Below are positions 1-64,000 of a stretch of DNA of 64,000 nucleotides, piece after piece (the first letter of the stretch is position 1; the number at the start of each line of letters is the position of its first letter). The notes below the pieces were generated by a model. The model did not search any database. It worked only from the letters and a program-made list of their open reading frames with translations, and was not told where the DNA came from. The position numbers were made by a program, and so were the translations under genes. The stretch comes from Apostichopus japonicus (Eukaryota > Echinodermata > Holothuroidea > Aspidochirotida > Stichopodidae), in NCBI RefSeq assembly GCF_037975245.1, contig NC_092574.1:24208713-24272712 (forward strand), written 5' to 3'.

Positions 1-50
<50 letters not shown>
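1..50. repeat. (AT)n microsatellite at window edge
   Basis: Perfect AT dinucleotide run that begins outside the window. Confidence 0.97.
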
Positions 51-52
<2 letters not shown>

Positions 53-2645
53 GCTTGCAAGGGAGAAAGAATACTTCAGACTTCAGAAAATTATAATCAG
101 ACTTCAGAAAATTATAACAGTATACAGACTTACAGGAAATGGGATTTCAAACCAACCTATAATATTACAAACAACTTAAGAAACTGATAATATGCACAGG
201 CTGGGATCCAAGAGTTAGAATGGGATGTACCCTCTCTTTTCAGCCTCACACAAACCTGCAACAGACCTAATTCTAAAAAGAGCCAATAATCTAAAATATG
301 CCTCAGAATGCACCTTTTGACGTATACGAAAAAGTTGTTCTTTGCTCCACCCAGGGTATCTCTAGGTATCTCTCTTGCAGATGTGATTTTTAGCAAATAC
401 ATCCAATATTTCTTCCTTCTGTTTTCATTTATCTTGCACTAACAGCTGTTTCATTACGGTAACGGTTGTTCAGAACAACAAGATAAAATTTTAGAAAAAT
501 TTTATCTCCAAAGTTTGGAACTTTGTTACTTATTTTTTTAGTTGTTAAATACATGATAGATGCACTGAATTTACATGGCTTCCCATGGCCAGGTGTCTTG
601 TTTGTTACAAATAAACCCACTGTCCACAACCATATGACCTTCACACATCAAACATTTTCTTCTGACGTCGTCGCTCAGAAGTTTGGAAACTATAGCAGCT
701 ACATAGTTTCGATTCCCTCATGAAACAAGTTTTGAATTTAACATCGTTGCAGGATGGGGTAAAAGTGGGCGTGGCCTTCATTGATGAACACCTGGTGCGT
801 TACATTACCACGTTAAGACGGGGCTACCTTTTACTTGGTGCAAATAACATCACTCAAAATATTCAATTTACAATTCCACATTGTGCACACGGACACGGTT
901 TCCAGTCCCAGTTGAAAGGCGATTTGCTGAACATTTTCCAACACGCGACGCTTTGACAAGCACTCCCAACGGATGCAAGGGGGAAACTTTCCCGTATTTA
1001 TTTCAAAGTCTTAAGACGAGAAAATTAATTTTCCGATGACTATTTACATAGAGGTTTTGTAGCACTAAATAATATCATACATAAATGGAATATTTTAGGT
1101 AAATCTTGAGGGACTGCGATAGTTGTTAGTAGCATCCCCGAGGCCTCGGATCGATATATTGTATCTTCGCCTCCTGAAGACTTGTTTTGCTTTAATCAAC
1201 CTTGGAGGTAGAATGAGACCCCTCAATCAAGAAGAGATTTTCCAGTTGTATTTGGTTAATACAGGAAATTTTAATTCATTCAATTTCTCTTAATTCCAAC
1301 TGATCTCCGGTGATGGTGACAAGCTGAGCGTGTCTGAAACAACGTTTTCTATTTTAAGGACCTATTGTAATTTATAGAGATTAAAAGAGAGAGAGAGAGA
1401 GTTATTTGGTCATTGTACTCTTTCAAGCTTCCTCTTCTGATGGAACGACAGAGAATGAAATGAAAATAATTACATTTGATGAAAAACCTAAGGGCAGGAT
1501 ATCATTGAGTGCGAACTAAGGTCAATAAATGCTGGCGATGCGGGCATTAAAGGAATTTTGTCATCTCTCTCACTGTTTTTGTTGTTGTTGTTTTAAATAT
1601 CCCAAACGATTATACAGTCAGGTTAATGGATCGAGCCACGAATGTTATGTAACATTTTATTTTGGCCTTTGAAGAGGGGAGGGGGGGGGGAGGATTAGAA
1701 AGATCCTAAACGTTTGTATAATTGGTTGTACTGCTATAGGCAAATAAAAGGTAGAGAAAGCTTCTGATTGGTGGGAAATTATCAAGTTTTACGTCACCAT
1801 TTTTTTTTTTATATATTTATATTTTTCTAGATCACAGAGGTGTCAAACATAAAGCGTCCATCAAGATCCGATGCCAATTCATCAATTTATTCAAAATAAG
1901 CCTTAAATAATCGCAACAATAACATCTTTATGCAGAGATCATGTTTGCACGCCACTATGTTTACTTGATGTCATATACATGATTTTATTCCATACATTTT
2001 GTCTCACTCTCTCGTTCGATCCATCTACTATCAAACTATACCATTTTTTTGGTAAACACACCTCGTCGAAAGTTACGATTTTTAATGTCAAGCAAAAAAA
2101 CAGATCTAATTATGGTAAAAAAGTCTAGACGAAACATTACCATTAGTTTATCCATCGAATGCCATTGAAAATGTTTCGTTTTGAGTATTGTATTATAATT
2201 CGATTAATGGACTCGAGAATTGAACCTTTCGATTTGTGAAATCAAATAAAATAGCAATTCAACTTTATTTAGCTGGTAAATTGGAAGGCAAATTATAAGT
2301 AAATGCCATTGCTGATAATTTATGAGCTTTTCCTCATAAAACATTATTTCTTTGATAATTGGTGGCTCGTAGGCACGCACCAGTATACGTCGTCAAGGTT
2401 ACGTCAATAACGAAATAGGTAGAATGACTGTGGTAAATAACTTTAAACATAAGTATAAACGGTTCTTCAAATTGTTAATTTCCAAGGTAATTTTCCCTTC
2501 ATCAAATGACGTAAGAAAAGTGAAGCGGGGAAAAAATGGATCTCTTCACATCTTGTAATGGAAGGAAAATAAAATATAGAATAATGTGAAATTGCATTGG
2601 TGAATGTTAAGCCAATGATAATATATATTATTAATTTTTATGTAA
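51..2645. other. Gene-free stretch
   Basis: Short open frames only; no recognisable protein, RNA gene or transposon end. Contains a GA run near 1,386 and a poly-G run near 1,681. Confidence 0.5.
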
Positions 2646-2699
2646 ATATATATATATATACATATATATATAAATATAGGCCTATATATATATATAATT

Positions 2700-2754
<55 letters not shown>

Positions 2755-2758
2755 CCTA

Positions 2759-2830
<72 letters not shown>
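2646..2830. repeat. (AT)n microsatellite with AGGCCT interruptions
   Basis: AT runs interrupted twice by the palindrome TATAGGCCTATA. Confidence 0.96.
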
Positions 2831-2832
<2 letters not shown>

Positions 2833-5800
2833 ATATTCACGGCAAATGTGATTTTTTTTGGTAATGTTTTCATTACTTGATTTGTATAATGTACCTAATG
2901 TCATAGAAAAGAAATATATGTTATGATTGAGAAAAGTAATTCCATTTTGTAAGAGCTGGGTGTATTTCTTAAGTACGATGTAAGATATATATTGCTCTCG
3001 TTTCAAAATAGCTGTATGTATGAATGTGGAATGCTCTCGTCTTTGCCTTGAGGAAAACGCTATACGTTAAAGACACGCCACGTGACCATTCACTGCGCAT
3101 GACAACATATACATGCCACTTCAGTTCCATACATGCAGAGAAGAATGAAGTTGCTAGTTAGGTTTGTTACGGATATATCTTCTATATCATCAGGATTTTA
3201 AATAAAGTCAAATAAATGACACATCACCACAGAGCGTGTTGATATACTAACTATGTGCATGCATGGTGTACTCATACCATATTTTAAAATGATCTACATC
3301 AATAAAAAATTAAAACATTTTAATTTTTCTTTATATCTAAAACCATCTTATTTTCAGTGTCTTTGTCTCTGTTAAACCTCGTTTGGGAGTTACACTATTT
3401 GCTTCTCAACATATTCATTCTTGTAATAAACAAAATAGAAACGCGAGCGTATAGAAATATTGTCTCGAATAAATTTTCAAAGACATGACAAATATTTTTA
3501 GATTAGTTTTTTTTTCTTTTCTGTTTCCTTAGTTTTTTTTCTTCTCTATACACATGTATTTTTTTTTTGTTTCCTGATGGAAATTCAAGCTTCCATTCAT
3601 GTTGCTTGCTACTTTGAATTAAAGACATTTGCATCACTAATTTGTTTATATACAAACTAATGCTTCAATGATAGCAAGTGAACGGTAATGAAAGTCAGTA
3701 AGCCTTCGAATTATCTATCCGATATCTTTATATACATTCCTACATTAAGAAGTAAGACCGAGAAATGCTCAAACCGAAATTTGCTCTGACAGTTTGCAAA
3801 TGTCAATTTAAGACGCATCCATTCTAATGGGCGAATCTGCCTTACTTTTCGCTGCATCTTGGTTAAGTTATAGTCGACTACTCGGCGGAGGGAACGTTTC
3901 AATTTCTCTCGTTACGGCTTCCAAATCAATAAATCTCTGATAATTTCAATAAACGTTCCTGGAGTTCAATTTACGTTTTTGGGATCTGATCTAGCGGTGC
4001 TTGGTCCGTTTTAAATCGTCATTTTAATTCCGACAGACAGCTTGGTTTATCGACGCCTGTACTTTTACGGCTCTGGCTAAGATTAAACTCTTTCTATTTC
4101 TTTCTCTCTCTCTTTGACGTTTAACCAAAATGTAAGCAACATTTAGCGGACAAATTTATATAAATGTCAGTGATGAAGTTAATACAAATCAATAGGGAAC
4201 AAATCAGAACAAACAGAAACAGAGCGACTCCCAATCGCTGATCATCGTCCTCTGCTGAGAGGTTGTTTACTTCAAAAAACTTCGTAATTGACATTGCTGT
4301 AAACTCTTTATTAAACTATATACTTGCACATTTTAATGTGCTTGTAGGACCGATGTGAAGTGCGCAATCGCAGCGCTGGTTGTGTTTTAAACGCTGAATA
4401 CGCATGCATCATTTAGCTTCATCTTGTGGCATTGTTACCGTTACATGTGTATATATGATTTGTACATTTTGATTTTATGTTATTAAAGAAATACATGAAA
4501 GCAAGTCCTTCTACAAACATGTTGCTATACATTCTAGACTTTCTAGGTCATGTCCATGGTTGAGATATTATTAGAAAATAATTGGAACATATCAACAATT
4601 TAATATTATTAATGTTATGCCGAATATTCATCTTCAAAAGATGACTCTCGTAGGCGGATTTCATCCATAACTCTGTAAACATCGAAGGCTCATCAATTAA
4701 AGCGGTTGGTATACTGAGTCTAACGAAGAGATCATTAAGTCAAATTCACAGGTGCAACACAAAACGGTAAAGGAAAACATAAGTCTATTATGGCCCCATA
4801 TAACATGTAATGCAAATACATGATTAATATGGTTAGGTACAAATGGCCGGTATGGTGTTCATATGAAGTTAACAAGAACAAGTTTTGATTGATTTATTAA
4901 TATTAGAACTAATTAAGCAATGGATTAAACATAACAGCTCTGTGGAGTCGACGTCATCTTCGAATTTTACTTTCAAAGAGGATTCGAGATTTTTAGAAAA
5001 TATTCAAGCGGAATAGCTATAAAAGAACATTAACTTACACTCAAATTGTATTCAGTGTGTGGAATATAACATTGCAAGACATGTTAAACATGTAATTCAT
5101 GTTATTTTATGCCATTAGAAGGGAATAGGCAATGCCTTACAAGCGCAGGCATCACATAAAAAGGACATTTACTTGTTACGATGTGTGTTTCTAACGATGT
5201 GTTTTACGATGTGTGCTAACCTTGTTACATTTTCCCTCTATACTCGATTGGAATGAATGTGTATGTAAACATTTCAGGCCTTTTTGTCTGCCGTTTTGTC
5301 GAAAAATAGTCAAATACTGCAATTTTTAGTACAAAATGCTAAAAAGCATTAATTTTCAGTTATCAGTTTGTTACTTTGCACCTCACATCAAAATCACAAG
5401 TCCCACTGTCCCTCGACGTTTCTGCCCCCCACCCCCTTTCCGAGTGGACCCATATATTGCGCCACCTCTGGACCAACCCACGGGAGTTTATAAGTCGATT
5501 ATTAAAGATGCCATTTTTATTCTTATAATTTAGAGAGATTTTAGCTGACAAGACAGATAATTTCAAAAATCTTGAATTCTTCTCAGAGCTGCCGTCTTCA
5601 ATTCCCTGCGAATTACATCTTGCAAGGCTGAAATATACTGTTATGAACCAAATCCGGATATGTAAGTACATTTCAAATTTATTTCTCTACTCACGATCGA
5701 AATTGATATCCACTTGTAATAAAGGAGAGTTTATATCCTTTCGATCGTTCGTTCGTTCGGTTTGAGATATAAGCCATCTCCGCTGTATACTTATATGTTC

Positions 5801-6950
5801 ACTTTAGAAAAAAAAAGAAGAATGGTATATCGTGACGTCATAACTGATAAAGAAATCTGTTTTTAATTAAATATTCGCCTTTTTTGAGATACATCCGTTC
5901 ACCTGTCGTATAAACAATATCGCACAGAAGCCTTTCTTCAAATAAACAACAATCAATTATCAACGTACATTAGGTTTATATACTATTACGTTTGTCCTGG
6001 GTGCATCGTTACTCGTAACTTTACGCGGGAAGACCTATCGCAAGCAATTATAATGGTTGATATTAACTCTATACTCTAACAAATAAATTACTCATCCTCA
6101 GTCCGATAAAAAAGAGTGCACATATATGAAGCATCTAATTTACGGGCTCAGACAGTATTATAAGGACGGATCTTCTTATGCACTGTTTTTGTCATTCTGT
6201 CCTTGCGCTAAAACATTTTCCTTTTTTTTTATATAAAACTTTCATTATAGTTGAGAATAAAAAAAATTGATTTTATACCTTTCTTTGTGTAAAAAAAAGA
6301 GGAAAAACGTTTAAACGGTGATGTAAACATCAGGCTTAGTGAGTCCTTATCATTTTTTGCAGTATTTGGTGAAGTATATACAGCTCTGCAAAACAGGTTT
6401 TGAGGTTTTGCCGACTATTGTTGACAGCAAGTATCTTGCACTACTTTGGACATATTCATGAATTCATGCAAGCAGTGGCTTTTAGAGTGATCACGTTTAC
6501 AAAAACCTTTCAGAAGTATACCACAAGTGACCGTTGACCTCCAACAAAAACAATGAGTTACCTGTACTCACTATAAGGTGGCTCCACATATACCTTTAAT
6601 TATTAAGCTCATTCAAACTTTGCTGTTGGAGTTGGCAGGGCTCAGTGGCATTTAGATGTTTTCCTCTATTGACCTCAAATGACCGTCCACAAGAACAGAC
6701 TATACTTACTAACGTTGGGCTACACACCACGAGTGAAGTGTTTTTGAGATGATCGTATTTGCAAGGCTTCCAGACTTTGACCATTAAAAGGATCTTGGAA
6801 CTCACAAAGGTTAATGTGCTCCCTGTGTCTACACACCACTCATAAAGTTCATCAAAGCTTAACTTACAAAAATTATCATTTAACAACGTTTTCAAACTTT
6901 AACCTATATTGAACCTACTAGGATTTCAAACTTAATTTAATTCACTAGAG
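2831..6950. other. Gene-free stretch
   Basis: AT-rich; no supported gene. Near 6,480-6,800 two loosely similar segments (TGATCACGTTTACAAAAACC / TGATCGTATTTGCAAGGCTT) hint at an old duplicated repeat. Confidence 0.45.
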
Positions 6951-7328
6951 AGGAGAGGAGAGGAGAGGAGAGGGGAGGGGAAAGGAGAAGAGAGGATGGG
7001 AGGGGAGGGGAGGAGGGGAGAGGAGAGGAGAGGAGTGGGTAGGGGAGAGGAGAGGAGAGGAGAGGAGAGGAGAGGAGAGGAGAGGAGAGGAGAGGAGAGG
7101 AGAGGAGAGGAGAGGAGAGGAGAGGAGAGGAGAGGAGAGGAGAGGAGAGGAGAGGAGAGGAGAGGAGAGGAGAGGAGAGGAGAGGAGAGGAGAGGAGAGG
7201 AGAGGAGAGGAGAGGAGAGGAGAGGAGAGGAGAGGAGAGGAGAGGAGAGGAGAGGAGAGGAGAGGAGAGGAGAGGAGAGGAGAGGAGAGGAGAGGAGAGG
7301 AGAGGAGAGGAGAGGAGAGGAGAGGAGA
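6951..7328 (+). repeat. (AGAGG)n pentanucleotide array
   Basis: Imperfect to about 7,040, then essentially perfect AGAGG units to 7,328. Polypurine on the plus strand. Confidence 0.97.
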
Positions 7329-8355
7329 CATGATTTACTATTATGCTTTTTGATTTACTTTTCCTGGAGTTTTCCAGCCTATCTGTCGTGTGCGCAATTT
7401 GATCTCGAATTTAAAAATGTTGGGTTGTTCTTTGCAAGTCTACGTCTTGCCTCAAATACAATAGTTCTTTTAATTTAGCTAAGTATGAATTTTACACGAA
7501 GAATGGAAAACTACAGTTGTCTCATAGAAAATTGTTTTGTCATATTTGTATTAAGAACAAAACATAGCCAAATTGATACGTTATTATTGACCAGATGGCA
7601 TTGTTTATACGATTCGCGCCAAAGACCACAGGCCATACAGTGATAGATCAAAATGGCGTTTATTAACCAACAAATAAAATATTATTGCAATTGCGTTTTT
7701 CACGCAATAATTTCCCACTTGGTGGCCTCATATGGTAGAATGAAAACAATAAAATACGTTGTCTTTGGAAGATAATTGGATATGAATTATTTGAAACGGC
7801 TGATGGATATTGTTAAACAAAACCAGAGACAGTTGCAGCAATAATCAATTTGTAACCGTGTTACACGGTAACAAAACTTAATAACATCGTATTCTCATAT
7901 ATGATAAGATTGTTTAAAGTGTAAACAATGTTGAGTCTCTCTCACCTGACTACTTTGCTATTTGAAATTGTCTGGTTGAGTGAATGTTGAAATATTCGCT
8001 CAATTTTTAATTTCATGAGCCAATTTTTGTCCTGTGTAATGTACATATCTCGTGAAGTATAATTGTACAGGCCTTGTCAACATAATTTTCAGATATTTCC
8101 ATGTCACGAACCGTAGTTTATAACACTCAATTGAAACAGTTTTATTTTATTACAATATTTTCAGTTGAATATTAAGAACATTATGTTCAAACTAAACGAT
8201 GCTCCTTCGGGAGGGATAAAACTGTGGAAACGAATACAAAGACTATAGGCATGTTTTTCTACAGATGCAAGCAGCTTTAGACACATATACGCACACATAC
8301 AACCCACTCAAAAACACACACAACTTTGTATTGTTGACGGTACAGTATTTATATG
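7329..8355. other. Gene-free stretch
   Basis: Nothing recognisable beyond a short CA-rich patch near 8,290-8,320. Confidence 0.45.
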
Positions 8356-8645
8356 TTTTCTTGTTAATCTTATCAGTTAACCACATTGTAACACTGACGG
8401 TATTTAGGCTATTGTTAATCTAGTAATGTTATTATCAGTTAATCACCTGTAACACTGACGTTAGATAGGCTATTGTTAATCTAGTAATGTCATAATCAGT
8501 TAACCACCGTGTATAACACTGACGGTAATTAGGCTGTTGTTAATCTAGTAATGTTATTATCAGTTAACCACCTTGTAACACTGACGGTAGGTGAGGTTCT
8601 TGTTATGTCGTTGGCAGTTAAGTTTGTAACACTGACAGCATGCAT
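8356..8645 (+). repeat. About 4.5 copies of a ~62-bp tandem repeat
   Basis: Units share TGTTAATCTAGTAATGTTAT, ATCAGTTAACCAC and TGTAACACTGACGGTA. First and last copies are shortened. Confidence 0.85.
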
Positions 8646-11600
8646 TTATAGGAGATATTTTTCACAGTTAGCTTTGTGATGTATATATATGGTACATAGC
8701 CAAGTTCCAGTTCCTTGTTATTCTTTGCATTGTGAGTAAGTTTCATAGTGTTCGGAATGTTGTTTATTCAACTGTTCCTGGTAGTTTACGGTTTTCTTGG
8801 TACTATCATTGATATTTCGAAGTAACACGGTTTGGAATTCCCATGATTATCACCTGGTAAGAATAACGGCTGACTCGGCCTTCCATGAGAGCTTCTCTCT
8901 GCAAAATAACAAACATACACCCATACTAAAATCCGCTTAAATCTGCTAAATAAATAAGCAGATTTCAATGTTGAACTTAAACATTATAGTTGAACATAAC
9001 CGGATACCTACAGTGACATGAATTGGAGATACGGGGGGGGGGGGGGGGGCTTATACTTTATCAAACACACCGATCCAGATCAGTAGGTGACGATCCCATA
9101 GATTCTTGGAAAAAAAACGCGAATGCTGGAAACCGGATAGCTACACGGTAATAGTAAAATATAGAAACAGTATTATAACAATTCAATTCAGAAACTGTTC
9201 AAAGGTTATTGGATACATCGGATGTCCTAGTAATTGCAATATTTATTCTAATTCTTGAACAATGATTCTATTAAACCCCAAGAACAATCTTTGATTTCCG
9301 TTCATAAACGGTTTCTGTTCCAGTTTACGGGGTTAAAGGTGATTAGGCATGCAGGTTATTGTCAAGGTTGGTCATTTTTGCACGTACCACTAATACTAAT
9401 AAAAACAACTGTACATCCTCTCTTGAAACAGTTCGGAAATAGAAGCTTCTTTGCTTTCAATTTATCAATCAAATCTAAAGAACAATAAAAAAAAAGATAT
9501 ATAAACCAAAACCTCAATGAACCTCATAAAGAATGGTATGGAATGGTACACGACAAAAGTTGTGGTCGCACCTCTGACGTCACGGAGTAGAATGTGACGG
9601 TGCTTACGTCATAACAATAAGCGGAACAATTCCGTACCTCACTCATCAAAGTTATATACCTGGACCAGTTATTTCACAGTTGTACATGTCTGACAGTTGT
9701 TTGACACGAAGAAGATGCCTGTATGCGTATCTCACCAGCAACCCCCACTCCCCTACCCCACCCACCCCACTCCCCCGCCAATAACACCCGTCAGCCAATA
9801 AACAGCAGATACCTTCTGCTTAGATTACGTAACTTCAGATTCAGGAACAGTGAAATGAACCGTTATCATGGTGGCGTTCTTTCATCACAGTCTATTTATA
9901 GTCTGCCACTAAAGAGTCGTTAGTTCATTACAGCCTGACAAAAATATCATTTCACGCTCATATAACTGAATTAGCACAATATTCATTGATATTTGAAAAG
10001 TTATATATTGTCTATTGGTAATAAAGACCGGTGTCAATACTGTTCTGCGTGTGAAATATCCCTCAAGCAGAGAATATCATATCAAGCATTGATTATATAA
10101 GTACATCCTGAAGTTAAAGGGTAACGTATCATTGTTACAGACTCCCCAAATAACTGAAGGCAAGGAGAAGGTGGTGAGGGGAAGGTGGTGAGGGGGAGGT
10201 GTGAGGGGGAGGTGTGAGGGGGAGGTGTGAGGGGAGGTGTGAGGGGGAGGGGACGGACCCGACGAGAGGAGAGGGAAATCAGAGGGGATACAGCCCCGGG
10301 GGCCCGAGGTTGGTCAATAAGGGGCCCAGGAAAATTATTGATAAAAAGTAGGGTATTCTCTTAAACTTAAAATGGAAAGAGGAAAGAAGTCGGTAACGTC
10401 ATTCCCCACCCCCCCATCTTCTTCCCTCGAGGCCTCTGGGAAGGGACAGGGATAATGGATCTGTGTGTCCACACAATGTTTGACTGGTCACCACACAGAT
10501 TCTGTAAAACAAAGGTTTGTAATTAGCGGGTATACACTGTTATATTACAAGTTTGTCCAATAGTATAACAATGAACCTTTATCCAAAGTAAACGAAACAT
10601 TGCGAAATATTTGCGATGACTGACAGAGGTAGGAATAACAATTCTATTGATTAGTGATTCACACAGAATTACCAGTTACTTTGACGAAGAACCCACTTTC
10701 CTTCATCACGGCGATATTCTTTAACTGATTAATTTGGAACGATGAGCTGTAATCTTTAGCGGACAGCTCCCCGACGAGAATGCTGTCTCTGTCGACATGT
10801 CTCTCAATACCTACGGTTACAAATCGCGCATACTAATCACCCCAAAACATTTTAAAAAAAAATACTCTCCCCCCACCTCCTTAAAGCTGACTATAGAGAA
10901 CAATATGTGAGTAGTGTAATGGGCTGGCTGGCAATCAGTGACTTTAACCTATTTCTTGCTTAGATAAATACTGTTGCCAATTGTAAGATACACTCGTGTT
11001 GAGATTACCATCTATTGTACCAGTTTATAGAGACACGAAATACGATGAAAAGCCTATAAACTGATTGTATTTCTTCCATTTCAAAACAAAGTATCGTTTC
11101 CTTGCGACTTGCAGGTCAGTGAAATGTCAAAAGCAACAACATATGAAAAGTGATCGGTTGACGAATAGGTAAATTAGATAACGATCTTTGCCGAATCCTT
11201 CCGAAAGTGATTGATTACAGAAGCGAAAGCAGATCTATATTACGATCGAAGTATAGTCAGACTATGATACATATATGTGTAAATACACGTATAGAGTATC
11301 TGTAATACAAATCATTGTTCGTAAAAAGCGTTGTTTGTTAATGGCAATCGCAATAATCCTTGAAACCCTCAATTTACACTCAATAAACTTTAAGAAAATA
11401 CAATGCCACATTCATAAAATATAAAAGTAAGACTTCATTAGAGAGATTCAGCGATAGAGAGAGAGATGGAGGGGGAGGGGGGGGGGAGGGGTGGAACGCG
11501 CTTAAAACAAAATCTATAACTTAAAAACACTATACGGCTGTTACCGATGCATTTGTTCAAAATATATTTATACAAAGCTGGCATAGAATTGTAATATGTT

Positions 11601-14367
11601 TGATTCAAGCAATGAATTGAAAATACAGATGACAGCCTCCGAGAATGGCAATAAAAGAATCATTATTATTATTATTACTTTGTCTTGTGCACCTGACAGA
11701 CGGAAGTGGCCGTTCTTGGTCTATTTGACATTAATGGAGTTTATTGATTTATAAACAAGCTCAGTTATCGACTAACTTAAAATCTTTAGAAGATATCATA
11801 TTTATTGACACACGTATCAAGTTATAAAGACAAATAATTTTGCAATATTTTCGCTTTTATTTATTGTCAAGCGGCGATAAGTACCTTTTGCGTCGTCGTC
11901 TTCTTTTTCTTCTTCTTCTTCTTCTTCTCCTTCTTCTTCTTTTCAATCTTCTTATCCTCCACAGCAAAAGATTTTGTTGGCGCAAACTTGACTGATAAAT
12001 ATAAGGAAGACACTACTACAATTACACAGATGCATGCGAACGGGTACGGTGGCGACGTTTAGCAGGATTCGAGTCATAACTAGGAATCGAGCCCATTTAG
12101 GAGGATTCGAACTAAGAGGTGAACGACTCGGACTGAGACTTGAACCTTCAAGATTCAAGGTCTCGAATCGAGACCAACAACAAGTCCAAGAAAATGAAGC
12201 CTAGTGTATCTAATTTATTTCACTGTTACCTCACTGTTACCTCAGAACCCCACACTGGTCGTTTCCGCTTAGTACACTAAATAAAAGTATATCATAATTG
12301 GTATTTACTTTTTTTCATAACGAAATTACCCATATGGTTGCCTTAAAATGTTTCATATTTGGCTGTAGACCATCAAAGTAACCTGACAGGAGCGCAATCA
12401 CCATTTATGTATGTGTGTGTGTGTGTGCGGGGGGGGGGGGGGTGACGATAGTATGTCGCCCGGGAACGGGTATTAGGGAAGGGTTTTTTACCCCTCCCCT
12501 TGAGAAGATGAACAAATTGTTGAAGAATTTCGAATGTTTCGTTGTCATGGGGGAGGGGGTTTACTATGTTGGAGGGGTTTGGTCTCCCCTTTGATTATTA
12601 TGGTAAACTTATTTTGGTAAAATGTAGGATGCTTGGGTGCATTTCGAGTGCATCTATTTCGGAACCCGGCTTTAGGATTCACAAGTGATATCGAGTTGGT
12701 TAGCATCATGATTGAATTCTAGAGTAAGGCAAAATATGTTACCAAAGGGGGCTAGCATTGTTCGAAAATAGGTCTAATTCAGTGGATATTTGTCTTCGCA
12801 TCGCCTTCTTCGCTGGTCACGCCATACTTGTTTTATTACGCTATGCCGTCACCTTCACGAATAATTGGGCATAATGCTTGGTATTGAAATATCACCTTGA
12901 CAGTGGTTACATTATACATATAAGAATCCAGATTTATTGGTAGGCTCTTTTATGTAATCTTTATATATTCATTTGCTGAACCTTTATGAACCTTTGTGCA
13001 AGTCATTGTTTCGGTGCTATTCACAAGAACTAATTTCTCCTGATTCACCACAAATTATCGTTTTCAAGTCCCCGGGACTATACTATAGTAAGATTGTACA
13101 CCGTACTGCCCATCATACTATCAGATCCAAAACATGCCTTATGCGACTACTGGCGCAGAGAGAATTAAGGTTAAGGTAAGGTAATACATCATCAACCTTT
13201 TTCCAAGCGAGGAGGCGAGAAAAGGTCCCATTTGAGTGTCTTTGGCATGACCCGACCAAGATTTGAGCGCCACCGGGAAGTGAATATAGTTGCAACCTTC
13301 CTCTCCCCCCCCCCCCCTCCACAACATTTCTGGAGGGCTCCATGTCTTGTCGTAGGTGAAGTTGAATTAATTAGCGATAATTATGGACCACATAAGGCTA
13401 ATGAAGATATCATCTTTATGTTAATTATATTATTTACAACAAAGCTGCACAGACTAACGTAGTTCACAAGAAACATTTCTCAACATTCTCATCTCTTGGG
13501 GAAACTTAATTAGGGTTATGGTGGCCGTAACAATAACATCTAGTGACGTGGATAGGATTTGGAGCTGGAAGGTGGGGCCAAATTTCCTCGACTGGATAAG
13601 GATTAAGCATGAATCTTTATGTAGGCTAGGTTGCAGGGGAGGGGGAGAATGCGTGGCTGTGGGGTTTTCGAATGTGACAAGTAGGGGTAGGTGGGTGGGG
13701 GGGGGCCTGGACGCCATCCTCAATTTTAGAGGCCAAATGGTATATTCTGAGGCATAGGCCTATTCAGATTACACATTAGGTCACATAAGTATAGGTTTAA
13801 CTGAACGGAAGATTGTGCTAATAAATACTGTTGAATTTGGAAAAGTCCTCGTCTGCCTGATGGTGGTGGTGGGAAGGGGGGGGGGGGAGTGAAGGGCATG
13901 TTCCACGCCCTTTGCCCATGCTATTGCTTTGTACAGGTCTTTTAAAATCCTTTGATAAAACTTTCATTCAATATCCTAGCTGCATTGAAAAGGTTTTGAT
14001 ATATTTTCCTTTTCTCTTCCCAATGTTAATGCCCTTTCAAAATGGCATCCAGTGTGTTTTTTTCTTTCCTTGTATAGTCTCATATCACGTCCATGCATGC
14101 CTATTAAAAACACATTCATTTGGATAGATATTTATTTGCAGGCTCATACACCATTTGGCTATACAGACCTACAATTGCAAACGTCACAATCCAATCCTCA
14201 TACAGACAGATTATACATTTACAACTAGTGAGTGATTTTGAAACGTGTGTTACTGGGAATGATGGCCACCCGCTTCATGAGATTAAGTTTTATAGCAATA
14301 CAAACAGACTTGTCACATTTAAAGACGCCAACAGTTCATGTTCTCCATCAAGTTCAGATCTTGAAAG
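8646..14367. other. Gene-free stretch
   Basis: No supported gene. Holds poly-G runs (9,033, 11,470, 12,429, 13,878), a TTC run (11,903-11,941) and short GATTCGA-type repeats around 12,065-12,175. Confidence 0.45.
10160..10262 (+). repeat. G-rich short tandem repeat (GGTGTGAGGGGGA)
   Basis: Seven or so imperfect units of 12-14 bp. Confidence 0.8.
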
Positions 14368-14625
14368 GCACGCGACAGCTTGGTTATCTATCGCGTGCCG
14401 TTCGCACCCGGGTGGTACTCCTCGTACCCCGACTTAAACGACAAAGCCTACAACAACCACGGTGGAGCCATAAGTCGCAATGACCCCTGCCCCCGCTGGG
14501 TGACTGTCAGCGAGGCAGGTAAAGTACGAGACTTCTGGGCTGACGAGAAACAAAATGAATTACATTTAAATGAGTATTTTTACAGTATACAAAAGAAGAA
14601 ACAAAAATACACAATTCGAGCAACG
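14368..14625 (+). CDS. Orphan exon candidate, 86 codons, unknown protein
   Basis: Open frame of 258 nt between a possible acceptor CTTGAAAG and a strong donor ACG|GTAAGT, phase 0 at both ends. Encodes VPFAPGWYSSYPDLNDKAYN, GGAISRNDPCPRWVTVSEAG and ends KKKQKYTIRAT. The composition looks protein-like (Trp, Cys, Pro, no runs), but I recognise no family and see no partner exons. Could equally be chance. Confidence 0.2.
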
Positions 14626-17375
14626 GTAAGTATATGGGGGAAGTTACATGCCATTTGTCAGAGAGACTAGATATGTAGATGAACAAAAGACTCAGAGAGG
14701 TATGGTAGGTTTACGTAGCTGTATTGGCGTGTCCTGGTGGTATACGGGTTAGGCTGACAAATGGAGGAATTGGATTAAAACGTTAGGTAACGATTTTCGG
14801 CTCCTGGTCATCTTTAAGCATATATAACATATGCGAAAGAAGGGAGCTTTAATGACTCAGGAAGGTAGATTTACGTTAATAGTACGGGAGTACGTAAAAG
14901 AGATATTTGGGACTTTAAGGCACCAGCAGTTTTTGTCAGTTCATTTAAGAACAAGAAAAGTAAGGGTCTCATCACCCTTACATTCTCAACTATTTTCCCG
15001 ATAGATGAGTATATATCTACCAGAAATTGATGCAATGCAGCTCATGCATTAACACTTCCCTTACTACAATTTAACGTCGTATGACGTAATTTAGACAATA
15101 TGCTTTACCTTCTTAGTACGTTACCTAGACGCAAACCGTACCACTAACATATTCATACGACGTAATCGAGAGACTCTACCCACTATAGAATTCATATGAC
15201 GTAATCTCGACATTCCCCTCCCCTCCTTTACATCATCATACGATCTAATCTAGCCGATCAACCCAACACGTCTGCTCCCATGACGTCACATTTTGGTTTT
15301 CTTTTTTTCGTCCTCGACAAACATGGTTATTTTTGTGTTACTAACTGGCTTCCAAATTGGCCGTCTATCTCTCTTTAAGAGAAAGATCATTTTCAAATAA
15401 CCAAATCACATGATCATAATAACAACGTTCGCCTCAAAAATTGCCTCCGCTTTGCGTTGTATCTAGAGATTCATTTTAAGAAACAAAAGTATACTCTCTT
15501 GAAAAAACAAAACAAAGTCAAAACAAACGACATTAATGTAACACACTCAAAGTGTGTTTTGTAACCAGACCTTGCCGTATAGGGTAACGTTACGTTGCCA
15601 AGGCAACATCCCGCCCCTTATTTCGTCATACAGGCCTACGTAGAAATAGAAGGCCTCTACTGTTTGCTTAAGCCTGTAAGTAAATAACCGTATGTTAAAT
15701 TTCTTCTTTTCGAAACGCTTAGTGATAACAAACATTAATAAGCAAATTTAAAGCTCAATGTAGTTTTATGATCAACACTCTGTGTTGTGCTCCCATAATT
15801 TCAAACATACACACACATGGAACGCTACTTTAAATGATGTGGTTGCGAAATAGGACACAAGTCGAAACTGATATCAAGACCAAACATTGAATTCCAGAAA
15901 TAGATAATAAACGTTGATCGAATTAAATATTAAATTCATGGTTATAAACAGATGTATAGGAGACCTTCGCTAATTCAGCGGTTAGACTGTTATTTATATA
16001 TATGTATATATAAATATACATTTTGCAGTGACAAAAATGTGTTAAGTTATCGTTAAACGAGAGTTGACCATATTTTATTTTGGAGTTGCCAACTTGCGGG
16101 TATGGTTTATTTCATTTTAGCAGGTAGTAAGAAATATGATTTCCTTTACGCAGCGTGATACATAAAATGGACGATAAATTTAAACCGTCTAAGTAGTGGA
16201 AAACCCCAAGTTATCTAAAGACACTAAAATATGAAACATAATCAACACCTATACATTTTATCAGCGACTTTTAATCATTAGACGAATGCAGAGGGCTTCA
16301 GAAAAGTATTGCAAATCAGAAACGGATGATGCAAAGACAGTGAATAAATGAAATCCTGAGGATGGATGTTGAAAAAGGAAGCGCAGTGTACGGATTTGTG
16401 TCAAAGTGAACACCAAATAGCTCTACGCCAGGAATTGCATGTGCACTGCATTGTGTGATATGCCATCAGTGGTATAGATCGGGGCGGCGTAAGGGGTCAA
16501 CCTGAGGGGATGGGGGGGGGGAAGGGGCACTAGCTCCGAAGGTTAGCGGAATCTGTGAATATGATTTCAGGGGGCAAACCACAAAATCATCTCAAATAGT
16601 TCCGACAAAATGGACCCCCTCTGTGTATTCTGGAGCACAAATTCAGGTATTTGAAGTGTTTCCAATAAAACGACACAATGTAAGATTTAGTTTTGTTTCT
16701 AAGGTGACACTTTCTAATTACAATTCTCTTAATTTGTCAACAAAGGGGCACTTTACAAATAACAACAGGTCACCTTTGTTGTCACAAAAGAAAAAAAAGA
16801 AGGTGCTTTTCATTAATAGAAAGGGGGCTATTCTAGTTTGTGAAAAGGGCCACTTTTGAAGGTTTTCACAAAACGGAGAGGGAAGGGGGGGGGGGGAGGG
16901 GTAGCACGTAAATATATTAAAACAAACAACAGCTTACCCAAACTTTCAGTTCTAGAGTCATGAAAAAGTCAAACTGTGTCAAAGATAAAACTAGTGATAT
17001 CTTCCATGCCAGAAAATGTCAAAATTGTCATTTCGTATCACGGCCAAGAATATACTTATTATACTTACCGGTAAATAATTATATCGTTGTTTGTTCATTT
17101 CACTCTCTTCCGAGACTACATAGTATTCATTTATGCTGATATCACCATGAGAAAAGTACTTTTGAAAATTCATAGGCAGGTTTAAAGTGCTAAACTTTGG
17201 GGGCGGTAGGGGTGTTTTTTGGGGGGGGGGTGGGTGGGTCCTTTCTATGTGTATTGACTTATCAAGTGTCGTGGAAATGTCTACATATATAGAGAAGCAA
17301 TTCTTTCATCTTAGCTTTGAAATATAAAATGTATTAAGTTGATGTGCTGAAGATATCTCATCATCGGTGCACACG
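14626..17375. other. Gene-free stretch
   Basis: No supported gene. The G-rich segment 16,490-16,900 (GGGCACT, CACAAAACGGAGAGGGA) loosely resembles 22,250-22,380 and may be an old transposon relic. Confidence 0.4.
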
Positions 17376-17431
17376 TACTAACCCACCCCACCCCACCCAC
17401 CCCACCCCACCCCACCCCACCCACCCCATCC
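17376..17431 (+). repeat. CCCAC-rich simple repeat
   Basis: Runs of ACCCC/ACCCACCCC units. Confidence 0.85.
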
Positions 17432-17634
17432 CACCTCTTTTTGTTTTTCCTTGATGGTCAGGACACATGGACTCTATTTAATGTTTACAAAAAATTGCTC
17501 TTTCTATCATCGATATGCAATTGTCTTTAGACAGGAATAAAATGTTAATCTAGCTATATTTGAAAATTCGACTAAGGACGGTGTGTTGATGATCTTACAA
17601 CATTAATGCACACTTGTTCACTGTTTTTCTTTTT

Positions 17635-18221
17635 CATTCTAACCACTTTATTATAAAACAAGACTATTAAATTGTCTCAATTAATATGAAATTTAAGGGG
17701 AAAAAACAATAATGTCAGTGATAAGAATATCACATGAGGCATTGTTAGTAAGTGTTGGAGAGCGGGTGGGGGAAGGGAGGTGAATAAAAAAAAGTCAATT
17801 CTTGAAGCAAAATATTCTAGGTTAAACTGTCAATTCAAAACTAAAGCAGATACTTCTACTACTTTCTGCTTTAGTTATTTTTGCCTTTATATAGTCTTGT
17901 TATCCAGTCGTTTTTGTTTTGTCCATTCTAACCACTTTATTATACAACAAGACTTTTAAAAAATCTCAAGTAATATGAAATTTAAGAAAATAAAGAAATA
18001 ATGTCAGTGATAAGAATATCACATGAGGCATTGTTAGTAAGTGTTGGAGAGGGGGTGGGGTGGGGTGGGGTATGGGAGGTGAATAAAAAAGTCAATTCTT
18101 GTAGCAAAATATTGTAAGTTAAACTGTCAATTAAACTAAACCAGATACTTCTACTACTTTCTGCTTTATTTATTTTTTCCGTAATATAGTCTTGTTGTCC
18201 AGTCGTTTTTGTTTTGTCAGA
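17635..18221 (+). repeat. 289-bp tandem direct duplication
   Basis: CATTCTAACCACTTTATTAT starts both copies (17,635 and 17,924). Both end in TCCAGTCGTTTTTGTTTTGTC. Copies differ by scattered substitutions and by indels in the G-rich part. Confidence 0.88.
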
Positions 18222-19599
18222 TCCTTGTACCATAATGGCTCATATTTTTGGACAGGGTTCCCTGATCCTTTCACTGTTCGCCGTAATTTGAATTACGCAT
18301 AGGTCTATGCCAATTCTTTGCATCTCAACCACATTTCTAACTGTGAGCACGTCATGAACGAAAACGTGCTTTTTCTTTATTTGCCATCATCTTCTTCATC
18401 ATCATCATCATCTATATTCAGTTTGTAATCCTAAAATATTGCAACGTCTCTGGAATAAATTACATCCTAAATTTGATACTTCCCCATCAAGTAAGCTCAT
18501 GGGTTGGAGGAAAGCTTTCAATGGGAGAATCAAACACAGTTGCAACCAGTCAAAGAAATTATCAATGATTGTTGTATCCCTTTTGTTTCCTCTCTACTAA
18601 ATTAATTTCGACAATCCAGCTTTCCTGTTACAAATGAAAGATTTTCACATGATATTAATTTCAAATTAAGAAGCGGCTATATAGGCACTATAGTATAGTA
18701 CTTAACGTAAACATTGCGCGACTGTGCTCTTACACGTTACAAACTCCCGGGAATACTCTGTAGGGAAAGGGACGCACACGGGAAGTTAGAACTTAGCACC
18801 TCGGTCAATTCTGAAGACTGACTCGAAATTAAAGATGTCCTTAAGTCAATAGGTCTGATTGAGTCTTCCGTTTCTACAGATTAATCGGGACAATATGCTA
18901 CAACTGTCCGACACGTGTTTGTGATTAACAGCGCGAAAATATAAAGAACTGTATAGTTAAACGTATCACTATTATTTTATTTGGAAGTTATTATTAAAAT
19001 TCAATTATTGAACTTGATGTCTGGGATTTGGAAAGGCTTATTTATAGTGGCAAACGAATGCCCAAGGCTGCATGGTTAAAAAAAAAATGGAACCACGCCG
19101 CGAGGGAAATTCGAAGACAGAAATAGACATCAGTAGTTACATTATAGAAATGTACCTTAGTGGGATCCCGAGTTTCTCCGTCCAAATATCGAAACATATT
19201 TTCTGTGAAAATGAGGGTGTTGACATGGGCTAATATCTTCCTCTAGAAAAGGACCACGAAAGGAGCATCGGTGAGAAAGTCGGAATGGGGTTCTTTCATC
19301 ACCGAAAGTGTAGTCATGAGCCGTTGGAGGGGGGGAGGGGGAGCGGGTGGGGTGGGGGGGGTTAGCATGGAGGATACGATTGCACCTAGGGAAAGGTTTA
19401 ATGAGACTGATGAGTATAGGTGTCATCAATGGACAATCATGAGGTGCTATGATTTTAATGACCTAAACTGGATCACGATGATGGATTAAGGGGGGGGGGG
19501 GGTGGGAGTTGAGGATAGGACCTGTTTGACGATGAGGTGAGGGGGAAGTGATGTAAATGAGCGTCAGATGTTAATCTACAATCAGTCGTCGATATTAGT
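18222..19599. other. Gene-free stretch
   Basis: Nothing recognised; poly-G near 19,490. Confidence 0.45.
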
Positions 19600-19890
19600 G
19601 ACCCTAAAGTTACATGTATTTTAATGAGTATTTCAAATGTTCTCTTTGTATTTTTTTTTAATCATTATTGCTTGTAAGTTGTTAATTACCTATTGTTTTG
19701 CCTTTGTTCTTTTCCTCTATTGTTGTATTGCGTATATCTGCATTGTTTAACTTGTTTAAGGGGGACCGCTCGTACAAGATAATGCTTCATCAGTCCTCCT
19801 CCACCACCTTGTTTTATCTTGACTCTGTACTACTCCTCTCTTATTGTTGTGGAAATATACTCAAACTCAAATTATTAAAGCTAAATGTTT
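19600..19890 (+). repeat. Possible decayed 3' end of a non-LTR retrotransposon
   Basis: T-rich segment followed by AAGGGGGACCGCTCGTACAA and TCAGTCCTCCTCCACCACCT, wording similar to CR1-like 3' ends seen in marine invertebrates. Judgement from memory; not coding. Confidence 0.25.
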
Positions 19891-20837
19891 TACATTAAAA
19901 TTAAATCATTACATATATCGGCAGAAGAAATTCAATGGCCGATTAATTTGTAGTCATGTGTTTTCACGCAGTCAAATAATACTGCAGAGCTTGAATGGAA
20001 CATTAAAGTCTGGATCCAGTATCTCCGTACTTTTAATGTCTACATGCAGCACTACAGCTTCCACGCATAAAGTAAAAGTTGTGGTTAGATTGTACAACCA
20101 TTACCAACGCCGATCCAGATGACGTCATTAATGTCGAAACAAGGTTGATGGTTTTCGACAACCACTTTAAAAGTGTTCGATTGATACCGCTTAATACAAT
20201 CTCATAACTGAAAAATAGAGAAAATTATTGCGTAAACAACTTCATTTTAGTTTCCGTTAGAAGAGTATGAGATGTTTTTCTTCTTGTATTTCAATTGATA
20301 AATAAATTTATTCCAGATATAGTAATAATAACAAGATCAGTGTCATGTTTTGCAGCCTACGCAAGCAGAACAAGTTTAACCAGACAGTGTTAAAAGGCAT
20401 CCAATCATTTCTGTACACAGGTTTCTCAGTAAAACATGACAAATCAATTTCGTAGAGCAAAATGTTAATTCCAAGAATTGGTTGGATGTATATTATTACT
20501 CAGTGTTGGTTAAAAGTCAAACATTTAAGACGCTTTTAATGTCAAAATAAAAGTTTCGTATTTATATCATTGTTTATCTTATTCATTGATATGTGAGGAT
20601 TGTGAGAGTTAACACTTTTATTAGTGCAAAGGTAACTTTGTTTTGTGGATACACGTATTTCTCAGTGGCATCATCGAGGATAATCCGAAGGCCCGAACAG
20701 TTATGTCACCGGGCCCCTTTAAATTCTTCATGTCTTCATTTCTTCCTGAAGTATATTACCCTTTATTTCTCGGGTCTCCAACTTTACTCAGAAAAATGTT
20801 GAATTGGCGAGATATGATAAGTTGTCAATTAAACATT
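19891..20837. other. Gene-free stretch
   Basis: Nothing recognised. Confidence 0.4.
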
Positions 20838-20997
20838 TTGCAGAAAATGTTTTAATTGCTCAGTAAAAGCCACAGAGCAATCCAACATGTTTCTGATTTT
20901 GATAACATATTATCTTGTCATCTAAACAATTTACTGCAAAATGTTGACTTATTGGGGCAAAGTTTTCTTATGTTGATGGCACTTTTAAGCTTCTGTA
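20838..20997 (+). repeat. Interspersed repeat, copy 1 (~160 bp)
   Basis: Reverse complement matches 38,671-38,830 closely, including ACAGAAGCTTAAAAGT, CATCAACATAAGAAAACTTT and GCCCCAATAAGTCAACATTT. Confidence 0.85.
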
Positions 20998-21056
20998 ATT
21001 AACTCCACAAAAGGAAAGAAATTCAATATACCACAAAAAGCCCGAGCAGATAAGTA

Positions 21057-21129
21057 CATAAAAGTTAAAGGGCCTGACGTTGCGATCCTAGCTGGTAGGA
21101 TAAAAATGTCAGGCCCTCTAACTTTTATA
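21057..21129. repeat. Perfect-looking hairpin with nested inner stem
   Basis: Outer stem ATAAAAGTTAAAGGGCCTGAC pairs with GTCAGGCCCTCTAACTTTTA (one mismatch); inner stem ATCCTA / TAGGAT in the loop. Confidence 0.85.
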
Positions 21130-22387
21130 TAGAACTATGTATCACGAGAGAGATTTTTTAGTATCCATATCTTTCCGAGAACCCCTCCATATAATTCCCG
21201 AGCACCCTAATTTACCCCCGTAGCCCCGGGACTGTAGAAACTTGTCCCCCTTCTCATCAATTCATTTCGTTTGTTTCATGTTTTCTTACAATTATTTTTT
21301 ACCATGACCTCACTTTATTAATTTGTTTTATTTCATTTCCTTCTATTAACATACCTTCTATTTATACGTTGCTTGTAATTAATCATTGTACTGGAATAAA
21401 TGTAAAACTGAAACATGCCTGCTCCAATCTTGTTGCCAGCCTTCCTCAGCTCCCCCTCCCCCGCCCCCGCCCCCTGATGTAAAGGGCTGGTTACTCCTGT
21501 GACAATAGCAAGGGCTGTAGGGTTTTCTCTTCTTCTTTTTAGAGAAATTTGAGTTTTCCGAAAATTTTAACAAAAGTAATAATTTTCCATCGGGTCGCTG
21601 AATCAGGAACATGCAACTCCGCAGGTCAAGTTTTGTTACTGATATAATAATTGAAACTTAATCACTTCTTATTTTATTTTCCGGGGCACGACCAACAAAT
21701 GAATTAGATTATGTCGCATTCATTAAACTATTACAATTAGCAAAGACACATTTCGAATGTAAGGAAATGATTTATTTATGGACGAATAAAACAACAGCAG
21801 ACTAAGAAAGAAAGAAAGACATGGTGATAATATACGTGTGGTGAACACTATATCAGAAAGCTAATTCTACACTTTCACTGATAAACAAGAGTGTATATAT
21901 ATATATGTGTGTGTGTGTGTGAATGTGTATAGAGAACCTATAAAATACCACACTGGTACACATCGTATTTTGGGTGGAGGTCCAATTGGTTCTCCATATT
22001 AAGACTAATTGCTATAAAGAAGGACTGATACAATGAAACCGACCATCCCTAACCCCCCCCCCCCCCCGGCACCTCCATCCATACACCAAGTAATACATTC
22101 GATAAACTATCACGAATAGTCTACATTTCGGGATTTGTGATACAATTTTTAATTCAAGAAATGCATTCACTTTGCTTACCACGTGTAACTATTAATTGTA
22201 GTATTTGAGTAAGAGTAACCTAGATTGACACCAATCCCAGCACTACATCTAATCGGGGGGGGGGGAGGGGCAGTAGCACATGGGAATTTGATTTGAGAGG
22301 GCAAAACAAAATGAAAATGGGCACATTTCAGTTTTTTATTCACAAAACTCGGTGGGGAGAGAGGAGGGGATACCCCCTGCTCACACC
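21130..22387. other. Gene-free stretch
   Basis: No gene. Short TA/TG microsatellite at 21,894-21,920. Confidence 0.45.
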
Positions 22388-22765
22388 CAGTGGCGTAGGA
22401 AGGTACTTTTGAGTGGGGGGGGGGGGCTGAAGACTGATGGCCGGCCTGGGGGAGGGGTCTAAGGGGAGGGGTGTCCCCCTCCCCATTGGAATTTTTTGCA
22501 TTTCCAGGTAGCCTCAGATGCAATTTGGTGCAATATAGCACACTTCAACACCCACTCCATTTTGTAAACTTAAGTTTGTATTTTCACCAGGCCTTAGATG
22601 CAATTTGGTGCTCCAAATGAGATTTTTTTTCTCATTTGGAAATGAAAAAGGGGTTTTCTGACTTGCGAAGCGGGGGGGGGGGGGGGCGGAATGATACTTC
22701 CCGCCCCTCCACATTTTTCACTGGGGGGCTGGCGCCCCCCAGCCCCCCCGGTTCCTACGCCCTTG
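22388..22765 (+). mobile_element. hAT-like MITE copy 1 (378 bp)
   Basis: Ends CAGTGGCGTAGGAAGG and GGTTCCTACGCCCTTG are inverted repeats. Flanked by perfect 8-bp duplication CTCACACC (22,380-22,387 and 22,766-22,773). Internal marks shared by the full-length copies: CTGAAGACTGATGGCCGGCC, the word AGATGCAATTTGGTGC twice, and CTCATTTGGAAATGAAAAAG. Confidence 0.92.
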
Positions 22766-25700
22766 CTCACACCACTCCAGTTCCGATGACTGGCCCTAAA
22801 TTATTACAACTTTCAATTACTGAATGCTGAAAAACTCAATCGAGGTCTCATAGAGTCTGTTATGAATTGATCTTGATAAATCATTGATCACATCCTTGTC
22901 TTATCAATTCTCGTTAAACTTCAGTTACAAGAAAATGAAACAAATAAATTATATGATGACAAATAAAACTATTTTGTATTCTTTCCGGCTTCCAGTATAT
23001 CAATCATTTTCGCACTGATTAAAGGATCGAACACCTCTGACCGATTTTCACGCGAACACCCTTCCTTTGTTTAGTCACGGCTCCCAATTATAGAATGCAA
23101 TTATCTAGATCATATAGAGGGTATCTGTATTCAAAGATACATACGCTTGACCAGCCAACACGTCACAACGTATTTTCTTCTCATTATACAGAGCTATATA
23201 TCACGCTCTATTTCTCCGTATTCAATTTCTCTAATTCCATATTCTTATGATGCTTCTACAGTTAAACATCCATCTCTCTCCACCTCTCTTTCTCTCTCCA
23301 CCTCTCTCACTCTTTGCCCGGTGACGACTTGCTCTGACGACTCGGAATCAAAATTCATCAAAACGAGGATATTTTGTCATCTTGTCTTTGCTGGTAACAT
23401 ACACCAATATGTGATGAAATTTGTCAAAATGGTCAGTTGAGGTCAATATTTGGCAATTGCAGCTGTCCTCGGATCGTGAAGACTGTCACGTGAACTAGAT
23501 TTGCATAATTTGATTCTTCTGAGACTAAAATGCAATAGTTAAACTCGACTACAAACTACACATTGGTATCCTGGGGGACAGACAGCCCTATAATGAGACG
23601 CATGGGTACCTGTAAGGCATTTGTTTGTTTGAGTGCCTTTGATGGATTTCACTATTTGAAGAGAGAGAGAGAAATCTCTCCAAAAAATGTTTCAAAAAAA
23701 AAAAGGGGGGTGGGTGTATTGAGGGGTGGTTGTACGGTTTATATTTAGTTCACTTCATATCTGGTCACTACATAGTACATTACAGTTTTATTAAGTTATT
23801 AAATTTGAATATATTCCATCATTTTAAAGATATTCCTTAGTTTGAGATACTCTAATCGTAACCTACAGGTAACTAGTATATCATAGGAGATAACATCGTC
23901 GTTGTTTATGGCCCACGGATGACCACGGGTTCGAGGTAACTTGGAGGTAACGCATGTAGGTAATATTCAAGTTAGAGGTTAGCAGAAACCCTATAGAAAC
24001 AAGGGACGAGGTGGTTAGTTTTAGACTTCTCGTTGATATTATCATAAAGAAATACTGATATGGGTTCTATTCTTCTTGAGATTCATAAAATATGACCTTT
24101 CAACTTAGAAAATATGGAACCTGAAGATGAATTTATCCCTTTGTACGATTAATTCATTTTCCAGTGCAATATCTTATATTCTAACTCGTAGTTACTAAAT
24201 GTATTGGAGGATGTGTGTTAATGTAAGAATTAATAAACACCTATAAGTTTTCTTAAGAATTTGCGTTACAGTGGACTCGCACACTATACCATACTGGTTC
24301 ACTTCACATGTCTTGCGATTTCTTTATGAAGTACGTGACTCAGAAGGCATGGCAGGACCTCTGTGCAATATACAAGTCTACGTACAGCCGTACAGCTTAC
24401 ACCTTGGTACTAATAGTTGCATCGTGCATAAGTATAAACTACCATGAACAGTGACGTCATACCTTCTTAAAATTAAGCAAAAGACCAAAGTTCCTCCCAT
24501 GTGATGTCTCTTAGTGTATGGTCCTGCTATGGTTATTGAACGCAATAAAACTGTCAGAATAGATGGCGCTGTAGCATAACTCCAGTCAGAGACGTATTTT
24601 ACTACTCTGATTCGAGCCAGATACGACTTGAGTGAAAGGTTTACAAGATACGCTAGTTTTCGCAACGTGGGGAAGACAAACTAACTCCAACATATGCATT
24701 CTCAACGTAACAGTGTTCTTATTAAGTTCATACAACCTCCATATGCATATTACCTTCGCCAGTGATCCTTTTATAATAACATAGAAATGGATGTTAAAGG
24801 GTGTGAAGACTCGCGCAAAAAGAAACGTCTAATGCCGGTAATTTGACCTAGTTTCGAATGAGGTGTAACAGAAGGGTTAAACACTACCATCGATCCCAGA
24901 AAATACACACACATCTTGCTACCGTCGGTAATTAGACACTAGTGTACAGTCAGTTCCCTTATAGATTCTGGTCTGTTCTATTAGCTTCTATTTTGCAGAA
25001 AATGAAGGTCTACGTAGACCTTATAACAAATATCTATCAATATATAACTCAAACTTTGTCTAGAAATTAGCACATTAACATGGAGACCGTGAGATTGCCT
25101 TTATAAACCGGGAGACTCCCGGTTTAAATAACCTGAAGTTGTTATTTCCGCCCCAAGGGCGCACTGGCCCCAGTCACTTCACACACTATAATTTGTGATT
25201 ATATCGTCATGCCTTCTGCCAGGTAAACCGTACCCACCGAGAGACATACACACAGTTACAATGATAGACTCGTGTAAGGCACAAGATGCTACCTCACAGC
25301 CGAGCATTATCATTGTATTATCATCACCACTGTATATATATAACACTAATTACAGATATGGAATAATTGATTCAGTCCTTATCTTTGTGGCGACTTTGAA
25401 TCTTGAATGTAAACAGGGAAGACAATGTAGTCGACTCTTTCCTTATAATGTATATATAGTTTTTATTATAAATGAGTAAACATGTAATTTATCTCATATT
25501 TGACATGATTATTACTCTGAAAGCAAGATGTAACATTCGTTGTTATTGATTTCCAAAAAAAAAAAAAAAAAAAAAAAATGAATATCGGTATAAATGACGA
25601 ACATGTTTGACTCGGACCTTATTCTAACAAATTGTTCTCATGTATCATAAGATTATATATTTATAGGATAATTTTGAACTACTACAACTTATATATTTCT

Positions 25701-26107
25701 TCTGTTTCAGGTTTGAAAGATGATCTGAAGATAAAGCTATTAGGTAGGTCGTTTGTCTGGAATTAATTCAATTATTCGACTACATGTTTACATCATTCAA
25801 ACTAATAACTGCTGCTAGATCTATTCGTGCCACCGAAATAATCGTCCTCAATCTTCATAAAAGTGAAATGACTGATTATATTATCGTTGCTAGAACGACA
25901 GTCATAAGATACCACAATTAATCCTGAATGAAACGCAATCATTGTTATATTATGAGAATGGGGGTGGGGTGGGGGGGGGGGGGTGGAGCGGAAGCTTAAA
26001 CTAATCGGGAAGAGACATGATACTGTATAGCAGATAATCAACCTGCTGGTGGGTTTTCATCCGCTACCATATATACTTCTCATGAGGATGTACTGTATGG
26101 AACTTAA
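22766..26107. other. Gene-free stretch
   Basis: No supported gene. Holds truncated TTAA element C, a poly-A run at 25,555-25,578, and a 33-nt segment at 25,711-25,743 framed by CTGTTTCAG and GTAGGT that resembles a microexon but lacks any partner. Confidence 0.4.
24794..24956 (-). mobile_element. TTAA-flanked element, copy C, truncated
   Basis: Starts TTAAAGGGTGTGAAGACTCG and matches the last ~165 bp of copies A and B in reverse, then homology stops near CACTAGTGTACAGTCAGT. Confidence 0.65.
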
Positions 26108-26487
26108 CAGTGGCGTAGGAAGGTACTTTTGAGTGAGGGGGGGGGGCTGAAGACTGATGGCCGGCCTGGCGGGGGGTCTAAGGGGAGGGGGTGCCCCCTC
26201 CCCTTAGACTTTTTTTGCATTTCCAGGTGGCCTCAGATGCAATTTGGTGCAATATAGCGCACTTCAACACTCACTCCATTTTGTAAACTTAATTGTATTT
26301 TCACCTGGCCTTAGATGCAATTTGGTACTCCAAATGAGATTTTTTTTCTCATTTGGAAATGAAAAAGGGGTTTTCTGACTTGCGAAGCGGGGGGGGGGGG
26401 GGGCGGAATGATACTTCCGCCCTTCACATTTTTCACTGGGGGGGGGGGGGCTGGCGCCACACCAGCCCCCCGGTTCCTACGCCCTTG
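26108..26487 (+). mobile_element. hAT-like MITE copy 2 (380 bp)
   Basis: Same ends and interior as copy 1. Left flank GAACTTAA; the right flank has CAACTTAA only after four extra bases, so the duplication is imperfect. Confidence 0.88.
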
Positions 26488-27067
26488 GTTTCAACTTAAA
26501 ATCTTCCATCGATATTGTTAGCTTTTTTCCTTCGTTCTTTCTACGTGATAAGGAGGCTGTATGATTGATTTCTCACTGCACTTAATAACTCATACGTCAA
26601 CATAATGGTGTCGAAGTCTGATATTAAGACAAATAGTGATTATGAGAGTTGTATTTGATCAATTACGTTTAACCAATATGATAATTTATTTCGCTTTGCT
26701 AATTGCAAGACTGTGTCGACCCTATTATCAAACCCGCTCATCAGATAAAAGTGTTATTAAATGCTAACTGATATATCCCTTGGTGACTTTTGCTATTCGT
26801 ACTGAGGATGACACTTCCGTTGTTCTCTTCACTTTACGCATTTAGCCTACTCTTTGCAAATGTCAGCATTGGACAAACTGTGTACCAGGCGCTAACCACA
26901 CACACACACAAATTAGTTATTATCACAACCTTTCGTGTGCACATTACTTATAGCCTAAATGAGCCACATAATGCTCAATTTCACGTCCAAAATTTGAAAC
27001 TTTCCCAGAGGAGGGGCAGGGCCCACTCACGTCCATCTACGTGCGACTCGACTTCAATGACCTTAGG

Positions 27068-27425
27068 CAGTGGCGTAGAAGGTACTTTTGAGTAGGGGGG
27101 GGGGCTGAAGACTGATGGCCGGCCTGGGGGAGGGGTCTAAGGGGAGGGGTCCCCCTCCCCTTTGGAATTTTTTTGCATTTCCAGGTGGCCTCAGATGCAA
27201 TTTGGTGCAATATAGCACACTTCAACACCCACTCCATTTTGTAAAGAATTTTGTATTTTCACCTGGCCTTAGATGCAATTTGGTGCTTCAAATGAGGTTT
27301 TTTTTTCTCATTTGGAAATGAAAAAGGGGTTTTCTGACTTGCGGAGCGGGGGGGGGGGCGGAACGATACTTCCGCCCCCATATTTTTCACTGGGGGGACT
27401 GGCGCCCCCGGTTCCTACGCCCTTG
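27068..27425 (+). mobile_element. hAT-like MITE copy 3 (358 bp)
   Basis: Same family; perfect 8-bp duplication ACCTTAGG (27,060-27,067 and 27,426-27,433). Confidence 0.92.
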
Positions 27426-28209
27426 ACCTTAGGGCCCCGCCCATCGGACTATTTTAATATGCTGGGCCTGCCACTACGTTTGTAGTTCACTTGCCATAGC
27501 GCCGATATACACACGGAGTAGCCACGGACTGGGGAGAGAGAAGGGGTACAGACGTTGGTGTTAAATATTCATGAGCACAAAATGCGTATCAGCCAGTTGG
27601 GACAATTTCTTAATGCTAATACCTCTCTAAACTGAACTCCAATATCATGCTCTCAAAGAGCTGGTATTGAGAGTACAAACAGTTCCTGACCTTGATCTGA
27701 TAGAAACATGATATTCATACTGCTCGTACTGACAATAAAATTGTCCCGACTGGGAGTGCGTACCTAGAAAATTTACTACTGTGGCTTTGCGTTGACGAAC
27801 TTAAACTCAAACTGATGTACTGTCAGGATTACTGGTTTGATGGCAGTCTTTGTGAGACTAAGTAAACCTATAGATGATCAATACGTAATGGGCTACATGT
27901 TAACTATAATAAAATAATTAATTACCCGTGTACGTTCAGTCGGGCTATTACTTCAAAGACACAGCTTTCGTTGCACAAGTTTTACAATAGTAATTTGCTA
28001 ATATTTGAGCAGGCAGAACAAGAAGGTATAAACTATCAGTGACTATTTCAAACTCTAAAGAACTTGATCAGCATCATTCACTCCCAACCTGGTTCATTTC
28101 AGTAACGTCGCTCACTGTCACAAAACACTTATATACTTTCGTCAATTCAAAAATATAGTACAAACAATGATAGATACTGAATATGTTGGTTCCCCAGAGG
28201 AAGAATTAT

Positions 28210-29400
28210 AGTGGGGGGGGGGGGGGTCAGGGAGGGGGTTTGTGTGAAAATTGTGGGATGGTGGGCAGGGAGGTAGGAGAATGGGGTGGGAGGGAGGAAT
28301 ATGGTGGAAGGGAGGAATATGGTGGAAGGAAGGGAGGAGTGTGGGGCAGGGAGGGAGGAGTATGAGGGCAGGGAGGAAGGAGAATGTGGGCAGGGAGGAA
28401 GGAGAATGGGGTGGGAGGGAGTGATATGGTGGAAAGGAGGAAGGATTGTGGGGCAGGGAGGGATATGGTGGAAGACAGGGAGGATTGTGGGGCAGGGAGT
28501 GAGGAGTATGAGGGCAGGGAGGAAGGAGAATGGGAGGAATATGGTGGAAGGGAGGGAGGAGTGTGGGGCAGGGAGGGAGGAGAATGTGGGCAGGGAGGAA
28601 GGAGAATGGGGTGGGAGGGAGTGATATGGTGGAAAGGAGGAAGGATTGTGGGGCAGGGAGGGATATGGTGGAAGACAGGGAGGATTGTGGGGCAGGGAGT
28701 GAGGAGTATGAGGGCAGGGAGGAAGGAGAATGGGATGGGAGGAATATGGTGGAAGGGAGGGAGGAGTGTGGGGCAGGGAGGAGGAGAATGTGGGCAGGGA
28801 GGAAGGAGAATGGGGTGGGAGGGAGTGATATGGTGGAAAGGAGGAAGGATTGTGGGGCAGGGAGGGATATGGTGGAAGACAGGGAGGATTGTGGGGCAGG
28901 GAGTGAGGAGTATGAGGGCAGGGAGGAAGGAGAATGGGATGGGAGGAATATGGTGGAAGGGAGGGAGGAGTGTGGGGCAGGGAGGGAGGAGAATGTGGGC
29001 AGGGAGGAAGGAGAATGGGATGGAAGGGAGGAATAGGGTGGAAAGGAGGAAGGATTGTGGGGCAGGGAGGGAGGAGTATGAGGGCAGGGAGGAAGGAGAA
29101 TGAGATGGGAGGAGGAATATGGTGGAAGGGAGGGAAGAGTGTGGGGCAGGGAGGGAGGAGTATGAGGGCAGGGAGGAAGGAGAATGGGGTGGGAGGGAGT
29201 GATATGGTGGAAAGGAGGAAGGATTGTGGGGCAGGGAGGGAGGAGTATGAGGGCAGGGAGGAAGGAGAATGAGATGGGAGGAGGAATATGGTGGAAGGGA
29301 GGGAAGAGTGTGGGGCAGGGAGGGAGGAGTATGAGGGCAGGGAGGAAGGAGAATGAGATGGGAGGGAGGAATACTGTGGAAGGGAGGTACACAGTGGCAG
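28210..29400 (+). repeat. Purine-rich minisatellite with ~200-bp higher-order structure
   Basis: Built from short modules such as GGAGGAATATGGTGGAAG, GGGCAGGGAGG and GTGTGGGGCAGGGAG. A longer block beginning AATGGGGTGGGAGGGAGTGA recurs near 28,404, 28,604, 28,808 and 29,184, so spacing is about 200-205 bp for the first three. Both strands stay open in several frames because the modules lack stops; the long Pro/Ser-rich reverse reading frames are not taken as genes. Confidence 0.9.
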
Positions 29401-30998
29401 GTACGTAGGAGTTTGTTATAAAGGTAGGACGTATGGGGAGGAGAAGGAGGAGTATAGGAGACATGAGAGAGGAGTAAGGGCAAGTGACAGGGTAAGAGAT
29501 GGGTACTTTGTCAGTCATCTATCCAAAGGGAGCAGAACTAGTATCTGCTCCTTCGGACTGAAGATGCTTGTGAGTGACACTTGGCACAGATACACAATCT
29601 GAGTGTTTACAATGCTGAGTATGAATGACGGCAATTTTTAGGTTTTTGACAAACAGTTGTTTTTATGAATAACCAATAAGAACTACTATAATATTATAAA
29701 TATTTAACATGGCTGTGCTTGCAAATAAACACTGCAAATAAACATATGAAGGAATAATATAAGATAAAATGCAAGAACTTCATATTTATTCTACATCAAG
29801 ACAGTTTCTTTGTTAAAATCCACTTCACAAGCACTACATCACACATCTGAACATTGTCTTCATTTGTTCATTATCTCACAAAGGATATATATTTGCCATT
29901 TAATCTCCATTAAAATGACCTTCAAACATTCGGCATCAAAAAGAAGAAAAGATACACACAAGAGGCAAAACAAATAATGAATTACCTTTCATCTGTTGAG
30001 TAATTAGTTTGTGTACTGCTTCCTTAAATCCTCATTATACATTCCATAATACACATGGCCAAACCTATACATATCTTGATGGTCTCTTTTCGTCCTAATA
30101 AGTACGAAATAATCACAAAATCATTGCGATATACTTTTTATTGGATCAGTGGACACATTCCCTTAAGGCTCATTAGTGACTTGCTGTAAATCATTAATAA
30201 TATTACACCACATTGAAAACCTCCTCACTTGATATACACTTATGCAAGGTTAAGTCTGGGCACAACTGTTGCTAAGGGTGTCCTAATTCTGACATTTGGT
30301 TTTGACAGCAGCCAACAGATGCTGATCAGGAATTAAACATATATGCCAGCAACTCTACAGCAATTAATGATATACATGTTTGCTATGTCTGGTCATTGTT
30401 GGCAGATACTTTTACATTTGCAAGCATTGTTCATTGCTTGAGTGATGGACGGTATAAGATGTAATGATATTGTATTATATTGTTAATCTTAGAAGTGTTT
30501 TTGGCCTGTACGGCCTTCTATATATTATTCGGCCTTCTATATGTTATATACTTAGGTTCGTTTTGATGGTTGTGTTTTGTTGTTTAAAACCTCATTAAAG
30601 GTCTGTAATCAAGTATATCTGTCGTCATCATTAACACTACATAAGACTTGCTAGGTGGTGTTCTGGTTGCATGTCTTGTATGTGTTGAAACCTTATCCTT
30701 GCATTCTATGTGTTAATCTTCAATAAACTAAGAGGTTCATATCTTTTGTATATGAATATTCAAAAGGCTCTTGCTCCCAAATATCCTAGGAAATGTTCTT
30801 GTTTGTAAAAGATAGATGCATAGGAGGTCTATTCTTCTATCATTGTTCATTTAAATGCACTTACATTTATGACTAACTGTGATAATTAAGGTGGAAAACA
30901 TTTCTACTTGAATCTGCCATCTTGTATATATTCTTTGATAAACCAATCACATACATACTCTTTTAATGAATATTCATGTCACTAACACATAGCATTAT
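29401..30998. other. Region downstream of CCDC138
   Basis: AT-rich, presumably includes the CCDC138 3' UTR. A minus-strand AATAAA at 30,142-30,137 is a possible poly(A) signal; not decisive. Confidence 0.35.
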
Positions 30999-31149
30999 CT
31001 AGGAGGAGCTTGTCTTGGTAATGTTCAGATTAAATAGGATGGATTTCAAGTTGAGGGAGAGGAAGGCATTCTCCTGGCATGGACCGGCTCTAGACATCTC
31101 CTGAATCAAAAGAGACAGACCTGATGTCTCAAATAACTTTCTCGTGTTT
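30999..31149 (-). CDS. CCDC138: CCDC138 exon 13 (residues 567-615 and stop)
   Basis: NTRKLFETSGLSLLIQEMS, then AFLSLNLKSILFNLNITK, matching human NKKLFELFTIHLMLQEM and LNSTLFNLGLTKC. TAG at 31,001-30,999. Acceptor CTTTTCAG. Confidence 0.96.
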
Positions 31150-34100
31150 CTGAAAAGGCAATGGATGAAATAAATAAATTCACAGGCTTTTCATCACATG
31201 GAAGGGTGGGTACCTGAGGACCTGCTAAATGCAAGTTCCCTACAGCAACCACTGACTGCATGTTCACCCCAGCAACCACTGACAACAGCAAGCTCACCCT
31301 GGCAACCATCTAGCTACCAACTGCATTATCACCCTGGCAACCCCTAACTGCAATCCCACCTCTTGCAACTGCTTAAAGCAAACAACCCCCTGACAACCAC
31401 TTACTGCAAACTGCATGGCTACCCCAGCAACAGTGACTGACTATTAACAACTAACTCACCCTGGCAACCACTCACTTTCAACTACCAATCACCCTAGCAA
31501 CCACTATCTGCAACCCAGGGAACCATTTATTGCTTACTGCTGGCCCTCACCAAGGTTCAAAGCAGAGGTAATGAGACATGAACATTTAGTGTATGTTGGC
31601 TTTTAGATCAGCATTCTGCGAACCTTTAGGTTCACACACCAGGATCTTCTACAATGACTGAGCCATGACCTAACAGACCCCTACCACGAAGTGATGCTCA
31701 GAATTCATGAATGCTAGGTCAGACTTTCGACTTGAGGATAAAAGACAAAGTAAGTTAAGTCTTCTTTATCTATTGAACACAGTAGATAATATTTTCCCAT
31801 GTCTGCAAACCACTGAAAATAGTTTTTCGATCCACTTTTTGGGTCATGCCCAATAGTTTGTGGACCGTCAAGATGTTGGGTACAAAATAGATTAGTATCA
31901 CTTATTCTTACTTTAATTTTGACAGCTTCTGCAACAAAATGCTGATTTTTTCCAGTATTTTCAAGTCCAGAGAGGTCGATTTGAGAAGAAGACTGCAAGC
32001 CTGAAACCAACCTTCATTACAGCAACTTTCCAAAAACTTAAGCAAATATACTGGAAGGATAAAAGATAAGAAGAAGTGCAAAAAACACATTTAAAATGGT
32101 TCTTTCCGGAAGAGATCAAGAGCAAACTTAGTAAGAAATCCTTCTTTTCTTGAAAGGTGCGAGTGATTTCATAGAAAATGGTAATTCTAGGAGCAAAGGG
32201 GGGTTTTATCCATAGTTACAATCCAATATTTAAATCTGGTAGATTTCATCAATGTTTCACCACCAATAACATTCCTCAGAATATAGGTTAGCCATTAGCC
32301 TATCACATTGGTCAGAAAACATGGAATGAGTCACTGACATTTCTCATAAAATCAAGGGCGTAGGAACCGGGGGGGCTGGGGGGGCACCAGCCCCCCAGTG
32401 AAAAATATGGGGGGGCGGAATGCTATATTGCACCAAATTGCATCTGAGGCCACCTGGAAATGCAAAAAAATTCCAAAGGGGAGGGGGACACCGCCTCCCC
32501 TTAGACCACTCCCCCAGGCCGGCCATCAGTCTTCAGCCCCCCCCCACTCAAAAGTACCTTCCTACGCCACTGCATAAAATAGATCAGCTAGTCACACTGC
32601 TTTCAACAAGGATGTTTGATGAATTTACCTGATTCCATAGACATCTGTAGAAACACATCCACAGCTCCAGCAAGGATTGCTATGTTTGATGATTTCAGGA
32701 AGGGTAGAATGATATCAGTCGCCCTGTACTCTAGGAAAAGCTCCTTGGACCTCTCATCTTTCAAGTCGGCCCTTAAGACATCAAACACATTGGCCAGCAA
32801 GTCAACTGGGAAAGAAACAAGGCAGATAGCATAGCATTGCTGTTTCCATTTGAAACCTTTTAACCCCAGAAAGATATCAACACTTGTTACACATGCAAGT
32901 AAATGCAACAACGTTATCTTTGAATATATGGCTTCTACAAAACAGAGGAAAATAGAACCATTGATGGCAATAATCACTGTGATGCCATTCACCCTGTTGT
33001 TATTACATAATTCATAACATTACACAAATATATAAGCATTTGTTCCTCCCCCCCCTCCCCAAAGAAATAAAAAATCATAACATCAGTATGTAGTGTTTTT
33101 AAATAGTTATTGCCCTTCTGTAACCAAATAATCTGATTTTCTAAAGTAAAGACTAAAAGTAACTAAATAAGCTAAAAATTATTTTTGAAGATTTCTTACC
33201 TTGTGATAAAGTCCTCAGAATGATCAAAGAAGACAGAAAGCGAATATGTAAACTAGGGCTCTTGAAGAACAAAGACACCTTGGTTTTGCCTTCAGTCTCG
33301 GAGTGCGCCCTCAATCGCAACGCCGATGGTGTCCGATAAAGTTCTTCCCCTAACCTTCGGAGTGTCGACACCAATGAGACAGCCTGTTATTAAAGCATCA
33401 TACATAGGAATAAGGGCAACTAGAAGCAATAGCAAACTCATGTACTGCACACACTGACAACTTACACATTACTGTAGACTGATAGGAGACCGTGTCATGG
33501 TGGCACTATATATAACTTGCTTCCTTTATTTTCATAACCAAAGTCAGAAGACCTTGAATCAAAACAGGATGCCATAATACTTCAACTGAGCATCTGACAA
33601 TGCTAGTCTGTTTTATTCACAGAATATCATCTTATTATCACAATTGAAAATATATATCTCTAAATAGTATATCTGAAGACAAGCGCTTTTTCATGGACAA
33701 GAGAATGCAAAAGAGAAAGGGTAGTGTATTTAGTATTGAGGTTGACCTTACCTGTTCTTGCTGCAGTGAGTATGACAGTGCCCAAAGAATAAATTGTAAG
33801 CAAGGCAGATGAAGTTTACTACTGCTGGTTGGTAAATTGTGGAGGGTATCAACTAACAATGGCAAAATCTGCATAAAGACAAATTAGAAAACAAACATAA
33901 TAAGATATGAATATTCAACAACAGTTTCCTTTGGCTTGGTCTCAAGCTCTAATAATCAGAAGAATTTCTTCAGATCTTCCTTAAAGGCATTGAAGACTCG
34001 CCCCAAACCCCATGCCGCCCTCTGAAAAAAGTAAACTTTCCGTTGCTTGCAGGTGAAGTTTTCTTCTTGTCCCTACAAAATGCAGACAGTAATGAAACGT

Positions 34101-37100
34101 GATACCTTGTTATCTTTTATCTGGACCTGACATCAGGGAGTTCCATAACAACTCCCTGCTGAGTTGTCCATTTCTGCTATGTACACTGTGTTGTGGGTAT
34201 TGACCGTAGCTGCATGTATTGACTGTACACTAGTGTCTAATTACCGACATTAGCAAGCTGTGTGTGTATTTTCTGGGATAATGGTGGTTCCTAACACTTC
34301 TGTAACACCTCATTCGAAACTAGGTCAGATTACCGGCATCAGACGTTTCTTTGTGCGCGAGTCTTCACACCCTTTAACACAATCAGTAATTTTGATCAGT
34401 CCAAACTTTATTTATGTGTAAAAGTAAGTTGGCCTGACGTTTTGATCCTAGCAGGATCTTCTTCAAAGGCTAAATGACAATTAACAGTAACAGAAGGGAC
34501 AAAAACATGCATTTAGTTACATTGTTATCTATTCATGATGTGCTTGCACATATATATGCCCCCCCCCCCCAAATAATTATGATCTAAATACGAGTCACCT
34601 TGAGACATCTTTCCTTAGTCATGTCCAGAGATTCTGGATAATCACCAGGCTGAATTTCCTTTAAGTGAACATCACTGATCCATTCAAGGAGAATCCCAAG
34701 AATATCAAACACAGCATGGTCAGGCTGCAAGAAAATATCAATATTCATTAGCTACATCCATGGTATCATCTTGCGGTTTTTCTATGGTTGGCTTTTGTAT
34801 ACTTTTGAACATTCTATTACAGGTACTCTCAATTAATACAAAGGTCAGAGCAAAACCGTGGTTGACGCAAAAGGGCCAGAGAAAGACACTGGTTGGAGCA
34901 AAAGGGCCAGACGCCATCTCAGTCTCATCATACTAAGATTGAGCAACTAACAGGGTCCAGTAGGGTCCGTATCCCTAGGACATGATAGGGTGTGTATACC
35001 CCCATTAGTGCAAACTTTCGGGGCCATTTTTTTATTCTTTCCCACATGCAGTATGGGAATCTTTTTCATCCCCAGCCGACCTATTGACAAACCTCTGTGA
35101 TATTAAATCACATTCTATCAGCAATATGAAGAGTAACTACATCCAACGTTAGACTTGCAGCATGAGTATGATTACAAGTAGGAATTCCCCTCCGTATGAG
35201 TATGAATACAACAATAAGTTTGCACTAGTACCTATAAATTCCAAATGACCTGGAGTATGAGTACAAATCCATGAGTACAGACAACTATGCCAGAGTACAG
35301 ATTTACTATAATCTAGTATCCACTGTCAAGTCTGAAATGAATTTCAATGTACCTTTGAATGTTGATTAAAACCTTGCTTTCCACTCTTTGCGATCTTATT
35401 GCCTTGAGCTTGAGCCCTCAACTGATCTGTGAATTTATCTGCTGCCCTCTGTCTGTCCGATACGTCTTGTTTCCGTTGCAGGTTGGTGAGTCTGTGCTGG
35501 ACGCTGATAGCCTGCGTTTCCAATTTCTTATTTTTGGTGCATATTTCATCAAGCTGACAAATGCAAATGTAATGTTTTGTAATGAAATTGCTAAACATGA
35601 CTGTGTATGTAAATTATATACATATTATGTAAATTGTATGCATATGAACAACAACAAACATGTCTCTCAAGACTTCAACATTAAATGGCACGTGAACACA
35701 TGAAATCCGAAACAAAGTTACCTTATATTACAGTTTAAGAACACAGTGAAAAGGGATCATGCTTTTCATCAATCACTTATAAAACAACTATTGAATGACA
35801 TGTGAACACACATGAAATTCTAAACAAAGTTAGTATTATAGCACAATTAAAGAAAAAAATTAAATGGGATCACGTAAAAGTTTGATCTTTTGAATCCAAT
35901 CACAAAAACAGCTCAACTTTGTCAACTGCAGACATTTCCAAGATTCTCATACTCAATGGAACATTGAGAGTAGAAACTATGTAAATAGGCAACAACGTGA
36001 AGCCAAATTTTTCATCGATCCGTCTAGTAATTAACTGACCTGTTTACGGAGAGAGTCGTTGACATTTTTCAGGGTATCAAATGATTCCTTTAGACGCTTA
36101 TTTTCCTTTGCTTTTTCAGTCATCACTTGATGAATTTCTTTCAGTTTGGTATGTTGTTCCTTTGAGAAGAGAAAATGAAACGTAAAAGCACTATTTCACG
36201 TACTCAACGATGGCTAAAGGGAAACCGAGGGGATTAAGGCTGTGAAAGTTTTATGCCATTCTGTTTAGTTTGGTGTTGTGTCTGTAGGTTAGACTGAGAA
36301 GTCCAGTCACTTTAATCGATGTCTCTGAGATGTTCAAAGGGTCACTTAGCATTTTCAAAAGCAGCACAGAAAATACAACCAACAACAAATCAAAAACAAT
36401 TTTGTGCCTGGACTCATCCTTTAAACAAGCCAATTGTATTATTTCAGTCACTTATTATACTGCGTGGTTGCTCATTTAATTCCAGGAAGCACTAGATGGA
36501 ATTGTCAACGGGACCATGAAAACGTAGAAGTTTCATCACGATAAAGCAAAAAAAAAAACGAACTTAATAGTCCAACTTCTGTCTTCATATCTTGTTCCTT
36601 TCAAGGGTTTGACCTAAATCTTGTAAACCTGATGCTTCCTACATTCTCTGGTTGACAGAAATGGGCTGATCACCGGGAGAGGATGGTGCTAAAAGTCTCA
36701 AAGGTTGCTAAGAGCTCTAAACATGGAAGAGAGAAAGTATGCAGTTGTTGTGAGGAGACAGGGAAGTGATGAGCAAGTTAATATTTATCACCTTCTCCAT
36801 TTCCTTTAGTCTTCTTTGGCAATCTTCTTCCAAATCTCTGATAGACTTGTCCAAGTCTCTGCTCTTCTTCTCTTCCTCTGCTTGCAGTAGTTGCAGCTTT
36901 TCATTGACAATTACCTCATGATCCAAGAGGGCAGCATGTTCTCTCTGATAGTCAAGAAATTTATTAAAATAATTAATTTACATATTTAAGTTAGGTATCA
37001 AGCTTGTATTCTAACCTTTGTGTTATTTTTCAGGTCTGACATCTCTGTGAGATATTTACGCTTGCCAATATTGCAACGAAAAAAAATTCCAATCTCGTAC

Positions 37101-40100
37101 TTTATGACAAACTTCAGAGAAAAATATCCATTGACTTCAATAGTTACTACTCGGCTATCCTTAAAGGCAAATTTAAGTCATTATCGACTTTACAAAGCTA
37201 TAATCTCCTAAAGCCACAATTAATTAAGTAGTGACTCAAAAGACCATAAATCTGGGGTGGGCAAACTATGGCCAACGGGCCACATGCGGCCCGCCAGTGA
37301 TTTTTGCGGCCTGTGAGATGTCTCAATAATATAATATAATAATAAATAAATACCATATATTAAAGTGCTGTTATCATGAAATAAAACATGCCCAAGAGCA
37401 CTGTACAAAAGAACGAATACCTTGAATATAAAATTACCAAACTTAAGAAAACCATAAAGTAATAACAACAGCAATAAAAGTAGAAGTAAAACATGCTCAA
37501 GAGCACTGTACAAAAGAACCAAATCTTGGAATAAAAAATTACCAAACATAAGAAAACCTAAAAGTAATAACAACAGCAGTAAAAGTAGAAGTAAAACATG
37601 CTCAAGAGCACTGTACAAAAGAACCAAATCCTGGAATATAAAATTACCAAACTTAAGAAAACCTAAAAGTAATAACAACAGCAGTAAAAGTAGAAGTAAA
37701 ACATGCACAAGAGGATTGCACAAAAGAACCAAAACCTGGAATATAAAAATACCAAACTTAAGAAAACCTAAAAGTAATAACAACAGCAGTAAAAGTAAAA
37801 CCTGATAAAAGACAGGGTAATAAACCACAAAAAATAAAATAAAAAATATAAATATACATAAATATGGGCACAGTAAAGTGAATAAAACAAAGAAAAGTCT
37901 CAAGAAAAAGAAAAAAAAACAATCTATTTTATATCATCACAAAAAACGAGCTAGCTGCTTAGAATTTATCGGCACTAATGATGCTGTCAGGTAGGCCTAT
38001 TATCCCTAATAATTATCAACTGTACTGTATTGAAATAATGTTTTGGGGAATACAGATTAAGTACATACACCTATTGCTTGAAAGTCCTCGGAATCAAAGG
38101 TTTGAAATCAACAGCAAGTCGTTGGTTAGGTGCGGCCCAGTCAATTATTCACTCCTTATATCTGGCCCATTCATTCACCCCTGCCATAAATACAAAGCCT
38201 ACAAATTGAGGACAGAGTTACAGGTACCTTTAACTTGTCACTGATAGCGGCCAATTCTTCATAGACCATATTAATATTCTCAGGTAGATTTGAATGTTGT
38301 TGGGAACCACGACTAGGAGTACCCGACTGTTGAGTTGAAGAACTTTGTCTAGATCCAAATAACTCATCACTAGAAGCTTCTACATCATCCAACTGATATG
38401 AGCCATGCGTACCTGTACGAATAATCAAGGTAATGATGTAGTAGGAACACATGTGATATTGGCTGAAATGTAGGACATAGGTCCAATAGAAGAAGACAGT
38501 AGAAGGGTTTACAATCCTTGCCCGAAGGCTAAGGATTGAACAGTACCCACATTTAATAGGGTGGCAGCCAAAACATCTGTTGATGAGAGGGACAGAATCT
38601 GGAGATCATTTTCACCTTTGTTTTAGCTTAAATGATTGTAGAATTAGCAACCATAAGTACCTGGTTTCATACAGAAGCTTAAAAGTTCCATCAACATAAG
38701 AAAACTTTGCCCCAATAAGTCAACATTTTTCAGTAAATTGTTTAGATAACAAGACAATATCTTATCAAAAATCAGAAATATGTTGGATTGCTCAGTTGCT
38801 TTAACTGAGCAATTGAACATTTTTTAAAGAAAGTTTCACAATAGTTGAATCAAACAAACATATTTACGATTTAGCATGTTGCTATGGCAAACAATTCGAG
38901 GTATTGATTTGACTTATAAAACTTTAAAGAGAACTTAACAAGAATTTAAAATTGAAACAAGGTGACATAGTAAGCACATCCTCTAGTAGATTTGGAGCTG
39001 GGGTAATGTCCAGACACAGCTTAGCAAAAGTTATCTCCACCAATGCAAATGGTTACTCTTTGTATACAAAAATTTGTTCTATGTATATACTTCGACTGAG
39101 GGACAATCCAGTTAACACAACAGTAGGGGCAAAATATAGATTAGTAAAGTACTTTTCAAATATTTTAGCAATTCTTAGCATAATAAATTTTGTGCAGACT
39201 TCTGTTGATCTACTGTATGTGCCCAGACTTGGACATAACAATTTTGCTAATAACATATTTGAAACTACTCCTGGCTGATCGCCTTAACTTTCAATTTGCA
39301 ACTTCAATTATGCTTTATTAGTAGAATGGTTTACAATGTAAATATTGTGTATATACTTGTTTTTTTGGGAATAATTTCAAGATGCCTTACCATTTCTCCT
39401 TCTTCTTGGTGTTTTCTTTTGGCTCTGTGGTGTAAATGCAGCATTTGAAACATTCTCAACGCCATCTAAGTAATCGTCACCATCCATAAGTTGCGAAATT
39501 TCAAGTTGCCTTGAGTCTAACTTTATGATATGGCACAATTCTCGAAGTGCTCTATTGTAATGTTTTCTTTCTTGACTATTCAGAGCAGATGGGGAACTGA
39601 CTGTCATTTGAGATCTACGACTTGAGTTTGCTGTAGGAAAAAGAAGATAGTATAAGATGAAGAATATGAGAATTAACATTTTTAATGAAATTTATGATAC
39701 ATTCCTCTGTAACAATATTAACACAAATGAACATGAAATGATATTCCAGTGTTTACACAATAAAATGTACATTGGAAGTCTTCAAGCATTACATATAGTA
39801 GGCTACTCAGAATCAAGAGATGGAAAAAGCGACTGAAACCTTACATAATAACTACTGTTACATGATGAAAATAGCGTTTGTTTGTTTACAGCAACAAACG
39901 TGAAGCATGTCCATTCTCGACTCAAAGATAAAGGCGTATCAGATGACTGAATGATACACAGTTTATGCTAATAAGATAAAAACAACAACAACAAAACAGC
40001 AACAAATTGATGTGGTTAGGAATACAACAAATTTGAATTTAACCCCTCAAACTTGCATTTTGACATTTTGAGAAACATCAGTAGAACAGATTATAGAGCA

Positions 40101-40511
40101 ATGAATGTCTGGGTGGATAGACTTGGCCTAATCATAGTACTCATAAAGTCTTAGAGTCATACTAGGTCAGATGTCTTCCTTAGTCTTAGCTTAATGTCAC
40201 CTAGCCCTATGGATTCGCCAGACTAGTAGTACCAAGGGGGAGTACTGGACATAGGTCTAGTTTGCTAAACGTTTTTTTAAGCTGCCTAAGTGGTACAAGT
40301 AGACTACGTAATGTAAGCCTATACAAGTGGATGGGGTGGTATTGGTTACGCGATTATTCAGAGGCTTGACTAAATTTTAGGTTATATTATGTGTGAGAAC
40401 GCTTACACAAGATGGATATGGTAAATAGAAAAAAACAGCGAATGCTAACAATTATTTTATTACAATACAATAACTTTTCGCAACCGTTGAAATGTGCTCA
40501 CCCATGATCAT
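30999..40511 (-). CDS. CCDC138: CCDC138: coiled-coil domain-containing protein 138, 13 exons
   Basis: Spliced CDS is 1,848 nt, 615 aa (human about 665 aa). CCDC138 is reported as a centriolar-satellite/centrosomal protein; its biochemical role is poorly known. Residues about 130-310 form a charged coiled coil; residues 319-615 match the conserved C-terminal helical part of the human protein: STLRRLGEELYR, FFKSPSLHIRFLSSLIILRT, LDLKILEKISILLQKLSKLK, NLKSILFNLNITK. Exons (descending): 40511-40502, 39630-39391, 38412-38228, 37060-37016, 36944-36792, 36159-36040, 35553-35353, 34724-34599, 33868-33752, 33383-33200, 32805-32629, 32050-31912, 31149-30999. All joins are GT-AG and in frame. Exons 5-13 are secure by homology; exon 1 (ten coding bases) and the 45-nt exon 4 rest on frame and splice sites. 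Introns hold a 932-bp hAT-like element, a MITE and a TTAA-flanked repeat. Confidence 0.93.
31205..31545 (+). repeat. Degenerate ~38-bp repeat, CCDC138 intron 12
   Basis: CACCCTGGCAACCACTNACTGCAA-like units recur about nine times with variable spacing. Confidence 0.75.
31912..32050 (-). CDS. CCDC138: CCDC138 exon 12 (residues 521-565)
   Basis: FLESCCNEGWFQACSLLLKS then LDLKILEKISILLQKLSKL (human LDLQILEKLSIILQKLSKI). Acceptor CCTTCCAG, donor AAA|GTAAGA, ends phase 2. Confidence 0.96.
32353..32572 (-). mobile_element. hAT-like MITE copy 4 (220 bp, internally deleted) in CCDC138 intron 11
   Basis: Both ends intact; perfect 8-bp duplication CATAAAAT (32,345-32,352 and 32,573-32,580). The middle third of the element is missing. 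Lies just downstream of the exon 11 donor (32,628). Confidence 0.92.
32629..32805 (-). CDS. CCDC138: CCDC138 exon 11 (residues 462-519)
   Basis: LFLEYRATDIILPFLKSSN and VDVFLQMSMES match human LFLEYQAVPVILSHLRISS and IDSLLQMTVES. Phases 1/1. Donor TCAG|GTAAAT. Confidence 0.96.
33200..33383 (-). CDS. CCDC138: CCDC138 exon 10 (residues 400-460)
   Basis: VSTLRRLGEELYRTP and FFKSPSLHIRFLSSLIILRT give the clearest match to human CCDC138 in the gene. Ends phase 1. Donor CAAG|GTAAGA. Confidence 0.97.
33752..33868 (-). CDS. CCDC138: CCDC138 exon 9 (residues 361-399)
   Basis: ILPLLVDTLHNLP, then LQFILWALSYSLQQEQ, aligned with human LLPLMTEQLQWMP and VKFIYWSLRQLD. Acceptor TTATGCAG, donor CAG|GTAAGG, phase 0. 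Confidence 0.93.
33981..34377 (+). mobile_element. TTAA-flanked inverted-repeat element, copy A, in CCDC138 intron 8
   Basis: Begins TTAAAGGCATTGAAGACTCG and ends CGAGTCTTCACACCCTTTAA: imperfect terminal inverted repeats with TTAA on both sides. TTAA target sites are typical of piggyBac-type elements, but the AGG terminus is not the classical CCC. About 397 bp including both TTAA. Confidence 0.7.
34428..34466 (+). repeat. GGCCTGACGTTTTGATCCTAGCAGGATC motif
   Basis: Shares GGCCTGACGTT and GATCCTAGC with the hairpin at 21,057-21,129, and is itself a small palindrome (GATCCT..AGGATC). Located in CCDC138 intron 8. Confidence 0.6.
34599..34724 (-). CDS. CCDC138: CCDC138 exon 8 (residues 319-360)
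   Basis: PDHAVFDILGILLEWISDVH matches the human segment VYELLTVFMDWISDHHL. Ends MTKERCLK. Donor AAG|GTGACT, phase 0. Confidence 0.93.
35353..35553 (-). CDS. CCDC138: CCDC138 exon 7 (residues 252-318)
   Basis: Contains ISVQHRLTNLQRKQD (human KRVQARLDNLQRKYE), then a Gln/Lys-rich linker. Acceptor TTTGTCAG, donor AAG|GTACAT, phase 0. Confidence 0.95.
36040..36159 (-). CDS. CCDC138: CCDC138 exon 6 (residues 212-251), coiled coil
   Basis: EQHTKLKEIHQVMTEKAKEN then KRLKESFDTLKNVNDSLRKQ, matching human TKRLRSSFDALKELNDTLKKQ. Acceptor CTCAAAG, donor CAG|GTCAGT, phase 0. Confidence 0.95.
36792..36944 (-). CDS. CCDC138: CCDC138 exon 5 (residues 161-211), coiled coil
   Basis: REHAALLDHEVIVNEKLQLL continues as a highly charged helix ending RRLKEMEK. 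Aligns with human REQLLFRHENALSKI. Donor AAG|GTGATA, phase 0. Confidence 0.9.
37016..37060 (-). CDS. CCDC138: CCDC138 exon 4 (residues 146-160), 45 nt
   Basis: RKYLTEMSDLKNNTK, phase 0 at both ends, acceptor GGCAAG and donor AAAG|GTTAGA. It fills the gap corresponding to human FAEELQKRERFLLE, so it is probably real although short. Confidence 0.6.
37252..38183. mobile_element. 932-bp hAT-like element in CCDC138 intron 3
   Basis: Left end CTGGGGTGGGCAAACTATGG, right end inverted (CAGGGGTGAATGAATGGGCC on the other strand), flanked by a perfect 8-bp duplication CCATAAAT (37,244-37,251 and 38,184-38,191). About four tandem units of roughly 108 bp fill 37,379-37,800. The left end resembles the GGGGTGGGCAAACT termini known from hAT elements in several animals. 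Confidence 0.85.
37379..37800 (-). repeat. ~108-bp tandem units inside the hAT-like element
   Basis: AAAACATGCTCAAGAGCACT and AATTACCAAACTTAAGAAAA mark each of about four units. The length is a multiple of three, which makes a spurious Leu-rich reverse reading frame. Confidence 0.88.
38228..38412 (-). CDS. CCDC138: CCDC138 exon 3 (residues 85-145)
   Basis: A low-complexity Ser/Gln stretch, then NINMVYEELAAISDKLK, which aligns with human QISQIYDELFQIHLKL. Donor AAG|GTACCT, phase 0. A transposon target site lies 36 bp downstream of the donor. Confidence 0.88.
38671..38830 (-). repeat. Interspersed repeat, copy 2, CCDC138 intron 2
   Basis: Inverted relative to the copy at 20,838-20,997. Carries its own small hairpin GCTCAG..CTGAGC. 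Confidence 0.85.
39391..39630 (-). CDS. CCDC138: CCDC138 exon 2 (residues 5-83)
   Basis: Ser/Thr/Arg-rich, with HYNRALRELCHIIKLDSRQL in the middle and a basic KKTPRRRRNG end. Acceptor TTCCTACAG, donor AATG|GTAAGG, phases 1/1. Assigned to CCDC138 by splice phase and position; homology here is weak. Confidence 0.75.
40502..40511 (-). CDS. CCDC138: CCDC138 putative exon 1 (residues 1-3)
   Basis: ATG ATC ATG G followed by a strong donor GTGAGC gives phase 1, the phase exon 2 requires. A TGA lies in frame two codons upstream. There is also an overlapping out-of-frame ATG at 40,516-40,518. A different upstream first exon is possible, since the human protein has a longer N-terminus. Confidence 0.4.
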
Positions 40512-42103
40512 ACTTCATCTGAGATAAACTGTGCGGACTTATTTTAGCGGTACTTCTTTCAAACACACCGATTTGAAGCTAGCATGCGCAACAACATTCA
40601 GACCTACAGGCCGTGGACTTGTCGTATGGTGAAAAGAAATACTGTTTCATCTTGAGAGGTGTTATTTTCCCCTTCACGTTTTATTTCTATCAACACACGG
40701 TTACGACAGTCTATCCATGAATCTCATTATTACTGTGAATACGTGCACAGGGCTGGGGAGGGAGTGGGGAGGGGGGAGGGTGACAAATTCCCTCAAACCA
40801 AATTCTGTGCCACCCACATCCAACATGAAAGCGAAATGCATGCAAGTCTGAAGTACAGTTAAACCTTTATAACTTCACTCAAGCCTCTAGTCAGAAAGAT
40901 TTTTGGCCTCAGGACACCATATCATCAACAAATCAATTGATAATGTAAAATAATTGGTACAACAATTAGTGTTCACAAAGGAAAGATTGTAATATTGCAA
41001 AACAATAAAACAAACAAGGGACACATGTCACCTACAAGTACAGTAGAATCTCTTAAATAGTACATATTGGAGTGAACAAAGAAATGAGTACAAAATTAAA
41101 ATCAAATAGCTTTTATCATATTAAATTTAATATTCCTCAGAATGGTTCAACATTTTGCTGATAAATTAATATATATCAATAACATCATTAGCTTTTTCAT
41201 CCATGTATGTGGATGTGTGAAATATTAAAACAACAATATGTTTGCTGTTCTTCAAACAACTGGTAGATTCCAATTTGGTAAAGTGACCATTTAATCATAA
41301 AATCCTTGATGGCCTAATACATCCTTAGATTGTAAGAGAAGAACCTACAGTATCAAAGACCATTCACCTCACTGAGATATTATTGGGTAAACCTTCATCA
41401 ATGCAAATAAATATGCTAATTCCTAACCAAGTTATCCCTTTATCTGTCAGAAAGTTGTTAAAATGTAAATATATCATAACATTATAGAAGTACTCCTTTC
41501 TGTAGGTAACAGGGAATATAGTGGAGGGAGAGAGAAGTTTAAAAGTACTAAAAATAGTTAATTTTGAGCAAATTTTGAACCCTCTTCTTCTCTCTGTGGT
41601 GATCTTCTGAATCCATGAATGTCTTCATTTGTTTAAATCACCTGTACCCTTACTCCTCGATTACACTATTGCAGTATGCTTGTAGGATGTGATGCTAATA
41701 CTTGTTCATCTCTAAATCCTTTATTGCTGCATCTTTGGATAAATATCTCCACCATCTTCTTTATCATAATCTCTTCCCTTTTCTCTATTTGTCCTCTATT
41801 GTCATTTCCTCTAGTGTCCTTCATTGTCCTCTATTGTCATTTCCTCTTTTGTCCTTCATTGTCCTCTATTGTCATTTCCCCTATTGTCCTTCATTGTCCT
41901 CTATTGTCATTTCCTCTTTTGTCCTTCATTGTTCTCTATTGTCATTTCCTCTATTGTCCTTCATTGTCCTCTAATGTCCTTCATTGTCATCTATTGTCAT
42001 TTCCTCTATTGTCCTTCATTATCCTTCATTGTCCTCTATTGTCATATCCTCTATCGTCCAGCAAACAGAATGCATGGGTCGCTAGAGTTGTCCTTTACCG
42101 ATG
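40512..42103. other. CCDC138-GUF1 intergenic region
   Basis: About 1.6 kb between the CCDC138 start and the GUF1 stop. Contains the pyrimidine-rich minisatellite; no TATA box or other promoter element recognised. Confidence 0.5.
41790..42056 (+). repeat. Pyrimidine-rich minisatellite just downstream of GUF1
   Basis: Units of TGTCCTTCATTGTCCTCTAT plus TGTCATTTCCTCT, about 36 bp, seven or so copies. May be transcribed in the GUF1 3' UTR. Confidence 0.85.
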
Positions 42104-42229
42104 TCACCTCTTCAAGACTGACAGGAAGGCTTCCTTTGGTACTTCAACATTGCCAAATTTCTTCATCTTTTTCTTCCCTTCTGCTTGTCGCTTTAAGAGT
42201 TTCATTTTACGTGTAATGTCCCCTCCATA
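42104..42229 (-). CDS. GUF1: GUF1 exon 13 (residues 640-680 and stop)
   Basis: Starts [20 protein letters not shown] and includes [12 protein letters not shown], the basic LepA tail. TGA at 42,106-42,104. A minus-strand AATAAA at 41,725-41,720 could be the poly(A) signal; if so, the 3' UTR contains the repeat at 41,790-42,056. Confidence 0.95.
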
Positions 42230-45200
42230 CTGTGACGAAATAGAAAGAAATATTCATTATGAATCCCACATTTGAATAGCATCCAACTAGTACCCAACGT
42301 AACTACTGGTTACTAACGTACCTAGTTCACATTCCATATAACTAACACAACTTCCAGTGAACCATCCATAAAAGCATGTCCATCTAAAAAAGTACCGGGC
42401 TAAAGTTTCTAGCCAATAACAATGTCTTCTGAAAACCTTTTCCCCTATCATAAGCCCTGTTTATGTAGATATCTGTAATACTATTGTTTTCTTGTGGATA
42501 TGATAATTCTTTATTTCTTGCCATTAATCAATTTTATACGCATTAATACAAATTATTGCTGTAATAAATTGCCTTAATAAAGTCAACAACAATGTCTTTT
42601 GCAAACCTTTTTCTCCATATCATAAGCCCTGTTTATGTAGATATCTGTAATATTACTGTTTTCTTGTGGATATGATAATTCTTTATTTCTTGCCATTCAT
42701 CAATTTTATACACATTAATACAAATTATTGCTGTTATACAATTATTGTGGACATCATTGGACTGTCTGTATTTAACTTGAGAAGTTTCTTACGCATTTGG
42801 CCAAAACATTTTTTCTCAATGCTTTTATGGTCTCCCTGGCAACAATCTTGCTACCGATGGCTGCTTGTATTGCTACTTCGTAGAGTTGTCTCGGAATGGA
42901 CTCTTTCAGTTTGGCACAGACCGCTTTGCCAACTTCCCTGGACTTAGTTCTGTGAACAATGATTGCTAGTTCGTCGACCTCCTTGCTGTTAAGCAAGATA
43001 CGAAGCTTTATCAAGTCGGCTTCTTGATAACCGCTATCCTCATAATCAAAGCTGAAACAAAAACAGATTTAAACAATTTGGGATTGAGCAAAGATGTCAC
43101 AAAAGATTTAATGTAAAATTAACAAATTAAGGATTATGTCATAACTAAGAATTTTTTTTGATCTGCTGCTGCTGAAGTTATCCCATTATCTCAATAAGCA
43201 GGAAAGGTATTGAACCGCAACTCTCACTTAAGAGATTTGAGTTATCTGTCAAATGGAACCTTGGATATATGTGAACAGTTTCAGCCAGACTATAAATTGA
43301 TACAAAAGAGTTTGTCAAGTCACATAAATGTCCCCACAATTCTAAACAATATTTAACAGGGGTAAATAATGCTAATACATGAACGTACAGTTTATGAACA
43401 TGCAGTTATCGAGAGTTGATAACTAAGAATGACAAAAAGAAACTTATTTCGTAAAATTAGCTGAGGGTTTGTAAATTGATCTGTTTATTACCTTGCATAA
43501 CCTGAGGACACCGACTTTAACTGGTCGAAAAAATCCACCACAACTTCATTTAGTGGTAATCTGTACTTGAGGTAGATTCTACTACTATCCACGTACGTAA
43601 GACTCTCTTGCTCACCTCTCTTCCTCTGCATTGACGAAAGGAAAAACAAAAAGTCTGTGAAGTTACAATCTAGAATGTTTGGTTATCTCAGATTGATTAA
43701 GTCTGGAATAAAGTGGTTTCATTGATGTAGTGTGAATGCAAAGGCTGAAAATGGAGGGAGGGGGAAGAGGAGGGGGGGGAAGAGGGGTAGGAAGGGGATA
43801 GTGTGCAAATAGTACTTCATGTCAAATGGTATAAAATGTTTACAATTTTTGTGGACTCTTTGAATCAAATTTGATAATTTTTAACTGTTCAGGTTGTACT
43901 GTACATATCAGTCAAACATTTATGTCCTATACACTGACTTTAATGTTTTGTAATATTCTGTCTGTCACTGGGTGGATTGGGGGGGGGGGAAGGATGTTCT
44001 CCCCTTGATTTTGTTCTGGTGGGGGTGGGGGGGTGTACAGGTAAGATATGTGGCTGTCCCCCCTGCCTTATATAGTTATAGAGTACTTACAGTACAAAGG
44101 TTTATAACTTCTCTAAGATATTCATCTGGAGTGATGATAGTACCCAGGACCATAGGCTCATAGAAACACTCGGCTTGTTGGGGGTCAGGAAACTGTGGAT
44201 GGAATGATAAGCTGAAGTTAGGTGACAACAAAGCAATTGTAAAAATTATCACCTCATATGTGATTTTGAACTGACTCATTCTCTTAATCCTTTCTCTCCC
44301 CCCCCCCCTTCAATTCCTTGCCTCTGAAACAGAGATATTTCAGTGTAGAGTCATCAAATCCAATTTAAATGATTTTCATTGTAATTACTGAGTAACAGCA
44401 GATGTATGAGTTGTTTGGTGCATTGTGCACATTATTGCAAGCATATGTATACATACTATGCAAATCATAATATAATTCAAACTTATTCTATTTCTAAACA
44501 AACTTGAAAATTTGAGCATTGCATGGAAACTGTTAATATTTACTCTTAGCTATCAGTTTTGGAGGTTACAATCAAGCACACGTAAGAACACAAACAATTG
44601 AGCTTAACGAAAATCTATCACAAACGCAGCTTTGGAAAAGCAACCTAGAGTAGAGAAGCCTCTTTGCTGCAAATAGTTTAGCCCCTATGACTGGTCATGG
44701 AAAATTTCATAATTTATTCTGGAAATAAGTTGTTTCACCCATGGAAGGATTAAAGGTAAGAATGCAGAAAGAATCATAAAGATAATAATTACAAAACCAA
44801 CTCAATAATTCTCTTACATTGGCAGGGTTCTGTATAATGATTTCTTGGTTAGGTCCGTATAGCTTTTGGTTTGTTTTGGTGGATTTAAGCTTTGATTTAA
44901 ATGGAACGCTCGGAACGGTGACTATCACATTTGCGTTGTACTCCTGTTCCAGCCTCTGGTTAAAGACGTCCATGTGTAGTAAGCCCAGGAAGCCAAGCCT
45001 CCAACCTTGGCCTAATGCTGGGCTGGAAAAATAATTGCCAGTGGTAAAAGAAATTATAATTAAAAGTGATATGTTTAACTCACAAGACCCTCACCAGAAA
45101 CAGGAGTATTACAATTAAGGAAGAACATATATATGTACTTCGGTATACACAGTCTTGCTATTTCATTTGATGTCAGTCTGTCAATGATATCACACATACC

Positions 45201-48200
45201 TGCTGTCACTGTTTACTGTGACACTACTATCATTTAATATCAGTCTATCAATGATATCACACATACCTGCTGTCTCTGTTGACTGTGACACTGCTATCAT
45301 TTAATGTCGGTCTATCAATGATATCACACATACCTGCTGTCCCTGTTTACTGTGACACTACTATCATTTAATGTCAGTCTATCAATGATATCACACATAC
45401 CTGCTGTCCCTGTTGACTGTGACACTGCTATCATTTAATGTCAGTCTGTCGATGATATCACACATACCTGCTGTCCCTGTTGACTGTGACACTGCTATCA
45501 TTTAATATCAGTCTATCAATGATATCACACATACCTGCTGTCCCTGTTGACTGTGACACTGCTATCATTTAATATCAGTCTATCAATGATATCACACATA
45601 CCTGCTGTCCCTGTTGACTGTGACACTGCTATCATTTAATGTCAGTCTATCAATGATATCACACATACCTGCTGTCCCTGTTGACTGTGACACTGCTATC
45701 ATTTAATGTTAGTCTATCAATGATATCACACATACCTGCTGTCTCTGTTGACTGTGACACTGCTATCATTTAATGTCAGTCTATCAATGATATCACACAT
45801 ACCTGCTGTCCCTGTTGACTGTGACACTGCTATCATTTAATGTTAGTCTATCAATGATATCACACATACCTGCTGTCCCTGTTGACTGTGACAATGCTAT
45901 CATTTAATGTTAGTCTATCAATGATATCACACGTATCTGCTGTCACTGTTGACGGGGAACACTGCTATCATTTAATATTAGTCTATCAATGATATCACAC
46001 ATACCTGCTGTCCCTGTTGACTGTGACACTGCTATCATTTAATGTCAGTCTATCAATGATATCACACATACCTGCTGTCCCTGTTGACTGTGACACTGCT
46101 ATCATATCATGTCAGTCTATCAATGATATCACACATACCTGCTGTCTCTGTTGACTGTGACACTGCTATCATATCATGTCAGTCTATCAATGATATCACA
46201 CATACCTGCTGTCCCTGTTGACTGTGACACTGCTGTCATTTAATATCAGTCTATCAATGATATCACACATACCTGCTGTCTCTGTTGACTGTGACACTGC
46301 TATCATTTAATATCAGTCTATCAATGATATCACACATACCTGCTGTCTCTGTTGACTGTGACACTGCTGTCATTTAATGTCAGTCTATCAATAGCAGACC
46401 GAAGAGATAAATACTCAGACTGGTCCATTGGGTAGAGGCCGGCAAATACCTTAGAAAAAATATAAAATGTTCATGAATTAATTTTCACATCCAGCGCCCC
46501 CACACAACCAAACACCTGCTATGTGATCACGCGATGTGTGCATATCAATTATTGGTAAATAAATGCTCAGTGATAAGTGAAGTAGGCCTTTATTTTAATG
46601 CTGTACCTCACACTGGCTGACTAGACTGACATATGACAATCAGTTAAAACCAACCACTTGATTGAAGATAGTGTGTAGGTATTAGCAATATTCCGTTCAG
46701 CTTCAGGAAGCATTTTAGCCTTGGGTAGGTAATATCTACTCTACAAAACTTTGAACACATGAGGTGAATTAAAACAAAAAGATGCATAAAAATAAAGAAT
46801 TTGAAACTCACCATTGGCTTGGCAGCTCTAAATCCAGGCAAAGCTTCGACTGGATGGCCTGGCTTGTAAAATGTATCGCCAATACTAGCTTCTCTGATAT
46901 TATGCATTCCAGCAACCACATAGCCAACTTGTCCAGCAAGTCTAATGAATGAAGAAAGAAAACAGTAAAACAAATCTCAGTTAACCTTTATCCATATGTT
47001 GTGACGGCGTTACTTCGTGTCCAAGGAGGCTTAAACTTAAAGGCTGAGTCTGGTGAAAGACAATGTTAAAAACTTATATTGAACTTTTGCTCCTTTTCTA
47101 CCACTTACAATAGTAGAAACATCTCTAAAACTTAAGTCAGAAACTTCCTTTATTTATATGGAAATTAACATATTACTTACAGCTGCATTGTGGACTTTTG
47201 ATCTGGGTACATAATCCCTAAATCTTGAACTTCATAGGTTTTCTCAGAAAATGCTGATTGTATTTTGTCTCCTCTTTGCAGCCTCCCATCCATTACGGCT
47301 AGGTTTACGATTGCCCCTCTGTATCTGTTATACCAAGAGTCAAAGAGCAGCGCCCTCAGTGGTCGCTCAGGGTCACTAGGGGGGCTGCGGAGCAACAATG
47401 TTTGGAAAGCAAAGACAAAGAGCATCGTAGATCGATATCAATTATAAATTGATCTTCTAAACTTTAGAAGACTCATATAATTTAGTCCCTATTTACTAAG
47501 AATCACCACTTACAAGACAGCAGGTTTTCACTTTTACTTCCACAAATATACAAAAATGCAAATATCAAACTCACCAACAGACAGTTCAAAACAGACACAG
47601 ACCATATATTCAAATGAGAATAATCAATAGTGCAACAAATAGCAAAGATGTTATTATTGTACTACATCACAAGAGTTGGTCCTCTGCCAGATAGAGTCGA
47701 TTGCTGGACGTTCGTGATTCATGCATGTCAGAGCAATCATGGCTTCAGAGTACTTTTTGAATTATGGTTTAAATTATTTATGGACAGCAAGTAGTTTAAT
47801 ACTGCTTTCCTGATTTCTTACTATACATTCAGTGAGTTTATCACACCATTTGCATTCAAACTTCACCCTATATGGACACTGCTTATAACCATCCTCTGGG
47901 TTTCAATTAATTTTATGAAGATAACATTGAATATGAATTTCATCCATGAGTAACCTTTGGCAAACCAAAATTGCAAAGTTGCTATCAATGAGCACTTCTT
48001 AAACACGCATGACTATTCAGTAAGGATGTTGAATTATTCAGTTCTTTACCTTCGCAACACTCCTTACCTTGGAATTCGGTTAATCACAGCTGGCAGAATG
48101 GAACTAACACCAGTCCCTTGTTTTGCTGATATGTGCAAAATGTCTTTCTTATTGATATCAAATAAAGACTCTATTTGGTTAGCCACACTTTCTGGGTTTG

Positions 48201-51200
48201 CATTCTTCAAATCAATCTGCAAACCGAAATAAAGAAAAAGAAAAGAAAACAAGAAGACAAGATGAAAGAAAAAAAAAACAGATGACAAAGTGCAGTACTT
48301 TCATTAAGACTGAAAATGTTGTTTACTGTATGCAAAGGCGACAGAGGAAGCAACCAAGAAATATAAACAAATTATAGCTAAAGCTTTTATTTAATCTCTC
48401 TCTGTACATTGTAAATAATAACCTTTCTTATTTTCAGACTATGTACATTTTGTCTTTGCCAGGTATCCAGAGAGATATGAGTGATTAACTTGTTAACATA
48501 ACTTGTCAAAGTGTGCAAAATATAGGGGAGCCACATGTAAACTAGTGTAGCAGCAACAAGGGCGGCGGAACCGGGGGGGCACAGGGGGCACGTGCCCCCC
48601 CACTTTTCCTCAGATTAAAAATGTGCCCTTTTTCTACATAAAATTTCTAAATAACCAGAATGAAAACATTTCATGGTTCCTTGCTGCTGTTCATTAGTTC
48701 CATTCATAGGGAAAATTTCTAACAAAGCCCTAATACAACAACAGTAATTTATGCTCACAAACTTTTGTTGCCAAAGTAATGCTAAGCCCTGATATCAATT
48801 GCAACACACATCAGTGTGTGAAGACTATCTACCATTATCATCATACCAAGTTTGACGAAATTCCGACTAGCAATAGTAGCCAAGTAATTGCAATTTGGAG
48901 TATTTCACGTTTGACCCCATGACCTCATTAATATTCATGAAATGAGCACCAAAATCAACAGGGTTAATCTACTTACTATGGGCCACCCACTCACCAAGTA
49001 TGGTAATGATTGGTCATTCCCTTGTTGAGTTATTGTGCATACAAAACTTTTCATAACGAAATAATGCTAGGCCCCCCCCCCCCTTATAAACATGCATGAT
49101 ATCAATTGCAACACACATCAGTGTGCGGAGACTATCTACCAATATCATCATACCAAGTTTGACGAAATTCCAATAAATAGTAGCCAAGTTATTGCAACTT
49201 GGGAGTTTTTCACGTCTGACCCGTGACCTCATTAATATTTTTTAACTTTGACCTCGTATAACTTCGCACACGAAGGTCACACGGGGGTCAACCTATTGAC
49301 ATTTATGATCAGAAGGCACCTTTGACATCTGAAAATAGCATCGAAACTGTAAAAATCCCCAAAACATGAAAAGGTCACCAGAGGTCAAATTGAGGTCAAG
49401 GGTCACCCAGATGCGGGTCGACAATTGGATTAAATTGAAGCAACTCCCAACCCTAACGGACAATTCGTTCTCAAGTTATCGCAAAAATACTAGTTTTTTA
49501 TCATTAATTGACCTTTGGTGACCTCGGATCAAATGACCGTTAAGTTTGAAAATATTCCCCTATACCATTTGCAACTTGTCCCAAAATATCAACCGTGTCA
49601 CACCTTGGAACTGGGAATTATTGCACTAAATGTCTGAAAATTTACTTTGACCTCATATAACTTCACACACAAAGGTCACCTGGGGTACACCTATTGACAT
49701 TTTTGATTGGTGAGACGTGAATATAGCATCAAAACTGTAAAAATTCAAACATTTTTTCTTTGCCCATTTTCTCACCCAAAATACTAGTTTTTTAACATTA
49801 ATTGACCTTTGATGACCTCGGATCACATGACCGTTAAGTTTGAAAATATTCCTCTATACCATTTGCAACTTGTCCCAAAATATCAACCTTGTTACACCTT
49901 GGCCCTGGGAGTTATTGCATTAAATGTCTGAAAATTAACTTTGACCTTGTATAACTTTACACACAAAGGTCACCTGGGTGTCAACCCATTGACATTTTTG
50001 ATCGTAAGGTACCTTTGATATCCAAATCTAGCATCAAAACCAAACATTTTCTTTTTTGCCCGTTTTCTCCCAAACTAAGCACATTTTTTCTAATGTGACC
50101 TTTGACCTTGGTTTCAAATGTAGTTTGATCTGCTGATTCCAAAAATCAACACGATAAGTCTGTACAGCCATCCTAACTCCGACCGAAAACTTTGACCCCT
50201 TATAAGTTCGCACACGAAGGTCACACGGGGGTCAACCTATTGATATTTATGATCGGAAGGTACCTTTGACATCTGAAAATAGCATCGAAACTGTAAAAAT
50301 CCCCAAAACATGAAAAGGTCACCAGAGGTCAAATTGAGGTCAAGGGTCACCCAGATGTGGGTCGACAATTGGATTACACTGAAGCAACTCCCAACCCTAA
50401 CGGACAATTCGTTCTCAAGTTATCGCAAAAAAACTAGTTTTTTAACACTAATTGACCTTTGGTGACCTCAGATCACATGACCGTTAAGTTTCAAAATGTT
50501 TCCCTAACCAGTTCACAACTTGTCCCAAAATATCAACCTTGTCGCACATTGGCACTGGGAGTTATTGCAGTTTTAGTATTTTGGGTTTTTGGACCATAAC
50601 TGACCTTTGGTGACCTTTGTGGGCACCAAAAACAATAGGGTTCATCTACTCACTATGGGCCACCCACCCACCAAGTTTGATCATGATCAGTCAATCCCTT
50701 GTTGAGTTATCGTGCATACAAGCTAAAGTGTCACACACACACACACACACACGCATCCACATACACACACGCCAACCTGAATACATAGGTTCCTTTGCTT
50801 TTAGCAAGGAACCAAAAAAGCGAAACCCACGTCGAATGAAATATTTCGGGAAGTTTTGTTTACTACCACAATCGTAGGAGCCCAATTTGATTTGGGGGGC
50901 TGTAACGACTTGCCCGAAAAATATTACCAAAATTTTTCGCGCGTTCAACATGTTAATGTGCATATCATATAGGCATGCGTTGGTTATTGCATCGCATGCC
51001 AATAACATGCAATCATTTTTGCCGTGTTATAACCCTTCCAAATCGGTTATAATTATTGGGAAAGTCGTTACAATAATAATGATCATAATAATATCAGTTT
51101 AACCATTGAAAAACACATAGAAAATTACTTTTCTTTCAGTATTTTGACATATTTCATTTGCTTTCATGCATGTATCGATCGCGTGTGCAGGGACTTGGAC

Positions 51201-54053
51201 TTTATAATGATTTCACCTCATTTTGTTTTTTTTTCCTTGTTTCCCAATTTGCACATTAGATACTGCAGTGCTAGTATGCATTGTTTCCTTGGGGAGGGGG
51301 GGGGGCTGCGTTGATGGAGTGATGTGTATACGCAAATAAGATAATACAATAAGAGTTAATAGGGTACTAAATATCAGTCCAATCGAATTTCTGCAAAGTG
51401 CCCTTCGACGTTGGTGCCCCCCCAGATTCAAAGTGCTTCCGCCGCCCTTGAGCAGCAATGCTGCAGATTCTCAATACTTTGCAAGTGAAAGGGATATTCC
51501 AGTAGCAGAAATATATTGCTAAATAGAAATACTGTTAAGTTTTCCAATCTTTTAGGTGAAAACCAAATCATCACAGCATTTTCGCATGACAAAGATAATA
51601 TGCACAACAGCATTATTAAATGCTGTTGGCAACAGCATTGTGAAATGATTTCATTTGACAATTAAGCTGATATTATCTGCTTCTTTTCTACAAATTATTT
51701 ATGCACAGAGGGAAACAGTATTTCTAACAAGCTGCATTTTGACAAAATTGTAAATACAGAGAACATTCACATTCACAGATTCCAAATGTAACTATAAACT
51801 TTTATTAGACCAATCACAAGACAAAATCTAATCATGTCTTTTCTTTTCATGCATGACATCAACAAGCTGGTCACATTAGTCAACCTACCTTATTTATTAC
51901 TGGTATTATGTGCAGATCAGATTCAAATGCCAGATAAAAGTTTGCAACTGTCTGAGCCTGCACACCTTGGTTTGCATCAACCACAAGGAGGACGCCCTGA
52001 CATGCTGCTAATGACCTGGAAACCTCATAGTTGAAATCAACATGCCCCTGTAATGTGGAAATCAACTTACATAAATTCAAATAAATTTGATAGAACAAGG
52101 TAAACAAATATGCACCTTTCGAGTTTCGAAGTTATGAAACCATCCCTCTTTATAATGAGGTTGGTCCAAACTAACTAACATACTGATAAATTCTCTTCAA
52201 AATTCATATTTCAGTTTACTGTAAATTTTACAGAGCTGATTAAGTCTGCATAGACTTTTACGATTCTGAGGAACACCTGCTAATTAGCAATATTACCTAA
52301 AATGAGACACATTTTGGGATAAAGCAGTAAACAGTGTCCATGAGCAACAGTGCATGAGCACATATAAAAATATAACCTGTGGTTATAAACAGCTTACAGA
52401 GCACAAAATTCTGAAACCCTGGAACCTTTATGAATAATTCCAACTGAAAGGCCTCTTCCAAAGCCTTCTCCCTCCCCTCTCCTGTATAGTCTAGTATGAT
52501 TTTGAAATACTCACTGGGGTGTCAATTAAATTCAAAAGATATCTCTCTCCCTCGTGTTCGTAAATCATTGATGCTGTTTGTGCTTTCACAGTGATTCCTC
52601 TCTCCTTTTCAACTTGTAATTTGTCCAAAAACTGTTTATTTTCCACTTTGCTGGAGATGGTACCTGTCAACAGGTTAAATGATATTTGAAGATGGATACA
52701 TCATCAACCTTTTAAAATATTTCAAAGCAATATGAAAAAGTGATCATGATTGAAACTAGCTTTATAGCAGAACAATTTAGCATTAACCACAACTGGTTCT
52801 AAAGTTGTACAGTATGTTGCATTTAACTGAAGTGATGTATTATGAAACAGTGCTACTTAATGAAAGATAATTTCAATGAAAGATTGCTGGAATCTATGAA
52901 AATATATTCAAATACATACAATCCGTTAATGGCTCACAAATGTACTTATATTGAAACATATTCAACTGTGCAGAAGTCTATTTTCATTAACTGTGTGCCT
53001 GTTATATATATATATGGCATAAACGTGTAACAGTTAAAAAGTTTTGCAAATGAAATAGCCCTGAAAAGATGCACTTTTCTTCCTTTGGCTACTAAAGGAA
53101 AACATTTCTCGACAGGTACACCATTTTTGTAAAAGGCCATGGCCAGGTCACTTTCCTTTCTTGGATGGAAACATTGTTGATTCACTCCTCACACTATGGC
53201 TCTCCCTGTGTCCTACTTCTATACAGCCACCTGTTCAGAACAACAATAGTGGATTTGATTTATTAGCTTTGAAACCTCACCTGTTAGTTCCAGTAATCTG
53301 TCTGCCAGAGTGCTCTTACCATGGTCAACATGGGCAATTATACTGAAGTTCCTGATGTGAGACACCGGAAACTGAGACATATCAAGTTCAACATCTGCCT
53401 GAGAAAAGACAAAGTATAAACTGTAGGCTGCTGAAGAATGTATGAAACATTTGAAAATGTACACATTTTCAGCTGAAATCTGACATAAGAATTCTAAATG
53501 ATATACTTCTTAGATCAGTACTGTGGCAGAAATTATATGTAGTGAGTAAAGCAATATTTGTTCTTAAATCATTCAATAGGCTGCATACCAAATAGAGCAA
53601 GTTGGATGTTTAACACTGTTGGTACATGGAAACATATATAACCCAGTGTTGAGTGCTGGTATTTCCGTATTGGTTTTTCAGTATCATTCACCATCCAAGG
53701 CACCAGTGTATCACAGAGGACTAACTTGTTGCATTACAGTACTGGTACCAATTTGATGAATTGGTATCCAGCCGGATTTGGTACCTCGATTCTTCTGGAA
53801 ATAGCGTACCAGAGGCAGAACTGATAAGACTAGTTGAAGATGATATGCTACTCACTTGCTGGGAAAATGTTTTTGATGCTGAATATGGCTTCATCTGTAT
53901 ACACGTTTGTACTCGCCTTGGTGTTGGACAATTGACCAATCTGAACTTTCGGTAGGAGAGACAGCATGCACTGATTCTAGTACTACTGGTTACAGTGACA
54001 TTTCTGCAGGGGACAACAGCTTTAGCTGTCCTACAAATCTTAGAAAACAACAT
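42104..54053 (-). CDS. GUF1: GUF1: mitochondrial translation factor GTPase (LepA/EF4 family), complete, 13 exons
   Basis: Spliced CDS is 2,043 nt, 680 aa (human about 669 aa). GUF1 is the mitochondrial counterpart of bacterial LepA/EF4, a ribosome-binding GTPase of the matrix side. All G motifs are intact: G1 AHVDHGKST (88-96), RGIT of switch I in exon 3, DTPGH (153-157, split by intron 3), NKID (207-210, split by intron 4), SAK (238-240). The later EF-G-like domains and the LepA-type basic C-terminal domain follow, ending in LSVLKR. The first 66 residues are basic with no acidic residue, as expected of a mitochondrial presequence. The ATG is fixed by an in-frame TAG upstream in the same exon. 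Exons (descending): 54053-53856, 53398-53281, 52663-52515, 52047-51889, 48216-48068, 47384-47181, 46941-46812, 46449-46340, 45022-44818, 44192-44091, 43625-43492, 43051-42793, 42229-42104. Every junction is GT-AG and in frame. Introns 4 and 8 are swollen by a transposon and a minisatellite. Confidence 0.95.
42418..42736 (+). repeat. 170-bp tandem duplication, GUF1 intron 12
   Basis: Copy 1 from 42,418 and copy 2 from 42,588; shared CATAAGCCCTGTTTATGTAG and TTCTTTATTTCTTGCCATT. Copy 2 runs up to about 57 bp below the exon 12 donor. Confidence 0.88.
42793..43051 (-). CDS. GUF1: GUF1 exon 12 (residues 554-639), C-terminal domain
   Basis: Contains [36 protein letters not shown] and [11 protein letters not shown], all hallmark LepA C-terminal sequences. 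Donor TGC|GTAAGA, phase 0. Confidence 0.96.
43492..43625 (-). CDS. GUF1: GUF1 exon 11 (residues 509-552)
   Basis: Contains [20 protein letters not shown] and VSSGYA, matching the human [23 protein letters not shown] block. Ends phase 2 (Ser553 split). Confidence 0.95.
44091..44192 (-). CDS. GUF1: GUF1 exon 10 (residues 475-508)
   Basis: Encodes [20 protein letters not shown], conserved in domain V of LepA proteins. Phase 0 at both ends. Donor ACT|GTAAGT. Confidence 0.95.
44818..45022 (-). CDS. GUF1: GUF1 exon 9 (residues 407-474)
   Basis: Contains [20 protein letters not shown] followed by [20 protein letters not shown], the LepA domain III hallmark ([16 protein letters not shown] in human). 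Donor AAT|GTAAGA, phase 0. Confidence 0.95.
45158..46392 (-). repeat. 67-bp minisatellite derived from the GUF1 exon 8 / intron 8 junction, 18 copies
   Basis: The unit is 53 nt identical or nearly identical to the end of exon 8 (ATTGATAGACTG to ACAGCAG) plus 14 nt of intron (GTATGTGTGATATC). One copy is the true exon end (46,392-46,326); 17 more fill intron 8. Spacing is about 67 bp throughout (18 occurrences of the donor block between 45,191 and 46,340). Sixteen of the 17 extra copies keep the donor GT; in the copy near 45,928-45,939 it is changed to AT. Confidence 0.95.
46340..46449 (-). CDS. GUF1: GUF1 exon 8 (residues 370-405); its 3' end is the parent of the intron 8 minisatellite
   Basis: Encodes [20 protein letters not shown], then [16 protein letters not shown]. 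Ends phase 2 at donor CAG|GTATGTG (46,340/46,339). The last 53 nt and the first 14 nt of the intron are tandemly repeated downstream. This donor is taken as the real one because running on through it gives an immediate stop (AGG TAT GTG TGA), while joining it to exon 9 restores the expected S-ALGxGW sequence. Confidence 0.93.
46812..46941 (-). CDS. GUF1: GUF1 exon 7 (residues 327-369)
   Basis: Encodes [16 protein letters not shown] and [10 protein letters not shown], the conserved end of domain II. Donor ATG|GTGAGT, phase 0. Confidence 0.95.
47181..47384 (-). CDS. GUF1: GUF1 exon 6 (residues 259-325), domain II beta-barrel
   Basis: Contains [20 protein letters not shown] and [15 protein letters not shown], matching the barrel that follows the G domain. 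Ends phase 2 (Leu326 split). Donor CT|GTAAGT. Confidence 0.95.
48068..48216 (-). CDS. GUF1: GUF1 exon 5 (residues 209-257), G5
   Basis: Starts [20 protein letters not shown] and carries SAKQGTG (G5). Ends phase 2 (AG|C gives Ser258). Donor AAG|GTAAGG. Confidence 0.95.
48557..51450. mobile_element. 2.9-kb non-autonomous hAT-like transposon in GUF1 intron 4
   Basis: Terminal inverted repeats CAAGGGCGGCGGAA and TTCCGCCGCCCTTG, flanked by a perfect 8-bp target-site duplication AGCAGCAA (48,549-48,556 and 51,451-51,458). There is no transposase-length ORF. The interior has an approximately 250-bp direct duplication (about 49,245-49,500 and 50,204-50,440), many AGGTCA/TGACCT words, a CA tract at 50,731-50,751, and a palindrome GGGGGCACGTGCCCCC near the left end. 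The 8-bp duplication is the hAT signature. Confidence 0.88.
51889..52047 (-). CDS. GUF1: GUF1 exon 4 (residues 156-208), G3 end and NK of G4
   Basis: Starts [20 protein letters not shown] and ends IIPVINK. The NKID motif is completed by exon 5. Donor AAG|GTAGGT, phase 0. The following intron is 3.67 kb because of a transposon. Confidence 0.95.
52515..52663 (-). CDS. GUF1: GUF1 exon 3 (residues 107-155), switch I and start of G3
   Basis: Contains [19 protein letters not shown] and ends YLLNLIDTP. The first two bases of DTPGH-coding G3 lie here and the rest in exon 4. Acceptor TTGACAG, donor CCA|GTGAGT, phase 0. Confidence 0.95.
53281..53398 (-). CDS. GUF1: GUF1 exon 2 (residues 67-105), P-loop
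   Basis: Encodes [20 protein letters not shown] and then the P-loop [16 protein letters not shown]. Acceptor TTCTCAG, donor ACAG|GTGAGG, ends phase 1 (Gly106 split). Confidence 0.95.
53856..54053 (-). CDS. GUF1: GUF1 exon 1 (residues 1-66), mitochondrial presequence
   Basis: Begins [20 protein letters not shown]; rich in Arg, Lys, Ser and Thr, with no Asp or Glu. Donor is CAA|GTGAGT, phase 0. This exon is the least conserved part and was placed by ATG, frame and donor, not by homology. Confidence 0.8.
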
Positions 54054-54517
54054 ATTTAAACGTTGTTCCGATGAACTGTACTAAAAAATCATGACTTTAT
54101 TTTCTTATTAAAAGACTGACGGGAAGTATATTGTAAAAACTGCGACCAAGTCCCCCTGGTACAAGGACTTTTTCAGTCCTATCACGGACTCACGGGCGCA
54201 GACATTTTGATTTGTTAAAGGTTGCACGGATCTATTATTGCCAACACACAATGCTACTAGTACCACTGCTGTAGATCTAACTTCCCGTTCCCAATACAAG
54301 CATATAAAACTAACGACACCAGTGGCTGATGAGCAACGATAAAAGAACTCAACACGAATGATAAAGGACGGAACAGAGATGTAGCGTACATTGGACCCCT
54401 TTGTACCAAGAAAGTGACAAGACCAAACTTACCATAAAAATATTAAGGCTTTTTAGTTTTTACCACTGCTAATGCCCTAAACAGTCCTAACAAAACGAAC
54501 TTGTTATTATTCCTCTT

Positions 54518-54882
54518 CAAGGGCGTAGGAACCGGGGGGATGGAGGGGATGGGGGGCTCCAGCCCCCCCCAGTGAAAAACATGGGGGGCGGAAGCATCAT
54601 TCCGCTCCGCGAGTCAGAAAACCCCTTTTTCATTTCCAAATGAGAAAAAAAAATCTCATTTGGAGCACCAAATTGCATCTATAAGGCCAGGTGAAAATGA
54701 AAATTATTTACAAAATGGATTGGGTGTTGAAGTGTGCTATATTGCACCAAATTGCATCTGAGGCCACCTGGAAATGCAAAACAATTCCAAAGGGGAGGGG
54801 GACCCCTCCCCTTAGACCCCTCCCCAGGCCGGTCATCAGTCTTCAGCCCCCCTCCACTCAAAAGTACCTTCCTACGTCACTG
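54518..54882 (-). mobile_element. hAT-like MITE copy 5 (365 bp) in the GUF1-EIF5B spacer
   Basis: Reverse orientation; perfect 8-bp duplication TTCCTCTT (54,510-54,517 and 54,883-54,890). It sits about 460 bp upstream of the GUF1 start codon. Confidence 0.92.
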
Positions 54883-55119
54883 TTCCTCTTTCCATATATG
54901 TACCAGGTATGGGATGACCGAGTGGTGCGTGAAAGTGAAAAAAAGGGGGGGGGGCGGTATGTTCCCCATTCGCCCACGCTACTGTTATGGTGAAATAAAG
55001 AAAACTAGTTATGAAATTTGCAGATAGTGCATACGAACAATTTTTTAATGCCTGGTTAAATGCTGGGAATAGCACATGAAAAAAAAATGCGTTCAGTTTT
55101 GCGGCCACAAACTTAGATG

Positions 55120-56455
55120 CTGTGAGACACTTTTCTACGATGGCCCATTACCATAGTGCCCAAAAAATTTGTTGAGTAAAAAAAAAAACGAAAAAATAAT
55201 GCCAAAATAAAATAATTCAAGTGAAGAGATAAAAATTGACGAGGGATTTTTGTTGTTGACAAAGTGAAAACAAATATTGTATAATGAAATGAAAAATTGT
55301 GAAATAAAGGAATGAATCCGTCATGATCGATTATTTAGTCTGTCGTAACATATTACTTAATCTGTCATAAAAGATTAATCATATATTGATGGAATGACAT
55401 TGTACGGAAATTTGGACTTGCCATATTACAGTTGCTTTAAATGAGCGAAATGTTAGTAGTTCCGATTCGGTAAGCAAATGATTTTTTGAGTCGGCTTCAC
55501 TCCTCAAGCAAAGTGTGTGGAACGCCAAAAACCGACATAATTGCAATACAAAATGACGTGACCTAATACGTTACTAAAAATTCCCGTCACATATTGACTT
55601 AGAACGGTATAACTAGAGCTACTAGCTATGCACACTTAACTTATAATGGCTGTTCGGTAAGTGGAATATATTATGCGATATGCGCTACTTAATGTGTTGC
55701 ACTTGTTGCAAAGCCTTGTTGTTCAATAAATATATTCTTTACACATGAAAAATCGTGTGTGTGTTTATTTCGATTATTTAAAGGCATTGAAGACTCGCCC
55801 CCAACCGCGTGCGGCCATCTGAAAAAGTTAACTTTCTGTTGCTTGCAAGTGACGTTTTGTTCGTGTCGCTACAAAATGCAGACAGTAATGAAACGTGATA
55901 CCTTGTTATCTTAAATTTAGCTGGACCTGAGATGTCCATCGCTGTATCGTTTGTATACTGTGCTGTGGGTATTGACCGCGGCTGTTTGTATACTGACTGC
56001 ACACTAGTGTCTAATTACCGACGGTAGCAAGCTGTGTGTGTATTTTCTGGGATCGATGGGGGTGTTTTACATTCTGTTACACCTCATTCGAAATTAGGTC
56101 AAATTACCGGCATAAGACTCTTCTTTTTGCGCTAGTCTTCACACCCTTTAATCTGTTACGACAGATTATCCAATATGATTGGATTATTTCTTTGGTTGAA
56201 TTTGTTTTTGCATTGCACAATTTTTTTTTTTTCATTTCACAATTTTTTTTCTTCACTTTGTCAACAAATTTGTTTTCACTTGTAAATTTGTTCTCTTCAC
56301 TTGAATTACTTTGTTTTTCATTTTTGTGTTGGTATTTTTTTTCCTTAGATATTTTTACCACTATGGCCCTAATGGGCCATCGTACTATTCCCAATTGGCA
56401 AGCAAAAAATAATTAAATATCAAATGATATTTTTACAGGCCGCCAAACTAGTGTC
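55120..56455. repeat. Long imperfect inverted repeat in the GUF1-EIF5B spacer
   Basis: Left arm about 55,120-55,360 and right arm about 56,155-56,455 are reverse complements with indels: shared TGTGAGACAC, TACGATGGCCCATTA, AATTCAAGTGAAGAGA, TTGTTGACAAAGTGAA, AAATTGTGAAAT and GTCTGTCGTAACA read in the same order on opposite strands. The loop holds TTAA element B. A fold-back type element is likely; I could not define a target duplication. Confidence 0.65.
55778..56151 (+). mobile_element. TTAA-flanked element, copy B
   Basis: Same ends and interior as copy A (shared CTACAAAATGCAGACAGTAA and TGTGTGTATTTTCTGGGAT). Lies inside the larger inverted repeat at 55,120-56,455. Confidence 0.7.
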
Positions 56456-57307
56456 TCACATTGAACACAAGTACGGGTTTAGCTGCAATATGAAAACACT
56501 TGTTCCATAATATAAATCGATCACTGCATATTTTAATAACACTTGGTTGGGTCTTCAATCCCAAAACTGCACTAACATATGTCAAAAGGCTGGTCTGGAC
56601 ACAGAAGCTAAATGGCAGTTCCCAACTTCCCGTGGCCGAAATATAGTGTGATTAATAAATAACTGGAAATAAACTGCCAGAGTAAAACGTGGAAATGTTT
56701 TTGGTGGTTTTTTTTATGAAGTTACCTGCATTTATCAAGCAGTACGACGACGACTGTGCACGCCGCAGTGTGTGTACATTTGTATAGTATGCTACGTGCT
56801 TTGTGGTAATCAAAGAGAAAAACACATGGCGAAATAATTTCGCAATAGCACAGCTAGTAAGAATTGCGTAAGAGCAAGGATTTACCTACGAATGAAAAGT
56901 TCAACATTGAAGTAATGCAGGTATTTTAGGGAATGAAAGGTTTAGAAAAGGTGCTTTCAATATTTCGAAATATTTGTTTTCAATCTATTTAATGATACTA
57001 TAGCTTCAAATCTAGGTTTGAAGAATGATGGTGAAGATTTTTCATTAACAATTTATCATAATGCTAGCTCTCATGTACATTTATCTGTGTCGACTTACTC
57101 AAGCATCACCCTGAGCGTTGCAGTAGGTGCCTCACTAGCGCTGTACATTGATCGATGTACGAGTAGAGTTGTTCGAGACCTTCACCGAAACACTCTAACT
57201 CACTAGCAGTAGTACAGTTAGCCTGTAAAGATTATGCTTTTTAAGTCTAGTGTATTCATCGGAAGGGACAAAGATCATTATATCACAGAATTCAATAAAA
57301 CTCAATT

Positions 57308-57354
57308 ATGGGAAAACCGAAGAAAGCAAAGAAAGTAAAATCGGCGGATGACGA
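57308..57354 (+). CDS. EIF5B: EIF5B exon 1 (residues 1-15)
   Basis: MGKPKKAKKVKSADD, then GA|GTGAGT (phase 2; Asp16 completed by exon 2). The short basic start resembles human MGKKQKNKSED. Confidence 0.88.
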
Positions 57355-60300
57355 GTGAGTAAAGAGTCTTAACTGGTAGTGGTAGTTGTACTCCACATGT
57401 TACTTTCGTTAGTAATAGTATTACTATTAGTATTAGAATATTGCCTAGGAAGTAAGTCAATAGTGTTCTTGTATTAGTCGATTGCGTATACAGTATGGCC
57501 AATATGTTTTGTAAACCATAACGAAAGCTGGTCTTTACACAACATTCGATATATTTTATTAACGTGATTGATCAGAACGACTCGATTTATAAAAGTGACC
57601 GAACCTAATTATTGTCAGTGCAAGATATGCTTCACAATCGCTAATTAACAATAACACTTAACAGTGATGCAGTAACAATAGCCCACAGTAGGCCTAGGCT
57701 AGGCTATACGTTTTTAACCAGTTTGTTCCATAAGTTAGTATAAACTTTCATCTTACAAGCCTTATGGAGGTCACAAGTTTGTTGACTGTCGAAAGTTGGT
57801 CCATCTATGTTGTTGAATTGTCACTGTATTTCCCATCTTCACAACATATGTTTGGCTCTCTTGAAAGATTTTTCAGTGTGGTTTAGATAACTGAAGCTGA
57901 TTCAGTGATATTCCAAGCTCTTGCTGACCACACTGATGTGAATGAACTTCAGATTAGAATGAAAAACCGACCTTCTAGTATCATACAATAGCTTTAGTTT
58001 GAAGGAAAATTTCTGGTAATGACTCAACCCGGCCTTAAAATATGTGATCTGCAGACCTGTCAACCTGTTTGACCCCAAAATAGGGAGAATAACATTTTCA
58101 GGGCCAAAAAATAGGGAGAATAAGGGGAAAATATGGAGGTTGGTAATTTTCAACTGAAATGATATAAATACTCCTAAATAAGTAGTCTTAAGTACCGTCA
58201 CGTATAACTGGATGTCCATGTGCACGTGCACATGATCGTATAAAGACGTATAAACAAGTACACTCGCATATAAACTCGTTGACAAACAATCTGTAGCGTA
58301 GACGCCGCGTAGACACCTGGTATAATCCCTGTACGAGTTTATAGAAGGTTATGCTATTGTGCTCATTCAATAGGGATTAAAGTCACCTAGCAGCGAAGTG
58401 GAAGCAGGAAAAGTGTTTGCCGACATAGAACTTAACTGTGTTTCGTCGTATACAAGTAACCCGCATGCGAACTGCACACATATGGTACGCCGTGCCGCGT
58501 ATACAAACCAGATAGAACTTGTGTATATTAAACTGAGTGCACAATGGCATATGCACAGTGCACGCCGTACTACTGTTCTGTATTCAGGACTCGACCAAGG
58601 CCAACGTACAATCACGACCTTGGGCGAAGTCCAAGAACTGACAAAGCAGCCTGCTATTGGTTGAGAGTCCTGCACAGCACTGTGTCAGTCTTGACGTGTT
58701 TGTAAACAATCAATCTATTTTGAGATTACACTTATTACGAGAATAAGCATAGGACTAACTGTTGGCTATTTTCAGAATTGTCGCAAGTGATGAAACATTA
58801 AAATATAATATGAAACCGGGATATTCGGGTAAACACCGGGAGTTGACAAGTCTGGATCTGTGATATCAGTTTCAAGTATGGTATGGAAGCTGAGACTATA
58901 CTCCAACATTTAAGTATGCATGACAACTGAAAACACATTTCCAGGAACATTTTCTTGTACTAGCCTTCATTAGAGGCTTAATTATATGCATTTTTATTTT
59001 TCCAGTGCCTTTGGTGATGATATCTTACAAGAAATAGAATCTATGGAAAATGGCTCTGTTGGACAGAAAAAGGAAAATGACAACCCTGTTAAGCAGGATG
59101 GAGAAGCCGCAATGGAGGAGGAAGAAAAGGTTACATATTTTGTCACTGTTGTATAGTACTTATTGGAAAGAGTTGTATAATGTGATATTTCTTTATACAA
59201 TAATACATGTATATATGTGGGATTGAGTCGTTAGTTTTCAAATTCAAACACATTTTTTTAAAAACAAATTTGTTTTGACAAACACAAATTTAATGTTAAA
59301 TTTAATCAAAAACAAATTTTTGTTTCCTTACCGGCCAAACAACTTGGTATGGCTAAGTCGTTCAAAGGGGTGTTGAAATCCGATCAATTTTATTAAATTC
59401 ATCATAATGGGTATCTGTATTTTGTTTTTAGTTTTGTATTGTTCTTACTTTTAGTTTTGCACATTTTTGACACTTTTCAGCCTTTTCCTACAAATTTTTA
59501 CGTACTTTTATATGAATATTTTATTCATTTTTGTAGATTGCTCACATTTTTTGCAAATCTTTACATATTTTTATAAATTGCCTAACTCATATTTATTACG
59601 GAGTAGGAGGAACGTTATGATTTTCGATGTGTAATATTTGTATACATTGGCTGAATAAATAAATGAAATGAAATGATATCTTATGTGATTTGTAACTTTT
59701 TGTCTTGTTGTCAAACCCATAATTATATGATCTTATTCTTACATGATGTTGTTATTATTTTTTCTTTTCACTTTGCTGTTACAGAAGCCAGAGGGTGGCA
59801 AAAAGTCAAAGAAAAAGAAGAACAAAAATGACTGGTAAGTGATTCAAAATTTCTGTTTAAGATTGAGCTTTGAAAGATGTTTTTTAGTCACAACAGAGAT
59901 ACTTTTCCATTGTTTCTTGAGTTTGTCCAAGTACCCAAATAATTGTTATCACATACAGTAGAATACACTTCTGAAGTACGGGTCAAATCTGTGATTGCAA
60001 TTTGTGGGTGTTTTGGCTTTTAATGATTGTCAGTCACCCTAACTCATGAGAATATTAATTTGTTTGTGTGCATGTTTTATTTATGTGTCTGAACGGCTGA
60101 GACTCAAGCTGTAACCACAATCCTTAGAAAGAAGTTGTGACATAATTGATGCATGGTATCCAATGGCAACGAATTGTGTACAAAAAGCTTCTGTAGAAGA
60201 CTACTTGATAGTGTAGGAACGTAGGTCATAACTTGTTCAAAATGGCAGCAGAGGGCAAAGGGGCAAACAGATTTGTCCCGAAGAAGGGGAATTGTCGTCA

Positions 60301-63300
60301 TATCTTGGTTTAATAATGTTCCATGTTGACACTTTTTTGAGTAAAGAAATGATTGCTCATGGAGGTCATAGATGACAAACAGGTCAGGACACAACAAATT
60401 GAAACAAGTAGCACCAAAATGTTTCGTCAGAATTCATATTTGGTATGCAGATGCCCAATATTACGAGCAAAATACTGTGTAAGCCCTTTTTCTTGGTGCT
60501 CAAAAGATCATTACAATCTGCAGAGGTTATTGCTGGTGGAGGTCAAAGGTGACCACAGGTCAGTCCAGGACACATTGAAACTTGAAGTAGCACCCAAATA
60601 TGCTGTCTGGAGGTTTGTCAGAAGTTATATGTGGTACACAGATGCCCTATATATAGGCTTTGTTTCTTGGTGGTCAAAGGTCGTTGCAGTCAGCCGAGGT
60701 TAAATTTGATAAACCTTGTAAGGGAGGTTTTACCTTATGTAGCACAAGCTGCCATTTTTTTGAAGTTTTCTTTATGATTGATGTCAAAAGTCATCATCCC
60801 AGCAGAGGGCAGAGGTAGGAAACCTCGCAAATGTGTTACCCCCACACTCTGGGTATAGTGGTACCTTATATAATGTGTAAGAACAACCTTTAAAAACAAT
60901 TATATTCCTACTTCAGGGATGTAGATGCTCTTGCTGATGAAGTTGAAGCAATCAAAGTAGAGGGAAGTGGAGGTAGCCCAGCTGCAGGCGGCGAGTCCCA
61001 GACAGGTACACCTGTTCCCTCTGAGAGCACAACGGCTGTACCTAAAGATGACACAGAAGCTGAGTCATCAGGAAAGAAGAACAAGAAGAAGAAGAAAAAG
61101 AAGGATAAGTTGTGAGTATGAAGGTTCCTTCCTTTAAAGTGAACATGTTTTAGTACTGGTTAGTTTAAAGTTTGGACAAGCTACCACACCTCTTCACTTA
61201 CCCGAACATCAGAGTTGGATGTTTTTCCTTTTTCAGCATTCAAGTGATTACACTTTGGAATATGTGGGGTGAGGAGGGGGGGGGGGGAGATTGATGTATT
61301 TGTGTAAACCAATAGGGAAGCACTGTTGCAAACTCTAAATCAGATTATCCATGCTGGAATATATGTGAAGGTGCATGTGACCTTTTAAGGGTGGCTGTCA
61401 CTGCATGTAAACTATTTCCAAAGGGATTTGTTAATCATTATTGATTTGAAGATGGATCGACTTGAATATGTAGCAGGAAAAATTAGATATTTCATGACAT
61501 TGTTTTTGCAAATTCATCGACAAAAAAAGCTGATTACTATAGGTTTGTAAGATTTAAGGTGGAATTATGTCTGCCGTGAGTGATAAATTGCATGTATCAT
61601 ATATGAGGAGAGAGTTGTAGTTTAATAATTCAGGCTTTAAGGAAACTTTTGCTCTGATCTGATCTGAAATCAAAATGATTCTGGTTAACATTTCCCTGCT
61701 ATTTTAAAAATTTGCACCAAAACTGAGCAAAATAAATTTTGGATTGATTACAATCAGGTGGAAAAGTACATACAAACAGGTGTTTATAAGTGGTGTAAGT
61801 TGTTCAAGATAGCTATTTTTTGGGCCACGTCCCAACGATTATACTGAAATGGTGACTAACAGTGTAAACAAAATGATGGAAGATAAAACAGAGAAAAGAA
61901 CTGTTACCCCCCCTCCTCCACCCTTCAGTACTGTAAGGAGCAATTTGGCATTCTGTAAAGCATCAGTGCAGTAATGCTACAAAGTCAATTGTTCGGTGCC
62001 TCTGGGAGTAGAGTGTTTGTTGTCGCTGCACTGTAAAAGAAGTGCAATAACAATTATTCAAATGAATAAATATGACTTGCACACTTAAAATCATCCTACT
62101 TGATAATTATGATTACTGCATACTCTTGGTTCCTCGGACAGTAGACTATAGACCCACACCCCATCTCATATTCTCACTTGACGCTAAACGTCACGATGGT
62201 TTGATACAACAATGTCAGCACTTTTTTTTTCTCCCGTGAGGAATTTGTCAAGCCTGTGAATATTTTGTTTCATGTTGCCAGTAATGAAGATGACCTCTTG
62301 AAAGAAGTTGAAGGATCGGATGTAGGTAAGCCTCCTACTGCAGTATCTACCACAGAAGTACCAGCAGAAGATTCCAAGGCAGTCCATACAGAGGTTAATA
62401 GTTTAAATTGAGTTTACTAGTTAAAAAAAGAAATTAAGAGATTGATAGTTAATATTGAAATGTTCCTCCAGCAGCACCACTCTATATGCCAGGTATTTTC
62501 CATTAAGTTTCTACCAGAGAGAGAAACCATATTTGAAACAAAAGGCATTTGGTATCAAAATCTAAGTATGGTAAGACAGATAATATGCAATTTCAGCATG
62601 TAGGTTACTGTACTGTAGGTTGGTAAGTTGCCCAAGCCAAAGGCCTTTGAGGGTTCATGTATCCAATTTGTATAAGGTTTTAGGCCAAAATGTTTTTTAC
62701 ATCTCTGGCTGTATCGTAATTTGTCTATTGTAAGATTTTCCCAGTAGTTAAGAAACCTTGCGATTGCAATTTTGCTGTCAATTTGAAAGATATCACAAAT
62801 TAATAGCTGTGCTGGATAGGGCTGAACTGCTAGAATCTGCCAAACTTTATCTTAATATTTACCTTTTGAACAAAACACCTTTTAAGTGTGGCAAGCTCAT
62901 AAGACAAACATCTATAACATATTATATAAGACCAATACACTTTTTAACTATTGAAAATTTGATTTTTCTTTATATGTTTATAAGCCAATGGGGTAGACAC
63001 TCTCTGGAACTTTTCTATCACATTATTCATGTCATTATAATATCGGATGCTGAAACTTATCAAGCTTTCAATAACCTTTCGTAGTCACTTGCTCATCTTA
63101 TTGAAAGATGGCTGAAGAACTAGTGGAATTGGAAATGTAATCTGGTCAAGATTGTAAAGTGAAAGGAGAAGAGATCAAAAGAGGAAAGGTATACGGATTA
63201 CCAGCAAGTCAACTGTTCAAATGGACACATGTGGCTAAAAACGTGTTATTAAATATGTTATTATCAACCTCAATGTCTCAATATTTGACAGACTTGTTTG

Positions 63301-63757
63301 ATACCACGGCAGCTTTTCTTTTCTTGGTTCTTTGTCTACTGTTTGTGTTCGGTTAAGGTTGTACTTTCTTTTCCTGTTCAAATGTCTCTTACATTTGTCA
63401 CACAAGTTCGTTTCTTTAGTGTCTGATAAATGTCACGATTAAATTTGGGACCGTGTGCAAAAAAAAGGAAGCTTTGCCAACACTAACAAAATCTTTTCCA
63501 CCAGAAACCAAAACCTGTCGAAAGTAAAGAAACTGGCGAGCAGGAGGGAGGGATGAAGACAGCTGCACAGAAGAAAGCAGAGAAGAAGGAAAGAGAGAAA
63601 AAGAAGAAAGAACAGGAGAGGTTGCTACGGAAACAGAAGGAGGAGAAGACCAAGAAACAGGAAGGCACGAAAGAAGAAGAGAAAGGAAAGGAAGGAGAAG
63701 ATGAAGAAACAAAAGCAGAGCAAACAACAACACTAGAGGGAGGGAAAGAGGGAAGAG
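57308..63757 (+). CDS. EIF5B: EIF5B: translation initiation factor eIF5B, N-terminal 260 residues, continues past the window
   Basis: eIF5B is the cytosolic IF2-like GTPase that joins the 60S subunit to the 48S complex. Only the lysine/glutamate-rich N-terminal extension is present: six exons, 781 nt in frame (57308-57354, 59006-59129, 59785-59834, 60917-61111, 62282-62393, 63505-63757). The family is shown by MGKPKKAKKVKSADDDAFGD at the start, alternating DDxL acidic motifs and poly-Lys blocks (KKSKKKKNKNDW, KKNKKKKKKKDK), and KTAAQKKAEKKEREKKKKEQ, which matches human eIF5B KTVAQKKAEKKERERKKRDE. The G domain must lie in exons beyond 64,000. Introns 1-5 are 0.65 to 1.65 kb. It is divergent from GUF1. 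Confidence 0.92.
57355..59005 (+). other. EIF5B intron 1
   Basis: GTGAGT to TTTTCCAG. Apart from the candidate transposon at 58,052-58,854 I see nothing conserved. A TGTGCACGTGCACA palindrome near 58,220 is noted. Confidence 0.6.
58052..58854. mobile_element. Candidate 803-bp transposon in EIF5B intron 1
   Basis: Ends CAGACCTGTCAAC and GTTGACAAGTCTG are near-perfect inverted repeats; GATCTG directly abuts both sides (58,046-58,051 and 58,855-58,860). No coding sequence recognised. Family not assigned. Confidence 0.55.
59006..59129 (+). CDS. EIF5B: EIF5B exon 2 (residues 17-57)
   Basis: AFGDDILQEIESMENGSVGQ, then an acidic end EEEEK. Acceptor TTTTCCAG, donor AAG|GTTACA, phase 0. Confidence 0.88.
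59400..59678 (+). repeat. Possible 3' end of a non-LTR retrotransposon, EIF5B intron 2
   Basis: AT-rich stretch ending in GGCTGAATAAATAAATGAAATGAAATG-like short tandem tail, as left by non-LTR retrotransposon insertion. No reverse transcriptase sequence is present. Confidence 0.3.
59785..59834 (+). CDS. EIF5B: EIF5B exon 3 (residues 58-73)
   Basis: KPEGGKKSKKKKNKND, poly-Lys. Acceptor CTGTTACAG, donor TG|GTAAGT; Trp74 is split. Confidence 0.88.
60352..60704 (+). repeat. Two diverged ~177-bp tandem copies, EIF5B intron 3
   Basis: Copy 1 from 60,352 and copy 2 from 60,529 share ATTGCT..TGGAGGTCA, ACAGGTCAG..CAGGACACA, GAAACT.GAAGTAGCACC and TTTCTTGGTG.TCAAA.G in the same order. Confidence 0.6.
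60850..60916 (+). other. EIF5B intron 3 end / exon 4 acceptor
   Basis: A pyrimidine-rich run ATATTCCTACTTCAG precedes exon 4. Confidence 0.5.
60917..61111 (+). CDS. EIF5B: EIF5B exon 4 (residues 75-138)
   Basis: DVDALADEVEAIKVEGSGG (human FDDILKELEEL-like block), a Ser/Thr linker, then KKNKKKKKKKDK. Acceptor CTACTTCAG, donor TT|GTGAGT; Phe139 is split. Confidence 0.9.
62282..62393 (+). CDS. EIF5B: EIF5B exon 5 (residues 140-176)
   Basis: NEDDLLKEVEGSDVGKPPTA and on to KAVHTE. Donor GAG|GTTAAT, phase 0. A better-looking donor at 62,325/62,326 (GTAG|GTAAGC) would put exon 6 in a frame with an early stop, so the longer form is chosen. Confidence 0.8.
63505..63757 (+). CDS. EIF5B: EIF5B exon 6 (residues 177-260)
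   Basis: KPKPVESKETGEQEGGMKTA followed by the diagnostic QKKAEKKEREKKKKEQERLL. Acceptor TTCCACCAG, donor AGAG|GTAAAT, phase 1. The next exon lies beyond the window. Confidence 0.93.
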
Positions 63758-64000
63758 GTAAATAGGAAATTTTTTTAAAATAAGATACAATAAAAAAAAA
63801 TTATAGGAATTCACATTTTGAAGGGTAAGCATGTACAAAATTTGTTTTCTCCAAGACAATATATTGCTGACATTATTTAGAAATTTTAGCGCAATTATTT
63901 GAGCAACACAGGAGACCTGTGAAAGTTTGAAGACTGGCCTTTATTCCTATCATTCTGAGAGTTGGAGTAAAGACTGAAGGAAGAGAAAGTTTGATGAGTG

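Follow-up and report, generated by a model that had tools for sequence, protein, structure and literature searches.

A probable mirage-type minisatellite built from copies of an exon-intron junction in GUF1 intron 8 of Apostichopus japonicus looks like tolerated repeat growth

The window analysed here is a stretch of 64,000 nucleotides of A. japonicus contig NC_092574.1, and positions are those of the window unless another contig is named. GUF1 (mitochondrial EF4/LepA) is encoded on its minus strand. A 608-residue protein joined from 12 exon translations matched TIGR01393 (lepA) with 842.7 bits against a cut-off of 533.9, which bears out the gene assignment made in an earlier, sequence-only reading of this DNA. 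This protein had 15 matches in the genome (671.6 Mb, 35 contigs), and 12 of them are the exons of the one GUF1 locus found, on contig C14; the other three sit on C13, are 49-51% identical and probably represent other GTPases. Exon ends were read from open frames, splice signals and an alignment to EF4, and the number given to exon 8 assumes that the ATG exon near 54053 is exon 1. The features with which this work is concerned are the following.

46340..46449, minus strand: GUF1 exon 8, 110 nt, in-frame VFAGLYP...NRDS, with a phase 2 end at AG/GTATGTG
45023..46339, minus strand: GUF1 intron 8, 1317 nt, GT...AG; the array takes up 1177 nt of it
44818..45022, minus strand: GUF1 exon 9, 205 nt, acceptor tttttccag/CCCAGC
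45163..46392, minus strand: 67-bp minisatellite, 18 full units plus a 23-nt stub (from the TRF score of 2192, the register and the alignment)
46326..46392, minus strand: genic copy (unit 0), which contains the real donor, at 46339
45923..45990, minus strand: unit 6, a decayed copy with donor GT changed to AT, a 1-nt insertion and 7 base changes relative to the consensus
45163..45185, minus strand: truncated last copy, 23 nt (from register and alignment)

The window holds other repeats. GUF1 intron 4 (48790-50721) has several dispersed direct repeats, 75-93% alike and up to 383 bp long; a 172-bp tandem duplication (1.9 copies, 92% matches) lies at 42414-42743, between GUF1 exon 12 and the apparent last exon; and a large G-rich minisatellite with nested periods of 22, 60, 84, 169 and 204 bp is present at 28258-29387.

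TRF called the intron 8 array at 45163-46392 with a period of 67, 18.3 copies, 95% matches and a score of 2192. The sequence-only reading had the same end; its start, 45158, lies 5 bases past the array edge. Each unit corresponds to the final 53 nt of exon 8 followed by the initial 14 nt of intron 8. When the minus strand was divided at this register, 18 full units resulted, including one of 68 nt: unit 0 straddles the exon 8/intron 8 border and units 1-17 are entirely intronic. The donor CAG/GTATGTG is unchanged in 17 of the 18 full units, the genic one included, and in 16 of the 17 intronic units; the exception is unit 6, which reads CAG/ATACGTG and owes its length to a 1-nt insertion. The count of 17 extra copies, 16 with an intact donor, that had been proposed for this intron was therefore confirmed by the register cut and the alignment. 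From one intact donor to the next the distance is 67 nt in 15 of the 16 cases and 135 nt in the other, and the word CAGGTATGTG has 17 occurrences in the window, all of them on the minus strand.

A search of the genome (671.6 Mb, 35 contigs) with the array, by a method that skips very common words, returned a single match, the array itself. Within the window, outside 45000-46460, neither the array nor exon 8 had a match and the tail of intron 8 had one, of 23 bp. The array is not an open coding repeat, with 22 to 44 stops in every one of the six frames, and RNA made of exon 8 and two intronic units was predicted to fold no better than its shuffles (z +0.94; 170 of 200 shuffles folded at least as well). 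An artefact of assembly is a very improbable explanation of the array. One amphioxus mirage is reported to have been misassembled in a draft genome; however, 15 of the 18 units here are distinct (with unit 6 taken without its extra base), unit 6 carries an indel, and the assembly, with 671.6 Mb in 35 contigs, is probably at chromosome scale.

Exon 8 ended at donor 1 and joined to exon 9 aligned without gaps over 86 of 105 residues to EF4 chain 5imq_B (E 4.5e-23); the first donor is thus the one able to make the protein, and the exon ends where the earlier reading had placed it. The nine bases of donor 1 recur unchanged at every intact downstream donor, and read-through from all 16 of these meets the same first stop (AGG TAT GTG TGA, codon 40 of the exon-8 reading), as had also been foreseen. 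Transcripts would be expected to be lost if the first donor were not favoured.

An arrangement of this kind has been described before. In lancelets, minisatellite-like tandem duplications of exon-intron boundaries, termed mirages, are reported to be harmless to regular splicing despite AG/GT in many of the repeats, and to be unstable in length and in somatic tissue; the unit sizes given are 10-72 bp in Adh3, 150-160 bp in globins and 60 and 108 bp in PGBD5, and troponin C also has a mirage (PMC3087553, PMC3902484). The GUF1 array likewise has a minisatellite-like unit that spans an exon-intron boundary, AG/GT in many copies and its genic copy at the array edge, and 67 bp falls inside the 10-160 bp range of those reports. 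It differs in the gene affected and in having 18 copies, against 6 and 3 reported in BflGb6 (of the globins BflGb6 and BflGb9). Splicing and instability of mirages were reported in the lancelets themselves, whereas the GUF1 array is known from the sequence of one assembly and from coding continuity. The GFP family (PF01353) had no match in the genome, which argues slightly against a lancelet host, and mollusc haemocyanin had none either; neither family gave a match in any of 14 controls.

The second precedent is intron 7 of human coagulation factor VII (F7), where the number of 37-bp repeats varies, the real donor lies in the first of them and only the most upstream is reported to be used (PMC6627357), a behaviour that this source ascribes to 'oriented scanning' (Borensztajn 2006, as cited there). 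GUF1 shares with F7 a row of repeats of which the first contains the real 5' splice site, followed by 16 intact, near-identical sites downstream. The unit is 67 bp as opposed to 37 bp, F7 is a vertebrate gene, and first-donor use was tested in F7 and is predicted from coding in GUF1. The array is therefore of an already described kind, that of the lancelet mirages and F7 intron 7, and, given also the other arrays of this genome described below, the claim that few introns are built in this way is not supported here.

These precedents bear on the proposal that the array tunes unproductive splicing, with use of a downstream donor leading to a stop and to degradation, so that copy number would set the level of GUF1. 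The 16 of 16 intact downstream donors with the nine bases of donor 1 and an immediate stop are what such a device would need. However, both F7 intron 7 and the amphioxus mirages are reported to be spliced at the genic site, and we consider this tuning quite unlikely.

Two further comparisons concern the origin of introns. Internal tandem repeats at exon-intron boundaries have been reported in human paralogs, where they can form novel introns (PMC2812944); the GUF1 array is similar in being a minisatellite that overlaps a splice junction, but the acceptor of intron 8 lies outside the array. As in intron gain by tandem genomic duplication (PMC3443670), the repeated segment contains AGGT. That origin was rejected for intron 8, as the two ends of the intron are not similar (best local alignment score 5, reached by 98.8% of 1000 shuffles).

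The presence of AG/GT, the core of recursive splice sites, at intact donors with an almost constant spacing (67 nt in 15 of 16 intervals) raises the question of whether the intron could be removed stepwise, each intact unit acting as a GT...AG segment that ends in CAG/GTATGTG. The unit ends do not look like acceptors: in all 17 intact ones, that of unit 0 among them, the 16-nt tract contains 4-5 pyrimidines, whereas the real GUF1 acceptors carry 10-14 (10 measured; that of exon 3 was not located), and another AG lies 3 nt upstream of the unit ends, compared with 18-93 nt in the real acceptors. Nearly all recursive segments in the fly exceed 1 kb, far from units of 67 nt. Recursive splicing thus seems hardly credible here, and a recursive splice site (ratchet point) was rejected as an identity for these junctions, with the 3' splice site motif before AG/GT absent from 17 of 17 intact unit ends.

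Divergence among the units was analysed in 17 of them, unit 6 being omitted. Their mean pairwise difference is 4.2%, and similarity falls with distance along the array (Mantel r 0.306, p 0.0028, 5000 permutations), as predicted by stepwise local duplication. Between the exon copy and the consensus there are two differences, neither of which alters the protein, and 7 of the 13 changes that separate the exon copy from the others are synonymous (binomial p from 0.009, with no transition bias, to 0.075, with kappa 6). This is more than expected from free drift of the intron copies and counts against our preferred reading, that of tolerated repeat growth; the excess may reflect exchange between exon and intron copies, to which it points weakly. 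Without unit 6, none of the 17 columns at donor-side positions 51-67 varies, compared with 12 of 50 elsewhere (p 0.028), a pattern that might point to constraint on the donor. We do not take it as such, since the significance is gone once unit 6 is counted (2 of 17 against 14 of 50, p 0.32).

Such constraint would be expected if the array were functional, that is, if a row of U1 snRNP sites strengthened the definition of exon 8 or shielded the intron from premature polyadenylation. On a donor scoring matrix, the exon 8 donor scored 9.73 and ranked fifth of the 11 GUF1 donors scored, and so has no special need of help; by the same matrix, 17 of the 29 minus-strand sites in the window that score at least as high as the real donor sit in the array, the real one among them. 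Beyond that concentration of strong sites, a function is favoured by the 16 of 17 unbroken intronic donors and by a precedent in PAH, where U1 binding downstream of a 5' splice site is reported to be able to boost exon definition (PMC5933811). Against it stand the rank of the real donor, the broken donor of unit 6, the lack of significant donor constraint with all units included, and the similar arrays in unrelated genes described below. On balance, we hold a function of this type to be unlikely.

The genome was searched for runs of three AGGTAWGT words at a spacing of 48-78 bases, and the search was repeated with CAGGTATGT. The matches listed, which extend as far as C2 and C10, comprise 20 distinct arrays, among which that of GUF1 (C14) does not figure, and the starts of 19 were examined, with exon ends taken from open frames and donors. 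Among the matches listed, five of the 19 arrays examined have their start at an exon end, with the peptide of that exon scoring above a Pfam cut-off, so that, as with mirages, several genes of one genome are affected; a further five of the 19 (L050, L048, L044, L051 and L055) look exon-linked. The arrays, with the exon share of the unit where measured, are as follows.

L042, G000:C1:11371500-11378400: RWD, 24.2 bits (cut-off 22.8); exon share 4 nt
L043: PSD13_N, 53 bits (cut-off 27); exon share 11 nt
L045, G000:C2:3106400-3110700: Ldh_2, 50.5 bits (cut-off 38.8); exon share 36 nt
L046: Glyco_transf_21, 25.8 bits (cut-off 21.7); exon share 33 nt
L052, G000:C7:22913700-22914400: zf-C2H2, 44.5 bits (cut-off 25.2); exon share 8 nt
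L050, G000:C3:8821050-8821800: EF hand just below the cut-off, 24.8 bits (cut-off 25.4)
L048: no Pfam match at 24-26 residues, in an exon that presumably resembles serine palmitoyltransferase; exon share 2 nt
L044, L051 and L055: exon-like reading frames, no Pfam match over the cut-off; exon shares 8, 5 and 14 nt
L047, L049 and L058: exon status unclear
L040, L041, L053, L054, L056 and L057: no exon-like frame at the array start

The exon contributes 53 nt to the unit in GUF1 and 4-36 nt in the Pfam-supported arrays measured, and the smallest shares are simply the splice signal itself. Several of these arrays have features of their own. Behind the RWD exon of L042 there are 16 AG/GTAWGT donors in 499 bp, mostly 26-34 bp apart and thus denser than in GUF1, and a second array with the same unit follows about 1 kb further on. 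The unit of L045, at a malate/lactate dehydrogenase exon, is 67 bp made up of 36 nt of exon and 31 nt of intron; that its period equals that of GUF1 is seemingly a coincidence. The zinc-finger exon of L052 ends CAG/GTAAAT and the repeats behind it carry CAG/GTATGT, the first donor looking weaker than its copies, while the EF-hand exon of L050 (calbindin-like by eye) ends AAG/GTACGT and is followed by degenerate GTATGT and GTACGT repeats.

Whether junctions acquire such arrays more often than chance would allow was judged from word counts. Genome-wide, AGGTAWGT triples numbered 636+431 against 618+630 for the pattern read backward, no excess, and CAGGTATGT triples 140+78 against 23+22; both forward and backward triple counts are swollen by long arrays. 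As a single word, CAGGTATGT occurs 6,558 times and its backward form TGTATGGAC 54,766 times, an inflation that makes the latter a poor control for the CAGGTATGT triples. The count of TGTATGGAC in the whole genome (G000; 20,992 + 33,774 by strand) is about ten times expectation, and the word probably belongs to an abundant repeat. Models built on the base, dinucleotide and trinucleotide composition of the window predicted 4,938, 5,738 and 6,869 occurrences of CAGGTATGT, so that the observed excess over chance, which roughly indicates what share are real donors, lies between none and about one quarter; random seeding would accordingly place up to about a quarter of arrays at real junctions. The 13 distinct CAGGTATGT arrays listed include three with Pfam support (L042, L043, L052), one just under the cut-off (L050), two exon-like (L051, L055), two unclear (L049, L058) and five without an exon (L041, L053, L054, L056, L057). 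The share of junction arrays is neither clearly beyond random seeding nor clearly against an excess. It is a doubtful, though not negligible, idea that minisatellites are seeded in this genome more often by 5' splice sites than by random DNA, junction arrays then being a genome-wide class, possibly outside the cephalochordates. If it were true, there would be many natural tests of how the spliceosome chooses among identical donors.

We propose, with a probability of roughly 0.8, that the GUF1 array is a mirage-type minisatellite which grew by tandem duplication and is tolerated through choice of the upstream donor. A 67-bp stretch across the exon 8/intron 8 border would have been duplicated in tandem, after which slippage, unequal exchange or conversion would have multiplied the unit and partly evened out its copies. 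The spliceosome would commit itself to the donor furthest upstream, the only one that keeps the reading frame right; it is this commitment that would allow the array to be tolerated, with the other 16 intact donors excised within the intron. Unit 6 shows that a broken donor can be tolerated. The array thus looks like tolerated repeat growth and not a new device.

The array offers a natural row of 17 donors of equal strength of which only the first is able to give protein, and so provides a clean test of first-donor choice. Several genes of this sea cucumber carry such arrays, and in at least two of them (L050 and L052) the first donor is unlike the GTATGT copies behind it, making the rule testable from ordinary RNA reads. 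The GUF1 array is also a further case of the repeats from which, it has been proposed, new introns could arise.
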